A stretch of DNA of 46,000 nt from the NCBI GenBank assembly GCA_938017975.1, contig CALIKQ010000068.1, positions 1-46,000 on the forward strand. The letters are read 5' to 3'. Shown piece after piece: positions 1 to 46,000 of the stretch. Origin of the DNA: an uncultured Pseudomonadales bacterium. GTDB taxonomy: Bacteria > Pseudomonadota > Gammaproteobacteria > Pseudomonadales > Azotimanducaceae. Position 1 is the first letter of the stretch. Every line of letters starts with the position of its first letter. A program made the position numbers and the translations under genes. The notes below the pieces were generated by a model. The model made no database searches. It saw only the letters and a program-made list of their open reading frames with translations, and was not told the origin of the DNA.

Positions 1-58
1 AGTGCCGAGCTTTAATATCCTTTGCGATCAAGGTGTCGCCACGAGAGTGCTGGTTCGA

Positions 59-1168
59 CTAAGCTTTCAGTAACGCGTCAAGTTTTTCGATGACTAAATC
101 TCCAAAGACGTCGGTCGTAACCGTGTTTGCGCTGGAACCGCCGCCCTTCAGATCGGCGGTGGTGTAACCTGCCTCAAAAACGCTTTTCATCGCCTGCCAG
201 ACTAGTTCTGATTCCTCTTTAAGGCCACAGCTCATCTCTAAAAGCATCGCCACGGAGCCGATCATTGAATAGGGGTTAGCAATGTTTTGCCCGGCGATGT
301 CAGGTGCAGATCCGTGGGAGGGCTCGTAGTAAGCCTTATCAGGCCCGACGCAAGCTGATGGCATCAGCCCTAAAGAGCCCAAAATTCCGCCGCCTTGATC
401 AGACAGGATATCGCCGAACATGTTTTCCATGACCATCACATCAAATTGACCTGGATTGAGACACATAGCCGTAGCAGCTGCATCGACCAGCATGGGAATG
501 ACTTCGACCGATGGGAAATCTTCCCGAACCTCATCAAGTACCTCGTTCCACAACAGGCTCGACATCAACACGTTGCTTTTGTGAATGTTGTGCAGTCGGC
601 AAGATCGTGCTTGTGCTTGCTCAAACGCAACCTTCAGCACCCGTCTAATTTGCGCTTCGTCATAGGCCAAGGTCTCATGGACATACCTTAGGCCTTCGGC
701 GTTGACGCCGCGCTCCTTCGGACCAAAATAGAGGCCGCCGACCAGTTCTCTGATCAGCAGTATATCGATGCCATCTTTAATGATTTCTGGCTTGAGCGGC
801 GAAAAATGGGCCATATCGGGGCTCAAATAGATGGGGCGAAAATTGGCGAAGGTTTGGTACCGAGCGCGAAGCGGCAGAATAGCACCTCTTTCAGCTTGCT
901 CCTCAGGAGGGATTTTTTGAGAATCTTCAAAGGACAATCCTACCGGCCCTTTTAAAATTGCGTCTGCTGAATCACAGATGGCTTGAGTTTCTTCGGGAAA
1001 GCTTTGACCATGACTAAAATAGGCGTGAGCGCCGAAGGGTGCCTCTATTAAATCGAAAGCATGATCCCGGTGAGTGTGCAGTAAATCAAAAACTCGAACA
1101 GCCTGAGCCATGATTTCTGGACCGATGGCGTCACCAGCTAAAACAGCGATCTTGTATGCATTTCCCAC
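59..1168 (-). CDS. leuB: 3-isopropylmalate dehydrogenase
   Basis: Predicted NAD-dependent oxidative decarboxylation of 3-isopropylmalate in leucine biosynthesis, cytoplasmic. The 369-residue length is normal for LeuB. Visible family marks are GDAIGPE near residues 12-18, the substrate-binding stretch ERGAILPLR (93-101) followed by FANFRP, ELVGGLYFG (141-149) with the catalytic-type Tyr, HKSNV with Lys197, the Asp cluster in NMFGDILSD (249-257), and YEPSHGSAPDIAG (281-293). The GAILPLR segment resembles LeuB rather than isocitrate or tartrate dehydrogenase. The start is GTG at 1166-1168, preceded by AGGAG six bases upstream. leuC and leuD are not in the window, so leuB is separate from them on this side. 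The upstream gene ends 93 bases away on the same strand. No helical or terminator signal is obvious in the 58 bases after the stop. Confidence 0.93.
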   Translation of the reverse strand: MGNAYKIAVLAGDAIGPEIMAQAVRVFDLLHTHRDHAFDLIEAPFGAHAYFSHGQSFPEETQAICDSADAILKGPVGLSFEDSQKIPPEEQAERGAILPLRARYQTFANFRPIYLSPDMAHFSPLKPEIIKDGIDILLIRELVGGLYFGPKERGVNAEGLRYVHETLAYDEAQIRRVLKVAFEQAQARSCRLHNIHKSNVLMSSLLWNEVLDEVREDFPSVEVIPMLVDAAATAMCLNPGQFDVMVMENMFGDILSDQGGGILGSLGLMPSACVGPDKAYYEPSHGSAPDIAGQNIANPYSMIGSVAMLLEMSCGLKEESELVWQAMKSVFEAGYTTADLKGGGSSANTVTTDVFGDLVIEKLDALLKA

Positions 1169-1261
1169 GAGCGACTCCTGTTTAAAAAAGCGGATGCTAC
1201 CATAGAGTGGCAGTACAGGCAGGAGGTGCTGCTTAACCTGCTCAAATTAGACTGACACAGC

Positions 1262-2470
1262 CTAGGGGTAGCGATAGTAGGCGCTAATGTCTCGAATCCA
1301 TTCATCGCGCGTGATGTCTAGGCGTCCTCGAAGCTGTTCGAGCCCTTGCTTGTCGTCGTCTACCCAGGTTCGCAGGCCGTTGCCGCCGTTAATCACGTCA
1401 ATTGGGAGCCTATCTAGCTCGTACTCATACTCGTGATTGCGCCAGAGCGCTGTATCAGGCTGAGCTTCTCGTAGAAGTTTCAATACATAAGCGAAGATGA
1501 GATAGGGATGACAGTCTTGTGCATTAAACTGCGGTATCCCGGTATGAAATTGTAAGCCTTGGCAGAGTTGGCCTTGGTGTTTGTGGAAAGTTGGTTCGAA
1601 GAAACAGGTTCTGATGCGCAGACCGCCTAACTCTGTGCCTAAATTTTTCTCTAGCCGATGTTTGATGTGTGCTGCCGGAAACTCAGGACTACCCACCACT
1701 TCAAGCGGCGTCGTTGTGCCACGCCCCTCTGAAAGCAATGTGCCCTCAAGTAGCACTGTGCCTGAAAACAGTCTGGCCATATTCAGACTGCTCGCGTTCG
1801 GGCTTGGGTTTACCCAAGCGAGGCGGGAAGGCCATCCATAGTCAGGGGCCGTGGTAGGGTCATAGTGGGTCATCTCGATTACTGATAAAGCGGCGGGTTG
1901 AGACAACTGATCATTGAACCAGCCGGCCAACTCGCCGATGGTGAGTCCGTATCGGCAAGGAATAGATGCGACTCCGACAAAGCTTTCTTCACCGGGCTCC
2001 AAGCGTAGTCCATCGACGCCGCGTCCCGCTGGGTTTGGCCGGTCAAGCACCCAGATCGCTGTTCCGGTAGGTCCCGCTGCCTCTAGAAAGTAGTGTAGGG
2101 TTGAAATGTAGGTATAGATTCTGCATCCCAAATCCTGGAGGTCAAAAATAATGATGTCGAGATCTTCGATCATTTCCTTTGTAGGTCTGCGGTGATGGCC
2201 ATAAAGACTGATAACAGGAATCTGGTGAACTGGGTCAATAAAATCTGGTGATTCGACCATGTTGTCTTGTTTATCGCCCCGAACACCGTGCTGCGGACCA
2301 AAAACACGCAGTGGGGTGATACCAACCGCAATCAACGCGTCCAGCGTGTGGGTCATGTCTTGGGTCAACGACGCTGGGTGGGCAACCAAGCCAACACGAT
2401 GTGTCCTCAGCGATTGCACAAGACTCGGGGTGTTCAGCAGGCATTCGATGCCATAAGAAAATTCTGTCAT
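1262..2470 (-). CDS. namZ: DUF1343 / NamZ-like exo-beta-N-acetylmuramidase
   Basis: This 402-residue protein belongs to the DUF1343 family (YbbC/NamZ, CAZy GH171), whose characterised members remove terminal MurNAc from peptidoglycan fragments. Family marks seen are FGPQHGVRG (58-65), FDLQDLGCRIYTYI (109-122), LDRPNP (142-147) and the CRYGLTIGELAG stretch around 172-183. No signal peptide is visible: the N-terminus is polar and runs straight into the domain. The predicted product is therefore cytoplasmic and more likely to act on imported muropeptides than on the wall. The ATG overlaps the stop of the upstream DOMON-like gene as ATGA, so the two are probably translated together. The exact substrate is inferred from the family; the gene symbol is tentative. 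Confidence 0.85.
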   Translation of the reverse strand: MTEFSYGIECLLNTPSLVQSLRTHRVGLVAHPASLTQDMTHTLDALIAVGITPLRVFGPQHGVRGDKQDNMVESPDFIDPVHQIPVISLYGHHRRPTKEMIEDLDIIIFDLQDLGCRIYTYISTLHYFLEAAGPTGTAIWVLDRPNPAGRGVDGLRLEPGEESFVGVASIPCRYGLTIGELAGWFNDQLSQPAALSVIEMTHYDPTTAPDYGWPSRLAWVNPSPNASSLNMARLFSGTVLLEGTLLSEGRGTTTPLEVVGSPEFPAAHIKHRLEKNLGTELGGLRIRTCFFEPTFHKHQGQLCQGLQFHTGIPQFNAQDCHPYLIFAYVLKLLREAQPDTALWRNHEYEYELDRLPIDVINGGNGLRTWVDDDKQGLEQLRGRLDITRDEWIRDISAYYRYP

Positions 2471-3006
2471 AGCGTTATCTCAACATATTGGCGTTGATCA
2501 TGGAAATCTGGTTGGTGGCCATGCCGAAGCGCAAAATAGCTTAAGCCTTCCTGCGAGCGAATTACCGCGCAGATACCTATTTTGAATAACTCTCGTTGCC
2601 GGATGAGGCTCGAGATCAGGATTATCTCTGCGCTCAGCGAGTAAGTATTTTCAAAACAGCTGCTCGAGCAATTGTCCAGCCGCAGCGATTCGCTGAGAGT
2701 CCTATTGGCTCGATACTGGTCGAACTGAAAACACTGCCAATCTCCTGATGGGGCCAGATTCCACTCCCAATAGGCTTTTGAGCCAGGCTTACCAATAAAT
2801 AGCTCAAAGCAATGATCGTTCCAGAGCCCTGATCGGCGTTGTCCCGGTGTTTGAATTAAAGGGAGCCCTGATGCCGTGGGGCCCGTTAGGGTGACATTGA
2901 AAGCCAGCCGGCCACTGCTCACGAGGGTGAGATCAAAGCGGAGAGATTCAACACCTGGGCAAGGCTGAAAAGGCACTAAGCTCGCTTTCATTCGGTTAGA
3001 AGGCAC
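2467..3006 (-). CDS. DOMON-like (CBM9-like) domain protein
   Basis: A 179-residue single-domain protein resembling the DOMON-like / type 9 carbohydrate-binding-module family of bacterial proteins. The supporting stretch is LWNDHCFELFIG followed by an aromatic-rich segment with WNLAPSGDWQCFQFDQYR, the usual sandwich core of this family. There is no signal peptide or membrane segment. The annotated start is GTG (3004-3006); an in-frame ATG five codons later (2991) is equally possible, because neither has a strong ribosome binding site. Its stop overlaps the NamZ-like start by four bases. The coupling suggests a sugar-binding partner of the muramidase, which is an inference. gor is divergent, with only about 57 bases between the two starts. 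Confidence 0.7.
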   Translation of the reverse strand: MPSNRMKASLVPFQPCPGVESLRFDLTLVSSGRLAFNVTLTGPTASGLPLIQTPGQRRSGLWNDHCFELFIGKPGSKAYWEWNLAPSGDWQCFQFDQYRANRTLSESLRLDNCSSSCFENTYSLSAEIILISSLIRQRELFKIGICAVIRSQEGLSYFALRHGHQPDFHDQRQYVEITL

Positions 3007-3063
3007 CAGTCGGGATGAGGCTAGTGTATCCTAGCTGCTTAGGTTTTGAGAGAGGACGTTGCA

Positions 3064-4416
3064 GTGAGCACATATGACTATGATTTGTTTGTGATTGGCG
3101 TGGGTTCTGGCGGTGTGCGAGCTGCCCGCATGAGTGCCCAATACGGAGCCCGAGTCGCAACCGCTGAAGAGAAGTACATGGGTGGCACTTGCGTCAACGT
3201 AGGATGTATCCCAAAAAAATTATTTGTCTATGCCTCGCACTACCGTGATGATTTTTCTGAGGCGCGAGGCTATGGATGGTTGTCCCAACAGCCTGACTTT
3301 AATTGGTCGACTTTACTCGCCAATAAAGATAAGGAGATTTTGAGGCTCAATGGGATCTACGAGGGGTTGCTCGAAGGCGCTGGCGTGACGCACTTCAATG
3401 GCAGGGCTCGTATTCTGGACGCGCATACCATCAGTATTGGTGATCAGGAGGTGACCACGGATAAAATTCTGATCGCTACCGGCGGCTGGCCTACGAAGCA
3501 GAAGATACCTGGCGCAGAATACATCATCACATCCAATGAAGCTTTTTACCTTGATACGTTACCTGAGCGTGCCTTAATCCTTGGCGGCGGTTATATCGCA
3601 GTTGAATTTGCTGGCATCTACGCGGGTCTCGGGGTTCAAACTGAGCTCGCTTACAGAGGCCCCTTGTTTCTGCGTGGCTTCGACGATGATGTCAGGGGTT
3701 TGGTCCGGTCTGAGCTCGAGCAAAAAGAGATCAAGCTGTCGTTTAACAGTACATTGGCGTCTGTTGAGTCGACCCCAACTGGCGTTCTGCGCGCGACCTT
3801 TGAAGATGGGCGGGTGATTGAAACTGACGTGATCTTGGCCGCCACGGGGCGCAAACCCGCGGTGGCTGATCTTGGACTCGAGACGGTGAATGTTGCCCAG
3901 CGAGAAAATGGTGCCATTATCGTGAACGATCAATATCAGACCTCAGAGCCAAACATCTTTGCACTTGGCGATGTCACCGACCGAATTCAATTGACGCCTG
4001 TCGCGATTCAAGAGGCGATGTGCTTTGCCAGTACTCAGTTTGCGGGTAAACCACTAGTCATGGATTACTCAGATATTGCTACCGCAGTATTTTGCCAGCC
4101 AAACATTGCGACTGTCGGTTTGACGGAAGCAGAGGCTCGGAGCCAGTACCCTGCGGTTCGCATTTACCGCTCTCAGTTCAGGCCTTTGAAACACACGCTG
4201 AGCGGCAGCCGTGAGCAGAGCTTAATGAAAGTTGTGGTGGATGAGGCGACGGACCGGGTTGTTGGTATCCACATGGTGGGTGCTGAAGCCGGAGAGATTA
4301 TTCAGGGTTTGGCCGTTGCGATGAAGGCGGGCGTAACCAAAGCCATGATGGATCAAACAGTTGGAATTCATCCAACTGCAGCAGAAGAGTTCGTCACCAT
4401 GAGAACGGCGGTCTAG
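3064..4416 (+). CDS. gor: Glutathione-disulfide reductase
   Basis: FAD-dependent, NADPH-linked reduction of oxidised glutathione in the cytoplasm. The 450-residue protein has the FAD motif GVGSGGVRAAR (12-22), the redox-active disulfide in GGTCVNVGCIPKK (Cys43, Cys48), a second dinucleotide fold at LGGGYIAVEFAG followed by basic residues consistent with NADPH, and the C-terminal His-Glu pair in GIHPTAAEEF (His436, Glu441). The open frame begins at a TTG at 3046, but GTG 3064 is preferred: GAGAGG lies about eight bases upstream, and the protein then begins MSTYDYDLFVIG as other Gor proteins do. The stop codon shares one base with the GTG of the next gene, implying cotranscription. Confidence 0.95.
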   Translation: MSTYDYDLFVIGVGSGGVRAARMSAQYGARVATAEEKYMGGTCVNVGCIPKKLFVYASHYRDDFSEARGYGWLSQQPDFNWSTLLANKDKEILRLNGIYEGLLEGAGVTHFNGRARILDAHTISIGDQEVTTDKILIATGGWPTKQKIPGAEYIITSNEAFYLDTLPERALILGGGYIAVEFAGIYAGLGVQTELAYRGPLFLRGFDDDVRGLVRSELEQKEIKLSFNSTLASVESTPTGVLRATFEDGRVIETDVILAATGRKPAVADLGLETVNVAQRENGAIIVNDQYQTSEPNIFALGDVTDRIQLTPVAIQEAMCFASTQFAGKPLVMDYSDIATAVFCQPNIATVGLTEAEARSQYPAVRIYRSQFRPLKHTLSGSREQSLMKVVVDEATDRVVGIHMVGAEAGEIIQGLAVAMKAGVTKAMMDQTVGIHPTAAEEFVTMRTAV

Positions 4417-5150
4417 TGCATGCGGTAGGTGTTGATGGCTGTAGAGCGGGTTGGGCTTTTGCGCTCGAGGTCTCTGGGAATGTTCAGATCCAAGTCTTTG
4501 AGAGGCTTGAACAGGTTCTTGATCGACCCGATTTGAATCGGATCGCGATTGATATGCCAATCGGATTGCCCGAGGGAAAAGATCGTGTGGTTGAAAGCTT
4601 AGCTCGAGCTCGACTCGGGTCGCGCAAAGCCAGTGTTTTTAATGTGCCTGCGCGTTCGGCGGTTTATGCCAAGAGCTTCGAGGAGGCATGTGCCCTTAAT
4701 GTTGCTGCTAAAGGGAAAAAAATATCGCTTCAATCGTGGTACTTGTGTCCAAAAATAAAAGAGCTAGATGCGTTGATCAGGCGAGATGAGACTCTAAAAA
4801 GTCGGGTTTTCGAGGCCCACCCAGAGCTGATCTTTGCAGCGCTGAATGGTTCGCCGATGGCGGATTCAAAAAAGCGCGAAGTGGGCCAGTTACAACGGAT
4901 CAATGTGCTTAAGAAGTGTGGAATTCCTGCCGACCGGGTTGTCGAAGCAGTCTATCAAAATTACCGGAAATCTGATCTTCAAGTTGATGATGTCTTAGAT
5001 GCCTTAGTGCTGTTCTGGGTCGCAAAGACTGGGGGGCAGCCGATCGCAGCCGATGCTGTGATCGACGAATTCGGTATTCCAGCAAACTTACTGGTGCCAG
5101 AGCGCTCGATCATGGAGTACGGATCATCGGATGATCAGGCGGGTTGCTGA
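4416..5150 (+). CDS. DUF429 family protein (predicted RNase H-like nuclease)
   Basis: This 244-residue protein matches the DUF429 family. It shows the N-terminal GVDGCRAGW strand with its acidic residue, IDMPIGLPEG with a second Asp near residue 46, then SLARARLGSRKASVFNVPAR, the FEAHPELIFAALNG segment, and a C-terminal DDVLDALVLFWVA that supplies the last acidic positions of an RNase H-like fold. The biochemical role of DUF429 is not established; nuclease activity is predicted from fold only. The GTG start overlaps the gor stop by one base (TAGTG). A short hairpin (CCAGC, loop AAGC, GCTGG at 5154-5167) follows the gene without a T-run, so it is not a convincing terminator. Confidence 0.8.
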   Translation: MHAVGVDGCRAGWAFALEVSGNVQIQVFERLEQVLDRPDLNRIAIDMPIGLPEGKDRVVESLARARLGSRKASVFNVPARSAVYAKSFEEACALNVAAKGKKISLQSWYLCPKIKELDALIRRDETLKSRVFEAHPELIFAALNGSPMADSKKREVGQLQRINVLKKCGIPADRVVEAVYQNYRKSDLQVDDVLDALVLFWVAKTGGQPIAADAVIDEFGIPANLLVPERSIMEYGSSDDQAGC

Positions 5151-5236
5151 AAACCAGCAAGCGCTGGCGACGTATCCTGGGGATGCTTAATTTGCTAACT
5201 TAGGCCTTTATTTGTTGATGACCAAAAGAGAATGTT

Positions 5237-6907
5237 ATGGCTGATGTTGAACTAGTTCTGACTGGGCTCGATGGATTGCTCCAATCGGCTTGGTATTTCC
5301 CTTATCTGCTGTTGGGTACAGGCATCTTCTTTACAATTTATTTAAAGGCGCCACAAATATTTTATTTTCGACATGCCTGGCGCGTGGTGCGAGGGAAGTA
5401 CGATAAGTCGAACGCTGTCGGTGATGCCTCTCACTTTCAGGCGTTAACGACAGCGATATCAGGCACTGTGGGGACCGGTAACATTGGCGGGGTTGCATTC
5501 GCAATATTTTTGGGTGGACCGGCTGCGCTGTTTTGGATGTGGATGACCGCATTTTTTGGAATGACCACAAAGTTTGTCGAGGTCACCCTCAGTCATAAAT
5601 ACCGGGAGAAAGATGATGACGGCCACATTGTGGGTGGCCCTATGTTTGTCATGGAAAAAGGTCTGAATATGAAATGGCTGGGGGTGATCTTTGCGATTGC
5701 CACCATCGTAAGCAGCTTCGGATCAGGGAACATGCCGCAGAGCAATAATATCGCAGTCGGGCTGGAGGGAACCTTTGGCATTGACCCTTGGGTAACCGGT
5801 CTTACCTTAGGCATTCTTCTCGCCATTGTTATTCTCGGCGGGGTCAAACGAATTATTCAGGTGGCCGAGCGGATTGTGCCGACCATGGCGGTGATCTATT
5901 TTGTGGCGGGCTTGGCGGTGGTCTTTGCGAACATTGATCAGGTGGGTCCGGCATTGGTGAGTGTTTTTCAGGATGCCTTTACAGGCTCCGCTGCGGCCGG
6001 AGGCTTCTTAGGAGCGACTTTTGCCTATGCTTTTAATAAGGGCGTGGGGCGTGGGCTTTACTCCAATGAAGCCGGACAAGGCAGTGCGCCGATTGCGCAT
6101 GCCGCGGCGCGAACTGACCAACCTGTCGCGGAGGGAATGGTATCAATCCTCGAGCCTTTTATTGACACGATTATCATTTGTACGCTGACAGGGCTCGTCA
6201 TTTTGTCGTCGGGGGTATGGACCGAAAAGCATCAGAATCAGTTTCAGGCCTTTGATACGCAATTTGTAGAGGGTGTTTGGGATGATTCAAATCCAGCTGA
6301 TCGCACTGAGTTGTTTGGTCTGCTGAACGGTGGTGCAACGACCGTCAAGGCATTTTCAGGAAAGATTGAGGTGGTGGAAGGGCTGATGCAGCCAGGTGCC
6401 TACACGTTGATTCATAATCGCTCGATTGCCGAAGCTGTGCGGGTCGGGGATGACGACCGCCGGTTTACCGGTTCGCTGAATGTTATTAATGGCAACTTGG
6501 AGACGGAGGTTCAAATCTCGGGTGCCTCGCTCATCCATTCGGCGGCTTTAACCTCTGAAGCTTTTACTCGCAGTGTTTTTGGGGATTATGGACGGTATGT
6601 GGTGGCCTTGGTTTTGTTGCTTTTTGCGTTTTCAACGGCGGTTGCCTGGAGTTATTACGGCGATCGAGCGGTGGTCTATCTCTTCGGAACGCAGTGGCTT
6701 ACTGCATATCGATTAGCATATGTTGTCGGCTTTTTTTTCGCGGCGGTCGCCGATACGTCTTTAATCTGGTTAATTGCTGCAATCACAGTCGCCTTTATGA
6801 CAATTCCTAATTTGGTCGCAATTTTACTGCTAAGGCGCGAAATGAAGGATGCGGTTGCAGAATACTGGAAAGCCTTCGATGCCGAAGTCTCTAAAGAGAA
6901 TCGATGA
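5237..6907 (+). CDS. Sodium:alanine symporter family (AGCS) transporter
   Basis: Polytopic inner-membrane carrier of the alanine or glycine:cation symporter family. Supporting motifs are [12 protein letters not shown] (77-87), the [10 protein letters not shown] loop (133-142), [21 protein letters not shown] (about 271-291) and the C-terminal [19 protein letters not shown] (about 463-481). Roughly 10-11 hydrophobic segments are visible. At 556 residues it is about 80-100 longer than usual AGCS proteins. The excess is a hydrophilic block at about residues 328-436, between the SGVW segment and ALTSEAF. ATG 5237 has an AAGAGA-type ribosome site. Its TGA overlaps the ATG of the peptidase gene by four bases, so transporter and peptidase are probably coexpressed. 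Substrate (alanine or glycine with Na+) is from the family. Confidence 0.92.
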
Positions 6908-9807
6908 ACCAAGCTGTCCCCCTAGCGAATAAATTTGAGTGCCTGAGCCGTCAGCGGATCGAAACGCTCGATGTGGTAATCAACGAATATGAGCATATAA
7001 AAACCGGCGCGAAGCATTACCATTTCGAGACCGATCATACCGAACGGGCGTTTATGGTGGCGCTTCGAACCGTGCCAGAGGATTCCTCTGGAGTAGCTCA
7101 CATCCTTGAGCATACTGCGCTTTGTGGGAGCGCTCGTTTTCCGGTTCGAGATCCTTTTTTCTCGATGCTGAAACGCTCTTTGAACACCTTCATGAATGCT
7201 TTTACTGGAAGTGATTACACTGCGTATCCTTTCGCCAGTACGAATAAAGAAGATTTTTATAATCTGCTAGATGTCTATCTGGATGCTGTGTTTTTTGCCT
7301 CCTTGGATCCGCTTGATTTTGCGCAGGAAGGACACCGAATTGAATTTTTAGATTCGAACGATCCATCCTCTCCCTTGGTTTATAAGGGCGTGGTTTTCAA
7401 TGAAATGAAGGGGGACATGAGTTCCCCGCGATCGGTGCTTTGGGAAACTCTCAATCGTTACCTGTTTCCGACCGCGACTTATCATCACAATTCTGGCGGC
7501 GATCCTGTTGAGATTCCCCGCCTCACCCATGCGGCCCTTCGGCAGTTTTATGCACTGCACTACCACCCAAGCAACGCTGTTTTTATGACTTTTGGTGAGT
7601 TAGATATCGCTGAGTTACAGGGGCTCATGGAGGAACGGGTGCTCTGTCACTTCGAAAAACAAGCGAGGGAGATTTCAGTCTTACCCGAGCAGCGATGGTC
7701 TTCACCTATTCGAGTCCAAGAACCTTACGCTATTGGCCCAGATGAATCTGAGACAGCAAAGTCGCATGTGATTTTGGCGTGGCTGTTGGGTCAGTCGACG
7801 GATTTAAAAGGAATGCTTGAGGCAACTTTATTGGCAGATGCACTGCTCGACACCAGTGCATCGCCCTTGCGTAGGGCATTGGAGGCGTTCCCCAACGCTC
7901 AGAGTGTCTCGCCGCTGTGTGGGCTTGAAGAGAGCCATTTTGAGATGAGTTTTGTTTGCGGGATTGAGGGAATCTCGGAGCCGAATATCAGTGAATTTGA
8001 AGATTTGGTGCTTGGTGTATTAAGAGAAGTGGCGGTCACAGGTATCCCTAAAGAGCAGCTGAAAGGGGTCCTCCATCAGATGGAATTGGCCCAACGAGAA
8101 GTGGGTGGTGACGGGATGCCTTATGGTCTTCAACTGATCTTCGCCTGTCTTCCTGCGGCGATTCATCGAGGAGATCCAGTTAAAGCACTGGATTTGGACC
8201 AAGCTCTGAGTGCGTTACGCATTGAGATTGAACACCCCGACTTTATTAAAGAATTAGTCAATCGATTACTGTTGAACAATCAGCATCGAGTAACCTTGGT
8301 CTTAGTCCCTGACTCAGTTCTCGAACAGCGCTCGAGTGAGCATGAAACCCAACGATTAAAACAGTTGGCAGAGACTTTGTCCGATGCGGATCGCGCTAAG
8401 CTCTCGGCTCAAGCTGCTGCGTTGCAGCTGCGCCAAAATCAAGTCGAGGATCTTGAAATACTACCCAAAGTCTCGGTAGCCGATATCCCGATCGAGAGAG
8501 ATTATGCCGCTCCGTTGGTGAGCGGCCCAATTACCAGTTACGGCGCAGGGTGTAATGGAATTGTCTATCACCATCTTCTGTCGGAATTACCCGTTCTTGA
8601 TGCGCAGGAATGGCAACTGTTGCCAGTTTTGAACCAATGCATTGGAGAGTTGGGCGTCTACGATCGAGACTACCTCGAGGTACAAAATCATCAGCAAGAT
8701 ATCTCCGGCGGCTTAAATGCTTTTGCGAGTGTGCGCTCCGATCTTGAAACGCCACAGCACGCGAGGGCCGTCCATGTGATCAGTAGTCGAGCACTGCATG
8801 AGAACGCTGGCGCGATGATGCAGCTGCTTGAGGATTGTCGAGCTGGTTTGCGGTTTGACGAGCTTCCCCGTTTACAGGAGCTTGTCCAGCAGTTAATCGC
8901 GAGAAAATCTATGAGCGTTATTAACCAGGCGCACAGTTACGCGATGACGGCAGCCTCGGCGTGTTTTTCACCAGTCGCGGCCCTGAATCATCAAATCACG
9001 GGTCTTGGTAGTTTGGCGTGGTTCAAGCAGTTAGGGCATCAAGTGCAGGAAGAGGGCTTGGATGAAATTGCTGCTCAACTGGCGGCGCTACACGAGCGAA
9101 TCAATGCTGCACCTCGCAGCGCACTGTTGGTCTCAGAATTCGAACGCTTGGAGGGGCTCTCGGCGTTGGTGCCAGGGCAGCTTGAATTGAAGTCTCCGGA
9201 GGAGGGGCGGCAGTTGATGGAGCTATCTTTGTTGCCTTTAGCGCGAGTTGGTTATCTGACGAGCACCCAGGTCAATTTTTGTGCGGCGGCCTATTCTTGC
9301 CCAGGCGAGCGTCATCACCTTAGTGCTGCTACCCAAGTTTTAGCTGCTGTGTTGCGCCATCAATACCTGCATCCCGAAATTCGTGAAAAGGGCGGCGCTT
9401 ATGGGGGTGGTGCTTCTTATGATGCCGCCAGTGGTGTCTTTCGATTGTATTCGTATCGAGACCCAGAGTTGGCTCGAACACTAGACGTTTTTCGCGATGC
9501 AGAAAAATTCATGGCGCGACATTCGCTATCTGTGGCTGAAGTAGAGGAAGCGATTTTAGGTATCATCAGTAGCCTTGATGCGCCGGGATCGCCTGCCGGT
9601 GCTGCGCGGGGAGATTTTTATCATCGACTTCACGGGCGATCTGAAGGATTTCGGCGCGCGCAACGTCAGGCTATTCTGGCGGTAACGCCGGCTGAAGTTA
9701 AAAGCGTTGCTGAGGACATCCTGTCACAGTCAGCAAGTTGCTGTGTTGTCACAAATCATGAGGCCGCAAGCGAGTTACCGGATGACTTTGATCGGGTGCT
9801 GCTGTGA
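6904..9807 (+). CDS. M16C metallopeptidase (PreP/Cym1-type presequence protease family)
   Basis: A 967-residue zinc peptidase of the M16C (insulinase-like, PreP) family, which degrades short unstructured peptides inside a closed chamber. The inverted zinc motif HILEH is at 66-70 with Glu69 as the catalytic base. The third ligand is probably Glu142 in AQEGHRIEF. The region [27 protein letters not shown] is typical. The C-terminal half carries [14 protein letters not shown] and [12 protein letters not shown], the conserved substrate-anchoring end of the family. No signal peptide is visible, so it is likely cytoplasmic. ATG overlaps the symporter TGA (ATGA). Coupling of an oligopeptidase to an alanine or glycine symporter is suggestive of amino-acid economy, but that link is inference. 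Confidence 0.92.
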
Positions 9808-10113
9808 CGTTGCCAATGAGCGCCGCATTATTGGTTTAGAGAGGGACAGTCTTCGCTTCGTGTATGGCTTTGCCCAGTGCTCAGTGTGGTTTTTCCTAGC
9901 ATCAGCGATTGACTTTAATTTTGCAGGGTTGAAATTTAGGAGAGCATCCCAATCTGGCGATGCGTTTGTAATGCTCTTGGTTAGAAAATTTTGACTGAAC
10001 TTTGAACGCTGCTGTGATGCTTGGATTACAAACTTTTGGGCTGCCGGATATCTTCGGTTTTTCGGTATAGTTTAGAGTAAGTGGAATAATGTCGGTTTTA
10101 AAAGGAGCGTAAA
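9808..10113. other. Intergenic stretch, no gene supported
   Basis: About 306 bases between the M16C peptidase and the dienelactone hydrolase. Short open frames are present on both strands but show no recognisable protein sequence and no good ribosome sites. A weak inverted repeat (CCAAT / ATTGG) sits just after the peptidase stop without a T-run. The last 15 bases hold a good AAAGGAG ribosome site for the hydrolase, and an AT-rich GGTATAGTTTAG stretch near 10065 could contribute a -10 element, though no matching -35 is seen. Confidence 0.5.
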
Positions 10114-10794
10114 ATGGGACAGATGCAAACATTGACCAGCGCAGATGGGCATACGTTTGAAGCGTATGAGGCGGCGCCTGTTGAAGGAAGCTCGACGCGT
10201 GTTGGTTCACTCGTTGTGATTCAGGAAATTTTTGGCGTGAATGCGCATATACGTGAAGTTGCAGACGGTTTTGCGGCAGCCGGCTATCGCGTTTTGGCTC
10301 CAGCGCTTTTCGATCGGGTCGAGCGGGGTGTGTCGCTGGGTTACTCTGGTGCGGATATGATGCAGGGAGTCGAGTTAGCCCGCGGTAAGCTCAAAAGAGA
10401 GGATGCCTTAAAGGATCTTCAGGCAACAATAGATGCTGCTGGAAGTTGGGGTCCTGTTGGAATCGTCGGTTATTGTTTCGGAGGGTTAATGAGTTGGCTA
10501 TCGGCGTGTGAGCTATCGGGCTTAAGCTGCGCGGTCAGCTACTATGGTGGGGGCGTGGCTGGAGAGCTTGATCGGCAACCGACGGTGCCGGTGATGTTTC
10601 ACTTTGCGGCGGAGGATGCGCATATCAGTCAGGACGATGTGGCATTGGTTCAAAAGGCGCAGCCAGAGTCGCCGCTGTTTGTTTATCCGGCTGATCATGG
10701 CTTCAATTGCAATCACCGAGCTACCTTTGATGAAGCTTCAGCGGAATCCGCGCTGGATCGGACCTTGGAATTTTTCAATGAACACCTCGGCTGA
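10114..10794 (+). CDS. Dienelactone hydrolase family protein
   Basis: A 226-residue alpha/beta hydrolase of the dienelactone hydrolase (DLH) family, cytoplasmic. The catalytic triad is visible: Cys121 in GYCFGG, Asp168 in AAEDAH and His195 in ADHGFN. Glu38 in IQEIFG corresponds to the residue that holds the cysteine in the resting enzyme. The stretch REVADGFAAAGYRVLAPALFDR is typical. Members hydrolyse dienelactones or other small esters; with no aromatic degradation genes nearby, the true substrate is unknown. ATG 10114 follows AGGAG at six bases. The 3' end overlaps the GST start by 17 bases, so the two form an operon. Confidence 0.88.
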   Translation: MGQMQTLTSADGHTFEAYEAAPVEGSSTRVGSLVVIQEIFGVNAHIREVADGFAAAGYRVLAPALFDRVERGVSLGYSGADMMQGVELARGKLKREDALKDLQATIDAAGSWGPVGIVGYCFGGLMSWLSACELSGLSCAVSYYGGGVAGELDRQPTVPVMFHFAAEDAHISQDDVALVQKAQPESPLFVYPADHGFNCNHRATFDEASAESALDRTLEFFNEHLG

Positions 10795-11473
10795 AGAAGA
10801 GGAATTCGAGCTTTATTTTTGGCCGACGCCAAACGGGTATAAAGTCTCGGTCCTGCTCGAAGAGATTGGTGCTCCGTATCGCTTGATGCCAGTCAATATA
10901 ACGACAGGAGAACAGCACTCACCAGACTTCGTGGCGAAATTTGCCAATCGAAAAATCCCGGGGTTGATTCATCATTACGCACAAGAATCTCCACCGAGGG
11001 CTCTGTTTGAGTCGGGTGCGATTTTGTTATATCTGGCGGAATGGTTCGGACGATTTTTGCCGGATGCAGTTGAAGAGCGCTGGCGATGCTTGCAATGGTT
11101 GTTTTGGCAGGTTGGTGGCTTAGGTCCGATGGCAGGCCAAAGTCATCACTTTAACTTGTACGCCCAAGAAAAAATCGAATACGCAATTGATCGATATCAC
11201 AATGAATGTCTGAAGCATTACCAGGTCTTAGAATTGCAACTACAAAAATCTGCTTTTTTAGCGGGCGATTATAGTATTGCTGATATTGCAATATTGGGGT
11301 GGGTATTCCGACACGAGCGTCATCAGGTGCATTTGGAAGACTTTCCTGCAGTGGCGTCTTGGTATCATGGTTTGATGGATCGAGCAGCAGTCAAGCGTGG
11401 GTTTGAAATTGGTGCCGATTTGATCCCGCTTGGTAACTTCAACTCAAGCTTGGCTAGAGAACAACTGTTTTGA
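10778..11473 (+). CDS. Glutathione S-transferase, Nu class (YghU/YfcG-like)
   Basis: A 231-residue glutathione transferase or disulfide-bond oxidoreductase. The N-terminal thioredoxin fold reads YFWPTPNGYKVSVLLEEIGAPY, with TPNGYK matching the glutathione-binding segment of YfcG/YghU, then NRKIPGLIH and LFESGAILLYLAE. The C-terminal helical domain has WLFWQVGGLGPMAGQSHHF, diagnostic for this class. The open frame extends upstream inside the hydrolase gene, but ATG 10778 is chosen because the conserved domain begins about 12 residues after it and the longer N-terminus shows no homology. It overlaps the hydrolase by 17 bases. A GSH-dependent peroxidase or disulfide reductase role fits with gor in the same region, by inference. 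Confidence 0.88.
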   Translation: MNTSAEEEEFELYFWPTPNGYKVSVLLEEIGAPYRLMPVNITTGEQHSPDFVAKFANRKIPGLIHHYAQESPPRALFESGAILLYLAEWFGRFLPDAVEERWRCLQWLFWQVGGLGPMAGQSHHFNLYAQEKIEYAIDRYHNECLKHYQVLELQLQKSAFLAGDYSIADIAILGWVFRHERHQVHLEDFPAVASWYHGLMDRAAVKRGFEIGADLIPLGNFNSSLAREQLF

Positions 11474-11480
11474 TCAAGGT

Positions 11481-11513
11481 CACTCTAAAGTTGCTAATCA
11501 CTCTAAAGTTGCT
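11481..11513. repeat. Tandem 15-base direct repeat
   Basis: CACTCTAAAGTTGCT occurs at 11481-11495 and again at 11499-11513, separated by AAT, just after the GST stop codon. It looks like a small local duplication; no further copies are seen nearby. Confidence 0.8.
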
Positions 11514-11526
11514 CATTAATGCAGAT

Positions 11527-11540
11527 ATACATAGATGTAT
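11527..11540. repeat. Perfect 14-base inverted repeat
   Basis: ATACAT-AG-ATGTAT is a perfect dyad with a two-base centre. It could be an operator for a dimeric regulator or a chance palindrome; nothing adjacent identifies a regulator. Confidence 0.4.
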
Positions 11541-12088
11541 GTCGGTCATCATTGATGGAGAAAGCGCTAAGGGAACTCCAGATGAAAGCCATCTGAGTTG
11601 GGCCTAGAGCATGTAATTGATGGCGTTTACGGCGCTGCCTTCACCGATATGGTGAGGGATTCAATGAGTGAGGCACTTGGCCACGGTTTGGCGGGCGCAA
11701 AGAAACAGGCTTCAAGGCAGCTTAAGAGTATCCGATCGCTTTGAGCTGTGGGCCGCCTGGCTTCAAATGAAAACGCTGTCAAAAACCTGAGACTGATACC
11801 CCCGAGCTCGCTGGCACTGCAGGGTTGTTCGTTAATGCGGAAATCTGGACGACCGTTTAAGCGGGAGGCAGTCACTGATCACTCGCTCGATGCGATGTAT
11901 CTCGGCCAGATGGCTGTTTTGAATTGATGAGTTGGTAAAGCATGACGGAGATGGTGTGCTAAAGCCTACGGGTTGATCTCTTCTAAGGATATAACCCTCA
12001 TGCTGGAGCGCCTGTGGCGATTAAGCAAATAAAGGCCTTCCTGGGCCAATTTACCCTTAAATTTAGTGGTCTATCTTCTGGGTGAAGC

Positions 12089-12115
12089 TTGACAAAGCCT
12101 GACTGCTTCTACATT
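12089..12115 (+). promoter_or_regulatory. Possible sigma70 promoter for the TonB-system operon
   Basis: A perfect -35 hexamer TTGACA (12089-12094) is followed after 15 bases by TACATT (12110-12115), a four-of-six -10. The spacing is short, so the assignment is tentative. It lies about 105 bases before the first gene of the operon and is the only consensus -35 noticed in the gap. Confidence 0.3.
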
Positions 12116-12219
12116 CTTCGTGAGTGGTCAATGTAGGCGCCGGTTCCAAAGGGGGAGGCCTAGCGTCGAGAGGCATTGGCTAAATAAGAACAGAGCAACA
12201 ATCCGAAATAGGTATGATC

Positions 12220-12996
12220 ATGAAACAACCAAAAATCAGGGCAGGACTGCTCGCAGTGCTGATGCTCTTAGCGTCAGTTGTGCAGGTGCAAACCGTCGTA
12301 GCACAGTCACTCGATGAAGTCTTAGGCGTTCGCGCTGTTACTACACAAGCTGGGAAACAGTCTCAACTTAAAATCGATGAGGTCAAAGACCAGACGCGAG
12401 ACTTGCTCACGCAGTACAAGCAAATCATGAAGGTTGTTGATGGTTTGAAAGTGTACAACCTCCAGCAAGAACGATTGATTCGAAGCCAGAACGAGGAACT
12501 TGCTGACCTCGAAGAATCTATTGACAGCGTCACCGTGATTGAGCGGCAAATCGGGCCACTCATTGAGCGCATGATTGATAACTTAGAGAATTTCGTGAGC
12601 CTTGATGTCCCATTCTTGATGTCAGAGCGCATCGAGCGTGTCGAATTTTTGAAAGATACGCTGGATCGCGCGGACGTGAGTGTTGCTGAAAAGTTCAGTC
12701 AAGTACTTCAGGCCTACCAGGTCGAAAATGCCTACGGATCCACAATCGAAGCGTATACCGATGTCATCGAGCTTGACGGAAAAACTCGCCAGGTGGATAT
12801 GCTGAAGTGGGGACGGGTTTCCTTAGTCTTTCAATCCCCGGACGGTGAAACTACAGGGGTTTGGGATAACGAAGCGCGTGATTGGGTCATCGTCGGTGAT
12901 GAATATAGAACAGGGGTTCGGGATGCACTTCGAATCGCTCGGAAGACCCAGACCCCAGACCTCGTTAAATTACCCGTTAAAGCGGCAGGAGAGTAA
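12220..12996 (+). CDS. DUF3450 family protein
   Basis: A 258-residue exported protein of the DUF3450 family. A signal peptide covers about residues 1-29 (MKQPKIRAGLLAVLMLLAS, then an Ala-Gln cleavage region). A long coiled-coil-like helix follows (about 35-110), and the C-terminal third contains WGRVSLVFQSPDGETTGVWD, the conserved strand region of the family. Its molecular role is not established, but it is regularly the first gene of TtpC-ExbB-ExbD-TonB-TPR clusters, so a periplasmic accessory role in energised uptake is likely. Two ATGs are possible (12214 and 12220). The second is preferred because ATAGG sits seven bases upstream of it. The next gene begins two bases after its stop. Confidence 0.85.
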   Translation: MKQPKIRAGLLAVLMLLASVVQVQTVVAQSLDEVLGVRAVTTQAGKQSQLKIDEVKDQTRDLLTQYKQIMKVVDGLKVYNLQQERLIRSQNEELADLEESIDSVTVIERQIGPLIERMIDNLENFVSLDVPFLMSERIERVEFLKDTLDRADVSVAEKFSQVLQAYQVENAYGSTIEAYTDVIELDGKTRQVDMLKWGRVSLVFQSPDGETTGVWDNEARDWVIVGDEYRTGVRDALRIARKTQTPDLVKLPVKAAGE

Positions 12997-12998
12997 GC

Positions 12999-14372
12999 AT
13001 GAAGAAGTTATTGATCAGTATTGCCCTCTCCACGATGTTGTTGGGTGCGCATTCGCAAGCCTTGAGTGAAGAAGTCGAGGCAAAGTCTTTGGCGGAATTG
13101 CTCCAGCTGGTGAAAGAAGGGAAGGTTGTCAACGCCCGTCTTAACGAGCGGCGCGAGCAGGAATTCCTTGCCGATAAGAGTCGTCAGCAAGGCGAAGTGC
13201 GAAAGGCCCAGCGCGAGCAAGCCAACGAGGAAGCGCGTTCTGAGCGTCTAGAGGCTCAGTTTGAAAAGAATGAACAGGATATTGCAGCAAAGCAGGAAAT
13301 CTTAGCCAAAAGGTTAGGCTCCTTGCGAGAGCTGTTTGGCGTGCTTCAGCAGGTTGCTGGAGACACCCAAGGCGTTTTCGAAGGATCTATTATCAGCGCT
13401 GAATTCCCAGGACGGGGTCAATGGCTCGGCGAATTTGCTCAATCGATGGGCAAGAGCTCCAAGCTTGCCACGATCGAAGAAATTGAAAGGCTGTGGTTCG
13501 AGCTCCAGCGGGAAATGACCGAATCTGCGAAAGTAAGCCGTTTTTCAGCTGAGATGATTAAGCTTGATGGCGAGAAAGTAACGCAAGAGGTTATTCGAAT
13601 CGGTTCGTACAACCTTATCAGCGGCGATGGATACGTGACATATGACATCGAAAATCAGCTCATCAAAGAGTTGCCAAAGCAGCCCGAGTCGCGTTTTGTG
13701 GACTCTACCCAGGCGCTGCTGGCCGCATCGTCCGGGTTTGTACCTTTTGGATTAGATCCAACGCGCGGACAACTTCTAGCACTGCAGATCCAAGTCCCGT
13801 CACTTGAAGAAAGGATTCACCAAGGCGGCATTCCTGGCTATGTAATCATTAGCTTAGGGATCATCGCTCTGATCATTGCAGTGGCAAAGTTTGTTTCACT
13901 GACATTGCTCGGTATGAGAGTGAATACGCAGGCGAAGAACGCTGGTACGCCATCTTCATCGAATCCTTTAGGCCGAATCGTTTCGGTTTATCAGGAAAAT
14001 AGCGATGTCGATTCAGAGACATTGCAACTTAAAATCGATGAAGCCATTTTGAAAGAGCAACCCGCAATTAATCGGTTTGTTGGTTTCATTAAGATCATCT
14101 CTATGGTCGCGCCTTTGCTCGGGCTCTTGGGTACGGTAATCGGTATGATCGTGACCTTCCAAGCAATTACGTTGTTCGGCACCGGCGATCCCAAGACCAT
14201 GGCAGGCGGTATCTCACAAGCTTTGATCACGACTGTTTTAGGTTTGACAGTCGCGATACCGACTGTTTTGTTGCACTATTTTGTGCACAGTCGCGCCCAG
14301 AGCATTATGCAGGTGCTAAATGAGCAAAGTGGTGGGCTAATTGCCGAGCACGCAGAGAAAGCGAGCAAGTAA
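12999..14372 (+). CDS. MotA/TolQ/ExbB proton channel protein with periplasmic coiled coil (TtpC-like)
   Basis: A 457-residue member of the TolQ/ExbB family with an N-terminal extension, like TtpC of Vibrio TonB2 systems. It has a signal peptide (1-22), a highly charged coiled coil (about 45-115), a periplasmic linker domain to about 275, then three membrane segments at about 279-303, 360-385 and 400-425. The last two carry the MotA/ExbB signature VAPLLGLLGTVIGMIVTFQAI, with GGISQALITTVLGLTVAIPTVLL. In Vibrio the corresponding protein is required with ExbB, ExbD and TonB for energy transfer to outer-membrane receptors; that role is transferred by homology. Start ATG has AGGAG seven bases upstream. 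It is tightly packed with its neighbours. Confidence 0.9.
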   Translation: MKKLLISIALSTMLLGAHSQALSEEVEAKSLAELLQLVKEGKVVNARLNERREQEFLADKSRQQGEVRKAQREQANEEARSERLEAQFEKNEQDIAAKQEILAKRLGSLRELFGVLQQVAGDTQGVFEGSIISAEFPGRGQWLGEFAQSMGKSSKLATIEEIERLWFELQREMTESAKVSRFSAEMIKLDGEKVTQEVIRIGSYNLISGDGYVTYDIENQLIKELPKQPESRFVDSTQALLAASSGFVPFGLDPTRGQLLALQIQVPSLEERIHQGGIPGYVIISLGIIALIIAVAKFVSLTLLGMRVNTQAKNAGTPSSSNPLGRIVSVYQENSDVDSETLQLKIDEAILKEQPAINRFVGFIKIISMVAPLLGLLGTVIGMIVTFQAITLFGTGDPKTMAGGISQALITTVLGLTVAIPTVLLHYFVHSRAQSIMQVLNEQSGGLIAEHAEKASK

Positions 14373-14374
14373 TT

Positions 14375-14890
14375 GTGGAACCATTCTTTGTAGCAATTAG
14401 AACCTTCATGGAGGCCGGTGGGGACGTCTTGTACCTCATCGCCGGAGCGACATTTTTAATGTGGGCGATCGTGTGTGAGCGTTTTATGTTCATCAGGTCC
14501 GAGCACAAGAAGGATGTTAGTGACGCATTGACCTACTGGGAAAGTCGTGCTGAGAGAAATTCTTGGCACTCCCGAATGATTCGAGAACGACTGATTTCCG
14601 AAGTCAATGAGCGCTTGCGCGTGAACATGGGGTTGATCAAAACGTTGATTGCTTTGTTGCCGCTACTGGGCTTGCTCGGCACTGTGACGGGCATGGTTCA
14701 GGTTTTTGAAGCAATGACATATTCGGGTGGAAACGCGCGGTCAATGGCAGCAGGGGTCTCTGCGGCAACAATCCCAACGATGTCGGGTATGGTAGCGACG
14801 CTGTCGGGCGTTCTTGCCAATTCCTTTTTGACCAGCAAAGTTGACACTGAAGCAATATTTTTGGAAGACACGTTGACAATGGATCATTGA
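14375..14890 (+). CDS. exbB: ExbB-type biopolymer transport protein
   Basis: A 171-residue inner-membrane ExbB/TolQ protein. The first membrane helix is at about 17-35 (GGDVLYLIAGATFLMWAIV), and the paired helices at about 85-110 and 130-155 carry LLPLLGLLGTVTGMVQVFE and ATIPTMSGMVATLSGV, the MotA/TolQ/ExbB core. It forms the proton channel with ExbD and powers TonB. The start is GTG two bases after the upstream stop, with only a weak ribosome site, so translation probably depends on coupling. The operon therefore has two different ExbB-family subunits, the long TtpC-like one and this short one, as in TonB2 systems. Confidence 0.92.
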   Translation: MEPFFVAIRTFMEAGGDVLYLIAGATFLMWAIVCERFMFIRSEHKKDVSDALTYWESRAERNSWHSRMIRERLISEVNERLRVNMGLIKTLIALLPLLGLLGTVTGMVQVFEAMTYSGGNARSMAAGVSAATIPTMSGMVATLSGVLANSFLTSKVDTEAIFLEDTLTMDH

Positions 14891-14927
14891 TCCGGACGGT
14901 GCGTTCTCCACTCATAAAGAGACCAAG

Positions 14928-15326
14928 ATGCGAAGAAAGATAGCCCAAGATGATGAGAAAGTTGCTGATCTGACACCGATGTTAGACGTAGTTTTTATCA
15001 TGCTAATATTTTTTATTGTGACAGCAACCTTCATTAAGGAAACTGGCGTCGAAGTGAATCGACCCGACACTAAGACAGCTGAAATGAAGAAGACGGTCTC
15101 TTTGCTTGTAGGCGTTGGGCCCGATAGCGGTATATGGATTGATAAGAAGAAAGTGGATGTCCGCAATGTTCGTCCACTGATGGAACGCCTGCATGCTGAG
15201 AATCCCCAGGGTGGACTTGTGATTCAGGCGGATTCAATTTCAAAGGTCGAAAAAGTCCTCGCTATTATGGATTCCGCTCGCCAAATTGGCATTACGCAAG
15301 TCGCTATTGCGTCTGAAGAGAACTAA
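14928..15326 (+). CDS. exbD: ExbD-type biopolymer transport protein
   Basis: A 132-residue single-pass inner-membrane protein of the ExbD/TolR family. The membrane helix at about 17-40 begins DLTPMLDVVFIMLIFFIV. Asp20 is at the conserved proton-binding position. The remainder is the periplasmic ExbD domain, ending with the VEKVLAIMDSARQIGITQVAIAS strand-helix pattern. It works with ExbB to transmit proton motive force to TonB. ATG 14928 has AAGAG about six bases upstream. It sits 37 bases after exbB and 11 bases before tonB. Confidence 0.93.
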   Translation: MRRKIAQDDEKVADLTPMLDVVFIMLIFFIVTATFIKETGVEVNRPDTKTAEMKKTVSLLVGVGPDSGIWIDKKKVDVRNVRPLMERLHAENPQGGLVIQADSISKVEKVLAIMDSARQIGITQVAIASEEN

Positions 15327-15337
15327 GAGGTTAATTT

Positions 15338-15994
15338 ATGATGGTAGCGATTCGAGTCGGTCTCTCTGCGATTGTCGGTGTAGTCGTGACAATGGGGCTC
15401 TTTTATCTGATGCAATATCTTATTCAAGGTGCTGATAAAGCCTTGACCGACGATAAGATCGGCAACCTAGTGGACTTCGTTCGGGTTAAGCAAGAGCAAG
15501 AGCTAGAGACTAAGCAGCGCAAGCCCAAAAAGCCACCACCTCCCGATGAACCACCTCCTGATGTTCCTCCGCAGAATTTTAACGTTGCCGTTGATAACGC
15601 TGGTTTTAGTATGTCCAACGTTGACCTGTCTGTGAATGTGGACGTCGGTGGCGGCGGTTTTGGTATCAGCGATGGAGAGTATCTTCCTATTGTGAAAGTC
15701 CAGCCGCAGTATCCTCGTAGAGCCCTGTCCCGTGGGCTTGCAGGTTACGTAATTGTAGAGTTCACGGTGACCGAGCAGGGCACGGTTAAAGATCCAATCG
15801 TTGTCGAGACGTGCGGGCATATTCCCAATCCCCGTGCGCCTAAAGATTGCGTGGATAGTCCGAATAGTGTTTTCAATTCTGCAGCCATCAAGGCCGCTTT
15901 GAAATTTAAATACAAGCCGAAAGTGATCGACGGTGTGCCCATTCAGGCTGCGGGCGTTCAAAACAAAATCACTTTTGAATTGGCTGATTCTTAA
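15338..15994 (+). CDS. tonB: TonB family energy transducer
   Basis: A 218-residue TonB protein. It has an N-terminal membrane anchor (about 8-28), a short proline-rich spacer (62-78, PKKPPPPDEPPPDVPP), and a C-terminal TonB domain (about 115-216) with VKVQPQYPRRALSRGLAGYVIVEF. The spacer is short, as in TonB2-type proteins that need a TtpC partner. The C-terminal domain has an insertion with two cysteines (Cys159 and Cys171, in ETCGHIPNPRAPKDC) that could form a periplasmic disulfide. AGAGG lies seven bases before ATG 15338. The stop overlaps the first possible ATG of the next frame by one base. Confidence 0.93.
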   Translation: MMVAIRVGLSAIVGVVVTMGLFYLMQYLIQGADKALTDDKIGNLVDFVRVKQEQELETKQRKPKKPPPPDEPPPDVPPQNFNVAVDNAGFSMSNVDLSVNVDVGGGGFGISDGEYLPIVKVQPQYPRRALSRGLAGYVIVEFTVTEQGTVKDPIVVETCGHIPNPRAPKDCVDSPNSVFNSAAIKAALKFKYKPKVIDGVPIQAAGVQNKITFELADS

Positions 15995-16008
15995 TGAGGA
16001 GCTCAGAT

Positions 16009-17355
16009 ATGCAAGGTGCTCAAAAATTGTTCAGAACATCGATATGTCTGGTGGTTCTTCTCGCGTTTAACGTGGCCGGGATCCAGATCGCGATGGCAGC
16101 CGATGAGAAGAAAAAGCCGCGTCGAGTGCCTGCGATCTCTCAAAGCCTTTATAAGCAAATGTCTGAAGCGCAGATTATGATCGATCCCGACTCGATGCCG
16201 AGAGAGGAAGGGGAGCCGGCGCCGATCCCCAAGGGTACTCCGCAAGACGGGATCAATAAGCTGCTAGAAATGACGCAGCGAAAAAAATTGAATTCGAATG
16301 AGTTGTCCCAGTTGTGGAACTTGCTGGCTTTCGGATATTACACGCTAGAGAATGTGCCCCGAACGATATACGCCTATGAGCAGGTGGTGGCAGCAGGCAA
16401 GGTGGGTATCATTACCGAGGCCCTTGAAAAAAACGCGCTGCGGGCTCTTTTCCAATTAAATTACTCCATCGAGAAATATCGAGAGGCACTCAGTTACATC
16501 AAGCAGTGGGAGACTTTAAATGGGGGTCCTGACGCCGCCGTAAGCTATTTGAAGGCAACTGCTAACTATCAGCTAGAAGACTACAGACAAGCGCTTAAAT
16601 GGGCGATTGAGGTAGAGGATATCGTCAAGGCTGAAAGTCGGGAGATGAAGGAGAACTGGCTGTATCTGCAGGTGGTGCTCTATAACGAGCTGGAAGATAT
16701 GGACAATGTCATTCGGGTCCTAGAGCGTATGGTGGTTGACTTCCCAAAGAAGCAATACTGGATGCACTTGGCAGGTATGTATACCGAGAAGGAATGGGAT
16801 GACCGTTCACTGTCTGCATACTATGCGATCTACGCTCAGGGGATGTTCAGCAAAGATTCTGAGGTCGTAATGTTGTCCCAGAGATTGCTCAATGCTGAGG
16901 TGCCTTATGAGGCAGCATCGGTGCTTGAGCGAGGTTTGAAAGACAAGATCGTTGAGCCGAACGAAAAGAATCTTCGGTTACTCGCAACCTGTTACACACT
17001 CTCGCAAGATATGGGCAAGGCAATTGATGCATGGGAGCGCGCCAGTCAATACGCTGAGGACGGAGAAATCTTCTATCGATTAGCGCAGGCGCTGGCGCAA
17101 GAGGATCGGCATAAGGAAGCTGTTGGCGCCTATGATAAAGCGCTCGAGGATAAAGATCTAAAATCCGCTTCAGATGCGCATTTCTGGCTAGCCATATCGC
17201 ATATGTCCCTAGAGAATTGGGATCAAGCTTCAAAATCATTTCGCTCTGCAGCCAAGCTAGACAAGAAGTTGGCTAAGCAGACGCGCCAGTATATCCGCTA
17301 TATCGCGGGCGAAAAGAAGCGGCAAGCAGCTCTGAAAGAGATGTTAGAGTCCTAG
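16009..17355 (+). CDS. TonB-system TPR repeat protein
   Basis: A 448-residue exported protein built of tetratricopeptide-like helix pairs. Signal peptide about 1-30 (hydrophobic SICLVVLLAFNVAGIQIAMA). Helical repeats run from about residue 80 to the end. The clearest is near the C-terminus: DGEIFYRLAQALAQEDRHKEAVGAYDKALED, then SDAHFWLAISHMSLENWDQASKSFRSAAKL. An upstream ATG at 15994 is in frame, but ATG 16009 is chosen: GAGGAG lies seven bases before it and the signal peptide then starts correctly. It is the last gene of the TonB operon and is followed by a strong terminator. The role is inferred from conserved company in TonB2 clusters; it may organise the periplasmic side of the complex. 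Confidence 0.88.
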   Translation: MQGAQKLFRTSICLVVLLAFNVAGIQIAMAADEKKKPRRVPAISQSLYKQMSEAQIMIDPDSMPREEGEPAPIPKGTPQDGINKLLEMTQRKKLNSNELSQLWNLLAFGYYTLENVPRTIYAYEQVVAAGKVGIITEALEKNALRALFQLNYSIEKYREALSYIKQWETLNGGPDAAVSYLKATANYQLEDYRQALKWAIEVEDIVKAESREMKENWLYLQVVLYNELEDMDNVIRVLERMVVDFPKKQYWMHLAGMYTEKEWDDRSLSAYYAIYAQGMFSKDSEVVMLSQRLLNAEVPYEAASVLERGLKDKIVEPNEKNLRLLATCYTLSQDMGKAIDAWERASQYAEDGEIFYRLAQALAQEDRHKEAVGAYDKALEDKDLKSASDAHFWLAISHMSLENWDQASKSFRSAAKLDKKLAKQTRQYIRYIAGEKKRQAALKEMLES

Positions 17356-17386
17356 CGCCAAAGCATTCAGTTTGATGCATCTTAAG

Positions 17387-17413
17387 ACGGCCTCATTGGG
17401 GCCGTTTTTTTTT
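17387..17413 (+). terminator. Rho-independent terminator of the TonB-system operon
   Basis: Stem ACGGCC (17387-17392), seven-base loop, GGCCGT (17400-17405), then nine Ts (17405-17413). It lies about 30 bases after the TPR gene stop. Confidence 0.92.
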
Positions 17414-17599
17414 GGCTGTTTTCAAATCAGATTTCCTTCTGCGCTTGGTGATTAGACTCAGGTCTAGGGCAGCGCGGAGCGCGATAACTCAAGCGGACGT
17501 CTCTGGTACGATCTTGATTCGATTGCGCTACGGAACGCATCACAGACGCAGATTCCTAATGCTTTAAGGCCCTGAGGTACTGACAACTGAGAACGGGTT

Positions 17600-18601
17600 T
17601 TAGCGCTTAGAGGGTAATTTGGAGATGTCAGTGATACCGTGAGTCACTAAGCAATATTGTCTCCATAAGTTATCCATAGCAACGTCGGTTGACGCTTGGT
17701 TTCGAACTGAACAATCTGGCTCTTCTAAGTGACGACAGTTGGTAAATTTACAGTGCCTGGCGAGATCAAGGAGGTTTCGATACCTGACTTGAAGTTGCGC
17801 TTCATCGTACCAAATTTGTGCTTCTCGCATCCCAGGCGTGTCGATGATGAGCCCGCCGCTACCAGGCAAAACGCAGAGTTCACGATGGGTTGTTGTGTGT
17901 CGGCCTTTGTCATCAAATGCCCTGACTTCTCGAGTGATCATCTGATCAAAGCCCAAAAGCTGATTGACCAGAGTTGATTTACCGACCCCAGAGGACCCGA
18001 TTAAAGCGGCGCATTGTCCTGATTTTAGATGCGCGAGCGGGGCAGCAAGTGTGGAGGCGCTATGCATATTGACGGGGTAGACCGGCGTCCCGCACAAGAT
18101 GGGTTCGAGTAACTTGAGTTTTTCTGGTAATTGATCGATTAAGTCGGCTTTGCTCAGTAGTAGCACAGCAGGGAGACCGCAGCTCCAGGCCATTGATAAA
18201 AATCGTTGAATTCGATTTGGATTGAAATTCTGGTCTAGTCCAGAGACCACAAAAACCAAGTCAGGGTTGGCTACCAGCACCTGCTCGAATGGCGCGTCCC
18301 CTGCGGCGCGCCTTGATAACTTGGAATATCTCGGCAGTAGCGCTTTAATTGAGGGCAGCTCGGATTCTGCTAAGGTGCGATCGATTTCGACCCAATCACC
18401 CACGGCGGGTATGAGATTTTCATTCTTTTGGGAAAGACGGTTTTTCTGATTCAGAACTGCTCTGATAGGCCCTTCCTCGGTCAAGACAGTGACGCGCTGA
18501 CGATCCTGCCGGCTGACTCGTCCCAACATCACGTGCTTTGTCAACTCGTAGCCTCTGGTCATCAACGCTTGCACACCAAGCTGATTTAGTTGATCACTCA
18601 T
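17600..18601 (-). CDS. rsgA: Small ribosomal subunit biogenesis GTPase RsgA
   Basis: A 333-residue circularly permuted GTPase that matures the 30S subunit. The G motifs appear in the permuted order: G4 SKADL (150-154), G1 GSSGVGKST (202-210), a Thr-rich switch RHTTTHREL (about 234-242) and G3 DTPG (254-257). A zinc-binding C-terminus follows, with Cys284, Cys289, His291 and Cys297. The N-terminal OB-fold region is about 25-100. The ATG overlaps the stop of the tctA gene by eight bases, so rsgA is read as the last member of the serC-tctCBA transcript. This is an unusual neighbourhood for a ribosome-assembly gene. No T-rich terminator was found after it. Confidence 0.95.
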   Translation of the reverse strand: MSDQLNQLGVQALMTRGYELTKHVMLGRVSRQDRQRVTVLTEEGPIRAVLNQKNRLSQKNENLIPAVGDWVEIDRTLAESELPSIKALLPRYSKLSRRAAGDAPFEQVLVANPDLVFVVSGLDQNFNPNRIQRFLSMAWSCGLPAVLLLSKADLIDQLPEKLKLLEPILCGTPVYPVNMHSASTLAAPLAHLKSGQCAALIGSSGVGKSTLVNQLLGFDQMITREVRAFDDKGRHTTTHRELCVLPGSGGLIIDTPGMREAQIWYDEAQLQVRYRNLLDLARHCKFTNCRHLEEPDCSVRNQASTDVAMDNLWRQYCLVTHGITDISKLPSKR

Positions 18602-20102
18602 GATTCAAAGTCTTAAGAATGTTCGTCGGAGCAAGGCTTCGTAGAATCGGCAGCAATAGGGCACAAATAATTAAGATTGTGAGAAAAAGACTTGCCGGCC
18701 GCTCTAACAAAAATCCTAGCTCGTTCTGGCTGATGATTAATGTCCGACGTAAATTGTCTTCCAAGAGTCCTCCGAGTATGAAGCCGAGCAGCAGCGGTGC
18801 CATCGGAAAGTCGTAATGACGCAAAGTAACTGCAGCCAGGGCGAATGCCAGCATGAGATACAAATCAAAGACGTTAAATGACACTAGGTAAACACCAGTC
18901 ATTGAAAAAAACAGGATCAAGGGCGCAAGAATTGCGCGGGGAATGACCAGAAGTTTTGCAAGCACTGGAATCATGGGTAAGTTAAGAAACAATAAGATGA
19001 GATTGCCGACGTACATCGATAGGACGACGGACCAAAAGACCGTCGGCTCATCGAGGTACAGTCTAGGACCCGGTTGAATGCCGTAAGCAATCAGAGCTCC
19101 GAGCAAAATTGCCGTAGTACCTGATCCAGGGATGCCTAACGTCAGTAGGGGGACGAATGAACCCGTACAAGCGGCGTTGTTGGCCGACTCTGGCGCGGCA
19201 AGGCCCTTGATATTGCCCTGACCAAAGCCCGGCGTTGGGTTTTTAGAAAGTACTTTCTCGCTGCTGTAGGCTAAAAATGAGGCGATCGTAGCACCAGCGC
19301 CGGGTAGCACGCCCACCAAAAAGCCCAAAAGGGAGCTCCGTGAGATCACTGGTGCAATGGTTTTGACTTCCGTTCGCGTGAGTGCAAGCGATTGTTTGGA
19401 TACGCTCAATCGGTCGTGATCGGAGCCTTCGGATTGCAACATTAGCAATGCCTCAGCCATCGCAAAGGTCGCCATTGCCAACAGTAAAAAGCTCACGCCA
19501 TCAATCAGATCCATTCTCTCAAAAGTAAAGCGTGTAACGCCTGAGGCGAGGTCAGTACCGATGGTAGACAAGCTAAGGCCTACTGCGACCATCGTGGTGG
19601 CTTTGAGGTATTGGCCGGGTCCTGAAAATGAGATGACAAGGCTCAGGCCGAGCACCATCATGAGCGTGTATTCGGCGGATTGAAAAGAAAGAGATAAGCT
19701 CGAGAGCGTTGGCGCTAGCATCATCAGCAAAACAACTCCCAAAGTGCCGCCAAAAAAAGAGGCATAGGCAGCAACCGCGAGAGCTTTACCGGCTTGTCCC
19801 TGTTGGGCGAGCGGGTAGCCGTCGAAGGCCGTCGCAACCGTGCCGGCAACCCCTGGTGCGTTGATCAGTATTGCGCTGGTGGAACCCCCAAAAATAGCAC
19901 CGTAATAGACGCCGGCTAGTAAAATCATGCCGCTGGCCGGATCCAGGTTATAGCTGATCGGAATCATAAGCGCGATGGCAGATATTGGACCTAAACCGGG
20001 AAGTAGCCCTATCAGCATTCCGGTCAGGCATCCTGCGGCTACAAATAAAAGATTGTGGAGTGTTAATACCGTACTGAGCCCGATGAGGAGTCCTTCCATC
20101 AT
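18594..20102 (-). CDS. tctA: Tripartite tricarboxylate transporter, large membrane subunit TctA
   Basis: A 502-residue polytopic protein of the TctA family with about 12 hydrophobic segments. The family signature is clear: GMLIGLLPGLGPISAIALMIP (28-48), YYGAIFGGSTSAILINAPG (about 66-84) and FVPLLTLGIPGSGTTAILLGALIAYGIQPGP in the second half (the internal repeat). With TctB and the periplasmic TctC it imports carboxylates using an ion gradient. The substrate cannot be told from sequence. The first ATG overlaps the tctB stop by four bases, with GAGG seven bases upstream; its 3' end overlaps rsgA. Confidence 0.94.
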   Translation of the reverse strand: MMEGLLIGLSTVLTLHNLLFVAAGCLTGMLIGLLPGLGPISAIALMIPISYNLDPASGMILLAGVYYGAIFGGSTSAILINAPGVAGTVATAFDGYPLAQQGQAGKALAVAAYASFFGGTLGVVLLMMLAPTLSSLSLSFQSAEYTLMMVLGLSLVISFSGPGQYLKATTMVAVGLSLSTIGTDLASGVTRFTFERMDLIDGVSFLLLAMATFAMAEALLMLQSEGSDHDRLSVSKQSLALTRTEVKTIAPVISRSSLLGFLVGVLPGAGATIASFLAYSSEKVLSKNPTPGFGQGNIKGLAAPESANNAACTGSFVPLLTLGIPGSGTTAILLGALIAYGIQPGPRLYLDEPTVFWSVVLSMYVGNLILLFLNLPMIPVLAKLLVIPRAILAPLILFFSMTGVYLVSFNVFDLYLMLAFALAAVTLRHYDFPMAPLLLGFILGGLLEDNLRRTLIISQNELGFLLERPASLFLTILIICALLLPILRSLAPTNILKTLNHE

Positions 20103-20596
20103 TTGAAAACCTCAACTCCTGCGAAGATGGCGCCGGGGTCCAAATAGATGCCGAGCAAACTGAGGATCCAACCCAGCAAAACTGGAACGGCGAAGGCAAC
20201 TGTGATCAGCAAAAATTGATGCTCAGAGCCGGAAAGTCGTCCAGCGGTGGCGATAAAAATGATGCTGCTAACAATGAATCCCAGTAGGTCGATTAAGGTG
20301 ATGTAAAGAGACATTAATACAATCATGATCAGGACCGGAGGGTATCGAAATGAATTGGTTGTCGGTGTCGATAGGGTTGCTGAAGGGCGAACAAATTGAT
20401 GGACAGAGATCAAGACAGACGAACCGAACCCTATTCCTCCTGCAAAGAAAGGAAAGGTTCTGGCCGTGAAAAAACTATCCAAAGACCAAAGGTCAATATG
20501 AATTTGTGTCGCGAGCAACAGGTAAGCCGCGAAGAAGATGGATAAGCCGATAGCGGCGGGATTGAAACGATTTGAGAAGCCGGCTGATCGGGTCAC
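20099..20596 (-). CDS. tctB: Tripartite tricarboxylate transporter, small membrane subunit TctB
   Basis: A 165-residue membrane protein with four hydrophobic segments and the TctB layout: an N-terminal helix, FFTARTFPFFAGGIGFGSSV, then two C-terminal helix pairs including LLGFIVSSIIFIATAGRL. Sequence conservation in this family is low, so position between tctC and tctA is part of the evidence. The start is GTG, overlapping the tctC TGA (GTGA). The stop overlaps the tctA ATG. Confidence 0.88.
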   Translation of the reverse strand: MTRSAGFSNRFNPAAIGLSIFFAAYLLLATQIHIDLWSLDSFFTARTFPFFAGGIGFGSSVLISVHQFVRPSATLSTPTTNSFRYPPVLIMIVLMSLYITLIDLLGFIVSSIIFIATAGRLSGSEHQFLLITVAFAVPVLLGWILSLLGIYLDPGAIFAGVEVFK

Positions 20597-21558
20597 TGGC
20601 GAAGATAACCAATGCTTTGCATGAGGGCTTTGATTTGCAATTCCTGCTGTTCCAGAAAACTGAAAAAATCCGCCCCCTCGATGTGCAGATTAATCCAGCC
20701 GTTGCGGCGACGAATGACCTCAAACTCGGATGAATTGGACACAGTTCTCAGAGTGTTCTGCATCTTGTCGTATTGGTGTACTGGTAGTCCTTTGGCAGCG
20801 AAAAATCCTCGCCAGTTAGCAAAAACAAGGTCAATGCCTTGATCTCGCAGCGTGGGGAGTTCAGGCAGGTCTGGAATTTTTGTGGCGGCAGTTACACCGA
20901 TAATCCGAAGAAGGCCCGCATGGTGCATCTGAAGCGCTTCGCTGAGACCGGTCGAAAGCACGAGTGCTTCGCCAGAGAGCAAGCCTGTTGCAGCCTTTCC
21001 GCCGCCGTCGTAGCCGAGATAGATCAGTGCTTTAGGGTCTGCGCCGGCCAGCTGAAGCGCTTTGGCAAGCACGAAGTGATCGGTATTACCACGAACCGAT
21101 CCTCCCGCAACAATCACAGAACGCGGATCTTGCTTGAAACGGGCGGCAAGGTCAGCGAAGGTTTGTAAGTCCGAATCAGCGCGGACGGCAAAGCAGCCGT
21201 AGTCGGCGATCATAGACGCGATTGGAACAAGGTCTCTAAACGATTGTGGGAAAATTCCCTGCAGAGATCTTACAATGATCGGTGTCGAGCTAATGAGTAA
21301 TGTGTTCTGCTGCCGGTCTGCGGTTTCAATGAGCTTGGCGATGGCTCGTCCACCGCCTCCGCCAGCAATATTTTCATAGGTGATATCTCCAGAAAGGTTG
21401 GCTTCGCTGAGCGCAAGTCCAACGCCTCTCGCAGTACCATCCCATCCCCCGCCAGGTCCAGCCGGTATCATGAAGTGTACCCTTTCCATGAGTTCTGCAG
21501 CTGTCGCTTGCTGGATGCTGGCAATCATTAAAGAGAACACCAGCAGGCTTTTTCTCAT
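20593..21558 (-). CDS. tctC: Tripartite tricarboxylate transporter substrate-binding protein TctC
   Basis: A 321-residue periplasmic solute receptor of the Bug/TctC family. It has a signal peptide (about 1-20, ending ATA-A), then [18 protein letters not shown] (30-47), the conserved N-terminal ligand loop, [15 protein letters not shown] (62-76), and [17 protein letters not shown] in the second lobe. It delivers the carboxylate to TctAB. The ATG overlaps the serC stop by four bases. The [10 protein letters not shown] loop differs from the GGxxDxxAR form of most Bug proteins only slightly, so ligand prediction is not possible. Confidence 0.92.
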
Positions 21559-22718
21559 ACTTCTTGGCTCCCCAAGGCCCTCTCAAAACTCCAATCAAGC
21601 CATTGTGTGAGTATCTGCAGGTCGGATGCCTCAACGGTGGCGCCGCCCCATAATCTAAGTCCGGGCGGGGCATCCCGATAGGCGCCGACATCGTAGCCTA
21701 CGTGCTGGGCCTCTAGCTCGGTCGTCATGGTCTTAATAAATTGCCGTTGTTCGTCAATACCAAGGGCCAAAAATTGAGGATGGATAACCTTGAGACAAAT
21801 GGCGGTGCTCGATTGCTGTTCCGGTATTGCTGTTAGAAAATCCACCCAAGGACTGCCGGATACCCACTCACGAATTGTCGCTAAATTTTTTTGGCTGCGA
21901 CTGATAAGAGCTTCAAGTCCGCCAATTTGCTCGGCCCAGTGAAGGGTGTCAAGCTGGTCCTCGACGGCGAGCATCGACGGTGTGTTGATTGTCGCACCTT
22001 CGAAAATATCCTCGATCAAGGCGCCGGCCTTGGTGAGTCTGAATATTTTCGGCAATGGCCAATCCGGGGTATAGGTTTCCAGCCGTTGCACCGCGCGGGG
22101 AGACAAGGCGATCATGCCGTGGGCGCCTTCACCGCCCATCACCTTCTGCCAAGACCACGTCACAATATCCAGTTTTTCCCAGGGTAAGGCCATGGCAAAG
22201 GTGGCTGAGGTTGCATCGCAGAGCGTAAGTCCTGAGCGTTGCTCGGCAATCCAATCCCCGTTGGGTACCCTTGCGCCTGAGGTCGTCCCATTCCAGGTAA
22301 ATACGACATCTCGGGTGAGTGAATCAACTTCAAGCAGGTCTGGAAGTTCCCCATAAGGTGCCTCAAAATAACGCACATCGTTTATCTTTAGTTGCTTTTC
22401 GATATCGGTTTTCCAACCTGCACCAAAGCTTTCCCAGCTGAGCACATCCACCCCGCGAGCACCCAAAACGTTCCACATTGCCATCTCAAAAGCACCTGTG
22501 TCAGATCCAGGGACGATGCCTAATCGGTAGTCTTCTGGCATCTGGAGGAGGCGCTTGCTCAGATCAATCACTTCCTTGAGGCTGGATTTTGGGCCTGGCG
22601 CGCGATGAGACCGACCAAGATTTTTTGTGCTCAAGTGCTCAAAGGCCCAGCCTGGTCGTTTGGCCGTAGGTCCCGATGAGAAGTTAGGGTTTTGTGGTTT
22701 ACTGCTTGGTTCGTTCAT
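21555..22718 (-). CDS. serC: Phosphoserine aminotransferase (SerC2 type)
   Basis: PLP enzyme of serine biosynthesis converting 3-phosphohydroxypyruvate and glutamate to phosphoserine. The 387-residue protein matches the alphaproteobacterial/Methanosarcina-type SerC rather than the E. coli form: [14 protein letters not shown] (11-24), LGRSHR (34-39), [19 protein letters not shown] (64-82), and Lys192 in [15 protein letters not shown] as the PLP lysine. The frame is open upstream to 22841, but ATG 22718 is chosen. The conserved N-terminus starts there, and the preceding in-frame ATG overlaps a TATAAT box, so it would not be transcribed. It heads a five-gene overlapping set with tctC, tctB, tctA and rsgA. 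Confidence 0.92.
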
Positions 22719-22749
22719 GACCAGGATCTTGGTGATTAGGAGATAGCGC

Positions 22750-22778
22750 ATTATACGGCATGTGTTGAGGACTGTCGT
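22750..22778 (-). promoter_or_regulatory. Likely sigma70 promoter of the serC-tctCBA-rsgA operon
   Basis: Read on the minus strand: ACGACA (-35, 22773-22778), 17 bases, then a perfect TATAAT (-10, 22750-22755). A start near 22743 gives a leader of about 25 bases to the serC ATG. Confidence 0.6.
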
Positions 22779-22831
22779 TAAAGGCCGGAGGAATCTCGCT
22801 TTGCGGTCGGTGAAAAGATAGGATCCCATGA

Positions 22832-24052
22832 ATGAAGTCAAAAGTTATCTTTGCAGGCTTGATGGCCAGCGCAGCCTTCTTCACGTTGCTCGGTTACGAG
22901 TTAATGCGATCCTCTGCGACCGTCCTCTTTAAGGCAGCCTATGGTGCTGAGCGCCTACCCTGGGTGATGGCATGTATGCCGGTCGTCGTCCTGTTGGGTG
23001 TTTGGGGTTACGGTCAGCTTTTATCCCGCTTTGGTCCGCGATTAACCCTGCAGATATGTAGTTACGCTTCGGCTACGTTAATGGTGCTTGGGTTTGCGCT
23101 TCTCAAGCTTGAAATGATCTGGGTGACGCCCCTGCTTTTTTTACTCAAAGAATTTTATGTCGTGCTTCTGATTGAGCAGTACTGGAGTTATATCAATTCC
23201 GAACTCGATGCGTCTTCTGCAAAAAAACTAAATGGTCCGATTACGGGTATCGCAGGTACGGGTGGTGTCATTGGCGGTATTTTGGTTGCTCAGCTTGCGA
23301 TTCCTCTAGGTACGCATGCGTTGGTGCTGCTGGCGGCACTGGTTTTGCTGCCCTCAGCCTGGATTGCAAACTACGCTTATCGCCGTTTCGGGGAACCTGC
23401 GTTGACAACGGATGAACCGCCTAAGTCATTGGGCGAGGGGATTGGATGGGAATCGGTTCAGCGTAACCCAAAATTGTTGTCGTTGTTATTCATTGTGATC
23501 GCATCTCAGGTGACTGCAGCAGTACTCGATTTTAAGTTCCAACTGATTTTGTCAGATGCCTTTGTCGGACGAATTGATGAAGAAACCGCATTTCAAGGAC
23601 AGTTTTGGTTCGTCTTGAACCTGGTAACTGTGCTGGTGCAATTTGTAGTGACGCCGTTCTTGCTTACTTGGGTTGCCCTTCGCTGGGTTCATTTGATGAT
23701 GCCCGCTTTGCATTGTTGCACGATCGCATGGGCGGTGATTGAGCCGACTTTGTTTTCTGTCGGCTTGGCATTTTTCTTATTTAAAGTCTTTGATTACTCA
23801 GTTTTTCGAGGTGCCAAAGAATTGGTGTATTTGCCGTTAGGTTTCGACGCGCGCTATCGCGCCAAAGAGTTTATTGATGTTTTTGGTTATCGAACCAGCA
23901 AAGGTGGCTCGTCCCTTGTTGTGACCGTTTTGCAAAATCTTGGTGTCTTGATGAGCAGCTATTACTTATTCATCGCACTGGCGCTGGCGGGTCTTTGGTC
24001 TTTCTTGGTGTTTCCTCTGACGCGACCTGAGAAAGCAATCGAGGAGCGCTAG
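22832..24052 (+). CDS. Nucleotide-transporter-like (NTT/TLC-related) MFS-fold carrier
   Basis: A 406-residue polytopic membrane protein with about 11-12 hydrophobic segments. The motif [37 protein letters not shown] resembles the conserved loop of the ATP/ADP translocase (NTT/TLC) family, where a KE-x-L-x-x-P segment is followed by YKAKxFID and a GK/R-rich helix. The central region [22 protein letters not shown] also fits. Such proteins are best known as nucleotide exchangers of intracellular parasites, but distant homologues occur in free-living bacteria with unknown substrates. A generic MFS transporter is the alternative. ATG 22832 has AGGA eight bases upstream. It is divergent from serC and convergent with the ABC-like gene. 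Confidence 0.65.
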
Positions 24053-24096
24053 ATTACGTCACAAGTAGCCATTGGTGTTGCTTCTGCCGGCTGATA

Positions 24097-24111
24097 TCTG
24101 TTCGGAACAGA
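24097..24111. repeat. Perfect palindrome between convergent genes
   Basis: TCTGTTC-G-GAACAGA forms a seven-base dyad between the carrier gene (stop 24052) and the ABC-like gene (stop 24114). It lacks a T-run on either strand, so it may be a weak bidirectional transcription barrier or a protein site. Confidence 0.4.
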
Positions 24112-24113
24112 AT

Positions 24114-26102
24114 TTAGAGCTCAGAAAAGGGCGTAATCGTGTCCCTAGAGAGCAGCACAATGCTGAGGTTATGCTCAAGGAGTCGCCTCAGTGATTCTTG
24201 AAAAACCCTTTTGTTATACATGGTCTTGTTTAATTCGATGATAAGGGCTTGTGGCTCTGCGTAGAGAGCCCTTGCAAGTCCGAGTTGTAGCTGCATCGTC
24301 GCATCAAAACGATGATGTTGAGAGCTGATCCGGGTGTTTAGTCCAAGCGGGTGACGACGGACGCCTGAATTCAGGCCCGCAAGGTCGATGATGCGTTGCA
24401 AATGCATCAGGCTTGGACTTGGAGCAAATAATGTGATGTTGGCAGTGATGCTGCCGTTAAAAATGGGCGTTTGAATCGGAACAATCCCTACTGGAATAAC
24501 GCGATCGAGATCGAGGATGGATGTTTCTATCGAAGGCCGATGCCTCGTTTGAACGTCTTCAAGTGCGATCGTTTGTGCAACTTCAAAAAATGATTGGTGA
24601 TCTTCTAGGGTCTGAAAACGCACGGTCCCTTGATTCGGCAATCGACCGTTGGTCGACGATGATTGCTCATCAACCGCTACAGCGCTCACTTTCTGAGGAT
24701 GTTCTACCGGGGTGATGGAAAGCGGATTTTTATCCGTCGCTTGCTGCAACCGCCGCATACTTTGCTCTCGACTCAACGTTTCTCGGATAAAGTGATTCAG
24801 GGTAAGACTGTGAGTGACCAGCTGAGCGCGAAAGATGAGTATCAGATAGAAGCTCCCGATAGAAAGGGCATCTGCAAAAACTTGGGAACAGATCCAATAG
24901 AGTAATCCGCCGTGGCAGATTTGATTCAGCACCTGAGCGCCCAGTGTGGATTGCCAGTGCTGAGCCCTAAGGCTTCGCATTGCGTTATGGAGTCGCTCGA
25001 GGCGCAGATCATTGCCCTTGATGCAGTCAAATGACGAGCGAAAGTGCCTGATGAGCTGCTGATGCTGAATGAGGTCATTGAGATTGCCAGAAAATTGTTG
25101 TTTCTCTAGGTGCTCAAGTCTCTCTGCTTTTTGAATCACGTCTCGAATCCGCCAGCTGCTGAGTGCAAGAGTTATGCAGCTCCCCAATAAAATAAGTGCG
25201 CTCACACCATCAATGCGACTCAAAAGCGCGAGATACCCCAAAATGACAAGGACGCTCGTTACTGCCAGAGTTGCATCTCTATTGTAAAATTGGCAGAGCA
25301 TGGGCAAGTCGCTGAGGGTCGCGTGTTGCCGCTCATCGTCCGGGGACGACCCGGGCAGGATATTCCCTATTGGGCCCAAGTAACGGCTAAGGATTTGGTG
25401 GTGGGACCTCCGGTGGAAAGTCTGAGTACCCTGCAATAGTTTGTGCTCTTGAACCCAATCCAGAACGGCTGCCATTAGAGCGGTTATGATAAGCGCTGAA
25501 ATTGCGGTTCTAAGGACCGAGATGTCTCCACTGCTGATGACTTCATCGAGGATAAACTTGATGATAAGAGGAGAGCAGATCGCCAGCGCAGCGCTGATTA
25601 ATGCGCCGATAACTTGCGCTGGGGCGATTGTTCCCAAATTGACTGAAACAGTTTTTGACGAACCCGGGAGGAGGTGATTGGCTTGTTCCTGGGAGATCGG
25701 GTCGGGGCTGAAAGTCAGTGCAATACCTGTGAAAGCATCAAGTAATTCGCTTCGACTGACCTTGAGCCTTCCGATGGCAGGGTCATCAATCCAATAACTC
25801 TGGAATCTAATTTCTCGTAGTACGACAAAATGCTCAAATCGCCAATGCAGTATGCAGGGTAAATCGACAGCCTTGAGCTCTAAGGGATCGAGCTCGATGC
25901 CTAGGCCGATTAGGTTAAAGTGCTTTGCGTGGGCAAGGATGTCTCTCGCTGACCATGGCTGGACAATCACGCCATTTGTCGCCTCAAACTCCTCGAGGGT
26001 TGTTGTCGATCCATAATGTTGGGCGATCATAAGAAGACTCGCTAGTCCACAGCCGAATTGAGTGCTTTGTAAAATGGGTTCTCTACCGACCAAAGTGCGC
26101 AT
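24114..26102 (-). CDS. C39 peptidase-ABC transporter-like protein with degenerate ATPase domain
   Basis: A 662-residue protein with the layout of a peptidase-containing type I secretion ABC exporter. The N-terminal C39 domain (about 1-130) has the full catalytic set: Gln12 and Cys18 in ILQSTQFGCGLASLLMI, His91 in FEHFVVL, Asp107 in DDPAIG. A transmembrane domain follows (about 160-455). The C-terminal 170 residues align with an ABC ATPase (Q-loop region VPIQTPIFNGSITANI, then LARALYAEP), but the Walker A segment is absent, the LSGGQ position reads RFDATMQ, Walker B/Glu reads LIIELNKT, and the H-loop His is replaced (LLSRDT). The frame is open throughout. ATG 26102 is chosen over a TTG at 26138 because the conserved domain starts just after it; it overlaps the HlyD-like gene by 20 bases. 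ATP-driven transport looks impossible without a partner. Confidence 0.85.
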   Translation of the reverse strand: MRTLVGREPILQSTQFGCGLASLLMIAQHYGSTTTLEEFEATNGVIVQPWSARDILAHAKHFNLIGLGIELDPLELKAVDLPCILHWRFEHFVVLREIRFQSYWIDDPAIGRLKVSRSELLDAFTGIALTFSPDPISQEQANHLLPGSSKTVSVNLGTIAPAQVIGALISAALAICSPLIIKFILDEVISSGDISVLRTAISALIITALMAAVLDWVQEHKLLQGTQTFHRRSHHQILSRYLGPIGNILPGSSPDDERQHATLSDLPMLCQFYNRDATLAVTSVLVILGYLALLSRIDGVSALILLGSCITLALSSWRIRDVIQKAERLEHLEKQQFSGNLNDLIQHQQLIRHFRSSFDCIKGNDLRLERLHNAMRSLRAQHWQSTLGAQVLNQICHGGLLYWICSQVFADALSIGSFYLILIFRAQLVTHSLTLNHFIRETLSREQSMRRLQQATDKNPLSITPVEHPQKVSAVAVDEQSSSTNGRLPNQGTVRFQTLEDHQSFFEVAQTIALEDVQTRHRPSIETSILDLDRVIPVGIVPIQTPIFNGSITANITLFAPSPSLMHLQRIIDLAGLNSGVRRHPLGLNTRISSQHHRFDATMQLQLGLARALYAEPQALIIELNKTMYNKRVFQESLRRLLEHNLSIVLLSRDTITPFSEL

Positions 26103-27312
26103 CCTGTTTGGGATAAAGTATTCGGTAGAGGCGCTCAATCAAAGCGGACTCACCGGTTTCTATCCAGGCATGTACAGGAGCCCCTGGTGCGAACCAGAAA
26201 ACCTCGCCTTTCGAATCGATCAATGATTTAGGCAATAAAACCGTCGCCTCGAACCTTGGTTGCTTTAGATGGCTAGCCGGGCTCCCCCAAACTTTGATGG
26301 GCGCGATTGTTTGGATGACGGTTGTGAGAGTGCCCTGCCGAATAGGATCGCTGCTGCTTGGTTTTAATTCTATGGTGTCGCCAGGTTTCAGCGCTGATCG
26401 GACACTACCAGATAATTGCAGCTGAGCGGTCAGCATTGGTGACGTGCTGAGGATATTGAAGAGTTTGTCCTCTTTTTGAACAAGGTCGCCGTTTTGAACA
26501 AACTGCTGTACGAGCTTTCCCGACCACGGCGCATTTACGACTCTTCGGCGGGGTAACCGGCGTTCAAGCTCGTGCTCTAACTGGTTCAAATCAGAGTGCT
26601 GCTTTCTTAATTTGTTGCGCAGTTTGATCTTCTCCCGATCGATATTGATCACGGCTTGTTCGAGTTCGAAAGCTAGGTCCTCCTGTATAATCTGAGTTTG
26701 GGCGACACGGATCCTTTGCTGCATGAGGGGGTCACTGAGCCTTTGCCATTCGAGGCTGGTAAGGAGCTTTGGCTGTCCCAGCTGCTGAACTTTTCGAAGA
26801 TTATCCTGAAGCGTTTGAAGTCTTGATGTCTCGATGTTTAAGATGGCGCCATTGCGCGCCCGATGTGCTTTGAGTTTTGTGCGCCTTGAAGCGTGACTGA
26901 GGCTCAGGAGCTCATGGTCCTCCTTCCAGGCTCGCATGAGTTGTTCGCCCATTTCGATTTTGCGCTTGATGAGATCAGTTCTGCGGCGATCTTGATCGGT
27001 GGCGAACTCTGGCGAAATCACGGCGAGGACATCGCCCTGGTCGACGATGCTTCCTTCATAGAAGTTAATCTGAACAATTTTTCCCGACTGAGGAGCGCTC
27101 ACTGTTTTCGCTGGGCGCTGGACAAGCATTCCGGTGACCATGGTTCGCTCTGGCAGCGGCAGAATTAGCAATACGCAGCCCAAGATCAGCGATATCAACA
27201 TTGCGACGACCAACCATCGATTGACGTAGAAATGAGATCGTGGTGACCAGCCAGAATTGGAGGCACGATGATAGGCTTTTAAGGCGCGCGGATTAAATTC
27301 CGGTGAAGTCAT
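26083..27312 (-). CDS. HlyD-family secretion adaptor
   Basis: A 409-residue membrane fusion protein. One membrane helix (about 32-52), then the first lipoyl half (70-100, VSAPQSGKIVQINFYEGSIV), a long alpha-helical hairpin rich in Arg, Lys, Glu and Gln (about 105-250), the second lipoyl half (NAPWSGKLVQQFVQNGDLV, about 260-280) and beta-barrel segments to the C-terminus. This is the adaptor type that links an inner-membrane ABC exporter to TolC. It is directly upstream of, and overlapping, the C39/ABC-like gene, so both are presumably made together. The start ATG 27312 has no strong ribosome site. No TolC homologue and no double-glycine leader peptide were found nearby. Confidence 0.9.
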   Translation of the reverse strand: MTSPEFNPRALKAYHRASNSGWSPRSHFYVNRWLVVAMLISLILGCVLLILPLPERTMVTGMLVQRPAKTVSAPQSGKIVQINFYEGSIVDQGDVLAVISPEFATDQDRRRTDLIKRKIEMGEQLMRAWKEDHELLSLSHASRRTKLKAHRARNGAILNIETSRLQTLQDNLRKVQQLGQPKLLTSLEWQRLSDPLMQQRIRVAQTQIIQEDLAFELEQAVINIDREKIKLRNKLRKQHSDLNQLEHELERRLPRRRVVNAPWSGKLVQQFVQNGDLVQKEDKLFNILSTSPMLTAQLQLSGSVRSALKPGDTIELKPSSSDPIRQGTLTTVIQTIAPIKVWGSPASHLKQPRFEATVLLPKSLIDSKGEVFWFAPGAPVHAWIETGESALIERLYRILYPKQDAHFGR

Positions 27313-27488
27313 GGCGGAGAGCTTGGAAAAGCACTTACCTTAAAGGGTGTAGCGCCGCACAACAGTGACCCAGCGCCATGGGTACGGTAGTCTAAGAACG
27401 ACTAAGCGCCGAGAACAGGCTGAGCCGAGGAGTGATTCAGCTTACAGAGGAGCCCTGACCTAAATTAAAAGATGAGGTGGATTTCAAA

Positions 27489-28310
27489 ATGCTTGATTCA
27501 ATTGCAGACCTTTCTGGAAAAGTTGCTCTCATTACCGGTGCCAGCCGCGGTATTGGCGAGGCCATTGCTTATCGTTTTGCTCAGGCGGGGGCCAGTGTGG
27601 TTGTGACGGCAAGAACGCTTGATGATGGAGATCATAAGCTGGCCGGAGGAATCAATAATGTGGTCGAAACAATTCAAAATTTTGGCGGTACCGCGACTGC
27701 AATTCGGGCAGACCTGGGCCTAGAGGACCATCGAGAAGCTTTGATTAAAACAACAGAAAACCGAGTTGGTCCGGTTGATATACTGATTAATAATGCGGCG
27801 GTGACCTATTTTACCCAAGTGGCCAGCTTCTCCAAGAAACATTACGATCTGATGTTTAGGGTCCAGGTTGAGGCGCCTTTTCATCTGTCTCAGTTGGTCT
27901 TGCCTGGCATGCTTGAAAGCGGCAATGGCTCAATTCTTAATATCAGCTCCCATGCGGCCATTCATCCTGCCAAAGATGCTGGGGGAAGAGGCGGTACGGT
28001 CTACGGGATGTGCAAGGCCTCCCTCGAGCGATTAACCACGGGGCTTGCATCGGAAGTTTACGGCCGGGGTGTCAGTGTCAATGTGATCTCGCCTGGGCTG
28101 GTAGCAACACCAGGCACGATGCATCATCATCTGATTACAGATGAGACGCCCGATGAGCGTGTTACGCCAGTCGCGCATATGGCCGAAGCGTGTCTTTATC
28201 TGGTCAGCGCTGATCCGTTAGAAACAACCGGTTGGGTCGCCTATGCCGACGATCTGATGAGTCGTTTTAGTCTGAACCCAGCGAGGTTGCCCCCTTTGCA
28301 GGGACTATAA
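27489..28310 (+). CDS. Short-chain dehydrogenase/reductase (SDR)
   Basis: A 273-residue classical SDR using NAD(P)H. Rossmann motif TGASRGIG (16-23), NNAA (101-104) and the catalytic set Ser153/154 (ILNISSHAA), Tyr172 and Lys176 (YGMCK). The C-terminal part has SPGLVATPGTMHHH and a region specific to a subfamily not recognised here, so the substrate is unknown. A GTG at 27477 is in frame, but ATG 27489 is preferred with AGGTGG eight bases upstream. It is divergent from the HlyD-like gene, and its 3' end overlaps the convergent MATE gene by 44 bases. Confidence 0.85.
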   Translation: MLDSIADLSGKVALITGASRGIGEAIAYRFAQAGASVVVTARTLDDGDHKLAGGINNVVETIQNFGGTATAIRADLGLEDHREALIKTTENRVGPVDILINNAAVTYFTQVASFSKKHYDLMFRVQVEAPFHLSQLVLPGMLESGNGSILNISSHAAIHPAKDAGGRGGTVYGMCKASLERLTTGLASEVYGRGVSVNVISPGLVATPGTMHHHLITDETPDERVTPVAHMAEACLYLVSADPLETTGWVAYADDLMSRFSLNPARLPPLQGL

Positions 28311-29637
28311 AGGTCTTCCGATTCCAAAGATAAGCAATCAGCGCGCTGATAATATTCGCAGCAGCGCCAGCGAGAAAAATGCCAAAGACGTCCCACTGAT
28401 TGCTCAGTATGAATGCCAGGGGGACATAGATAATGAGCATCCGAAAAATTGAGATGAGGGTAGAGCGCAAGGGGTACCCCAGGGCATTGAAAATCGCTGA
28501 AGCCATCATAATCACGCCCCAAGTACCGAATGAAATTGGGACCACCATAAGGTAGAGGATCGCGACCTTGGCAACTTGTGGATCCTTGTCGAAGATATGA
28601 ACCAAGGGCTCTGCAATGAAATAAAGTGCCAAGGCCACCCCCAGTCCCCAGTAAAGCGACCAACGGAACGATAGCCGCATCGCAGCATCGGCACGATCAT
28701 GCGCTTTAGCACCGAAATTTTGGCCGACGAATGGCCCGATACTGGCAGATAGCGCAAAAAGAGGAATAACAAAAAGCCCCTCAACTCGATTTGCGATGGC
28801 GAATCCGGCGACGGTTGATTGTCCGTAACCTGCAAGCAAAGAGACAATAAACGCACTTGAGACGGGTCCAATCAAATTGGTTGCTGTGGCGGGAATGCTG
28901 ACCACCAGAATACTCCGCCAAGCTTGTAATAAGGCTTTGGGGTCTACACCGCGAAACTGTATCAGTTGGTATCGATTGACGAGGATATAGAGCGTAACGC
29001 AACACATCAAAATTCTTGCAATGAGATTGCCGAGCGCAGCGCCGGTCATCCCTAGCTCAGGTAGGCCTAGAAGTCCGAAGATGAAAACTGGTGCCAGTAT
29101 CACCTGTAGCACGCTTCCTGCCACCATCAGGTAACCTGAAATTTTTGCGTCCCCGGTTGCTCTGAGCGCGTTGGCGCCAACCGATGGAATGGCCATAAAC
29201 AGCAGGCTGAGATACCAGAGCTGCATGTACTCTGTAACCAGTGGCAAGGTTTGCTCGTTGGCGCCTAGTGCGGTGAAGAGCCATGAAGTGCTTAAAAGGC
29301 CAAGAATCGAGACGATCACCATCACGAGCGAGGCTAGGGTCAGTCCGCCGGTTGCTGTCGTTTTTATGTTCAATTGATTGCCAGCGCCAACTTCTCTTGC
29401 GAGTACGGATGACAGGCCGATTGATACGCCGAGGGTGAGTGACATCAGCCCTGAGGTAACCGGGAAGGTGAACCCAAGAGCGGCAAGCTCGGTCGAACCA
29501 AGGAGTCCCAGATAGTAGGTTTCAGCCAAGCCTGCGAGGAGGCTTGAAGAGATTCCTAACACCATCGGGAGCGTGAGGCGCAGTAATCCAGGCCCGATTG
29601 GACCAGCGGTGAGCCGTGCGGTTGCTGTCGTCGTCAC
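28267..29637 (-). CDS. MATE family efflux transporter
   Basis: A 456-residue multidrug and toxin extrusion-type antiporter with twelve hydrophobic segments. The N-terminal half contains LRLTLPMVLGISSSLLAGLAETYYLGLLG and ELAALGFTFPVTSGLMSL. The second half starts near SIPATATNLIGPVSSAFIVSLLA and has GFAIANRVEGLFVIPLFALSASIGPFVGQNFGA, the classic MATE signature. It expels cations or drugs using Na+ or H+; the substrate is unknown. The start is GTG at 29637, four bases after the metA stop, without a strong ribosome site, implying coupling to metA. Its last 44 bases are antisense to the SDR gene. Confidence 0.92.
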   Translation of the reverse strand: MTTTATARLTAGPIGPGLLRLTLPMVLGISSSLLAGLAETYYLGLLGSTELAALGFTFPVTSGLMSLTLGVSIGLSSVLAREVGAGNQLNIKTTATGGLTLASLVMVIVSILGLLSTSWLFTALGANEQTLPLVTEYMQLWYLSLLFMAIPSVGANALRATGDAKISGYLMVAGSVLQVILAPVFIFGLLGLPELGMTGAALGNLIARILMCCVTLYILVNRYQLIQFRGVDPKALLQAWRSILVVSIPATATNLIGPVSSAFIVSLLAGYGQSTVAGFAIANRVEGLFVIPLFALSASIGPFVGQNFGAKAHDRADAAMRLSFRWSLYWGLGVALALYFIAEPLVHIFDKDPQVAKVAILYLMVVPISFGTWGVIMMASAIFNALGYPLRSTLISIFRMLIIYVPLAFILSNQWDVFGIFLAGAAANIISALIAYLWNRKTFIVPAKGATSLGSD

Positions 29638-29641
29638 CGAG

Positions 29642-30592
29642 TCAGACGACTTCGATATCAGGTGAGAGCCTGACCGTACCGATAGCTTCCTCTTCGAAGG
29701 GGGTCAACTGATAAACGTAATAGTTGAGCCAGTTGGCAAATAGCAGCGCACCGTGACTTTTCCAGGTGACTAAAACCGGCTGCTCTGGGTCATCATTTTG
29801 AAAGTAGTGTTCTGGAACTTTTGGCGACAGGCCTGCGGCGACATCGCGCAGAAACTCGTTTTTCAGGGAATCCGGTTCATACTCAGAATGACCAGTGACG
29901 AATAAATGTTTGCCCGACTGATGTGCAAACAAATACGCGCCTGCTGTTTCAGATTCTGCGATGATTTCAAGATCTCGATGAGCTGCAATGTCCTCGGCGG
30001 GCACTTCAGCATATCGAGAATGCGGGGCCTGGAAAAAATCATCAAAGCCCCTGGCGATTGGAGAATGGGGCCTGACCAGCTTGTGCGGATAAACGCCGGT
30101 AAGTTTTTCCGGTAGTAACTGTTTGTCAATGCCATATAAATGATACATGGCTGCTTGTACTGCCCAACATAAGAACATGGTTGAAGTGACGTGATGCTCA
30201 GTCCAGTCTAATATTCTTGCGAGTTGCGGCCAGAAGTGAACTTGATCAAAGGGGAGTTGCCCTAGCGGGGCGCCAGTAATGATCATCCCGTCATATTTTT
30301 TGTGAGCGATATCGTCAAAGGATTTGTAAAACGACAGCATGTGGTCATCTGGCGTATTCTTGCTGGGTCGATCATCGATGCGCATCAACTCAATTTGAAC
30401 CTGTAGCGGAGTGTTTGAGAGCATGCGAAGTAGATGGATTTCGGTCTCTATTTTCTTTGGCATGAGGTTCAAAATAAGAATCCTCAGCTCACGGATATCT
30501 TGGATTTCAGCCTCGCTTGATTCGATACAGAAGATGTTTTCCTGCTTCAGAATCGTTGATGCGGGCAAGGCGTCCGGTATCTTGATTGGCAT
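29642..30592 (-). CDS. metA: Homoserine O-succinyltransferase
   Basis: First committed step of methionine synthesis, acylating homoserine. The 316-residue protein aligns with E. coli MetA residue for residue at the catalytic positions: Cys142 in FLCWAVQAA, His235 and Glu237 in TGHSEYE. Position 111 is Gly (TGAPLGQLPF), which in characterised MetA enzymes goes with succinyl-CoA; Glu there marks acetyltransferases. The ATG has GAGGA about five bases upstream. The 5' region holds a promoter, a SAM-II riboswitch and an intrinsic terminator (listed separately), so expression is expected to fall when SAM is abundant. A MATE exporter gene follows in the same transcript. Confidence 0.96.
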   Translation of the reverse strand: MPIKIPDALPASTILKQENIFCIESSEAEIQDIRELRILILNLMPKKIETEIHLLRMLSNTPLQVQIELMRIDDRPSKNTPDDHMLSFYKSFDDIAHKKYDGMIITGAPLGQLPFDQVHFWPQLARILDWTEHHVTSTMFLCWAVQAAMYHLYGIDKQLLPEKLTGVYPHKLVRPHSPIARGFDDFFQAPHSRYAEVPAEDIAAHRDLEIIAESETAGAYLFAHQSGKHLFVTGHSEYEPDSLKNEFLRDVAAGLSPKVPEHYFQNDDPEQPVLVTWKSHGALLFANWLNYYVYQLTPFEEEAIGTVRLSPDIEVV

Positions 30593-30603
30593 TGTGTCCT
30601 CGC

Positions 30604-30640
30604 AAAAAAAAACCCACTCAGCAAAAGTGCTAAAGCAGGT
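30604..30640 (-). terminator. Riboswitch-controlled intrinsic terminator upstream of metA
   Basis: On the minus strand the leader folds as ACC...TTTAGCA-CTTT-TGCTGAG...GGGT and ends in nine Ts (30604-30612), just before the metA ribosome site. Its 5' arm contains GCTTTAGC (30629-30636), perfectly complementary to GCTAAAGC (30646-30653) at the 3' end of the SAM-II aptamer. The two pairings exclude each other, giving an antiterminator without SAM and a terminator with SAM. Confidence 0.85.
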
Positions 30641-30644
30641 CTTA

Positions 30645-30696
30645 CGCTTTAGCCGTATTTGTAATGCGCCCGCAAGCTGATTTCAAATCGGCGCAC
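30645..30696 (-). ncRNA. SAM-II riboswitch aptamer
   Basis: The minus strand reads TGCGCC (30690-30695), a GATTT-starting loop ending in CTTGCG, GGCGCA (30665-30670), then an A-rich linker with CAAAT and the 3' segment GGCTAAAG. This order, with a six-base P1, a loop beginning GAUUU and a downstream pseudoknot strand GCUAAA, matches the SAM-II (metA-type) class. In solved SAM-II structures the GCUAAA strand is buried on SAM binding, which would release the terminator described next to it. SAM-II is best known from Alphaproteobacteria and relatives. Confidence 0.85.
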
Positions 30697-30700
30697 GAGG

Positions 30701-30729
30701 AGTATAGCTGTTTCGCAGTGGGATTTGTA
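30701..30729 (-). promoter_or_regulatory. Probable metA promoter
   Basis: Minus-strand TATACT (30701-30706, five of six to the -10 consensus) with a weak -35, TACAAA (30724-30729), at 17 bases. Transcription would start around 30693-30696, exactly at the 5' arm of the SAM-II P1 stem, which supports the call. Confidence 0.6.
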
Positions 30730-30753
30730 GATTCGGCGAGTAGGGGCCTGCGG

Positions 30754-31524
30754 CTACGGCGCATCACCGTAGGCTAGCTGCAATCGTCGCATGCCTTTTA
30801 GCCAACGATCATAGTCGCCGGCTTTGCGTTGCAGATAGGTTAGGACTTCAGGATGTGGCAGTACCAAAAAGGCTTCCGAGTGTAAGGTGTTAACAACGGC
30901 CTCGCAAAGCACCTCGGGATCCATCATGCCGTCAACCGAAGCAACGCCATCTTCATGGCCAGCGGTCATGGCCGTGCGCACAGCTTGCGGACATAGTGCA
31001 GAAACTTTGATGCCGCGATCGCCATAAGTAATCGCTAGCCACTCAGCGTAAGCAACGGCAGCATGCTTGGTTACTGCATAGGGTGCCGAGCCAATTTGAG
31101 TGAGTAAGCCGGCGGCCGATGCGGTATGCAATAGATAGCCATCACCCCGGGCAAGCATCGCCGGCAGCGCTGCGCGGGTTGCCCACACATGTGCCATGAC
31201 GTTGATCTGCCATATTTTTTGCCAATCTTCGGTTGCTACTTCAGGACCACCGGGTACCGAGATGCCGGCGTTATTGCACAATAGATCAATTGAACCCAAG
31301 GACTTTTCTGCAGCAGCAACCAAGGCGGTGACGGCGTCTTCGGACGCCACATCGACCGCGAGGTACTCAGCGCCAACTTCGTCGGCAACCGCCTTGAGCC
31401 CGGCCTCGTTGACATCGGTGAGATACAAGCGCGCAGCCCCCTCAGCGTGAAATCTACGTGCCATCGCGCGGCCAATGCCGCTCGCTGCTCCGGTGATGAA
31501 AATATTCTTTCCAGCTAGGTCCAT
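30754..31524 (-). CDS. SDR family oxidoreductase
   Basis: A 256-residue classical short-chain dehydrogenase. Cofactor motif TGAASGIG (11-18), an acidic residue after the second strand (TDVNEAG) consistent with NAD preference, NNAG (84-87), catalytic Ser136, Tyr149 and Lys153 (PYAVTK). The final 40 residues (LPHPEVLTYLQRKAGDYDRWLKGMRRL) form a C-terminal extension common in a subgroup of uncharacterised SDRs often found with acyl-CoA metabolism. ATG 31524 has GAGAG seven bases upstream. It is the last gene of a six-gene minus-strand run; the aminotransferase is 34 bases upstream. Confidence 0.88.
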   Translation of the reverse strand: MDLAGKNIFITGAASGIGRAMARRFHAEGAARLYLTDVNEAGLKAVADEVGAEYLAVDVASEDAVTALVAAAEKSLGSIDLLCNNAGISVPGGPEVATEDWQKIWQINVMAHVWATRAALPAMLARGDGYLLHTASAAGLLTQIGSAPYAVTKHAAVAYAEWLAITYGDRGIKVSALCPQAVRTAMTAGHEDGVASVDGMMDPEVLCEAVVNTLHSEAFLVLPHPEVLTYLQRKAGDYDRWLKGMRRLQLAYGDAP

Positions 31525-31558
31525 GATGTGTCTCTCTCAATAATCAATGATTTGTCAG

Positions 31559-32890
31559 TTACAAGGTCTCAGTAATGGCTTCGCCAATAATATTGAAAAT
31601 AGTCGCGATTTCAGATTCTGAAATGATCAACGGTGGTGAGAGTACGATTGAATCCCCAATTGGCCTTACCCAGGCGCCTTTTTCATAACAGCGTTTTGCA
31701 ATTTCTGCGCCTCTGGCCATAGGCGCCCCTGCGCGGGGAGTGACCTCAACGGCGCCAAGGAGGGCAAAGCATCGGACATCAATAACATTTGGGAGGTCCC
31801 TGAGCCGCATGGCATTTTCCTGCCAGGTGTCTTGCAATGCTTTAGGTCGGTCAAAAAGGGCTTCCTGCTCATAGATATCAAGGGTGGCCATCCCAGCAGC
31901 ACAGGCCACGGGGTGGCCTGAGTAGGTATAGCCATGGTTGAGTTCGACGCCCGGAAGTTCTGAGTCCATAAATCGTTCAAAGATCTGATCAGAAACAAAA
32001 ACGGCCCCCATCGGAATGGTTGCATTGGTGATGCCCTTAGCGGTGGTCATGATATCGGGTATGACCCCGAAACGTTCGGCTGCGGTGCACGCACCAACCC
32101 TTCCAAACCCAGTAATTACCTCATCGAAGATCAGTAAAATTCCGTGTTCATCACAGATGGCGCGCAGTGTCTGAAGGTAGCCAATCGGCGGTAGGTGAAC
32201 ACCCCCAGCGCCACCAATGGGTTCAACAATGACTGCTGCAATCGCATCTGCACCATGCAAGTCGACCAATCTTTCGAGGTCTAGGGCTAGATCAGCACCC
32301 TCGGGCGGAAGTCCTTTTGCAAAGCGGTTGGCCTCCAGCCCGTGGGTTTGCCTAATGTGGTCAGTGCCGGGTAGCAATAGGCCAAAGGGGTTGCGGTTTT
32401 TAACAAGTCCGCCGACGGAAAGTCCGCCAAAACCCATGCCGTGATAACCCTTTTCTCGTCCGATGAGTCGTTGCCTACCGGCTTGGCCATTTTTCCGATG
32501 ATAGGCAAGCGCGATTTTAAGCGCAGTGTCGACGGATTCAGATCCCGAATTCGTGAAAAAGACGTGGTTGAGAGGTGCGGGCACGTGCTGCACGAGACGA
32601 TCTGCGTAATGAAAAACGAGGGGATGCCCCGAGCCGAAATTGTGGGCGAAATCGAGTTTGGCCAGTTGTTCGGCAATGGCTTGATTAATGGGTTCGCGGT
32701 AGTGCCCTGCATTAACGCACCATAGCCCAGCACTGCAATCGAGGGTTTCATGACCTTGGCTGTCGGTATAATGCATGCCGCGCGCAGAAACGATGAATCT
32801 GGGATTTTCCTTGTACTGCCTCTGACCAGTAAATGGCATCCAGAAAGCATCAAGGTTTTCGGGGACAAGGTTGTGATCAGTGACGCTCAT
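31559..32890 (-). CDS. Class III aminotransferase, beta-alanine (omega-amino acid):pyruvate type
   Basis: A 443-residue PLP aminotransferase. The N-terminus LDAFWMPFTGQRQYKENPR, the SAGLWCVNAGHYR segment (53-65), LNHVFFTNSGSESVDTALKIALAYHR (107-132) and GYHGMGFGGLSVGG (148-161) closely follow the omega-amino acid:pyruvate aminotransferase of Pseudomonas. Asp256 (FDEVITGFGR) and the PLP Lys285 (TTAKG) are present. Likely substrates are beta-alanine or related omega-amines with pyruvate as acceptor; substrate assignment is by similarity. The ATG overlaps the stop of the HAD phosphatase gene (ATGA). The downstream SDR could act on a semialdehyde product, which is inference only. Confidence 0.88.
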   Translation of the reverse strand: MSVTDHNLVPENLDAFWMPFTGQRQYKENPRFIVSARGMHYTDSQGHETLDCSAGLWCVNAGHYREPINQAIAEQLAKLDFAHNFGSGHPLVFHYADRLVQHVPAPLNHVFFTNSGSESVDTALKIALAYHRKNGQAGRQRLIGREKGYHGMGFGGLSVGGLVKNRNPFGLLLPGTDHIRQTHGLEANRFAKGLPPEGADLALDLERLVDLHGADAIAAVIVEPIGGAGGVHLPPIGYLQTLRAICDEHGILLIFDEVITGFGRVGACTAAERFGVIPDIMTTAKGITNATIPMGAVFVSDQIFERFMDSELPGVELNHGYTYSGHPVACAAGMATLDIYEQEALFDRPKALQDTWQENAMRLRDLPNVIDVRCFALLGAVEVTPRAGAPMARGAEIAKRCYEKGAWVRPIGDSIVLSPPLIISESEIATIFNIIGEAITETL

Positions 32891-33591
32891 GTTTGTGTCC
32901 TCATTGATTCGATAGCAGGCAGTAGTTCCGAAGGATGATCAATCAAGAGATCACAGCCGGCCTGCATCAGACTGTGCCGGGTCCTAAACCCCCATGACAC
33001 ACCAACTGCGAATAGCTTGCAAGCACGAGCGGTTTCAATATCAACGGACGTATCGCCGAGCATCAAGACTTCACTGGGCGCTAAACTCAGCATGTTAAGC
33101 AGTGCATTGCCGCATTCTGGATGAGGCTTGTGAGGGTATGCCCCGGTGTAGCCGATGACGGCCGTAAAATCATGATCGGGGAAACATGCATCGAGACAGA
33201 TATCCGCGGCAGTCTGGTCTTTGTTAGTCAGTACTGCGGTGGGAATGCTGCTCTCTTTGAGTGTTTTGAGTAATGCTGTGATGCCGTCGTAGATTTCAAT
33301 GTTGTCCGCCCAAGTCGCATCATAAATCTCTCGCTCGTGCTCAACTAATGCGTTGATGATGGGCTGGGTCCTAGCATCATTCGGTAGAGCGCGCTCGGCA
33401 CACTTAAAAACGCCGTCGCCAATAAATGCAGCATAATCTTTGATGGGATGTTGGGGATAGTCGAGCGCCCCGAGCGCCTGGTTAAATGCCGAGCCAATGC
33501 AGCGTAGGGTATTTAGAAGTGTGCCATCAAGATCAAAAATAACGCCCTTGAAGGGACTGATGATACCGCTATTAGTATTTGGACGAATCAT
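32887..33591 (-). CDS. HAD-superfamily hydrolase, phosphoglycolate phosphatase-like
   Basis: A 234-residue HAD phosphatase with a helical cap. Motif I is FDLDGTLLNT (Asp20 nucleophile, Asp22 acid), motif II Thr in AVLTNKD, motif III Lys in PHKPHPE, motif IV LGDTSVDIETA. This is the Gph-like pattern; phosphoglycolate is a plausible but unproven substrate. The start ATG 33591 has AAGAG seven bases upstream. Its TGA overlaps the aminotransferase ATG. Gene order puts it between the ACAD-like gene (33 bases upstream) and the aminotransferase. Confidence 0.85.
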   Translation of the reverse strand: MIRPNTNSGIISPFKGVIFDLDGTLLNTLRCIGSAFNQALGALDYPQHPIKDYAAFIGDGVFKCAERALPNDARTQPIINALVEHEREIYDATWADNIEIYDGITALLKTLKESSIPTAVLTNKDQTAADICLDACFPDHDFTAVIGYTGAYPHKPHPECGNALLNMLSLAPSEVLMLGDTSVDIETARACKLFAVGVSWGFRTRHSLMQAGCDLLIDHPSELLPAIESMRTQT

Positions 33592-33624
33592 GGCGTAGCT
33601 CTTATTGTGTGCGTCTCATTGTTG

Positions 33625-34611
33625 TTAGGTTGAAAGCGGTTCCGCTGGTTTGGCTGTGGCCTCGGTAATGAGCCTGAACGCAAAGTCAGGTTGTAGGAAC
33701 TCGTCAATGATCGTCAACGCGTCTCCGGGGAGCCCCTTAACCGGGTTCGAACGATTGGCCCCGGGTTGCGCTGCTTCGGTGATTGCATAGTAGCCTGCTA
33801 ACCGACGTTGCAGGCCTTGGGCTTCGGCACGAATCTTTCGAGCGCGTAGGGTGACGACACTTAGTTTTTGTATGCTCTTAGTCTGGATCAAACGCAGACA
33901 GAGCGTCTCCAGGGCAGATTGCTCGATGTTGAGTTGGGCGAGCTCATGGTGGGCCCAATCGGAATCTGAAGCGCTGACATCCATTAAAATTGTTCTGAGC
34001 AGAGACCGATTGCGCCAGATTGCGGAAAGAGGTTGATGGTCTCGCGCCAAAACCTCAAGGGCCCTTGGAAGGTCAAGATCGAGGGTTTCTCGGTGTAAGT
34101 TATGGTCCGCACCGGGCTGCTGAGCATGCTCAATGCCTTGCCAGGGCCTGCTTAAACTGAATGTCGCCTGCCCCGATTGATTGACTTCAATGAGAAGGAT
34201 TCGATTGGGATTGGTTTCCGTGGTGATGGTTCTTATTTCGGCATCTCCATCTCGGAGTAGAACCACCTGCCAGTGATCGTTGCCAAGCGCGATATTGACG
34301 AGCCTGTCCTCATGCAGCCCTCGTTCTCGGGTCAGTTGGAGCAGTGGCCCAACGAGTTCGGTAGCCACGGGATCTGGAAACGGGCAGTCATTGGATGCGC
34401 AAGCATTCCACCAAACAGCGGCATCATCATGGGTATAATCCAATCCGCCTAAATTCTCCGGCCAAGTAGGACATCGCAAGCCCAGTTTGCCCATGATGAG
34501 ATGCCATTGATCAGTGGGGTCCTCGACCCCTTTTCGAATCGGTTTTAGCCAATGATCTTCGATCAGCGCTTGAAACTTGTCCTCGAGCAGACGATTTGAA
34601 TCAGCGTCCAC
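33625..34611 (-). CDS. Degenerate acyl-CoA dehydrogenase-like protein
   Basis: A 328-residue protein with weak likeness to acyl-CoA dehydrogenases, which are usually about 380 residues. The N-terminal helical part shows WHLIMGKLGLRCPTWPENLGGLDYTHDDAAVWWNACA, like the ACAD G-l-x-x-PxxxGG motif. The central flavin-contact motif (TEP-x-AGSD type) is missing, and the usual catalytic glutamate motif near the C-terminus is not visible. The C-terminal half is helical. It may be a non-catalytic or partner subunit. GTG 34611 overlaps the J-domain gene by 11 bases. It is not certain that the protein binds FAD. Confidence 0.6.
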   Translation of the reverse strand: MDADSNRLLEDKFQALIEDHWLKPIRKGVEDPTDQWHLIMGKLGLRCPTWPENLGGLDYTHDDAAVWWNACASNDCPFPDPVATELVGPLLQLTRERGLHEDRLVNIALGNDHWQVVLLRDGDAEIRTITTETNPNRILLIEVNQSGQATFSLSRPWQGIEHAQQPGADHNLHRETLDLDLPRALEVLARDHQPLSAIWRNRSLLRTILMDVSASDSDWAHHELAQLNIEQSALETLCLRLIQTKSIQKLSVVTLRARKIRAEAQGLQRRLAGYYAITEAAQPGANRSNPVKGLPGDALTIIDEFLQPDFAFRLITEATAKPAEPLST

Positions 34612-35341
34612 GAAGCAGGGTCTCTTTGGCGGCGTTTAGGCGAGCGGCCATTTGGTTTGAGCCGCCTCTGTCGGGATGATGCTGCTGCATTAATCGGCGG
34701 TGGGCTTGGACGATCTCCCCCTTTGTGCAGCCGGTCTTGAGACCCAGAGTTTTGAGCGCTTCATGCTCGCTCATTCCCTTGCTTTGTCTGTCTTTAGACT
34801 GATTGGTCTGCTGCCAGTCTGGATGAACCCGTTCTAGGTAGGCCTCCAGCAATTGAAGCGAATCAATGTCATCGCTGATGTCTTCTCGAAGCATCAAAAG
34901 ATCTTCGAGCGCGAGACTCGACAGTGTTTTTCCCTTATGAGCCCCATCGAGAATCTCGCCATCCATTTGACCTGAGTCGTGATCAAGGCTCATCGCAAGA
35001 TAGCGGCTTTTGATCTGACTTTGGCCACCCGGGTTTGGCCCCGCTCTAGCGCTGGCGACGCCCATTGCGGCTTTAATCGAGCGCCAAATATTCATCGCCT
35101 GAAATAATCGCAGACCCATTGGCAACATGCGTGACAGCACGGCCATAACAACGCCTAGCCCAGCGGCGAGGGGATGTAGCCGGCCTGTCAGACCTAGATA
35201 CACCAATGCAACCACGAGTAGTAGACCAATGTAGATTGCAAAAAACTGCCGTAGGTTCAAATGCTGCTTGCGGAGTAACGTTCGCAGGAGCCAGAACAAC
35301 GCGATTGCTAAGATTGCGCCTAGAACGATGCGAGGAATCAT
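34601..35341 (-). CDS. Membrane-anchored J-domain (DnaJ-like) protein
   Basis: A 246-residue protein with two or three N-terminal hydrophobic segments (about 4-20, 32-52 and 57-77), a middle cytoplasmic region containing SRYLAMSLDHDSGQMDGEIL, and a C-terminal J-domain. The J-domain has ALKTLGLKTGCTKGEIVQAHRRLM followed by the HPD triad at 222-224 and RGGSNQMAARLNAAKETLL. The HPD triad is the Hsp70-stimulating motif, so it should recruit DnaK to the membrane. There is no Gly/Phe or zinc-finger region, so it is a type III J protein, similar in layout to TIM14-like or DjlA-like proteins. The ATG overlaps the VWA gene stop (ATGA); its client is unknown. Confidence 0.82.
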   Translation of the reverse strand: MIPRIVLGAILAIALFWLLRTLLRKQHLNLRQFFAIYIGLLLVVALVYLGLTGRLHPLAAGLGVVMAVLSRMLPMGLRLFQAMNIWRSIKAAMGVASARAGPNPGGQSQIKSRYLAMSLDHDSGQMDGEILDGAHKGKTLSSLALEDLLMLREDISDDIDSLQLLEAYLERVHPDWQQTNQSKDRQSKGMSEHEALKTLGLKTGCTKGEIVQAHRRLMQQHHPDRGGSNQMAARLNAAKETLLRGR

Positions 35342-36054
35342 GCCGGAGGCAATTGCTGAAGCAGCACTTTTAATTCGCTTTGTTGTCGCGCGAGCGCGTC
35401 GAGTGCGGATCTACCCCCTGTGGCATAGGCAGCGACGCCAGCCAGTAGCCGTTTGAGTTGACTGGAGCTATTTAAATTAAAGGGTGCAAAGGCTCCCCCT
35501 GAAAGCTTGGCCATTGTTTTGAAGGTTCGCGTGACTGCCGGATCTTGACCTTCTTGAAAAATAAACAGCGGTAGATTTTTGAGTCCGAGTTCGCCTGCCT
35601 TTGCGCAGAGGTCATCGACTTTCTCCTCGATTGCATCGCCCACAAAAATGATAGCGCGGAGTTCCTTTTGACGATGGGTTTTCGCGGCGTGATTAAGTAA
35701 GCGTAATATTTGAGTATGGCCGCCTTGGCAGCGAACCTGAGACATGAAACGACTCAGCTCCTCTGCGCTCTGGCAAAATCTTGAGGCTTTAAGTTCTCGA
35801 AATCCGCGATAGAAGCAGAGCTGAACCGCCAGAGATTGATGGGCGGCAACCGCATTAAACATTTCATGTTGGATGTGGCTGGCGTGATCCCAAGTAGGTT
35901 CTCTTGAGGCAGTTGCATCCATTCCAAACAAGACGTGGGCCAGTGTATCTGAAGCCATCGCAATCGGGTGCTGATCGGCTTGTTCAAGGAATTTTGCAAC
36001 CGAATTTGATGGTTTTTGGGCCAGTGGTTGCTCGGATGGCTTCTTGCTCGTCAT
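35338..36054 (-). CDS. VWA-like domain protein
   Basis: A 238-residue cytoplasmic protein resembling a von Willebrand factor A domain. The first strand reads HVLFGMDATASREPTW, with the metal-site motif D46-x-T48-x-S50 (MIDAS type). Further strands are seen at VQLCFYRGF, RAIIFVGDAIE and LPLFIFQEG, ending in a helix-rich tail SSQLKRLLAGVAAYATGG. VWA proteins usually act in multiprotein complexes, often with AAA ATPases or chaperones. Here it is coupled by a four-base overlap to a J-domain protein. The gene starts the six-gene run; its ATG has no strong ribosome site and is divergent from the 5'-nucleotidase gene, 68 bases away. Confidence 0.72.
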   Translation of the reverse strand: MTSKKPSEQPLAQKPSNSVAKFLEQADQHPIAMASDTLAHVLFGMDATASREPTWDHASHIQHEMFNAVAAHQSLAVQLCFYRGFRELKASRFCQSAEELSRFMSQVRCQGGHTQILRLLNHAAKTHRQKELRAIIFVGDAIEEKVDDLCAKAGELGLKNLPLFIFQEGQDPAVTRTFKTMAKLSGGAFAPFNLNSSSQLKRLLAGVAAYATGGRSALDALARQQSELKVLLQQLPPA

Positions 36055-36122
36055 TCGCTAAGGATATAGGCTTTATCAATGTCTGCAAGCCTGCAGCGAA
36101 ATACAGCAAGGCACCTTCTATC

Positions 36123-37013
36123 ATGGCTCAACCACAATTGGTTCTGGCGATTGCAAGTAGTGCACTCTTTGACCTAAAGGAGAGCGATGGGGTTTTTCGT
36201 CGTGAAGGGATCGACGCTTATCGGGATTATCAAGTGACGCGAGAAAAACAGGTGCTTGCGCCTGGTGCTGCGTTTTCTTTGGTTGAGAAGTTGCTTGGGC
36301 TGAATGCGCACTCAGGAGTCTCAGTCGAGGTGATTTTGTTGTCTCGAAACTCTGCGGATACGGGCTTACGGGTCTTTAACTCTATCCAGGATTATGGGCT
36401 TGATATTCGGCGAGCAGCTTTTACTGGTGGGTCACCGCCATATCGCTACATGCGTCCTTTTGGCTGCCATCTGTTTTTATCGATGAACCCCATTGATGTT
36501 GTCGACGCCTTAGATAACGGCTTTGCCGCTGCATCTGTGCTTGAAAAATCGGCAACTGGACCAGTGGGTCCTAAAATTAAATTTGCTTTCGATGGCGATG
36601 CTGTCATTTTTTCGGATGAAGCTGAGCGGATTTACCAAGCGGAGGGTCTCGAAGCTTTTGCCGCTAAAGAGCGGGCAGCGGCAGACGACCCACTCCCTAG
36701 GGGACCTTTTGCAGGCTTTTTAAATTGTGTGCAGCAAATTCAGGCGCAATATGAGCCAGTTGATTGTCCAGTTGAGACTGCGCTGGTTACTGCCCGCTCG
36801 GCCCCAGCTCATGAGCGCGTGATTAAGACGCTTCGGAGTTGGGGCATACGCCTTGATGAGTCACTCTTTTTAGGAGGAATGGACAAAACCGAGTTTTTGG
36901 CGGCTTATGGGGCAGACATTTTTTTTGATGATCAGGCGGAGCATTGTCATTTGGCCAGCAGGGTCGTTGTTTCTGGCCACGTTCCTCACGGAGTTAAAAA
37001 TCCCAGATCTTGA
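36123..37013 (+). CDS. 5'-nucleotidase (cN-I-like family)
   Basis: A 296-residue protein of the bacterial 5'-nucleotidase family related to cytosolic nucleotidase I. Seen are LVLAIASSALFDLKESD, an extended N-terminal strand with the acidic nucleophile region, EVILLSRNSADTGLRVFNSI (the T/S motif), AFDGDAVIFSDEAE with the DxD pair, and a C-terminal LFLGGMDKTEFLAAYGADIFFDD with the metal-binding aspartates. The expected reaction is dephosphorylation of nucleoside monophosphates. The frame is open from 35904, but ATG 36123 is chosen: upstream sequence is antisense to the VWA gene and the domain begins here. Ribosome site is weak (AAGG at about 11 bases). Confidence 0.85.
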   Translation: MAQPQLVLAIASSALFDLKESDGVFRREGIDAYRDYQVTREKQVLAPGAAFSLVEKLLGLNAHSGVSVEVILLSRNSADTGLRVFNSIQDYGLDIRRAAFTGGSPPYRYMRPFGCHLFLSMNPIDVVDALDNGFAAASVLEKSATGPVGPKIKFAFDGDAVIFSDEAERIYQAEGLEAFAAKERAAADDPLPRGPFAGFLNCVQQIQAQYEPVDCPVETALVTARSAPAHERVIKTLRSWGIRLDESLFLGGMDKTEFLAAYGADIFFDDQAEHCHLASRVVVSGHVPHGVKNPRS

Positions 37014-38413
<1,400 letters not shown>

Positions 38414-38548
38414 AGTGGCAAGCCAGAATTCCGCCTAGACCCGCTTCTGTCATCTATTGGTTACTGGAACGCTTGTACTGGACCACCATGTAGGGCGAGC
38501 TTGAGCCAAAGGTTGTTTTGAGGGGAATGCGTTTGGCGTGCGATCCCT

Positions 38549-38583
38549 AGGGGCCAGGTAAAGCCGCCGCAAAGATGGCCCCT
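38549..38583 (+). other. GC-rich hairpin in the thrH upstream region
   Basis: AGGGGCCA (38549-38556) and TGGCCCCT (38576-38583) form a perfect eight-base stem with a 19-base loop. There is no T-run after it, so it is not a standard terminator. It is about 90 bases before the thrH start and might be a leader structure or processing site. Confidence 0.45.
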
Positions 38584-38672
38584 CATGATGAACAAGGCTT
38601 TTTCTCGGCTGAAGTTTGCTGACAATAGCTGCCCGTGAAACAATACCCGCGCAAGACTTAGAAGGAAGTTTC

Positions 38673-39278
38673 ATGGACTTAGTGTGTTTAGATCTTGAAG
38701 GCGTTTTAATTCCAGAAATATGGATAGCGTTTGCGGAAAAGACTGGCATTGACGCGCTTCGAGCGACCACTCGAGATATTCCGAATTATGATGACCTGAT
38801 GCGGCAGCGACTTGACTTGCTGGATCATCATGGTCTGACCTTGAGTGAAATCCAGAGAGTGATTGAGGGGCTAGAGCCACTTGCTGGCGCCCAGAATTTT
38901 CTGACTTCTCTTCGCGAGTCTTATCAGGTCGTTATTCTTTCGGATACCTTCTATGAGTTCGCACTGCCAATGATGCGTCAGTTGGATTGGCCTACCCTGC
39001 TGTGCCATCGGTTGACAGTGAATACGGAGGATAGAATCACAGATTATGTGTTGCGGCAGGCTGATCCAAAGCGGCATGCCGTCGAGGCATTCAGGAATCT
39101 GAATTACCGAATATTTGCCGCGGGAGATTCCTACAATGATACAACCATGTTGGCTGCTGCAGATGCAGGGTTTTTGTTTAAGGCGCCGCTCAATGTGACG
39201 AGGGAATTCCCTCAATTTAAATCAACAGATGATTACGACACCCTGCGGGCTTTGATTGATGAGGTGGCTGCTCACTAA
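38673..39278 (+). CDS. thrH: ThrH-type phosphoserine phosphatase / homoserine phosphotransferase
   Basis: A 201-residue HAD-family enzyme close to Pseudomonas ThrH, which has phosphoserine phosphatase activity and can move phosphate from phosphoserine to homoserine. Diagnostic motifs are CLDLEGVLIPEIW, where the usual second Asp of the DxD is Glu9 as in ThrH, then TGIDALRATTRDIPNYD, VVILSDTFYEFALPMMRQL, LRQADPKRHAVEAF, and AAGDSYNDTTML. The upstream frame opens at 38616, but ATG 38673 is chosen with AAGGA six bases ahead and the family N-terminus. It complements serC in this window: together they catalyse the last two steps of serine synthesis. Confidence 0.94.
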   Translation: MDLVCLDLEGVLIPEIWIAFAEKTGIDALRATTRDIPNYDDLMRQRLDLLDHHGLTLSEIQRVIEGLEPLAGAQNFLTSLRESYQVVILSDTFYEFALPMMRQLDWPTLLCHRLTVNTEDRITDYVLRQADPKRHAVEAFRNLNYRIFAAGDSYNDTTMLAAADAGFLFKAPLNVTREFPQFKSTDDYDTLRALIDEVAAH

Positions 39279-39642
39279 AATGTGGCGTTTGTAGGGTGAG
39301 CGCAGCTTTAGGCATCGGCAGATATGGTATCGTGCTCTCTCTCGAACAAGTTTTACGGGCCGCCGCCGGAGGGCTGCAAGGCAGCAGCGGATCCTGAACC
39401 TGGTGGGGGGAGTGGCTGGCCTGTCTGAAAACGCGCAATCGGGGTGCTTTGCGATTTCGGGTTGAGTGGTAAGTTGCTGAAAAAAGGAAACGCATGCTCG
39501 GTAGCCCGCTGAAAAACTTCGTCGCAGGCGGGCGCTGAAGAAAATTAGAACATCTGAACAGATCAACTGCGGCTTTGAACCACGCATCGATCACTAATGT
39601 AAATGTCGATCGCCTTATTGGCCGTCAAAAGAAGGAAAAATC
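39279..39642. other. Structured GC-rich intergenic region upstream of prpB
   Basis: About 364 bases between thrH and prpB. Two overlapping minus-strand frames of over 120 codons are open but have no recognisable sequence. On the + strand, a 70-base element is bounded by ACGGGCC (39355-39361) and GGCCTGT (39418-39424). Inside it, CTGC-AAG-GCAG (39374-39384) is flanked by CCGC (39363-39366) and GCGG (39387-39390). A further stem-loop is AGCCCGC...GCGGGC near 39510-39537. This could be a small RNA or leader, but no known RNA family fits: SRP RNA was considered and rejected. A good AAGGA ribosome site precedes prpB. Confidence 0.4.
39427..39456. promoter_or_regulatory. Candidate operator, copy A (upstream of prpB)
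   Basis: GAAAACGCGCAATCG (39427-39441) followed six bases later by TTTGCGATT (39448-39456). The CGCAA / TTGCG halves form a dyad. A 14-of-15 match occurs upstream of prpC (copy B). No regulator gene is adjacent. Position is about 190 bases before prpB. Confidence 0.5.
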
Positions 39643-40533
39643 ATGAAGAGTGCAGGTAAACGTTTACAGCTGGCCCTTGAAGAGGAATCACCGCTACAGG
39701 TCGTTGGGACGATCAATGCCTACACAGCGATCATGGCGGAGTCCGTGGGATATCGTGCCATTTATCTTTCTGGCGCAGGTGTGGCGAATGCTTCATTTGG
39801 GTTGCCGGACCTTGGTATGACGTCGTTGAACGATGTGCTTGAGGATGTCCGTCGAATAACCGCTGCCTCAACGCTACCTTTGCTGGTTGATGTTGACACC
39901 GGTTGGGGCGGTGCGTTCAACATCGGTCGAACGGTTAAGGAGTTGATCAAAGCGGGTGCTGCGGGCATGCACATTGAGGACCAGGTGTCTCAAAAGCGTT
40001 GTGGCCACCGTCCGAATAAAGAAATCGTTTCCAGAGATGAGATGGCTGATCGCATAAAAGCGTCGGTCGATGCCAAAATAGACCCAGACTTTATGGTGAT
40101 GGCTCGAACTGACGCGCTTGCAGTGGTCGGCCTTGATGAGGTGATTGCTAGGGCGAAACTTTGTGAGGCAGCCGGCGCTGATGCGATTTTTGCTGAAGCG
40201 ATGACGGATCTTTCAATGTACGAGAGGGTGACTCAAGCTGTAGATATCCCTGTGTTAGCCAATATTACCGAATTCGGATCGACACCGCTTTATACCACTG
40301 AAGAATTGGCCTCGGTGGGAATCGATATGGCCCTATATCCTTTGTCTGCGTTCCGGGCGATGAACCTAGCGGCACTCAACGTCTATAGGGGACTGCGCGA
40401 GGCAGGGACTCAAAGCCACTTGGTGGATCAAATGCAGACGCGAGCAGATCTTTATGAATTCCTGGGCTATCACGAATATGAACAGAAACTCGATACGCTG
40501 TTTGCCGAGCAGTCCGGAAAAAACAGTGAGTGA
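39643..40533 (+). CDS. prpB: 2-methylisocitrate lyase
   Basis: Cleaves 2-methylisocitrate to pyruvate and succinate in the methylcitrate cycle for propionyl-CoA. The 296-residue protein matches Prp[22 protein letters not shown] (41-61), Mg-binding VDVDTGWGG (82-90), and the catalytic Cys120 in [11 protein letters not shown], the KRCGH motif of the isocitrate lyase superfamily. Later motifs are MARTDAL and [23 protein letters not shown] 39643 has AAGGA six bases upstream. prpC follows after a 293-base gap, so it probably has its own promoter. Genes for the dehydratase step (prpD or acnD/prpF) are not in the window. Confidence 0.95.
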
Positions 40534-40560
40534 AATCCTCTGGTAATGAAGCCTTCTTGG

Positions 40561-40605
40561 GATAACGCGCAATCGTGTTAGAGCCTTATTGCGATAAAGC
40601 TTTAT
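40561..40605. promoter_or_regulatory. Candidate operator, copy B, with adjacent palindrome (upstream of prpC)
   Basis: GATAACGCGCAATCG (40561-40575) and TTGCGAT (40589-40595) repeat the element upstream of prpB with wider spacing; CGCAAT-N14-ATTGCG (40568-40593) is a perfect dyad. Directly after it is the perfect palindrome ATAAAGCTTTAT (40594-40605). It lies about 230 bases before prpC. Confidence 0.5.
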
Positions 40606-40826
40606 TGGTTTGGGGACTGGGATTTTTACGAACAGAATTGAAGTCCTGATTGAAGAAAAGCGGTAGCATGAGATATGGACTTGGCGGAAGCTGTCAGGGC
40701 CTAAATAGAGCAGTCGGCCATAGGATCGGTAATTGAGCGTTCAAGTCGGTTGATGCCTGGTCCCTGGTGTAGGGAAAGGCAATGGGTCAGGTAAAAGTAA
40801 AAGACGACAATTTTAAGGAGATCTAA

Positions 40827-41951
40827 ATGGTCGATAAAAAGCTAGGTGGGGCAGGATTACGAGGGCAGTCAGCAGGCGAAACGGCTCTCTGCACAGTCGG
40901 TAAAGAAGGTGCTGGATTGACCTATCGAGGTTATACGATTGAGGATTTGGCGGCTAATGCCCGTTTTGAGGAAGTCGCTTATATGTTGCTGTACGGGGCT
41001 CTGCCGACCAGCGCGGAGTTGGCAGACTACGAGGCACGATTGGTCGGGCTGCGTTCGTTGCCAGAAGCCTTAAAGCAAGTGCTCGAGTCTATTCCCAAGG
41101 AAACTCATCCCATGGACGTGATGCGGACAGGCTGCTCTATGTTGGGCAACCTAGAGCCTGAGACTGACTTTGAACAGCAGCAAGAAGCGGCTGACCGTCT
41201 TCTTGCGGCCTTACCTGCGATCATTTGCTACTGGTATCGATTCAGCCATGATGGCGTTCGAATTAGCACCGATACTGGGGAGGATTCGATTGGCGGACAT
41301 TTTCTTAAAATGTTGTTGGACAAGACGCCGAGTGATCTCCATCGCGCCGTTATGAATTCATCGCTCATCCTGTACGCGGAGCACGAGTTCAATGCGAGCA
41401 CGTTCACCGCCAGAGTTTGCGCAGCTACGCTTTCGGATATGTATTCATGCATTACAGGTGCCATTGGCTCACTACGGGGTCCGCTGCATGGCGGGGCTAA
41501 CGAAGCGGCTATGGAACTTATCGAGAAGTTCGATGTTGTCGATGAAGTTGAGGCTGAAGTCCTGGCGATGTTAGAGCGTAAAGACTTGATTATGGGTTTT
41601 GGGCACGCGATCTATCGAACTTCTGATCCTCGTAATGCCATCATTAAAGCCTGGGCCAGTAAGCTTGCCGAAGAGAAGGGTGACAGTACGCTTTATGATA
41701 TATCTTGTGTGATTGCTGACACCATGTGGCGTACCAAAGAGTTATTCCCCAATGCAGATTTTTTCCATGCGTCTGCTTACAACTACATGGGAATTCCGAC
41801 AAAAATTTTTACTCCCATCTTTGTTATGTCGCGATTGACCGGATGGGCTGCGCATGTGATGGAGCAGCGTTCAAACAATCGATTGATTCGTCCGAGCGCA
41901 GATTACATCGGTCCAGATATTCGTTCCTATGAGCCGATAGAGAAACGGTGA
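40827..41951 (+). CDS. prpC: 2-methylcitrate synthase
   Basis: Condenses propionyl-CoA with oxaloacetate, the first step of the methylcitrate cycle. The 374-residue protein is in the short (about 370-residue) citrate synthase class typical of PrpC. Catalytic residues are His221 in LRGPLHGGANEAAM, His260 in MGFGHAIYRTSDPRN, and Asp311 in FPNADFFHAS. The N-terminal LGGAGLRGQSAGETALCTVG is characteristic of PrpC. AAGGAG lies six bases before ATG 40827. The RraA-like gene follows after 59 bases on the same strand and may be in the same transcript. A hairpin TCCCT-GGTGT-AGGGA (40761-40775) lies in the leader. Confidence 0.95.
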   Translation: MVDKKLGGAGLRGQSAGETALCTVGKEGAGLTYRGYTIEDLAANARFEEVAYMLLYGALPTSAELADYEARLVGLRSLPEALKQVLESIPKETHPMDVMRTGCSMLGNLEPETDFEQQQEAADRLLAALPAIICYWYRFSHDGVRISTDTGEDSIGGHFLKMLLDKTPSDLHRAVMNSSLILYAEHEFNASTFTARVCAATLSDMYSCITGAIGSLRGPLHGGANEAAMELIEKFDVVDEVEAEVLAMLERKDLIMGFGHAIYRTSDPRNAIIKAWASKLAEEKGDSTLYDISCVIADTMWRTKELFPNADFFHASAYNYMGIPTKIFTPIFVMSRLTGWAAHVMEQRSNNRLIRPSADYIGPDIRSYEPIEKR

Positions 41952-42010
41952 TTAAATGAGGCCACAGCAGACAGTAGTCAGATCTTGGCAGTTTTGAGCG
42001 CGGAGCGTCC

Positions 42011-42493
42011 ATGACAAGACTCGCGCTACCTGACCTATGTGATGCACACCCTGACCTTGTTGCGGTGGCTGAACCCCTGTTTCGCAATTTCGGAGGAAAT
42101 GATTGTTTCTCGGGTCAAATTACAACCATCAGTTGTTTTGAAGACAATTCCCTGATTGCAAGCCGGGTCGATACTCCCGGACTCGGCCGAGTCATGGTGG
42201 TGGATGCTGGGGGCTCGATGCGTTGCGGTATGTTGGGCGATAACTTGGCGCAGAAAGCATGCGATCAAGGTTGGTCTGGACTGATCATTTATGGTTGTGT
42301 TCGAGATGTCGACATTATTGGCAAATTACCGATCGGCGTCATGGCACTTGCTGCGCACCCTATGAAAAGTGTCAAAAGAGGCGTTGGTCGTCTCGATGAG
42401 ACGGTTGCGTTTGCAGGTGTTAAGTGGGTCCCTGGACATTATTTGTATGCAGATAATAACGGCATTTTGACGTCACCGAGGCAACTCGCTTAG
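42011..42493 (+). CDS. rraA: RraA-like protein (RNase E regulator / HMG-CHA aldolase superfamily)
   Basis: A 160-residue protein clearly alike to E. coli RraA across its length: [57 protein letters not shown]. It differs at functional positions. It retains G73-x-x-G-D77 (GMLGDNLA) and R98-D99 (GCVRDVD), with exactly 20 residues between Asp77 and Arg98. This is the D-X20-R-D signature of class II HMG/CHA aldolases and related oxaloacetate decarboxylases, which E. coli RraA lacks. It could therefore be an enzyme rather than, or as well as, an RNase E inhibitor. GGAG lies about five bases before the ATG; the gene is 59 bases after prpC. Confidence 0.85.
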
Positions 42494-42556
42494 ATTTTGG
42501 AGCAGGCCACGGTAACTCCTGCCGAGAAGGCGGATCCTGTTGCTTTCTCCGGGCGA

Positions 42557-42578
42557 GAGCACTGATATCGTGCTTTTT
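42557..42578 (+). terminator. Probable terminator after the prpC/RraA-like genes
   Basis: Stem GAGCAC (42557-42562), loop TGATATC, GTGCTT (42570-42575) with a run of five Ts (42574-42578). Short but well placed, 64 bases after the RraA-like stop and just before the convergent GNAT gene. A second hairpin (GCAGG...CCTGC) lies upstream of it without a T-run. Confidence 0.65.
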
Positions 42579-42589
42579 ATAGGTTCGGA

Positions 42590-43996
42590 CTATAGATTCA
42601 GAACTCGAAGTCGGGTGTCTTCACTGGCCGTCCGCCAGGCGCGATCGAAGAGTTTGTGAAGGCGTCTGGATGCGGCGATGTCATTGAAGTTTGCCCAGCC
42701 TTGATAGTGCTCGTCTGTCGGGCGGGTCAGCAGTCCTCGATCATCCACAAGCAGCAACTCTTGGCGGCCCTGCCGTTCTTCCTCATCAGCGCGCTTGATC
42801 TTGATGCGCGAGGGCAGTCGTCTGCTGAGTTCTAGGAGGTGATGCCCTTTTTGAACCAAAGAATCACTATGGTGAATTAGAATTTCGATGCGCGTATGCG
42901 CATTTTTCCGTGCGAGTTTGGAACAATACTGGACAAGATCTAAGCGACTGTACAGGTCGTGGTCAAGCTGTGGCGACCAAATCCGAATGCGCCGTAAGGA
43001 TTGCGACGTTAAATGATCGGTCAGTGTTCGGCATTGGGCGAAGGTGCGAAATGGGTAACGCTTGTTAGTGGTGCCGAGTTCGGCTTGCTCGATGTCAATG
43101 TCTTCTATCAGCGCTCCGCTTCGCGTGTCCTCAAGCCTAGGCAGAAGCACTTGAAAATAGCGTCCCTTCGAGGCAAACCCAAGCTCGGCCAGCATCTTTT
43201 TCGGAAGAAGACCTTTGCGAATGGATAACGAAGATGATCGGTAGCGGGCGGCTTTGCTTTTCAGCGCGTCGATCAGCGTAAGGACGACGCTGGGGTGATG
43301 CTGCGCTCTCGTTAGGAAATGTTCGATCCATTGTGAATTTATGAGCGCTGCCAGACCGATCACCTCCTGACCGGCCGTCGCAGAGAAGTACTCGATATGA
43401 TTTTGACCTTGGCCTTGGTCCGCTCCAACGACTGCATCGCCCGAAATGCGCTCCCAAGTACTGCGAAACAACTCAGATGATATTTCCTCTACGATCAAGT
43501 TCGGATCCCTAATGAGCACGCTGGTAGGCGCCCTGGGGAGGCTCGATGGGCGTGCATTGAGAGCCAAGGTCATGGCCCTATGTAGGATGCCCGCATCTGA
43601 AAAGACAGGTCCTTTTACAGAGAATCCGAAGGCTTCGTAAAAACCGATGACGGGCAATTGCGCATGGAGAAATAATTCATCAAACCGTCTTTCAGAGGCA
43701 TCTTTTATAGCGCGCTCCATTAAGTCCTTCGCGATGCCGCGCCTGCGATGGTTCTTGAGGACCGCCAGTCGTGTGACTTGGCCTTCTGGGGTCACTCGCA
43801 CGCAGCCAGCAGGTACGCCCAACTCATCTCTAGCGAGATAGTGCCAACTGACATTGTCTAGAGCATCCCACTCGTCTTGAACGGGCACGTTCTGTTCTTC
43901 AATAAAGACTTGCGTACGAATGTCTCTCAGGGCGTCCATTGCCTCTTCCCATTGAACGGCGAGCACGTTGGCGCCCCTGAGGCTTGGGTCAGCCAT
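42590..43996 (-). CDS. GNAT acetyltransferase fusion protein with C-terminal DUF7931-like domain
   Basis: A 468-residue three-part protein. The first part (about 1-150) is a GNAT domain: IRTQVFIEEQNVPVQDEWD, then VTRLAVLKNHRRRGIAKDLMERAI (acetyl-CoA loop R-x-x-G-x-A) and FYEAFGFSVKG, in the style of the ElaA/YjcF group. The second (about 165-295) looks like a degenerate second GNAT-like fold, with GLAALINSQWIEHFL and LAELGFASKGRYF. The third (about 320-465) is a hydrophobic/basic domain with RIRIWSPQLDHDLYSR, IEILIHHSD and RQELLLVDDRGLLTRP, like the phospholipase-D-like DUF7931. The function is unknown. ATG 43996 overlaps the purB stop by eight bases; a TTG two codons earlier is less likely. 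hflD, purB and this gene form one set. Confidence 0.78.
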   Translation of the reverse strand: MADPSLRGANVLAVQWEEAMDALRDIRTQVFIEEQNVPVQDEWDALDNVSWHYLARDELGVPAGCVRVTPEGQVTRLAVLKNHRRRGIAKDLMERAIKDASERRFDELFLHAQLPVIGFYEAFGFSVKGPVFSDAGILHRAMTLALNARPSSLPRAPTSVLIRDPNLIVEEISSELFRSTWERISGDAVVGADQGQGQNHIEYFSATAGQEVIGLAALINSQWIEHFLTRAQHHPSVVLTLIDALKSKAARYRSSSLSIRKGLLPKKMLAELGFASKGRYFQVLLPRLEDTRSGALIEDIDIEQAELGTTNKRYPFRTFAQCRTLTDHLTSQSLRRIRIWSPQLDHDLYSRLDLVQYCSKLARKNAHTRIEILIHHSDSLVQKGHHLLELSRRLPSRIKIKRADEEERQGRQELLLVDDRGLLTRPTDEHYQGWANFNDIAASRRLHKLFDRAWRTASEDTRLRVLNL

Positions 43997-45383
43997 CGGC
44001 AATCGAAGATAGATAGCTGGCGCTGAGCTCGCTGGCCAGGCCGATGTAGTCAGCCGGCCGCAGCGCGAGGAGTTGCGCTTTTGTGGAATCGGGAAGATCT
44101 AATGCATTGACCAATTGGCTCCAGCCTGGTGCATCGAGGACCTGACCGCGGGTCTTTTCCTTGATGAGCTCATAGGGATTTGTGATGCCGTGCTTTCGCA
44201 TCACAGTTTGTGCTGCTTCTCCCAGTACCTCCCAGGCTTGATCAAGGTCAGCGCCGAGGGCGACGGTGTTGAGCTCGAGCTTGCTCATGCCCTTTAAAGT
44301 AGATTCATAGGCGATGAGACTGTACGCCAGACCAGCACCCAAGTTCCTAAGTACCGTCGAATCACTCAGGTCTCGCTGCCATCTTGAAATCGGGAGTTTT
44401 TCAGCGAGATGGTGCAGTAGCGCATTGGCGATGCCGAGGTTGCCTTCGGAATTTTCAAAATCGATGGGGTTGACCTTGTGGGGCATCGTCGAGGAACCTG
44501 TCTCGCCAGCGACAGCCCGTTGTTTGAAATAACCTACCGAGATGTAAGACCAAATATCTCGATTTAAATCGATCAGGAGTGTATTAATTCGCCCAATATT
44601 TTGAAAAAGCTCAGCCATATAGTCGTGAGGCTCAATTTGAGTGGTGTAGGCATTCCAGGTAAGGCCTAGAGATTCAACGAATTGGCGACTGAGCTCAGGC
44701 CAAGGATGATCCGGGTAGGCTGCGACATGGGCGTTGAAGTTGCCAACAGCGCCATTGATTTTCCCAAGATAGGGCTGAGTGTCGATTTGATTAAGCTGGC
44801 GATTGAGCCTTGCCGCAACGTTGATGATTTCTTTTCCGACAGTCGTCGGGGAGGCTGTCTGCCCGTGTGTTCTAGACAGCATCGGTTGATCGATGGTTTG
44901 CTCGGCCAGTGTTTGAAGTGCTTGATTAAGCCGATTTAGGCTGGGTAATAGCACACTCTTCATCGCATCTTTGAGCATCATCGCATGCGCAAGGTTATTG
45001 ATGTCTTCTGAGGTGCACGCAAAGTGCACAAATTCAATAATGCTAATTAAATGAGTATCTTGTGATTCATTTATGGCCTGTTTTATAAAGTACTCTACAG
45101 CCTTAACATCATGATTGGTTTGCGCTTCGATCGCTTTAATCTGGGCCGCTTGCTCGGGACCGAAATCGGCCAAAATAGACTCTAAAATCTCTACCTGAGC
45201 GGAGCCGATGGGGGCTAACTCAGGCAGCTTAGCGGTTCGAGCTAGAAAGATGAGCCATTTAATTTCGACAGTCGTTCTAGCCCTGATAAGTCCAAATTCG
45301 CTTGTCAATGCGCGTAGAGGTTCCGTTTTTGACGCATAACGACCATCAAGAGGAGAAATGGCAGTTAGGGTGTTTAGGTCCAT
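43989..45383 (-). CDS. purB: Adenylosuccinate lyase
   Basis: Purine biosynthesis enzyme, cleaving SAICAR and adenylosuccinate to release fumarate. The 464-residue protein has the E. coli-type PurB N-terminus (LTAISPLDGRYASKTEPLR), HFACTSEDINNLAHA (120-134), SRTHGQTASPTTVGKE with His173, and the superfamily signature GSSTMPHKVNP (296-306) with the catalytic Ser in the flexible loop. ATG 45383 has a near-perfect TAGGAGGT ribosome site six bases upstream. It follows hflD by 20 bases, the same order as in E. coli, and overlaps the GNAT gene downstream. Confidence 0.97.
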   Translation of the reverse strand: MDLNTLTAISPLDGRYASKTEPLRALTSEFGLIRARTTVEIKWLIFLARTAKLPELAPIGSAQVEILESILADFGPEQAAQIKAIEAQTNHDVKAVEYFIKQAINESQDTHLISIIEFVHFACTSEDINNLAHAMMLKDAMKSVLLPSLNRLNQALQTLAEQTIDQPMLSRTHGQTASPTTVGKEIINVAARLNRQLNQIDTQPYLGKINGAVGNFNAHVAAYPDHPWPELSRQFVESLGLTWNAYTTQIEPHDYMAELFQNIGRINTLLIDLNRDIWSYISVGYFKQRAVAGETGSSTMPHKVNPIDFENSEGNLGIANALLHHLAEKLPISRWQRDLSDSTVLRNLGAGLAYSLIAYESTLKGMSKLELNTVALGADLDQAWEVLGEAAQTVMRKHGITNPYELIKEKTRGQVLDAPGWSQLVNALDLPDSTKAQLLALRPADYIGLASELSASYLSSIADG

Positions 45384-45403
45384 AGGTACCTCCTAAAACA
45401 GAA

Positions 45404-46000
45404 TTATATAAAGTTTAATTGATGGCGAATTTGTTGTCGCTGAAAGATCAACTGCCAGCGAGATCCACCCAGTTGATAAAAGAGAAATCCCGCCCTTGTT
45501 CCGGCGAGTAGCAGTGTTCGAATCCGGTCAGTATTTTCTGATCGGCTCAAGTGCTCCTGGCTACCGTGAATGACAATGCGCTGGGCCAGCGGGCTGATAT
45601 GCTGCTGATACAAAACGGCGCAGCGCTGATCGATTATGGAAAATCTTGTCGCTTGTTCTGCAACATGCTGAGTATCCTCAATGATCGCAAACAGTCCTGC
45701 TTTGAGTTGGTATTGTGCGGGGTCGCTGGCCTTCAAACGTCTAGAAAGCCTCAGAATTTGGCCGCTGACACTAATGAGTGCTCTATCGGATTCTGACGGA
45801 CCGCTCAGCAGGCGTGCCAGGTTCTTTTTACCCAGGGTTAGCAGATCACCGTTTTGATAGATATCAAAGACCGAGTTGGCATCAAATTTAAAAAGGCTGC
45901 CCCTGCAAGCCTCAGTCGCATCAGAGGAGGCCAGCCCTGATTTGGCAATGCTCAAGCATAAAGTGCTGGCTTGGACGAGTCCCGCAAGCGCGAGGGCTCT
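45404..46000 (-). CDS. hflD: HflD family protein (partial, cut by the window edge)
   Basis: At least 198 residues of a helical protein of the HflD (YcfC) family, a peripheral membrane protein first known for control of phage lambda lysogeny. The frame stays open to base 46000 with RALALAGLVQASTLCLSIAKSGLAS, matching the conserved HflD N-terminus (ALAGxxQA), so only a handful of residues lie outside the window. A TTG at 45955 would be an internal codon, not the start. Other supporting parts are LLTLGKKNLARLL, RTLLLAGTRAGFLFYQLGGSRWQLIF and the position directly before purB, as in E. coli. Usual family length is about 205-215. Confidence 0.9.
   Translation of the reverse strand, partial: RALALAGLVQASTLCLSIAKSGLASSDATEACRGSLFKFDANSVFDIYQNGDLLTLGKKNLARLLSGPSESDRALISVSGQILRLSRRLKASDPAQYQLKAGLFAIIEDTQHVAEQATRFSIIDQRCAVLYQQHISPLAQRIVIHGSQEHLSRSENTDRIRTLLLAGTRAGFLFYQLGGSRWQLIFQRQQIRHQLNFI

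Follow-up and report, generated by a model that had tools for sequence, protein, structure and literature searches.

The window analyzed here is a stretch of 46,000 nt (positions 1–46,000 of contig CALIKQ010000068.1, assembly GCA_938017975.1) from an uncultured Pseudomonadales bacterium of the Azotimanducaceae. The genome that holds it is called G000, and the other G numbers are genomes of the same genus. The features of the locus are shown in Table 1. The gene at 24114–26102 (minus strand) is an uninterrupted frame that codes for a C39 peptidase domain, a transmembrane domain (TMD), and a remnant of an ATPase domain, and it is referred to below as the motorless gene; an alternative TTG start at 26138 would lengthen its product to 674 aa. 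It shares 20 bases, counted from the ATG (26083–26102), with the HlyD-type gene, in agreement with the open frame and the overlap described in the initial annotation.

Table 1. Features of the motorless locus (positions in the window)
Feature	Position	Strand	Remarks
Motorless C39-TMD-NBD-remnant protein	24114..26102	-	662 aa, ATG at 26102
C39 peptidase domain, residues 10–134, Q12/C18/H91/D107	25701..26075	-	Pfam Peptidase_C39 7.6e-26; 6mpz match
Transmembrane domain (TMD), six long helices, residues 161–457	24732..25622	-	Pfam ABC_membrane; AlphaFold2 helices
Former P-loop half of ATPase domain, residues 491–536, without Walker A, weak constraint	24495..24632	-	
Conserved C-terminal half of ATPase remnant, residues 537–662	24117..24494	-	FNGSITANI kept
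HlyD-type periplasmic adaptor gene, upstream, overlapping	26083..27312	-	Pfam HlyD_3, Biotin_lipoyl_2
TLC-like (PF03219) membrane protein gene, 406 aa, convergent, conserved neighbor	22832..24052	+	Pfam; synteny

The four residues on which the initial annotation based an intact peptidase (Gln12, Cys18, His91, and Asp107) were all present, and the product appears to have the catalytic Cys, His, and Asp and the oxyanion Gln of a PCAT-type C39 domain. Its best PDB sequence match was 6mpz, an AMS/PCAT transporter protease domain. The TMD said to follow the peptidase was recovered by PF00664 (ABC_membrane) on residues 164–430 (4.6e-9, 36.8 bits, cut-off 28); two divergent relatives, L009 and L014, gave no PF00664 match at E ≤ 1. 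The adaptor scored 42.9 bits with HlyD_3 (cut-off 22.2) and 55.2 bits with TIGR01843 (cut-off 208.65), and TolC-type proteins are encoded in the same genome (four PF02321 matches in two frames).

The search with the Pfam ABC_tran profile gave no match at E ≤ 1 in the window protein. The ABC origin of its C-terminal part was visible by single-sequence search, in which residues 529–625 matched an ABC protein at 1.7e-7. Alignment with intact relatives confirmed the loss of Walker A, the signature, and the Walker B Asp-Glu that had been noticed initially: the intact GPSGCGKST corresponds to TLEDHQSFF, the signature LSLGQ to FDATM (HRFDATM in residues 537–662), the Asp-Glu to Glu-Leu, and the H-loop His to Arg653. 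A PCAT has an ATP-hydrolyzing NBD with Walker A, signature, and Walker B, which the motorless protein is predicted to lack; likewise, the gene probably does not supply the ABC ATPase that energizes type I secretion.

The AlphaFold2 model of the window protein, built from 51 sequences, had a mean pLDDT of 83.6 and a pTM of 0.77. It contained a helix at 505–520 after the first strand, and the helical part and core strands of the ATPase domain; confidence fell below 50 at residues 467–490 and 518–534. In a Foldseek search with this model, PCAT1 chains took the leading places (top match 8vpb_A, E 7.7e-23, 16% identity), and HlyB followed in sixth position (7sgr_A, E 4.7e-21, 15%).

A single-protein query of the genome contigs gave no match, and an alignment query gave 78 loci. 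Within the genus (15 genomes searched), a motorless gene without inner stops was present in nine: G000, G158, G153, G104, G135, G087, G022, G116, and G163. Identity was 60% for G158 (where the gene is cut by the contig end), 32–33% for G153, G104, G135, G087, and G022, 27% for G116, and 24% for G163. A tenth copy, in G142, is frame-broken and was omitted from the alignments, the motif table, the selection tests, and the tree. G168, which is 84% complete, had no match.

The Q/C/H/D residues of C39 were found in all nine motorless genes and were invariant in the 11 aligned sequences. None of the nine had Walker A, the signature, or the Walker B Asp-Glu (G163 kept the Asp, not the Glu), and ABC_tran matched none of them; it matched both intact same-locus genes that were scanned. 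The expectation that relatives would share the ATPase losses while the peptidase residues stay conserved was therefore borne out in 9/9 genes, under purifying selection (below). The loss of the H-loop His, also proposed initially, holds for the window protein and does not extend to the group, as this His is still present in five of the other eight motorless proteins; the contig-cut one ends before that column.

Three genomes (G127, G051, and G148) carry a version with an intact ATPase domain at the same locus, 26–27% identical over peptidase and TMD and 689–691 aa long versus 662 aa for the window protein. All three genes have the C39 residues, Walker A (GPSGCGKST), LSLGQ, and the H-loop His; the Asp-Glu was read in two, and the third has an unresolved base there. 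Their Q-loop Gln was not obvious by eye, and their ATPase competence is a prediction. The G148 gene (L013) was absent from the first alignment and was included in the tree and the motif table. The GK[ST] loop and the Asp-Glu were kept in all 22 other homologues shown in the motif table. In a set of 51 aligned homologues, ABC_tran matched 44 at E ≤ 0.01; the seven others equal the number of motorless rows in the set, and those rows, scanned singly, had no ABC_tran match at E ≤ 1. When residues 525–662 were searched in 390 genomes of the order, 137 matched at 1e-6, with the window gene at 1.3e-86, G022 at 1.5e-21 (the only two of the genus there), and the next at 3.9e-11. In the genomes sampled, the motorless state was seen only in this genus.

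At the same locus, G071 has two adjoining open frames, a 153-aa stub that is the first part of the adaptor and an ATPase remnant of 169 aa, whose identity to the G116 remnant is 39% over 138 columns. The peptidase and TMD are gone, and there was no C39 match. This pair (L032:1495–2462, minus strand) is either decay or a retained fragment.

Gene order was kept over up to about 18–20 kb in the motorless, intact, and G071 genomes. One flank carries TLC-like, aminotransferase-like, and tripartite-transport genes (named by eye apart from TLC), and the other SDR, MATE-type, and MetA-type genes (names by eye). Some loci were listed without a neighbor, and the listing prefers the longer of two overlapping frames. 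Because their contigs end, G135 and G158 show the HlyD/SDR side only, and G163 only the stretch with the TLC and adaptor genes. Since the neighbors are conserved in order, the ATPase was most likely lost in place, and the gene was not replaced from elsewhere. The TLC-like gene (ATP/ADP translocase family) was the convergent neighbor in motorless and intact genomes wherever the contig reached; we claim no part for it in the system.

A maximum-likelihood tree was made from the first 470 residues, which cover the peptidase and TMD and exclude most of the ATPase domain, and was drawn with a midpoint root. Of 13 family rows tried for it, eight failed the start/length filter; 19 external rows were hand-picked from the 78 loci, and L034, an ordinary C39 transporter of G127, was added. 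The nine motorless rows formed one group (99/97), which joined the three intact rows (100/99) apart from the 25 others. G163 (L014) had a very long branch, and its own place in the tree is unsure. This topology makes the intact same-locus clade the apparent sister of the motorless clade and is consistent with one loss of the ATPase. The long branches inside the motorless clade suggest that the state is old. Orthologues with intact motifs had been named at the outset as evidence against the initial reading. To the letter, three such genes exist at the locus; yet, because they form the sister clade, they more likely show the ancestral state.

Selection was estimated as NG86 ω with 200 codon bootstraps in the motorless pairs G104/G135, G087/G022, G104/G022, and G000/G158; these share sequences and lineages, so they are not independent, and dS exceeded 1.4 in G000/G158. 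In that order, ω was 0.169, 0.17, 0.15, and 0.094 for C39; 0.288, 0.187, 0.21, and 0.161 for the TMD; and 0.144, 0.162, 0.165, and 0.148 for residues 537–662. For residues 491–536 it was 0.64, 0.324, 0.557, and 0.406, with intervals (0.09–1.79, 0.1–0.8, 0.19–1.21, and 0.16–0.85) that overlap those of the other segments and are wide because the segment has only 41–46 codons. Two further pairs agreed (0.09–0.23 on C39, TMD, and residues 537–662), so ω was ≤0.29 on these three segments in six of six pairs. The HlyD adaptor gave 0.15–0.24 in three pairs.

The linkers were loosely held as well, where ω was computable (0.13–1.21 for 135–160 and 0.14–0.68 for 455–490). They are about as free as the P-loop half, and the relaxation is thus not peculiar to the latter. 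Identity values agree with the weaker constraint on the P-loop half: between G000 and G158 identity was 0.35 at residues 491–536 versus 0.66–0.71 elsewhere; in the intact pair G127/G051 it was 0.68 in the P-loop half versus 0.65–0.71 elsewhere. Saturation of dS in three of the four segments left the TMD as the only one with an ω for this pair (0.08). Purifying selection acts on the peptidase, the TMD, and residues 537–662 of the remnant, and is weaker on the P-loop half and the two linkers. This pattern indicates that the protein was kept working, and that the former P-loop part has become roughly as unconstrained as a linker.

We searched for substrates in 11 stretches, the window and ten related loci. 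No ORF with a strict GG leader was found in them; a looser leader pattern gave 2–38 start-variants per stretch. At E ≤ 1, G000 gave no hit with the bacteriocin-leader profile TIGR01847; of the nine motorless genomes, G158 alone had one, and it was below the cut-off. TIGR03793 gave matches down to 1.1e-11 in 13 of the 15 genomes, none above the cut-off, and no leader_NHLP match lay on the window's contig. One TIGR03793 match (G000:C5) was rejected as a leader, since inspection by eye suggested a nitrile-hydratase alpha-type protein. Small ORFs conserved in at least three loci were also discarded; by eye, they resemble antisense frames or pieces of neighboring genes. G127, one of the intact-locus genomes, encodes an ordinary C39 transporter besides the one at the locus, and two TIGR01847 leaders over the cut-off lie about 5–7 kb from its peptidase domain, which shows that the profile is able to find such peptides in the genus. 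This ordinary transporter, which has an adaptor gene, and the leaders are at L034 (G127:C40) and G127:C40:15403–17302.

The motorless protein resembles the PCAT/AMS transporters (PCAT1, LahT, CvaB, MchF, ComA) in its C39 Q/C/H/D, its ABC-type TMD, the position of its ATPase domain, and its overall fold, and the adjacent HlyD partner is a likeness to Gram-negative exporters. It differs from PCAT/AMS in the absence of Walker A, the signature, and the Walker B Asp-Glu, and no strict leader motif adjoins it. The best NCBIfam profile was NHLM_micro_ABC1 (TIGR03796), at 158.8 bits with residues 10–459 as the best stretch, whereas its curated cut-off is 853.3 bits. Degenerate-site heterodimers (TM287/288, TmrAB, TAP) are likewise ABC exporters that have lost an ATP-site consensus. 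They have only one defective site, with Walker A in both subunits, while the motorless protein has lost Walker A, the signature, and the Asp-Glu together. SbmA is not known to have a C39 domain or an ATPase remnant; in the comparison with SbmA-like proteins (SLiPT, an ABC-type TMD alone with proton coupling), ABC_membrane_3 scored 16.4 bits against a cut-off of 27, and the ATPase remnant is present in the window protein. The ABC-type membrane domain is shared, and that of SbmA works without an ATPase, although SbmA imports (PMC13316013, excerpt). HlyB-type T1SS transporters share the TMD–ATPase layout and the HlyD partner. HlyB is the mirror image, as the initial annotation rightly stated: its ATPase is retained and its C39-like domain has no catalytic Cys, and a dead peptidase with a live ATPase is thus already described (PMC8277102, excerpt). 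Among the matches listed in open-licence full-text literature, judged by title and start of abstract, none described a C39 transporter whose ATPase domain is dead.

On balance, we think it probable, though far from certain, that the motorless protein is a functional PCAT descendant that lost its motor, probably once within the genus, and would have been kept as a membrane-anchored C39 leader peptidase working with a HlyD adaptor. Of the possibilities raised in the initial annotation, the leader peptidase that feeds the adaptor fits best, and a different energy source is a less probable one. In its ATP-free, inward-facing state PCAT1 has the peptidase docked and carries out cleavage. Once ATP is bound, the peptidase comes loose and is hardly active, and cleavage depends on the PCAT1 core (PMC6959990, excerpt). 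As PCAT1 cleaves free of ATP, a motorless protein that binds none should stay in the cleaving state. It would dimerize like PCAT1, and the ATPase remnant may survive because the coupling helices and the peptidase dock on it. The protein would then remain inward-facing with a docked peptidase, the state in which PCAT1 cleaves, cut a leader of the double-glycine type from a small peptide, and offer the cargo to the channel and HlyD/TolC. Passage of the cargo might be passive or coupled to the proton gradient, or might not occur.

Cleavage by NukT is reportedly ATP-dependent, and its peptidase and ATP-binding domains are said to be cooperative, which counts against a cutter without a motor. So does HetC, in which an ATPase residue is required in vivo (PMC10986499, excerpt). 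PCAT1 must use ATP to disengage and to reset for a new substrate, which also counts against it (PMC6959990, excerpt). The negative leader searches weigh against it too, as does the loss of peptidase and TMD in G071 together with the frame-broken copy in G142, which means that the system is dispensable. For PCAT1, strict coupling between cleavage and ATP-driven transport was proposed (PMC6959990, excerpt). With peptidase, channel, and adaptor kept and the motor dropped, the motorless clade offers a natural separation of the two functions, for which its intact-motor relatives at this locus can serve as a matched control. Such a clade would show that C39 complexes can act simply as membrane peptidases, or else that re-energizing an ABC-type channel is possible, and the retained half of the ATPase domain marks the surfaces that matter apart from ATP.

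A further reading, which we regard as doubtful, is an ATP-independent machine for peptide processing and export, in which the leader would be cut in a complex that always faces inward and the proton gradient, or cargo folding outside, would drive or rectify passage through the channel and HlyD/TolC. If so, this would be a PCAT caught after the loss of the motor and before the loss of the domain.

It is also possible, if unlikely, that the protein is a peptidase scaffold without transport, that is, a membrane protease under regulation or a sensor of substrate, with a channel and an adaptor that play a structural role alone. Neither an energy source nor a substrate was found in the exporter counts and leader searches, and the necessity of the core for cleavage in PCAT1 (PMC6959990, excerpt) would explain the retained TMD and remnant. 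However, HlyD is conserved, and the overlap of its gene with the motorless gene makes it probable that the two are co-transcribed, which points to a periplasmic conduit.

Less probable still is a proton-driven secondary peptide exporter, in which the ABC-type TMD would have switched its energy source as SbmA did after leaving its ABC ancestor. The purifying selection on TMD and HlyD fits this reading, and SbmA is a precedent for the switch to a proton gradient, with an ABC-type membrane domain and no ATPase (PMC13316013, excerpt). Against it, neither a proton relay nor a titratable residue confined to the motorless clade was seen where the helices cross the membrane: E327 (7/9), H347 (8/9), and H372 (7/9) lie in cytoplasmic extensions, as read by eye from the AlphaFold2 helix limits, and K182 and D186 are common to motorless genes and intact sisters. 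The levels of confidence expressed here overlap, as the proton-driven reading and the one without transport are sub-cases of the undecided cargo-passage step of the functional PCAT descendant that we prefer.

We give little credence to a decaying gene, in which the motor was lost first and the remainder is on its way out. The remains in G071, the broken frame of G142, and the lack of a match in G168 speak for it. The nine copies without a break (one of them cut off by the end of the contig), ω of at most 0.29 on C39, TMD, and 537–662 and at most 0.24 on HlyD, and the apparent age of the state speak against it. A sequencing error or local frameshift, an objection foreseen in the initial annotation, was rejected because genomes that were assembled separately share the state; given this recurrence and the purifying selection, the state is neither an error nor, in most lineages, a pseudogene.

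The initial annotation had also suggested pairing with another ATPase subunit, and the motorless protein could be half of a heterodimer in which a second ABC exporter subunit supplies the ATPase. This reading, which we consider very unlikely, is disfavored by the data. Heterodimers with a degenerate consensus exist (TM287/288, TmrAB, and TAP, PDB matches of the fold search), and G000 encodes other ABC exporters (ten ABC_membrane matches including the motorless gene). Each ATP site of an ABC dimer is formed by the Walker A of one subunit and the signature of the other; as the motorless subunit has lost both, neither composite site would be complete. Moreover, nothing else on the window's 46-kb contig matched ABC_membrane, and the nine motorless genomes (62–98% complete) have 2–12 such matches versus 11–13 in the three intact-locus genomes; the counts are not raised, and no extra partner shows. 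Three of the nine other G000 matches were read: an MsbA–LpxK fusion, a T1SS transporter beside its own adaptor, and a 623-aa exporter with an intact ATPase.

Two of these genes deserve mention in their own right. The T1SS transporter (L139:2069–4186, minus strand, G000:C38) has a weak C39-like domain (PF03412, 1e-5) and ABC_tran at 6.1e-31; it adjoins its own HlyD-like gene and is a mirror-image protein within G000. The fusion (L140:1303–4185, minus strand, G000:C9) is a 960-aa frame in which an MsbA-like exporter (ABC_membrane, ABC_tran) is joined to LpxK (PF02606, E 1e-95), that is, a lipid A flippase fused to a lipid A kinase. The fusion may also occur in nine further genomes of the genus, in which ABC_membrane matched frames of 962–980 aa.
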